Translations under genes and position numbers: made by a program | The notes under the pieces: model-generated | Seen by the model: the letters and a program-made list of their open reading frames with translations, nothing else | Databases searched by the model: none | What the model was told of the DNA's origin: nothing | NCBI GenBank assembly: GCA_002712305.1 | Contig: PATE01000059.1 | Span: 9,053-28,866, forward strand | Direction: 5' to 3' | DNA from: Gemmatimonadota bacterium | Lineage (GTDB): Bacteria > Latescibacterota > UBA2968 > UBA8231 | DNA length: 19,814 bases | In this document: piece by piece, positions 1 to 19,814 of the stretch | Numbering within the stretch: position 1 is the first letter of the stretch | Layout: each line of letters starts with the position of its first letter

Positions 1-314
1 TCGGCCACGACCACGGGACCGGGCCGATCGGGTGAGACGGTGTGCAGCCGCCCGTCGCCGTCTTCGTCGAAGGCCGATGCATCGTGATCTCCGAAAGACC
101 ATAAGGGGTCTCCCGCCAGATTGAAGGCTCCGATGAAGGACGGCTTCAGTCCGCCCAGACACTGGTAGACGACGAAGTCGACATCACCATCTCCGGTGAG
201 ATCACCGATGCGAAGGTCACCGCCATATCGACGGCCCTGATCGTCCATGGAGACGAATTCGTCAGGAATCAGGATGTGGCGAAACTTGATCGCCTCTTCG
301 ACCTGCGCCGCCAT
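1..314 (-). CDS. FG-GAP/VCBS-like repeat protein, N-terminal part (runs off left edge)
   Basis: Only the first 104 codons lie in the window; the frame stays open to base 1. The ATG at 314-312 shares its A with the TGA of the upstream phosphoesterase (TGATG), so it is probably translationally coupled and the start is well supported. Two acidic calcium-loop-like motifs are visible: DLTGDGDVDFVVYQ at residues 39-52 and FDEDGDGRL at about 82-90. These are typical of FG-GAP/VCBS beta-propeller repeats, including those of PL11-type rhamnogalacturonan lyases. No signal peptide or membrane segment is seen at the N-terminus, which is unusual for this repeat class and suggests a cytoplasmic protein or a missed export signal. 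Catalytic function cannot be assigned from this fragment. Confidence 0.65.
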   Translation of the reverse strand, partial: MAAQVEEAIKFRHILIPDEFVSMDDQGRRYGGDLRIGDLTGDGDVDFVVYQCLGGLKPSFIGAFNLAGDPLWSFGDHDASAFDEDGDGRLHTVSPDRPGPVVVA

Positions 315-1210
315 CAACCTGCCTTGAGCTCGACCAGGCGCGAACTCCCCTCAAAAACCGGGGCGGTGACGTACTGATATCGACCCGGCCGATACTCGTC
401 GACATGGTCAAAGTGAACGTGGCCGCAGAAGATGGCTGCCAGATTTTCACTGTCGCCGGAGACGATCAGGTCATGAAAGACCGCCGTCGCCACCTCGTCG
501 GTCGGCACTCTCCACTGTTCCCGCGTCTGCTCCGTCCATCCCTCACTGGCGGCCATCATGATGGGCGCCTTCCACTTCTCCATCACCGCAGGGGTTAGCG
601 ATGGGATGGAGATCGGAATGTGAATGAGCAGGATGCTGGGCTGATGATGACTCAATTCCGCCCGCATGAACTCGACTTGCTCGTTGGAGACCTGGTAGTT
701 GCTGTTGTCGATGGCGATCAGACGAATGCCCTCCACGACGAGGGACTGACAGGCGGGATTGTCTCCTGCGATCGGCTGAAACCGAGGATAATGAGCAGCC
801 CGCGTGTCATTCGACCATTCCAGATGAGGAAAGTGCCAGTCGTGGTTCCCCGGGGTGTAGAGATAGGGCACGTCCAGATCCGCCATACCCTCGCGGATGA
901 TGTCGACCCCTTTGTGGGACGGAAAGTGGATGATATCGCCCGTCAGGGCGGCGAAGTCGACCTGGCTGCTTTTTCCACGTGCCACAGCCTCGTCAAACAG
1001 TTGCTGAGGCGGCACGTTACCCGGTGTTCTGTCCAGGAACCGTCCTGTGACGCTGGTGACGTGTTCAGCGGCATCCGGATCCCGTTCATCTCCGGCCGCG
1101 ATGTGAGAATCGGTGATGTGGAGAAAGGACAGATCCCGCTGCAAACCCTCGATGTGAATGGTTGCCCTGCTGTGGTCGGCACTGAGCTGATGTTCGATAT
1201 GCACGGTCAC
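314..1210 (-). CDS. Calcineurin-like metallophosphoesterase
   Basis: 298 aa with the full set of metallophosphoesterase metal-ligand motifs in order: TDSH (D34, H36), GD (D92), GNHD (N122, H123), a LLIHIP histidine (H197) and GHVH (H264, H266). The family hydrolyses phosphomonoesters or phosphodiesters at a dinuclear metal centre. No signal peptide is visible, so it is predicted cytoplasmic. The start is GTG at 1210; no earlier plausible start with homology is seen. It lies 23 bp downstream of the Gfo/Idh/MocA gene and its TGA overlaps the ATG of the FG-GAP gene, so the three probably form one transcript. The substrate is unknown; cyclic nucleotides, sugar phosphates or phospholipid head groups are all possible. 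The family call is secure, the specificity is not. Confidence 0.88.
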   Translation of the reverse strand: MTVHIEHQLSADHSRATIHIEGLQRDLSFLHITDSHIAAGDERDPDAAEHVTSVTGRFLDRTPGNVPPQQLFDEAVARGKSSQVDFAALTGDIIHFPSHKGVDIIREGMADLDVPYLYTPGNHDWHFPHLEWSNDTRAAHYPRFQPIAGDNPACQSLVVEGIRLIAIDNSNYQVSNEQVEFMRAELSHHQPSILLIHIPISIPSLTPAVMEKWKAPIMMAASEGWTEQTREQWRVPTDEVATAVFHDLIVSGDSENLAAIFCGHVHFDHVDEYRPGRYQYVTAPVFEGSSRLVELKAG

Positions 1211-1233
1211 TCTTTTCGTGATGGAATCCGATT

Positions 1234-2226
1234 CTACAAGTCAATCCGCCGACCGGTTCGAGAGGACTCGAGGACCGCTTCGATGATCCGCAGCGTCCCG
1301 GTGGCATTGGCGCCCGTCGCGATGGGTTCGACGCCATCGAGGAGACAATCATGGAAGTGTTCGATGGCGGGCGCAAAGGGACGGACGCCGGCATTCACTT
1401 CGACCACCTCTGGTTCGCCACCCGTGTGGATGGTGAAATGGTCTTCGGGTGTCGGATGGCATGGCGTCAGCACATCGAGATACCCATCTGAGCCGTGAAT
1501 GAGGACTTGCTGGCCACCGGGAGCATCAAATCCCTGTTGCAGCGAGGCGTGGCGATTCCCGGCGAAGGTGAGAATGATGGAAGCTCGCGTGTCTACGTCG
1601 TAGTCGGCGTCCGTATGACATGCCGCCATCACGGAAACCGGCTCTTCGCCGAAGACGAAACGGGCGTACGTGATCGGGTAACAGCCGACATCCATCAGGC
1701 TGCCGCCTCCCAGTTCCTTGTTCATGCGGATATTGTCGGTGGGACGTTGCAGGGAGAATGTGAAACTCGCTTGCATCTGTACCAGGTCACCGATGCGACC
1801 GGCGTCGATCACCTCCCGGATTTTCAGTGACTTCGGATGATACAGAAAAACGAAAGCCTCAAAGAGCAGGACACCTTTCGCGGCACAGTCGGCAACCATC
1901 TCCTCACACTCTGCGGGTGAAATCCCCAGGGGTTTCTCGCAGAACACGTGTTTTCCGGCCGCCGCTGCCTTGGCCGTCCACTCCGCATGCATGGAGTTCG
2001 GCAACGGGTTGTAGATCGCGTCGATCTCGTCACTGGCGATCATGTCTTCATAGCTGCCGAAACTCTGAGCGATCTCGTGTTCCCTAGCAAAAGCCTCGGC
2101 TCGAGACGCATCGCGGCTGGCGACACCGACGAGTTGACCTCGAGTGGTCTGTTTCACCGAGGGCACAAACGCAGAGGCCGCAATCCCGGCCGTACTCAGG
2201 ATTCCCCAGCGGACTGTGTCACTCAT
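1234..2226 (-). CDS. Gfo/Idh/MocA family NAD(P)-dependent oxidoreductase
   Basis: 330 aa. An N-terminal Rossmann fold begins WGILSTAGIA (about residues 7-16). EKP, the family hallmark, is at 97-99, with the catalytic lysine. DVGCYP near 179-184 supplies the D and Y typical of the dihydrodiol/xylose dehydrogenase branch, and the C-terminal half is the usual GFO_IDH_MocA_C alpha/beta domain. The reaction is oxidation or reduction of a sugar or cyclic polyol hydroxyl using NAD(P). I chose ATG 2226 rather than the open extension to 2340 because the Rossmann strand starts immediately after it and GAGAAGGA lies at a good distance upstream; the extension looks non-homologous. It heads the leftward group with the phosphoesterase and is divergent from the transporter at 2499. 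Confidence 0.9.
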   Translation of the reverse strand: MSDTVRWGILSTAGIAASAFVPSVKQTTRGQLVGVASRDASRAEAFAREHEIAQSFGSYEDMIASDEIDAIYNPLPNSMHAEWTAKAAAAGKHVFCEKPLGISPAECEEMVADCAAKGVLLFEAFVFLYHPKSLKIREVIDAGRIGDLVQMQASFTFSLQRPTDNIRMNKELGGGSLMDVGCYPITYARFVFGEEPVSVMAACHTDADYDVDTRASIILTFAGNRHASLQQGFDAPGGQQVLIHGSDGYLDVLTPCHPTPEDHFTIHTGGEPEVVEVNAGVRPFAPAIEHFHDCLLDGVEPIATGANATGTLRIIEAVLESSRTGRRIDL

Positions 2227-2498
2227 TGGATTCCTTCTCGTGGAGGTTACGGATGAACGAAGGCGGATCAGATGCCAGAAAGTGTCAGACACCTGAAACC
2301 GGACGTGGGTAGATAAAGACCGTGGCCTTCTGCCGTCCATAGGAAGACGGAACCCGTGATTCTATCTGTCGCCCTTGTGTCGATACGAATCGTTCGGTGA
2401 TCTTGTGATCTCCTCTCTCACCGTCCTGCTACCGCAAAGACTGCCTTGTCCCCAAACGTCGTCGTCCCCATCCGCCTCCAGGGGAATCAGGGGTCCGT

Positions 2499-3812
2499 TT
2501 GACTCAGCGTCACATCCTCCTGATGTGGTTGCCCCTGGCTCTCAGCGCCATGCTGATGACGGGAGAGATCCTGTTAGTACAGGCCGCCGTGAGTCGCCTG
2601 CCAGACGCTAAACTCATGTTGGCCGCCTTGGGGATCATGTTCTGGCTCGAGGTCCTGATCGAGGCTCCGTTGATCATGCTGCTGTCGACGAGCACTGCAC
2701 TGACCACTTCGGCTCAGGCCTATGGGGTTTTGAAAAGGTTCATGGTGCATCTGAACCTGGGGGTGAGCGCCGTCGCCGTCTCCATCGCATTTATCGATCC
2801 GTTATTCGATCTCGTCCTGTGCGTCGGTATGGGCATTCCCGACATCGTAGCCGAGCCCACGCAGACGGGCATGAAGATCATGGGCCTGTGGCCCGCCGCC
2901 ATCGGCTGGCGACGTTTCAACCAGGGCATCCTCATTCGATATGGCCAGCCACGTCAGGTGACACTCGGTACTCTGGTCCGCCTTTTGACATCGGCTCTGG
3001 TTGCCTGCAGTCTGGTCATTTCCGGCGCCTTCAGCGGCATCGTCGTAGCCGCCATGACCTTCATGTCGGGCGTGACGGCGGAAGCGCTGTTTGCATGGTG
3101 GAAGAGCCGCGCCATCGTCGAGCGGCATCTGCGCGTCGATACCGAAGCGCCCGAACACCCACTGACCTACCGTGCAGCTGTCGACTTCCATCTTCCTTTG
3201 GCCGCCACGTCCGTGCTGTCCTATGTGGCGCTTCCCCTGGTCAATGCCGGCCTGTCGCGCATGGCGTCGCCTCAGGAGACACTGGCTGCGTGGCCGGTGG
3301 TCTACACACTCATCCTCATGTTCCGCGGTCCAGGTATTGCGATCCCTGAGACGGTGATCGCCCTCTTGCGCCGATTCGACGACCTGGCGTCACTGCGTCG
3401 TTTCTGCCTCATCGTCACCATGGGGTCCACCGCGCTGCTGGCCGTGGTGATCGTCACCCCCCTTGTGAAGCTGTACGTGAGACATGTCGTGGAGGCGCCA
3501 CGAGAATTGGAGCCCATGATCATGGTGGGCCTGCTCGGTTGTCTGCTCATTCCCGGTCTGGCCGCGTTGAGCAACTTCTATCGAGGGATCCTGATGGCCA
3601 GTCGGGCGACAAACTTCGTCTACTGGGGTATGGCGATCTATGTGGGTGCCACGGGAGTGGGCATCCTTGTGGGCGTCATATGGCAGACACCAGGAATCGT
3701 CACGGCCGCCGTTGCCATCTCGGTGGCGACCGTGTTGGAGACGGGTTATCTACAGCGACGATCGGCGGCCGTGCGAGCCATCAAGTGGCCAGCTAAGAGA
3801 GAGAGTTCATGA
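2499..3812 (+). CDS. Polytopic membrane transporter, MOP superfamily, ANKH-like
   Basis: 437 aa with about 11-12 hydrophobic segments (roughly 6-28, 38-62, 84-108, 155-176, 178-200, 228-250, 264-290, 302-322, 338-358, 374-396, 398-416). The two halves are visibly duplicated: LPLALS...AAVSRLPD...LAALG (11-45) matches LPLAAT...AGLSRMAS...LAAWP (232-266), and FNQGILIRYGQPR (140-152) matches FYRGILMASRATN (360-372). This two-fold repeat is the MATE/MOP flippase architecture. The WP-(x)n-GILIRY region and the late-helix pattern resemble the progressive ankylosis (ANKH) branch, known in animals for pyrophosphate/ATP/citrate export. Start is TTG 2499 with AGGGG upstream; the next candidate is ATG at 2523. 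It overlaps the following kinase gene by ATGA. Inner-membrane export of a small polyanion or lipid-linked substrate is inference. Confidence 0.7.
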   Translation: MTQRHILLMWLPLALSAMLMTGEILLVQAAVSRLPDAKLMLAALGIMFWLEVLIEAPLIMLLSTSTALTTSAQAYGVLKRFMVHLNLGVSAVAVSIAFIDPLFDLVLCVGMGIPDIVAEPTQTGMKIMGLWPAAIGWRRFNQGILIRYGQPRQVTLGTLVRLLTSALVACSLVISGAFSGIVVAAMTFMSGVTAEALFAWWKSRAIVERHLRVDTEAPEHPLTYRAAVDFHLPLAATSVLSYVALPLVNAGLSRMASPQETLAAWPVVYTLILMFRGPGIAIPETVIALLRRFDDLASLRRFCLIVTMGSTALLAVVIVTPLVKLYVRHVVEAPRELEPMIMVGLLGCLLIPGLAALSNFYRGILMASRATNFVYWGMAIYVGATGVGILVGVIWQTPGIVTAAVAISVATVLETGYLQRRSAAVRAIKWPAKRESS

Positions 3813-4714
3813 GACCCACAGCGATTGACATTCAGCGGCTGTGTGGCTTCGACGTACGGAGTATTCGTCCCTTCGGGGACAGTACGCGTGCCTTCTTTGC
3901 GGCAACGGAGGCAGGTCCCACGGTTTTGCGGATTCACGACGCGGCACGAACCGCCGCCCACCCCGGAGAGATGCGAAGCCTGCTTCTGTGCGAAGAGGCG
4001 GGGTATCTCGCACCACGGCTATTCAAAACCGCGACGGGTGACGTGTTGTTCCCGTGGGAGGATGGCGAAGGATACATGACGAGTTGGATCGAGGGCGAGG
4101 AACCCACGGGATCCGTCGACGACGCTTGCCAGTTCGGCGTCACGACGAGACAGCTGCATGCCATTCCGGCGCAGGGCCGAGATCTCCCGACCACGACATT
4201 CTCACCACCCTCATCGCGACGTGATTTCCAAAGACTCGATGCCGATCCAGCCGTGCGCGCCGGGGAAGGGTATGAAGCGTTGCGGGATCAACTGCATACC
4301 GCATGGGGTGGGATGTCCGATCTGGACGACATGCCGAAAGCCATCGTGCACACGGACGTTCACTGGGGAAATACGGTTCGGACGCCGGCAGGCGACATGG
4401 TGCTGATCGACTGGGATGACGCCGGGCTAGGGCCTGCGATCCAGGATATGGGATACTTCATCGCTCACAAAGCCGTACTGCCCACCGAGGGTGTTCGATG
4501 GGCGCCTGAGATGAGTATCGCCTTTCTCCAGGGATACGAACAAGCACGCCCCCTGAGCGACGCAGAGCGTCAGGCTCTGCCCCACTCCATCGTCTACGGG
4601 GCACCCTCCTACGTACTGCCCCCTGGGAGAATCGGATCTTCTCCCTCAACTGGGACCGCGTCAGAGCCGTTCTCGACGAACCCGAAACAGTGCGGGGAAA
4701 TCGGCCTGGGCTAG
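3809..4714 (+). CDS. APH/ChoK-like phosphotransferase, C-terminus probably frameshifted
   Basis: The frame encodes 301 aa. The kinase catalytic loop HTDVHWGN (H181, D183, N188) and the metal-binding DWDD (D201) identify the aminoglycoside/choline phosphotransferase fold, which phosphorylates small hydroxylated molecules with ATP. The N-lobe runs from about 15 to 95 with the hinge near MTSWIEGEE. The ATG overlaps the transporter stop (ATGA), so the two are coupled. After residue 270 the frame turns into Ser/Thr/Pro-rich, uncharacteristic sequence. The frame one base earlier reads PWENRIFSLNWDRVRAVLDE, a normal amphipathic C-terminus, beginning at a run of five C (4619-4623). A lost C is the simplest explanation. 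The restored frame stays open to 5034, overlapping the convergent SMP-30 gene, so the true end is uncertain. Confidence 0.8.
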   Translation: MRPTAIDIQRLCGFDVRSIRPFGDSTRAFFAATEAGPTVLRIHDAARTAAHPGEMRSLLLCEEAGYLAPRLFKTATGDVLFPWEDGEGYMTSWIEGEEPTGSVDDACQFGVTTRQLHAIPAQGRDLPTTTFSPPSSRRDFQRLDADPAVRAGEGYEALRDQLHTAWGGMSDLDDMPKAIVHTDVHWGNTVRTPAGDMVLIDWDDAGLGPAIQDMGYFIAHKAVLPTEGVRWAPEMSIAFLQGYEQARPLSDAERQALPHSIVYGAPSYVLPPGRIGSSPSTGTASEPFSTNPKQCGEIGLG

Positions 4715-4758
4715 CTGAGGCTCTTTCGAAGCCCCTCTGGGCGGCGGCGGCTGGCAGA

Positions 4759-5754
4759 TCAGCTCAGAGCAGCGCCGGTGGCGTTGACGTAGAGCGCATA
4801 GATGGATGTGCTGCCCGCCATAAAGAGTCTGTTCCGTTTGGTTCCGCCGAAACAGAGATTGCCAATCGCCTCCGGCGTATGCAGAATCGCCAGAAGAGTG
4901 CCGTCGGGGGCATGCACTCGAACCCCATTCGTGTCGGGCCCGCCCCACCCCCAACTGCACCACAGATTGCCCTGTGTGTCGCAGCGAATGCCGTCTGTCA
5001 TGCCGGGCGCGTAGTCGGCGAAGACTCGTGGTGACTCTGCGCGTTTTCCATCGGCGGTGACATCGAACTCAATCACATTGGCCGGATAGTCCCCATCGGT
5101 CTTGCCTGTATCCACGACGTAGACGCTCGTGTGGTCAGGAGAGAAGCAGATTCCGTTCGGCCGGCGCATGGGCTCTTCGGCGATGACACTCAACTCCCCC
5201 GAGGTAGCATCGACGCGATACACTCGCGTGGGTAGCTCGTGTTGGGCCCGATGCCCCTCGTAGTCCCACAGCGTCCCGTATCCCGGATCGGTGAACCACA
5301 CTGATCCATCGGCGTGCACAGCGGCATCGTTGGGGGCATTCAGCGGTTTGCCCTCGCATCGATCGGCCAGCACCGTCCAGGTGCCGTCGTACTCACGCCG
5401 CGTTACCCGCCGGGAGTCGTGCTCGCAGGCGACGAGACGACCCTGAAGATCGCGCGTGTGGCCGTTGGCATAGTTCGATTCATGCTGAAAGGTGGTGACC
5501 CGCCCATCGTCTGCATTCCACCGCAACGTGCGATGATTGGGGATGTCGGAGAAGATCAGGCAGCCCCAGTCGCCCATCCAGACCGGTCCCTCCGTCCACT
5601 GCGCCGCATCGTGACCCGTCCCGTGCCAGATTCGCAGCAGCGTCGAATTGCCCTGCTTGCCGTCGAACCTTGGATCCAGCACTTCCCACGCGGGTTCGGG
5701 ATAAGCAACGGGCGTCTGCCCAGTCCAGTCTCGATCTCTTCCGTATTTATCCAT
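4759..5754 (-). CDS. SMP-30/gluconolactonase/LRE family protein
   Basis: 331 aa six-bladed propeller of the SMP-30/Gnl family, which hydrolyses sugar lactones with one divalent metal. Visible signatures: WTEGPVW with the metal ligand E55, LNAPND with N142, RRPNGICFSPD with N200, MTDGIRCD with D254, and the closing GNLCFGG (299-304). These four ligand positions are all intact, so activity is expected. ATG 5754 opens the frame after a purine-rich GAGAGA. No signal peptide is visible. It is the last gene of the leftward run, 39 bp after the ABC-F gene, and converges on the phosphotransferase with a 44-bp gap. A role in lactone hydrolysis after a sugar dehydrogenase is plausible, but the nearest dehydrogenase genes are in other transcripts. 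Confidence 0.9.
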   Translation of the reverse strand: MDKYGRDRDWTGQTPVAYPEPAWEVLDPRFDGKQGNSTLLRIWHGTGHDAAQWTEGPVWMGDWGCLIFSDIPNHRTLRWNADDGRVTTFQHESNYANGHTRDLQGRLVACEHDSRRVTRREYDGTWTVLADRCEGKPLNAPNDAAVHADGSVWFTDPGYGTLWDYEGHRAQHELPTRVYRVDATSGELSVIAEEPMRRPNGICFSPDHTSVYVVDTGKTDGDYPANVIEFDVTADGKRAESPRVFADYAPGMTDGIRCDTQGNLWCSWGWGGPDTNGVRVHAPDGTLLAILHTPEAIGNLCFGGTKRNRLFMAGSTSIYALYVNATGAALS

Positions 5755-5793
5755 GTGATTTCGATCTCTCGTCAGGTAGCCAGCCAGTATGCC

Positions 5794-7584
5794 TCATGCA
5801 CTGCGCACTTCCTCCAGTTGCTCCCACCGTGCCAGCGACTGGTTCAGTTCTGTCTCCGCCTCGGCGAGCCGGGTCTGCACAGCGGACACGTCGGTTCCAT
5901 TCGTATAGGTATCTGGTGAGGACAACGACGCTTGCAGTTGCTGAATCTCCGTCTCCAACTGGTCGATGTGCTCGGGCAGTTGGTCGAGCTCACGTCCCTC
6001 TTTGTAGCTCAGTTTCCGAGGACGCGATCGCGGAGTGTCGTCAGACAAAGGACCCGTCGATGCCGAGGAGACAGCCCGGGGCTTCTTCGATGGGGACGCG
6101 TCAGGTGCCGGCTGCTGACGCTGCCAGTCGCTGTACCCACCGATGTATTCCTTCACACCGCCTGACCCGTCGAAGGCGATCGTCGCCGTGGCGACATTGT
6201 CGAGGAATGTCCGATCGTGGCTGACCAGCAGGACTGTACCCGAAAAGGTGACCAGCGTCGCCTCCAGCACGTCAAGTGTTTCCGCGTCCAGATCGTTTGT
6301 CGGTTCGTCGAGGGCCAGCACATTCGCCGGCATGGTGAACAGCTTGGCCAGCAAGAGTCGATTGCGTTCGCCACCGGAAAGGACAGCGACCTTGTTCATG
6401 GCCTTCTCTTTGGTGAACAGAAAATCCTGCAGATACGCAAAGACGTGTTTCGTCTTGCCATCCACATCGACGCGATCAGACCCGTTGGCGACGCTGTCGA
6501 AGACCGTCTTGTCCTCGTCGAGCTGCGCACGCATCTGATCGAAATAGGCGACCTGTAGTCTCAGTCCGTGTTTGACTCGCCCTGCCTGCGGGGTCAGCTC
6601 GCCCAACAGAAGGCGTAGCAGTGTCGTCTTTCCGGCGCCATTCGGCCCGAGGAGGCAGATCTTGTCTCCTCTCAGGATTTCGGTTGTAAAGCCGTCGACG
6701 ATGGGGCGATCGTCGTAGCCGAAACGCAGATCCTGCACCGTGATCACCCGTTTGCTGCTCTTTTCGCTCTGCTGGAGCTTCGCCCGGACCCCGCCGACGC
6801 CCTGGCGCATGCGCCGACGTTCCTCCCTCATCCGCAGCAGCGCCCGAACGCGGCCCTCGTTGCGCGTGCGTCTCGCACGAACCCCCTGGCGCAGCCACGC
6901 CTCTTCCTCCTTCAGGCGCTGATCGAACTGGCCCTGCTGCGCCTGCTCGGCTTCCAATTGGGCCTCGCGGCGCTGCAGATACGTGGGATAGTCGCAGTTC
7001 CAGTTGAAGAGTCGTCCTCGATCGATCTCGAGGATGCGCGTCGCCAACGTTCGGGTCAGTGCCCGATCGTGGGTGATAAACAGCAGGGCACCCCGGCGCT
7101 TAAGCAGGAATTCCTCGAGCCAGAGGATCGCGTCGATGTCGAGATGATTTGTCGGCTCGTCCAGCAGCAGCAGATCCGGTTCCGTCGCCAGGGCTCTGGC
7201 CAGCAGAGCCCGTCGTTTCATCCCCACCGACAGCGTGGGAAAGTCGGCATCGGGGGACAGCTGCATCTTCGACAGCACGATGTCGACCACGGGCGGGCCC
7301 GTCTTCTGTTCGGGAACCGCAGCGGCCACCACATCTCGGATCGTCCCGGCCAGCGTCTCAGGAACATCCTGAGACAACAGGGCCACTCGGGTGTGCGGCT
7401 GCCAGTGGAGCACCCCATCGTCCGGATGCAGTTCTCCAGTGAGAATGCGCAACAGCGACGACTTGCCCGCGCCATTGCGCCCTAAGAGGCAGAGCCGTTC
7501 ACCGGGCTCGATCTGCAGATTGACCCCGGCGAACAAAGGCACGTCGTAAGCCAGCGCCACCCCGTTGAGTGAGACCAATGCCAT
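5794..7584 (-). CDS. uup: ABC-F family ATPase, Uup-type
   Basis: 596 aa with two ATP-binding cassettes and no membrane domain. Cassette 1: Walker A GRNGAGKS (35-42), degenerate signature LSVGMKRR (118-125), Walker B LDEPTNHLD (141-149), H-loop THD (171-173). Cassette 2: GPNGAGKT (313-320), LSGGE (402-406), LDEPTNDLD (425-433), SHD (455-457). The linker carries EEAWLRQGVRARRTRNEGR (227-245), the Uup hallmark. A basic Pro/Ser-rich tether (about 495-525) leads to a C-terminal coiled coil (530-595), the Uup DNA/ribosome-binding domain. ABC-F proteins act at the ribosomal E site or in translation homeostasis. It starts 9 bp after the aldo/keto reductase stop; a small hairpin spans that stop and overlaps the SD-like GGAG. 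Other ABC-F subfamilies are less likely given the linker and tail. Confidence 0.93.
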   Translation of the reverse strand: MALVSLNGVALAYDVPLFAGVNLQIEPGERLCLLGRNGAGKSSLLRILTGELHPDDGVLHWQPHTRVALLSQDVPETLAGTIRDVVAAAVPEQKTGPPVVDIVLSKMQLSPDADFPTLSVGMKRRALLARALATEPDLLLLDEPTNHLDIDAILWLEEFLLKRRGALLFITHDRALTRTLATRILEIDRGRLFNWNCDYPTYLQRREAQLEAEQAQQGQFDQRLKEEEAWLRQGVRARRTRNEGRVRALLRMREERRRMRQGVGGVRAKLQQSEKSSKRVITVQDLRFGYDDRPIVDGFTTEILRGDKICLLGPNGAGKTTLLRLLLGELTPQAGRVKHGLRLQVAYFDQMRAQLDEDKTVFDSVANGSDRVDVDGKTKHVFAYLQDFLFTKEKAMNKVAVLSGGERNRLLLAKLFTMPANVLALDEPTNDLDAETLDVLEATLVTFSGTVLLVSHDRTFLDNVATATIAFDGSGGVKEYIGGYSDWQRQQPAPDASPSKKPRAVSSASTGPLSDDTPRSRPRKLSYKEGRELDQLPEHIDQLETEIQQLQASLSSPDTYTNGTDVSAVQTRLAEAETELNQSLARWEQLEEVRSA

Positions 7585-7588
7585 GGAC

Positions 7589-7606
7589 GAGCGTCAGCGC
7601 TCCTTC
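7589..7606 (-). promoter_or_regulatory. Hairpin over reductase stop, overlapping the uup SD
   Basis: In the minus-strand transcript GAGCG-CUGA-CGCUC can pair (five perfect base pairs, tetranucleotide loop) across the aldo/keto reductase UGA. The 5' arm overlaps the only SD-like sequence (AAGGAG), which lies 15 nt before the uup AUG. A ribosome terminating at the reductase stop would open the hairpin. Translational coupling is an inference; the stem is short. Confidence 0.35.
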
Positions 7607-8508
7607 GTGTACGTGAAGGGCCGCTGTCCCCAGGGCATGGGGCGACCACGCCCGATCACCATCAGCTCATACCAGTCATCTCGCGCCAGTGAGATGTCTG
7701 CCGCCTGAATCGCTTCGGTGATGTGGTCGGCGTTTGCCGTTCCCACCAGCGGAATCACGCCACCGGGCAACTGCATTAACCAGGCGAGGGACAACTGGCC
7801 CGCCGTGACGCCGAGAGCCTGTGCCATGGTTTCAACCTGAGCGACCACACCGGCCTCACGCTGTTGCTGCCAGTCTCCGTGGTCGAACGTCCGCATTCCG
7901 GTGAGGGCTCCCCTTTGCAACGGACTCCAGCAGAGGATACTCATCTGTTGCTCGCAGCAGACCGCCGACAGCCCCGTTTCCAGGGGTTCGAGGTGCAGGA
8001 GACTGAACTGGGTCTGCAGCGACTCGATCCGGGTATAGGCCGACAAGGCACGGATCTCATCGGCGGTGTGGTTGCTGACCCCTGCATGTCGGATCTTTCC
8101 GTCCGCCTGCAGTTTCTCCAGCGCGGCAGCGGTCTCTTCGGGGTGAGTCAGGTAGTCCACCCCGAGTCGTTCCAGTGACGCTTCACAACTCTTGATCAGA
8201 TAGTCCTCGGACAAGTCGTAGGCCTTGTAGTCGTAGGCAGGTTCCATTCCCTGGAAGACGATGCCACACTTGCTGGCGATCACCACGTCATCGCGGTTGA
8301 TGCCTGCCTCTTTGAGCGCGCTACCGAGAATTGATTCCGCCTCACCTCGGCCATAGACATCGGCTGTGTCGAAAAAGTTGATCCCTTGTTCGAATGCAGC
8401 AGCGACGGCAGCTATGCCCTCTTCGGCGCGGTCCCCGATCAGGCTCATACCGCCATAGGCGATGGCGGACACATGAAGATCCGTGGACCCGAGTTGAACA
8501 GTGCGCAT
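7594..8508 (-). CDS. Aldo/keto reductase (YdhF-like) lacking the catalytic-His segment
   Basis: 304 aa, somewhat short for this family. Catalytic D47 and Y52 (FDTADVYG) and K80 (ASKCG) are present, followed by the HAGVSNH strand (141-147) and the C-terminal NADPH-binding region with PLVGTAN (253-259). Between SLERLGVDYL (to residue 120) and THPEET the usual DLxxxHRPDxL strand is absent. In E. coli YdhF that strand is DLLLIHRPDPL and holds the catalytic histidine. About 11 residues appear deleted in frame. The start is firm: ATG 8508 with GGAGGAG at ideal spacing. It follows the GTPase gene by 174 bp, so it may have its own promoter, and precedes the ABC-F gene by 9 bp. Family is certain; whether the product is active is doubtful. 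Confidence 0.88.
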   Translation of the reverse strand: MRTVQLGSTDLHVSAIAYGGMSLIGDRAEEGIAAVAAAFEQGINFFDTADVYGRGEAESILGSALKEAGINRDDVVIASKCGIVFQGMEPAYDYKAYDLSEDYLIKSCEASLERLGVDYLTHPEETAAALEKLQADGKIRHAGVSNHTADEIRALSAYTRIESLQTQFSLLHLEPLETGLSAVCCEQQMSILCWSPLQRGALTGMRTFDHGDWQQQREAGVVAQVETMAQALGVTAGQLSLAWLMQLPGGVIPLVGTANADHITEAIQAADISLARDDWYELMVIGRGRPMPWGQRPFTYTKER

Positions 8509-8611
8509 GATGGTCTCCTCCGATGGTCAGCTGTCGAACCACGCCCCCCTGCCAATGACGGCTCGACGATGGGGTAGGGTCAAGACGAACCTTGGCTCGA
8601 GGATGCCCTTC

Positions 8612-8617
8612 AGTATA
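8612..8617 (-). promoter_or_regulatory. Candidate -10 box upstream of aldo/keto reductase
   Basis: On the minus strand TATACT matches five of six bases of the sigma70 -10 consensus, about 100 bp before the reductase ATG, inside the 174-bp gap after the GTPase gene. No convincing -35 element is seen at 16-18 bp, so this is a weak candidate. Confidence 0.2.
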
Positions 8618-8682
8618 TTGCCCGAGAGTTTGACCAGACAGATGCCCTCGATCCAGCTGATGCCGACCGGAGACACCACCCG

Positions 8683-10641
8683 TTAGCGAATCGAGTCCTT
8701 GATCGCCCCTCGCCACCAGAGGATGTATTTGGCGCGATCTAGTGGCGAGATCCCACGATAGGGTCGCGTCTGGCCCAGGTCGGCGGGACACGGATCGTAT
8801 CCATCGAACTGCGTCGCCAGGGACGCTCTGCCACTGCTCAGTGAACTCAACTGGACCACATAATCCATCGACGTCGCCAGAGGCACACGCCCTGTGAGGG
8901 TGAATACGTCTCCGTCGATCTTGGCTGGTTCGATCTGCCCGCGCATGTTGATGATGTCGGATGTGATACGGCCGATCAGATCGCTGTGCCCCCGGATTTC
9001 GAAGGCGAGCATCGGCTCAAGCAGCGTCGTGTCCCCCGCTTGCAGGGCTTTCATCACCGCCATGTGGGTCGCCAGTTTGAAGTCACCGGGCCGGCTGTGC
9101 AGTAGATGATGGCTGCCCTCGAACAGGGTCACGCGCAGATCCGTCACCTCCCAGCCCTTGATCCCCTGACTCAGGGCCGTCGGTAGGAACTGCCGCACCT
9201 CATTCTGATACTTCGGGTGGATGTCGATCTTGTCGACGAGCGAATGGAATTCGATACCACTTCCCGGTTCACCTGCCTCGATTCGAAGACCGACGATCGC
9301 CCAGCAGGGCTTCGGCATCGTATAGGCCTCGGCCCCCTCTGCGGCGTTGGCCGGCGTCTCCTTATAGATGACGGTGGGTTCGTGGATCTTCGCCTTGAGA
9401 CCGAATCGCGTCTGCAGGATCTCGGTGAGGATTTCGGTCTGAATGGCCCCCATGATGCGCACGTGAAGTTCACGTTCGTCGTCGTGCCATCGAAGATCGA
9501 GCAGCGGATCCTCCGCTGACAACTGACGCAAGGCAGCCAGAAGATCTGTGAGTTGGGCGTCGTCGGTTGGTGAGACCTGAACCGACAACAGAGGCTGCGA
9601 CCAGCTCACAACGGCAGGGATCGGCCCCTCGTCACCGAGGACATCCCCGATCTGCGCATCGGGGAGCCCGGAGAGGAAGCCGATGTCCCCTGCCTGCAAC
9701 TGGCTGGCATCCTCCAGTCGATCGAGGGACAAGCGCTTGATCTGGGTGATCTGCTCTTCGCGATCTGCCGTCAGATTCTGGATGCGGTCGCGAGTCTTGA
9801 GAGATCCTGCAAAGACGCGCACTGCGGCGACCTGGCCGAGTCGCTCGTCACGATCCCTGCGGAAGACGACGGCCGACACAGGGTCATTGACAGCCCCCGG
9901 CGCATCGGGCAGCAGATCATTGACAGCGGTGAGCAGGGCCTTCACGCCGGCGCCACTTTTGGCACTGCCACACAACACCGGAAACAGACGCCGCGCTTCG
10001 ACACTGCTCGCCAGACTCTGGCGTAGAGTGGCATCGTCGATGGGCTCGTCAGCCAGGTATCGCTCCAGCAACCCATCATCTTCGGCGGCGACGGCCTCGC
10101 ACAGGGCTGTCCGGGTATCCTGGCCGGCACCGGAGACCGTGGCTGTCAGGTCTCCTGCACCGGTCACATCATCAACAGAAACGATGTGCGCGGAGAGTTC
10201 TCGCCTCAGCTGATCGCGAACGGCATCGGGATCGGCCCCGAGCCGATCGATCTTGTTGACGAAGAGCAATACAGGCAGATCGCGCTGTCGGAGGGCACGC
10301 CAGATCACCTCCGTCTGAGTCTGCACGCCGGCCACGCAGCACACCACGAGCACCGCCGCATCCAACACGCGCAGCGAACGCTCGACCTCCGCACCGAAAT
10401 CGACGTGCCCCGGTGTGTCGACCAGATTGATACGCAGATCATGCCAGTCGAAACAGAGTGCCGAGGACCTCACGGAGATGCCGCGCCGGCGCTCCACGGC
10501 CAGAACATCTGAATGACTCGTGCCACGGTCGACCTGCCCCACGTCCGGGATGTTGCCGCTGTGGAAGAGCAGGCTCTCAGTCAGCGTCGTCTTGCCGGCG
10601 TCCACATGCGCCAGGATGCCCAGATTGCGGATGCGTGTCAG
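8683..10641 (-). CDS. TetM/OtrA-like ribosomal protection (EF-G-like) GTPase, probable CTG start
   Basis: 652 aa if started at CTG 10641. G1 AHVDAGKTT (11-19), G2 RGISV (53-57), G3 DTPGH (75-79), G4 NKID (129-132) and G5 CGSAKSG (224-230) are all intact. Domains II-V follow in EF-G order, and the length matches TetM (about 640 aa) rather than EF-G (about 690 aa). The C-terminus ends PLDRAKYIL, as in actinobacterial-style TetM relatives, and the domain IV tip reads HSRPGDFKL. Members remove tetracycline from, or otherwise act at, the ribosomal A site. No ATG, GTG or TTG occurs near TRIRNLGILAHVDAGK; the ATG at 10845 would add 68 non-homologous residues inside the preceding gene. CTG at 10641 has AGGA six bases upstream and overlaps the preceding TGA (CTGA). 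Resistance function is not proven. Confidence 0.85.
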   Translation of the reverse strand: MTRIRNLGILAHVDAGKTTLTESLLFHSGNIPDVGQVDRGTSHSDVLAVERRRGISVRSSALCFDWHDLRINLVDTPGHVDFGAEVERSLRVLDAAVLVVCCVAGVQTQTEVIWRALRQRDLPVLLFVNKIDRLGADPDAVRDQLRRELSAHIVSVDDVTGAGDLTATVSGAGQDTRTALCEAVAAEDDGLLERYLADEPIDDATLRQSLASSVEARRLFPVLCGSAKSGAGVKALLTAVNDLLPDAPGAVNDPVSAVVFRRDRDERLGQVAAVRVFAGSLKTRDRIQNLTADREEQITQIKRLSLDRLEDASQLQAGDIGFLSGLPDAQIGDVLGDEGPIPAVVSWSQPLLSVQVSPTDDAQLTDLLAALRQLSAEDPLLDLRWHDDERELHVRIMGAIQTEILTEILQTRFGLKAKIHEPTVIYKETPANAAEGAEAYTMPKPCWAIVGLRIEAGEPGSGIEFHSLVDKIDIHPKYQNEVRQFLPTALSQGIKGWEVTDLRVTLFEGSHHLLHSRPGDFKLATHMAVMKALQAGDTTLLEPMLAFEIRGHSDLIGRITSDIINMRGQIEPAKIDGDVFTLTGRVPLATSMDYVVQLSSLSSGRASLATQFDGYDPCPADLGQTRPYRGISPLDRAKYILWWRGAIKDSIR

Positions 10642-11732
10642 GAGGGTTCCTGGCCCATTCGGCGCAGTTCGCCGTGGATCTCCACGGCTGTCTGAATGAG
10701 CCAGGCCTGGAAGGACTCGCTCAAAACATCGGACTTCGCCAACCTGCGACAGATACGGCGAAGGATCAGATAGAGAAACACGGTGAGGTCCGTTTCTGTG
10801 CGTTTCCCATACACCTGCATGTATCGATCCCATCCGGAGATCCACCAGTTGAGATCGACGCGCTCGCGCACCGCAACAGGTCGCAGAAGGTCTTCTACGT
10901 CGTCCATCGACTGGCGCCGGTGGACGAACTCGAAGCCGTGAAACGCGATCTGACCATCGGATCGACGTAGCCGATTTCTACCCGTCTGCCGATGGCAGAA
11001 CCCTGCCTCCGCCTTCTCACCGAAACACACCAGCCAGTCGATCGAATCCAGCACGTCGGCCATCTGTGTCTGGAGGAGATCCTCGAGCCGGCGTGGTGAG
11101 AATGTCGAGAAGAACCACGCCTCGGAGACTTCCGTATGCCACACAGGTCTTAGCGCCGGAGCCCGTGCCGCCAACTGTTGATGCATCTGGGCCAGCGCCT
11201 CCAGACTCTCATCGACCGACGCCACATCCGCCGACTCGATAGGCTCGCCGGAATTCTCGACCACCATCGACAGCGATTGGTCATTCACATCAACGACTCG
11301 CGAAGATCGGAATCCGTCGAGACACAACAAGCACGTGGACTCGTTGTGGAATTGATTGACCGTGGCCTGCCGCCATGGCAGATCGGTGTGCGAAAACAGC
11401 GGCTGTTCGGCCAGGTGTTCGGCGATTCGATCGGGATAGTAAGTGATACGCCGGGTCGATCCCTCCTCCACGACGGTACGAGTCGGATCCCATGTCACGA
11501 AATCCCGCAGGTCCTGCCAGTTGCGAAATCCGTAGTCGAGGGCCAGCGCGAACTGTGCCTGCGTCAGTTTGACCTTCGCCGGCAGAATCTCACCGGATGG
11601 ATGTCTGAATTCATTCAGCTGCCGGAGGGAATCCCGACAGGATTCATCACCGTCGGCGGCGGCCCGTTGCAGTTCACGTGCCTGCTTCTGCAGGGCTTCA
11701 AGGGACGGATGTTCGGGAAGAACGCGGTACAT
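10638..11732 (-). CDS. Kinase-like protein with ankyrin-leader N-terminus; apparently degenerate active site
   Basis: 364 aa. Residues 1-78 resemble the helical leader found before ankyrin repeats or on small fused proteins: LEALQKQARELQRA (11-24) and AQFALALDYGFRNWQDL (59-75). No ankyrin repeats follow. The remainder looks like a diverged APH-type kinase: a hinge-like LSMVVENSG (154-162), a helix LEALAQMHQQLA (177-188), then CHRQTGRN (246-253) where an HxDxxxxN catalytic loop is expected and QIAFHGFEF (261-269) where FxDFEF would be expected. Both catalytic aspartates are replaced, suggesting a pseudokinase. This assignment is tentative. Start ATG 11732 has GAGAGG at good spacing. Its TGA overlaps the likely CTG start of the ribosomal-protection GTPase, so the two are probably coupled and functionally linked. 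Confidence 0.6.
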   Translation of the reverse strand: MYRVLPEHPSLEALQKQARELQRAAADGDESCRDSLRQLNEFRHPSGEILPAKVKLTQAQFALALDYGFRNWQDLRDFVTWDPTRTVVEEGSTRRITYYPDRIAEHLAEQPLFSHTDLPWRQATVNQFHNESTCLLCLDGFRSSRVVDVNDQSLSMVVENSGEPIESADVASVDESLEALAQMHQQLAARAPALRPVWHTEVSEAWFFSTFSPRRLEDLLQTQMADVLDSIDWLVCFGEKAEAGFCHRQTGRNRLRRSDGQIAFHGFEFVHRRQSMDDVEDLLRPVAVRERVDLNWWISGWDRYMQVYGKRTETDLTVFLYLILRRICRRLAKSDVLSESFQAWLIQTAVEIHGELRRMGQEPS

Positions 11733-11950
11733 GCAGACCTCTCTTCTCCGCTCAAGGCGGTGGAAACCCGGGTCTACGACAGGGCGGAAGAGAAGTGATG
11801 TGATGGCACTGCACAGGAGGTGGCCTCAACCCTTTCCGCAGACCTGGGGGCGTCCTCCCAACGCCGGGCCTCAAGGTGGGGCATCAGGTGAAACCGAGTC
11901 AAGTGATTGCCTTCAGCGGAGTCGATGCGGAACTTGTCGGACAGGCAACC

Positions 11951-12649
11951 ATGACCGATCGAAATGCTGACGAACGAGCCTCGCGAGACGACGATCCCAC
12001 GTCGTGGTTTGAACCTCTCTATCGAGAGACCGACCTCGAGGGTGATGGTGTTCCCTGGGCGAACATGGAGACCCACCCAAGCTTTCGAAAGTGGCTGGCT
12101 CGCCACGACCTGAAGGCAGAGGGGCGATCGGCCCTCGTCGTGGGCTGCGGCATGGGGGATGATGCGGTGGAAGTCTCCCGCCGGGGCTTCGCCACGACAG
12201 CCTTCGATGTCTCGCCATCTGCCATCGAGCACTGCCAGCGGCGCTTCCCGGACGAATCGGTTCAGTGGCATGTGGCCGACCTGTTCACTCCACCGGCAGA
12301 CTGGGACTCAGGATTCGATTTCGTCCTGGAGATCTACACGGTGCAGTCGCTGCCGCCTCGTTACGAGGCTCAGGTCATCGAACGAATCGCACGCCTGGTC
12401 CGAGAAGGCGGTCAACTTCTGGTGATCGCCATCGTGAGCCAGGAGGCACGATCACTCGAGGCAGGCCCGCCCTGGGTGCTGACACCGAGCCACATAGAGG
12501 CCTTCGGCGATCGTGGTCTGACCGTAGAGGATCACTTCGTCCACGAAGGGGGCGCACGACGGGGTGACGTCTGGGTCACCACCTTCTATCGCCCCTCGGG
12601 CGATGGATCGCCGTCCGACGGGACGTTGTCGGTCACCTCGATCAAGTAA
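11951..12649 (+). CDS. SAM-dependent methyltransferase, TPMT-like
   Basis: 232 aa from ATG 11951. Class I methyltransferase motif I VVGCGMGDD (63-71), the acidic strand-2 end FDVS (85-88) and the motif III region VADLF (108-112) are clear. DGVPWANMETHPSF (32-45) matches the thiopurine S-methyltransferase substrate region, which is shared with bacterial halide/thiol and tellurite-detoxifying methyltransferases. Small thiols, halides or metalloids are likely substrates. The open frame extends to a GTG at 11876, but those 25 residues are not family-like. The gene is divergent from the kinase-like gene (218-bp gap) and stands alone; nothing in the sequence ties it to its neighbours. A 410-bp non-coding stretch follows. 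Confidence 0.88.
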   Translation: MTDRNADERASRDDDPTSWFEPLYRETDLEGDGVPWANMETHPSFRKWLARHDLKAEGRSALVVGCGMGDDAVEVSRRGFATTAFDVSPSAIEHCQRRFPDESVQWHVADLFTPPADWDSGFDFVLEIYTVQSLPPRYEAQVIERIARLVREGGQLLVIAIVSQEARSLEAGPPWVLTPSHIEAFGDRGLTVEDHFVHEGGARRGDVWVTTFYRPSGDGSPSDGTLSVTSIK

Positions 12650-12691
12650 TCCCGCTCCTCCCAATTTACAGTTTAGCGATACTCATCCCCT

Positions 12692-12732
12692 CTATCGCTG
12701 TTACCACCAGACGATAGATTACTGATGGTGGT
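12692..12732 (+). other. Interlocking inverted repeats, possible H-type pseudoknot
   Basis: CTATCG (12692-12697) can pair with CGATAG (12712-12717). ACCACCA (12703-12709), lying in its loop, can pair with TGGTGGT (12726-12732). Both stems are perfect (6 and 7 bp), and the order is that of an H-type pseudoknot or of two mutually exclusive hairpins. It begins 43 nt after the methyltransferase stop. Function is unknown and chance occurrence is possible. Confidence 0.35.
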
Positions 12733-12852
12733 TGGATTTGGTGAATGTGGAAATGAGATTAACAGGAGACATAACAAACAACAAATGAATAAAACACCTT
12801 TGCCATGAATCCTACTACGAGGATTAGTCATTCAAAAAAGGTTGGTTGATAT

Positions 12853-12909
12853 TGCCTGCGATCTCGCCATATGCCTGCAGCTTCTTTGTGTGCCTGCAGT
12901 TTCTCATTT
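12853..12909 (+). repeat. Three 19-bp direct repeats (iterons)
   Basis: Units begin at 12853, 12872 and 12891 with exact 19-base spacing. Each starts TGCCTGC; units 2 and 3 share TGCCTGCAG followed by CTTCT or TTTCT. Unit 1 is more diverged. Spacing near two helical turns puts the sites on the same DNA face, as for a cooperatively bound regulator. They lie about 115 bp upstream of the TATAAT before the lyase gene. Confidence 0.6.
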
Positions 12910-13023
12910 GATCGTCCCCATGGATGTCGTCCATCCGGTGGTTTCATGCAACCGCCGGTGAGGTCCAGGTAAGTTCGGTACCTCCGCATTTGCCACGACA
13001 CGCCTGGCTGCTCAGCTTCTGGC

Positions 13024-13050
13024 TATAATCGTACTCCCCGCCTTCAGGAG
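13024..13050 (+). promoter_or_regulatory. Candidate promoter and RBS for the DHDPS-family gene
   Basis: A perfect TATAAT lies at 13024-13029 with a TG three bases upstream (TGGCTATAAT). No good -35 is seen at 16-18 bp, suggesting an activator-dependent promoter. AGGAG at 13046-13050 precedes the GTG start by 9 nt and fixes that start. Confidence 0.5.
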
Positions 13051-13059
13051 ACTGGCACT

Positions 13060-13971
13060 GTGGACTTCAGCTCGACCCGTCAGGGCCTCAGCGAACACGT
13101 TGTGGCCGTACCGACGACGATCTGGCAATCACCTGGTGAATTGGACGTGGCAGCCAATGTGGCCAACGCCGAATTCCTCTTCAAACATGGCGTCACCGCC
13201 GCCGTGTTTGCCGGTGGGGTCGGCGAACACGACCGCCTGACAACCGATCAGCAGAAGGAGTTGCTCGGGGCCATCGGGCAGGCGGCGAAGGCCGCGGGTT
13301 CCATCTGCCTGGGGACAGGGCTTGGGCGCACCCTGGAACGAGTTCGCGAAGTCACGCCCGCCCTGGCCGAGGCCGGCGTCCATTGGGCGATGCTAATGCC
13401 TTCGGGCGCCGAGGACCCGGCAGAACAGTTCGACTACTTCAATCAGGTGATCCCCGTGATTCGCGATCACGGCATCTGGCCCGTGCTCTACCCACGGCCG
13501 GAACAACCGATACCGGTGGCCGTGATCGAACGACTCTTTGACAGTTTCGAGATTCCTGCCGTGAAGCTGGCGAACAACGGCATGTTGCTGAACTACGCGG
13601 AGATGGTCGGTCGTTTGGGGCACGACCGCAGCGCATGGTTGTGTGGCACAGCCGGTTGGTGGATGCCCGCCTATCACAGCGTCAGAGCGGCACGAGGCAT
13701 GTCCTCGGGCATCGTGGATGCCTTCCCCGACAAGCCACTGGGACTGCTCAAGCGAATTCTCGACGGATCCTTCGAACCCGATGCCGACTACTGGACGATG
13801 GTTCGTATCGAACAGATTCGTCAGCGCGAGAAATCCTATGTCGCGCTGGTGATCAAACACCTGCAGGGTCTGGTCGGACTTAAGGGCGGCATGAACGGCG
13901 ATGGTGCCGAATTACCGGATGCCGAGAAGGCGGAAGTAGAAAAACTCGTGCGGGATGCGGGCTGGTTGTAA
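13060..13971 (+). CDS. DapA/DHDPS-NAL family aldolase or dehydratase
   Basis: 303 aa TIM barrel of the dihydrodipicolinate synthase/N-acetylneuraminate lyase family. The Schiff-base lysine is K169 in PAVKLAN, the catalytic tyrosine is Y144 in VLYPRP, and the carboxylate-binding loop is FAGGVGE (50-56). The family performs pyruvate-dependent aldol chemistry or dehydrates keto-deoxy sugar acids. FAGGVGE rather than the DapA GTTGE suggests the sugar-acid branch (compare 5-dehydro-4-deoxyglucarate dehydratase) more than lysine biosynthesis; this is inference. The GTG start has AGGAG at 9 nt. It is transcribed from the AT-rich upstream region and converges, with a 23-bp gap, on two Gfo/Idh/MocA genes likely to act in the same catabolic route. 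Confidence 0.88.
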   Translation: MDFSSTRQGLSEHVVAVPTTIWQSPGELDVAANVANAEFLFKHGVTAAVFAGGVGEHDRLTTDQQKELLGAIGQAAKAAGSICLGTGLGRTLERVREVTPALAEAGVHWAMLMPSGAEDPAEQFDYFNQVIPVIRDHGIWPVLYPRPEQPIPVAVIERLFDSFEIPAVKLANNGMLLNYAEMVGRLGHDRSAWLCGTAGWWMPAYHSVRAARGMSSGIVDAFPDKPLGLLKRILDGSFEPDADYWTMVRIEQIRQREKSYVALVIKHLQGLVGLKGGMNGDGAELPDAEKAEVEKLVRDAGWL

Positions 13972-13982
13972 GATGGCGTTAG

Positions 13983-13997
13983 TGAGGCGACGCCTCA
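13983..13997. terminator. Palindrome between convergent stops, possible bidirectional terminator
   Basis: TGAGGCG-A-CGCCTCA is a perfect inverted repeat filling most of the 23-bp gap between the lyase and the Gfo/Idh/MocA gene. It includes the latter's TGA. No U-run follows on either strand, so intrinsic termination is uncertain. Confidence 0.35.
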
Positions 13998-15143
13998 GTC
14001 CTGCTTCTGCCCTCTCATCTGCTCCATGTACACCTGCTCGCCGATAATCTGCTTCTTGTAGTGCCAGCGGGCCCGTTCCGGATACATCGTCAGCGAGCGA
14101 TCCTCCAGGGGGAGACGGAGCGGTACACGCTCCTGGCGATGGGACTCGCGCAGGGCGACGCACATCTCCAGGGCGTGGCGCAGATCGTCCGCCGTGGAGA
14201 TCTCGAGTTCTCCGCCCTCTTCGAGCACACGCAGCGTATCTGCGACGATAGCGCGCATCACATCTCCACAGTCGCGCCAACCTCCCTCGTCGTAGCCGCG
14301 TTCATCGGCGGCACTCGTGAGAAAACCCGCGTCCACGGGGTCGAACTCGGCGATGCCGCGACGATTGCTGCCCTCGGGAGCCTGAAAAAGGCGCAGACCG
14401 AGGGAGGTGTTATTCTCATTCACCAGCATGCCCCGGGTACCGAGCACCGTCATGCCCGTCAGCCCACGACCACCGGTGCTGTGGAAAGACTCGACACCGT
14501 TGGCGAAACGCAGATAACCACCGACTTCCCCAAAGCCCGTCTTCGCGTCATCATAGGGTTCCTCGTGATCGCTGTGGGGATCTCCTGTGACCCAACCGAT
14601 GACCTCCTCTACGGGGGCCTTCTGCGCAAACTTGCGGGTCAGATTCAGCCCGTGACAGCCGCCCTGACCATTACTGTCATAGCTGTCGATGCGCCGCAAT
14701 TCGCCGATCTCGCCATCGGCCACCATCTGATAGGCGCGTCGGTAGTCGGGATGGGAAGAAACCATCACCCCACACCCCAGGGGGATTCCTCGCGTTGCAC
14801 AGGCCTCGACCATGCGATCGGCGTCGGCGAGAGAAGCGGTTAGCGGCTTTTCACAGAAGATCGCCTTGGCGCCAGCCTCGGCGGCTGCGACGACGGCATC
14901 CGCATTGGGGCGCACAGGCAGCACCGCCAGCACGATGTCGAGCGCTTCGCGGGCGAGCATGGTTTCGAAATCATCGTAGGGGGCAGCGCCAAACCGGCTC
15001 GCCGTCAGATCGAGATTGACCGGATCGGTGTCGGCGATGGCCACGACCTTGCACAGGGGGTGTGCATCGAAGCCGCGTGCTCGCGAGGGGCCGGCGCGCC
15101 CGGCGCCGATCAGGCCGACGCGATACTTGGGTGCTGGCGTCAC
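13995..15143 (-). CDS. Gfo/Idh/MocA family oxidoreductase (second of tandem pair)
   Basis: 382 aa from GTG 15143. Rossmann motif GAGRAG (13-18), ADTD at the end of strand 2 (38-41) and EKP at 98-100 define the family. The C-terminal portion is longer than average, with an extra tail of about 30 residues rich in basic and aromatic residues after the substrate domain. GTG overlaps the preceding TGA (GTGA), which fixes the start; the open frame to 15281 is an overlap artefact. The branch resembles myo-inositol or glucoside 3-dehydrogenase-like members that oxidise sugar hydroxyls with NAD. It is coupled to the Gfo/Idh/MocA gene upstream, so the two probably act sequentially or as a hetero-complex. 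The exact substrate is not readable. Confidence 0.88.
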   Translation of the reverse strand: MTPAPKYRVGLIGAGRAGPSRARGFDAHPLCKVVAIADTDPVNLDLTASRFGAAPYDDFETMLAREALDIVLAVLPVRPNADAVVAAAEAGAKAIFCEKPLTASLADADRMVEACATRGIPLGCGVMVSSHPDYRRAYQMVADGEIGELRRIDSYDSNGQGGCHGLNLTRKFAQKAPVEEVIGWVTGDPHSDHEEPYDDAKTGFGEVGGYLRFANGVESFHSTGGRGLTGMTVLGTRGMLVNENNTSLGLRLFQAPEGSNRRGIAEFDPVDAGFLTSAADERGYDEGGWRDCGDVMRAIVADTLRVLEEGGELEISTADDLRHALEMCVALRESHRQERVPLRLPLEDRSLTMYPERARWHYKKQIIGEQVYMEQMRGQKQD

Positions 15144-16141
15144 GCCTGCGGAACCTTGATGACCTTCCCCGTCTCCCACGACTTGATGATGCTCTCGATC
15201 ACCAGCTGCACCTTCAATGCGTCCTCCGCTTTGGCGTCCACCTTGCTCGGCGGCGTCTTCTTGCGCAGGTCGTCGACCCACGCGCCGATGCGCGATGGGA
15301 AGGTATCGGGAAAGCCCATCATGCCGCCCAGATAGTCGTAGGTCTCGACCTCTTTCGAGAAGCGCGGGAAGTAGCTGAGTTTCTCACACGCCTCGTTGAT
15401 CAAGACGCGCCCCTCCGAACCGACCAGCTCACACGTCTCCAAACCATAGCTGCCGCCAGCGTCGTAAGAGCCAGTGAGATGACCGATGACGCCGTTCTTG
15501 AACTGGAGGTTCGCCTGCACATTCGACCAGATCTTGCGTCCCTTTCCCTTCTTGAAGAAGGCCTGCACACGATCGACATCGCCGGCGAAGTAGCGCATCA
15601 CATCGAGCGAATGCGGATGCAGTGCGCGAATGTGGAACCAGGGCGAGGACTCGTTCGGGTTGTTAATCCACATGGTCATGTTGACGATGTTCAACTCGCC
15701 GAGTCGTCCCTCATCCATCCACTTCTTCGCGCGCACGGCGGCGGGTGTAAAACGATGATTGAGATTGATGCCGTAGCGGACCCGTTTCTCCTTGGCGAGT
15801 TTCACCATCCGTCGTGCTTTGGACACGTCGTTGGAGATCGGCTTTTCCCCGAGCACGGGAATGCCCGCCTTCAACAGTTCCATCGTCGGCGTATAGTGAT
15901 CGCCGCCATTCTCGACGCCCGCTGAGCACATACTGCAGCCATCGAGTTTGATACCACTTTTGAGCATGGACCGAACACTGTAGAACGCTTGCGCTCCATA
16001 AGTGGAAGCGGCCTTGTCTGCGCGCTCCTTGTTCATGTCACACACGGCAACCACGTCGGTGTGCGGATTCGCCGTGTAGCAGCGCGCATGATTGTTACCG
16101 ATGCCACCGAGTCCCACGACGCCGACCTTCAGCTTCGCCAT
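15140..16141 (-). CDS. Gfo/Idh/MocA family oxidoreductase (first of tandem pair)
   Basis: 333 aa. Rossmann GLGGIG (10-15), D35 at the end of strand 2 (CDMNKER, favouring NAD over NADP), EKP at 99-101, then NHRFTP and an LHPHSLDVMRYF segment holding the usual His/Asp catalytic pair. GGAGAGA sits about seven bases before ATG 16141. It is 47 bp downstream of the LDH2-family gene and overlaps the next Gfo/Idh/MocA gene by GTGA. It is clearly distinct in sequence from its tandem partner and from the homologue at 1234-2226, so this is not a recent duplication. A sugar or polyol dehydrogenase role is inferred from family and context. Confidence 0.9.
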   Translation of the reverse strand: MAKLKVGVVGLGGIGNNHARCYTANPHTDVVAVCDMNKERADKAASTYGAQAFYSVRSMLKSGIKLDGCSMCSAGVENGGDHYTPTMELLKAGIPVLGEKPISNDVSKARRMVKLAKEKRVRYGINLNHRFTPAAVRAKKWMDEGRLGELNIVNMTMWINNPNESSPWFHIRALHPHSLDVMRYFAGDVDRVQAFFKKGKGRKIWSNVQANLQFKNGVIGHLTGSYDAGGSYGLETCELVGSEGRVLINEACEKLSYFPRFSKEVETYDYLGGMMGFPDTFPSRIGAWVDDLRKKTPPSKVDAKAEDALKVQLVIESIIKSWETGKVIKVPQA

Positions 16142-16188
16142 TCTACGTCTCTCCGAGTTCAGTCTGTTGTTGGTATCTGATGAGTTGG

Positions 16189-17250
16189 TTATTGAGCAGT
16201 GGGCAGATCGACGCCGAGTTCCTCGGCCATCGTCGAGATCTGCCCCCAGGCGGTGTCGTCAACCATCATTCCCTGCGCCTCTCGTTCGACGCGAATCCGA
16301 TGCGACTTTTCGCCAGGCAGCATGACCTCGGAGAACCCCTCCATCGGTTGGCTGGATTTCAGGAAGTCGATGAAACGATCCACCTCGTCGTGGAAGTCAT
16401 CCAGTTCACGGAAGGCACGGATGTCCAGAATGGCCAGAAACAGTGCATTCCCCGACTCCGGTGGATCCGCCTGGCTGCATCCTGCCCCTGACAGTGCGCC
16501 TGACAGGATATCGATCACGACGGCCAGACCCGTGCCTTTGTGGCCCACGAGGGGGAAACCCAGCGGCAACATCGCACCGAGGGGTTCGTTGTAGTAGTCC
16601 TCTACATCCGTCGTCGCACGACCGTGGCCATCGACGATGCTGCCATCAGGGGCCGGCTCGTTGCGATTTCGATACTCGCGCAACGCCCCGCCAGAGGTCA
16701 TGCTCGTGGTCATGTCGAGGACGATAGGCCAGTCGCGCCTCGTCGGAATGCCAACGGCAAGAGGGTTGGTGGGCAGTCGTCGCTCACGACCACCAAAGGG
16801 CGCCACAGCCAGATCGGAGCCATGCCCGTTGGCGCACATGAGGCCGATCAGATGCTCGTGCTGGGCGACCATGTGCACGAATCGCCCAAGTCGGGCCACG
16901 TGGTTGCACCCACGCACGGTGACGACACTCATGGCCCGGTCCTTGACCCGCTCGATGGCGAGTTCGGTTGCCCGCGTCGCTGTCACCGGACCATAATTCC
17001 AGTTGCCATTCACCTGGACGACGCTGTCGTGTTCGCGCAGGATCTCCAGGGGGGCGCCAGGTGTGACCTTTCCGGTCCGTACCATGTCTGTGTACTGGGG
17101 AAAGCGGAGCACGGAATGCGAATCGTGGCCGAGCAGACCCGATTCGACCATGTGGTCAGCGACGAGTGCGGCCTCGTCGGCGGGCACCCCTACAGTGGTG
17201 AACAGATCCTGACCGAGTCGGCGAAGATCCTCAGCGGCGAATTGTGGCAT
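16189..17250 (-). CDS. LDH2/malate dehydrogenase family oxidoreductase
   Basis: 353 aa, normal family length. GHDSHSV (41-47) carries the catalytic histidine, CNHVARLGRF (115-124) the second conserved histidine region, and PTNPLAVGIP (160-169) and GHKGTGLAV the NAD(P)-binding loops; MLPGE lies near the C-terminus. The family reduces 2-keto acids (malate, 2,3-diketogulonate, ureidoglycolate, delta-1-piperideine-2-carboxylate) with NAD(P)H. The sequence cannot separate these. ATG 17250 has GAGGAG at five bases. It lies between the lipoprotein glycosidase (23-bp gap) and the two Gfo/Idh/MocA genes in one leftward group, which favours a keto-sugar-acid substrate; that is inference. Confidence 0.9.
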   Translation of the reverse strand: MPQFAAEDLRRLGQDLFTTVGVPADEAALVADHMVESGLLGHDSHSVLRFPQYTDMVRTGKVTPGAPLEILREHDSVVQVNGNWNYGPVTATRATELAIERVKDRAMSVVTVRGCNHVARLGRFVHMVAQHEHLIGLMCANGHGSDLAVAPFGGRERRLPTNPLAVGIPTRRDWPIVLDMTTSMTSGGALREYRNRNEPAPDGSIVDGHGRATTDVEDYYNEPLGAMLPLGFPLVGHKGTGLAVVIDILSGALSGAGCSQADPPESGNALFLAILDIRAFRELDDFHDEVDRFIDFLKSSQPMEGFSEVMLPGEKSHRIRVEREAQGMMVDDTAWGQISTMAEELGVDLPTAQ

Positions 17251-17273
17251 GCAGCTCCTCGTTGTGCATCGTG

Positions 17274-18494
17274 TCAGACATCGTCGTCGCTGTTGACGAC
17301 GAGCAGTGCGTTGGCGACGGTGCGTTCACCCGTCGGATCCGATGGACGATTGACCACCTGATTGCGCACGACCATCGTCGTCTGGCCGCCGCCGTCGAGA
17401 TTCAGCGCTTGAGCGACGTTGGTGCGCGCCTTGGTGAACAGGGCCATCTTCGTCGTCATGAAGTCCGCCAGTTCAGCCAGACTCATGCCTACGCTGTAGC
17501 CCGGCTGGCGCCCGTCGACAGTCACCAGAAACAGCGCCTCGCCCTTGTCATCCACACCGAGTGCCGTTCGCGGATGACGATCGGTTGCGAAAGAAGCGCT
17601 CAGATTCTCGGCCTCGTGTTCGATGGACACACGCCCGTCACGAACGATCCGTGGCCCGCCACCGATCGCCTCGCGAAGTCCTTGTGAGATCGGCGACAGG
17701 CGACGAAACAGCTGCACTGTGTCACCGGGCGTCACCACCTCGTTGGCAAAGTCAGCCCCTCCGGCGACGAGCCACTGATCCTGTGCGAGCTTGAGGGGCC
17801 ATCGATGCCGACGCACCTGCAGAACGCGGGCACGAATCGTATCGGCGTCGCGCCACCCGCCCTCATCGAGGGATTGCAGGACGAAACCGACGTCGGCGTG
17901 CACCGTGTCTTTCCAGCCCTGGGCAAAGTGATTGAAGTAAGTCAGATCCGCCGAGCCTCGAGGATCTCGATTGACGTGGGAGATGGGTAAGGCCCGTCCA
18001 GACGCGGTCACCAGCCCCGCATCCAGATCGAACACATCGATGTGCAGTCCACCGTCACCGCCGATGGCAAAGGCGGAGCGCTGCAGAGGCTCGACCAACA
18101 GTTCGCCATCGCGCACCTGCAGTCCCATGGGTCGATGTGTTTCTGGGTAGAAGAAGTCACCATTGATTGCCGCCAGTGCGCGACTGCCCAGGACGCTCGT
18201 CTTTTCCAGACCCAACCCGTCAGACGGTGCGCGAGCCGATCTCAGCCTGACACCCGCACGACGGGCTGTGGGCAAGTCGACCTCGATCACGTGAAGAGCC
18301 CATGGGCCGTCGATCAGATCGACGGCATGATGCCACACCCCGGGGGCAAGCGCCTCTGTATTGGCGGGGATCGTCGGCCCCTTGCAACCAGCCAGCATGG
18401 CGGCCAGGACCCATGGCGTACAGGCCAGAGGCCGGAGCAACCCGTGTCTGAGCACGGGTCGTGGGCGTCGCAGACTCGTCCGGATCGCTGGCAT
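17274..18494 (-). CDS. Phosphodiester glycosidase (NAGPA/DUF2233) lipoprotein
   Basis: 406 aa from ATG 18494. An arginine-rich n-region, a hydrophobic stretch and the lipobox LAGC with Cys37 predict an exported lipoprotein. The NAGPA domain signatures are clear: INGDFFYP (110-117), AIGGGPRIVRDG (276-287), HPRTALG (307-313), VDGRQPGYSVG (326-336), LNLDGGG (364-370) and NRPSDPTGER (382-391). The human relative removes GlcNAc from phosphodiesters; bacterial members act on cell-surface or polymer phosphodiester glycosides. A GTG at 18515 would add seven residues; neither start has a clear SD. It heads the leftward catabolic group, 23 bp before the LDH2 gene. Surface release of a sugar that the downstream enzymes process is inferred. 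Confidence 0.85.
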   Translation of the reverse strand: MPAIRTSLRRPRPVLRHGLLRPLACTPWVLAAMLAGCKGPTIPANTEALAPGVWHHAVDLIDGPWALHVIEVDLPTARRAGVRLRSARAPSDGLGLEKTSVLGSRALAAINGDFFYPETHRPMGLQVRDGELLVEPLQRSAFAIGGDGGLHIDVFDLDAGLVTASGRALPISHVNRDPRGSADLTYFNHFAQGWKDTVHADVGFVLQSLDEGGWRDADTIRARVLQVRRHRWPLKLAQDQWLVAGGADFANEVVTPGDTVQLFRRLSPISQGLREAIGGGPRIVRDGRVSIEHEAENLSASFATDRHPRTALGVDDKGEALFLVTVDGRQPGYSVGMSLAELADFMTTKMALFTKARTNVAQALNLDGGGQTTMVVRNQVVNRPSDPTGERTVANALLVVNSDDDV

Positions 18495-18604
18495 GGGGGG
18501 GAGTGTCGGCGTCACGCGAGTTCGCAGATAGGGGAAGACCCGTCGAGTCGGAGGGATAGTTTGCGGCGATCCAGATCGACGGGTTCGGGTTCGCAGGGTC
18601 CGAG

Positions 18605-18634
18605 AATGTATCCAGTGGCGGTGGCCCCGGTCAA
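18605..18634 (-). promoter_or_regulatory. Candidate sigma70-like promoter for the glycosidase group
   Basis: On the minus strand TTGACC (18629-18634) and TACATT (18605-18610) are separated by 18 bp, about 110 bp before the glycosidase ATG. They lie just past the restored stop of the sorting-domain fragment. The fit to consensus is moderate. Confidence 0.35.
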
Positions 18635-18647
18635 CCGGCCACAACCT

Positions 18648-19138
18648 TCATCGCAGAAGCAGGAGCCGTCGTAGGAAACGTTCACGCCCCGTGTGCAGCG
18701 AAACGAAATACACCCCTGTGCGAAGCACGAGTCCGTCATCGCTGCGACCATCCCAGACGACGGCCGGCCACTAGTCATCGTGTGATCGAGCAACGTGCGC
18801 ACCCGTTGGCCCACCGTGTTGTGAATATCGAGACGAACTGCCGTCGCGCGAGGAAGCTCGACGAAGAGGACCGTCTCCGCATTGAACGGATTCGGATGAG
18901 CCGGAGCCAGGGCGACTTGCCCTGGCAGGCTACCGGGCAATCCATCGATCGCGCCGCCGCCTATACGGGCAGATGTCCGAGCAGTGCATCGATGTCCCCC
19001 CGGGCGAGCTGACCGTCGCCATCCAGATCGAACGCATCAAACGAGTGGATTCGGCTCCGGTCTTCCATCGCATCCAGCAACAGGAAGACATCGTCGAGGC
19101 CAAGTTCGCCGTCACCATCGAGGTCTCCGCAACGCTCG
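18648..19138 (-). pseudogene. 3' end of an exported dockerin-like / type IX sorting-domain protein, frameshifted
   Basis: Three reading frames in succession encode one recognisable C-terminus. First, 19137-18961 reads CGDLDGDGELGLDDVFLLLD, followed by FDLDGDGQLARGDIDALL: two EF-hand/dockerin-like calcium loops. That frame stops at TAG 18961-18963, while the next frame continues GGGAIDGLPG then LAPAHPNPFNAETVLFVELP and GQRVRTLL, the start of a FlgD-Ig/Por-type sorting domain. At about 18755-18762 the sense moves frame again to WDGRSDDGLVLRTGVYFVSL and ends FLRRLLLLR at TGA 18648. The order PNPFN, GQxVR, WDG, GVYF is exactly that of type IX-like C-terminal domains. Two single-base indels would restore it. 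The 5' part is absent: at about 19140 it abuts a polymerase-like frame. Confidence 0.75.
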
Positions 19139-19814
19139 CCGGTAGCGGATCGGATCGAGATCGCTGACGCCGATGTTGTAGAAGGTCAGACTGGGGGCGG
19201 CACTTCCCCGCAGAATGGTGCAATCTGCGGGGTGCGATAGCCGGTGGCGAAACGCTTGTTCGCCCAGTCGCGGATCTCTTTGACGATGAGGAAGTACGAC
19301 GGGTATCCGAGCTTCTCGATCGTTTCCAACTCCATCTGCTGGATCTGGCGGGCCCGGCGCGCCTCGGGTTTGCCACCGTAGTTTCGTTCGTAGCCCGCCC
19401 AGGCAAGTTCGGCCAGATGACTCTCCGGTGTGTGCCCGGCAGGCACCTCGACACGCGGCATGATCCACTTGCCCAGATCGAGTTGGATGTCGCCGCACTC
19501 CTCGGCGAGGCGCACACTGTTGGCCAGAGCAGCGGGGTGGGTGTCAAAGACCTGCTGCATCTGCGACGCCGAGCGGAAGGTCGCATCCGGGGGTGCGCAC
19601 TCCCCCGGACGCAGTCGCGATACCGTCGAATTGAGACCGATGGCGGTAAGGATCTCGTGGGTCGACGCGTCGTCGCGATCGAGAAAGTAGCTGTCATTCG
19701 ATGCCACCAACGGCACACCGATGGCGCAGGCGACGGCCTCCAGCTGCCGGCTGCGACGGCGGCTGCCGGCGCTGTTGTGGACGAGTTCGCCGAACAATCG
19801 ATCCCGATTCGGCG
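19139..19814 (-). pseudogene. DNA polymerase III alpha-like (DnaE) fragment, frameshifted and truncated
   Basis: The frame is open from the right edge, so the 5' end (PHP domain) lies outside. Visible are IGVPLVASNDSYFL (PHP end), SASQMQQVFDTHPAALANSV, a PSYFLIVKEIRDWAN segment and, after a frame change near 19224, DCTILRGSAAPSLTFYNIGV and SDLDPIRYR. These align with the DnaE region ending in the GRGSAAGSL loop and the DPLRY motif. CAG-ATT where CAG-GAT-TGC is expected points to one lost G; without it the frame stops at 19186. The catalytic palm with its aspartates should follow DPIRY, but the sequence switches to a dockerin-like frame at about 19139-19147. No polymerase activity is possible from this copy. 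It could be an assembly chimera. Confidence 0.75.

Follow-up and report, generated by a model that had tools for sequence, protein, structure and literature searches.

Scar of a probable 8.2 kb deletion joining a DnaE2-like polymerase gene to a secreted-protein gene in a Latescibacterota genome

The analysed DNA, a stretch of 19,814 nucleotides referred to here as the window, contains a joint at which the front of a DNA polymerase III alpha homologue abuts the end of a secreted-protein gene. With a probability of roughly 0.9, this junction marks where the chromosome of the window lineage truly lost some 8.2 kb, an event that destroyed a dispensable cassette of DnaE2 and Y-family genes and of which two damaged gene fragments remain. 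A real deletion is favoured because the flanks are colinear with the locus of a sister species, the skipped segment is absent from the assembly, the lesions lie close to the junction, and comparison with an unrelated assembly, that of UBA8231, disclosed a separate deletion of the same gene pair. The joint is neither a new protein nor a new kind of system, and its recurrence is the only unusual feature.

The joint and the two gene remnants

Both sides of the joint were located on the minus strand by tblastn with proteins of the sister species (G001). The homology to the polymerase orthologue ended at C80:28194 (window 19142) and the homology to the dockerin part of the NHL protein started at C80:28189 (window 19137), with E-values of 0.0 for the polymerase and 2e-37 for the tail, both far beyond chance. 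The preliminary description had followed the polymerase as far as the residues DPIRYR at about 19139 and the dockerin from about 19137, with essentially no spacer; the first position agrees with the measured end within about 3 bp, the second coincides with the measured start, and the joint itself holds four bases (window 19138-19141) that were clearly assignable to neither gene. The joint is out of frame, a stop following in the polymerase frame a few codons beyond it, and this together with the broken tail rules out that the window encodes a functional domain fusion. A search for a tRNA that might mark the breakpoint found none in the window. The features of the region are the following.

Window 17280..18524, minus strand: phosphodiester-glycosidase-like neighbour, intact, below the junction (single-frame match to G001, 75%; colinear)
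Window 18651..19137, minus strand: 3' remnant of a 1642-codon NHL / choice-of-anchor D / dockerin / FlgD_ig secreted-protein gene (tblastn; Pfam on the intact protein)
Window 18761..18764, minus strand: second frameshift of the tail, within the FlgD-like domain (tblastn frame change)
Window 18925..18943, minus strand: frameshift where the dockerin part gives way to the PNPFN/FlgD-like part (tblastn frame change)
Window 18961..18963, minus strand: in-frame TAG stop in the dockerin remnant (tblastn, sequence)
Window 19137..19142, minus strand: probable deletion junction (tblastn and comparison with G001, which has 8,231 bp that are absent here)
Window 19142..19814, continuing to about C80:29422-29425, minus strand: 5' remnant of a DnaE2-like DNA polymerase III alpha homologue (tblastn, Pfam)
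Window 19186..19814, minus strand, start outside the window: remaining polymerase open frame, 394 aa overall
Window 19228..19231, minus strand: frameshift in the polymerase remnant, which has one base fewer than G001 (alignment, sequence)

The polymerase homology runs in one frame from C80:29425 to 28280 and, after the one-base deletion, in another from 28283 to 28194; these parts match G001 residues 8-384 at 80% identity and residues 384-413 at 93%, respectively. Because of this frameshift, the polymerase open frame ends at window 19186, short of the junction. The remnant reaches residue 413 of 1124 (G001 numbering), which amounts to the front third of the gene, and Pfam recovered a PHP domain (3.2e-21) and positions 2-56 of 260 of DNA_pol3_alpha, i.e. 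only the start of the polymerase module. Of the catalytic aspartates of the palm, which we take to be D401, D403 and D555 of E. coli alpha, the first two aligned to G001 residues 430 and 432 and the last to a position beyond residue 550. None of the three is present in the window copy, and the UBA8231 copy, which extends to residue 470, lacks the third. As these residues are missing, neither fragment should be able to act as a polymerase, and the window gene would have no polymerase activity left.

The tail remnant matches G001 residues 1479-1642 in three frames, with 58% identity from residue 1479 on. It resembles the C-terminus of secreted NHL-repeat proteins with a dockerin-like repeat and an FlgD_ig / T9SS-type sorting tail, but in contrast to these proteins the window keeps only the last tenth, interrupted by the stop and the frameshifts. 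The protein is whole in G001 and was recovered in part in two further genomes (G005 and G009). A literature search on dockerin proteins in Latescibacteria returned nothing useful.

The decay is unevenly distributed. Among the 186 remnant codons near the junction, three frameshifts and one stop were counted; eight syntenic genes, with 2,488 codons together, had no lesion, a contrast with a probability of about 2e-5 if lesions were evenly spread. Base-calling errors alone were ruled out as an explanation of the frameshifts, since none occur in the eight neighbouring genes. The 5' polymerase fragment (377 codons) carries no lesion, and it shows as many unique amino-acid changes as the intact G001 copy (7 vs 7; Tajima counts 18:14 and 14:13); the UBA8231 fragment, set against the intact copy of G015, likewise displays no excess change (Tajima counts 33:32). 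Such an unscathed fragment differs from what is expected of an old pseudogene and thereby speaks against a deletion, unless the deletion is recent or the fragment is still constrained. Accordingly, either the losses are recent relative to the species splits, or the PHP fragment remains under constraint. The lesions in the tail suggest that decay of the secreted-protein gene may have begun earlier.

The intact locus of a sister species and the missing segment

G001, a sister species within the same genus, carries the intact locus on a single strand of one contig (C85; identical locus JABJJN010000023.1), in the order lactonase, a 131-codon open frame, the polymerase (1125 codons), a Y-family polymerase homologue, the 1642-codon NHL gene, glycosidase, dehydrogenase and oxidoreductase. 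The last three genes are common to G001 and the window, and outside the joint the gene order is colinear on both sides. The ends matched by the two remnants fall at C85:18261 and C85:10029, and the 8,231 bp between them are missing from the window genome. The preliminary description had offered a deletion breakpoint as one option, and this is borne out by the two halves lying on a single G001 contig, on the same strand and 8.23 kb apart, between the same outer genes. As in other pseudogenes made by deletion, an internal segment is lost, the flanks are colinear, frameshifts and a stop have accumulated, and a sister locus is intact.

On this evidence, the ancestor would have had the dnaE2-like gene, the Y-family homologue, the NHL/dockerin/FlgD-tail gene and the glycosidase gene in tandem on one strand. 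A deletion without long flanking repeats would then have brought polymerase codon 413 and secreted-protein codon 1479 together, with a change of frame. The catalytic core of the polymerase would have been removed along with the entire Y-family gene and some 90% of the secreted protein, so that a PHP-domain fragment of 394 aa and a damaged sorting-domain tail are left. A cause in long direct repeats was considered and rejected, as none above chance were found at the breakpoints in the G001 sequence.

The preliminary description had asked where the remainder of the two genes might be and whether another intact dnaE exists, and both searches were run. No copy of the missing 8,231 bp was found as DNA elsewhere in the assembly of the window genome. 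Protein searches of the same assembly returned only distant paralogues for the second part of the polymerase (29-31% identity), paralogues at 21-23% for the Y-family gene besides a short match at 37%, and nothing close for the NHL gene. Two further DnaE genes are present, whose open frames span 1156 and 1212 codons, and replication is therefore presumably unaffected. The preliminary description had called the polymerase a replication enzyme; the gene is a third, DnaE2-like paralogue that is not evidently replicative.

The window genome (G000, an uncultured Latescibacterota bacterium) is represented by an assembly of 4.77 Mb in 146 contigs with an estimated completeness of 90.9%, and the window corresponds to positions 9053-28866 of the 44,839-bp contig C80, with the junction about 16.6 kb from the closer contig end. 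Single N bases in this contig are grouped in three stretches (5963-9052, 28867-32813 and 42702-43663), the window being the N-free interval between two of them; they may stem from merged contigs or from strain variants. As a separate observation, a phosphotransferase-like open frame at window 3809-4714 seems to lack the expected C-terminal sequence near 4560, where another frame is open, and a frameshift near this position is possible.

Misassembly, which the preliminary description had raised alongside deletion, would mean that the locus is in fact intact and that the assembler, or a merger of contigs or strains, left out some 8 kb of it by linking two ends that lie far apart. The fragmentation into 146 contigs is compatible with this, the isolated N bases, the nearest of which lies 677 bp upstream of the junction, might mark merged contigs and count against a deletion, and the polymerase fragment appears to be under selection. 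Moreover, the G005 assembly shows that part of this locus can simply be absent from an assembly. However, the two breakpoints share no word above chance in G001, and the skipped segment does not turn up elsewhere. Further, the lesions are limited to the remnants near the junction and missing from the neighbouring genes, and the same gene pair is joined in the unrelated UBA8231 assembly, from another genus, at different breakpoints. An artefact is accordingly unlikely, and the joint was presumably present in a living cell.

A second joint between the same two genes

The UBA8231 locus (DPVW01000030.1, L074) belongs to a different genus and was equated with G012:C269 on the match of coordinates and frame. 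Here, polymerase residues 4-470 abut the C-terminus of the same secreted protein from about residue 1545 (G001 numbering), in frame, within a 606-codon open frame flanked by the same lactonase and glycosidase neighbours. Counted from the likely start, the open frame encodes 550 aa (L074:10043-11695), in which PHP and part of the palm are joined to an FlgD-like/PNPFN sorting tail. The preliminary description would have taken homologues that continue past DPIRY into the same dockerin-like sequence as a refutation of the chimera; the intact homologues instead run on as normal polymerase, while UBA8231 switches to the tail of the same secreted gene 57 residues after the polymerase end of the window. 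Unlike ordinary remnants joined by deletion, the same two genes were joined twice independently, once in frame.

The in-frame joint raises the question of whether the truncated polymerase is functional, with the PHP region acting as a stand-alone protein in the window and as a sorting-tail fusion in UBA8231. Relaxed selection was seen on neither fragment, as described above, and the open frames of 394 and 550 aa are intact from their likely starts. A recent loss would, however, yield the same substitution pattern, and one join in three is in frame by chance. In addition, the window joint is out of frame with a broken tail, and such a form occurs in no third genome. A retained function is decidedly unlikely on these grounds. 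The same low credence applies to the history it would entail, in which a mutagenesis polymerase was repeatedly turned into a small functional PHP protein as its catalytic half and the Y-family partner were lost more than once, perhaps under selection.

Returning to genuine deletion, two independent events joining the same two genes would be the simplest history, because the window genome and UBA8231 (breakpoints 413|1479 and 470|about 1545 in G001 residues, respectively) each keep sequence that is missing from the other. A single ancestral deletion, with the intact copies of G001, G005 and G015 regained or kept by lineage exchange, would account for the identical gene pair and the near-equal offset, but it is very hard to credit, since it requires extra losses and the trees contradict it for the most part: in the tree of the polymerase fragment, G000 pairs with the intact G001 copy (100/100), and the glycosidase tree groups G000 with G001 (100/100) and G012 with G005/G009 (100/99). 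That both right-hand breakpoints fall within the last tenth of the long gene may be chance.

Other relatives retain different parts of the locus. In G005, a single contig holds the 3' part of the polymerase together with the Y-family gene, and other contigs carry fragments of the NHL gene. G015 has kept the polymerase and the Y-family gene but lacks the NHL gene; its glycosidase gene directly follows the Y-family gene (L054:14529-14717), with no recognisable NHL-gene remnant, so the NHL gene has also been lost or gained separately.

The polymerase family and the meaning of its loss

The intact polymerase of the relatives scored below the cut-offs of the curated models, with 541 bits against 939 for the DnaE2 model PRK05672 and 609 bits against 1002 for the replicative PRK05673, and these models did not separate DnaE1 from DnaE2. 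The adjoining gene encodes IMS and IMS_C domains, which identifies it as a Y-family homologue, and its catalytic acids are apparently not conserved, as judged by one weak alignment to Dbh. In the phylum, this polymerase was found in 8 of 64 genomes, and two of the eight copies are truncated (the window and UBA8231). A survey of loci L053-L076 showed the DnaE paralogue in Latescibacterota, Fibrobacterota and relatives, mostly with the Y-family gene directly or closely downstream.

DnaE2 is reported to be non-essential and to vary in presence between related species (PMC3919608), and a DnaE2 with an inactive PolY partner has been described (PMC12926913). The intact relatives share with such mutasome cassettes (ImuA-ImuB-DnaE2, or DnaE2 with inactive PolY; PMC12926913) a DnaE paralogue that does not look replicative, an adjacent Y-family homologue and a patchy distribution. 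The Y-family protein is similar to ImuB and inactive PolY in its apparently unconserved catalytic acids, again on the one weak alignment. The polymerase is a spare, probably error-prone paralogue. The window copy differs from DnaE2 cassettes in having neither the catalytic part nor the partner, a loss that was presumably tolerated since the cassette is dispensable.

What was suspected to be an assembly error thereby becomes a documented gene loss. For annotators, a "polymerase fused to sorting domain" should not be taken as a new architecture, notably at the in-frame UBA8231 joint, which would be annotated as one protein. Within one bacterial family, deletions that joined the same gene pair have eliminated a presumed translesion-mutagenesis cassette on at least two occasions, and this repeated loss fits the view of DnaE2-type cassettes as easily discarded.
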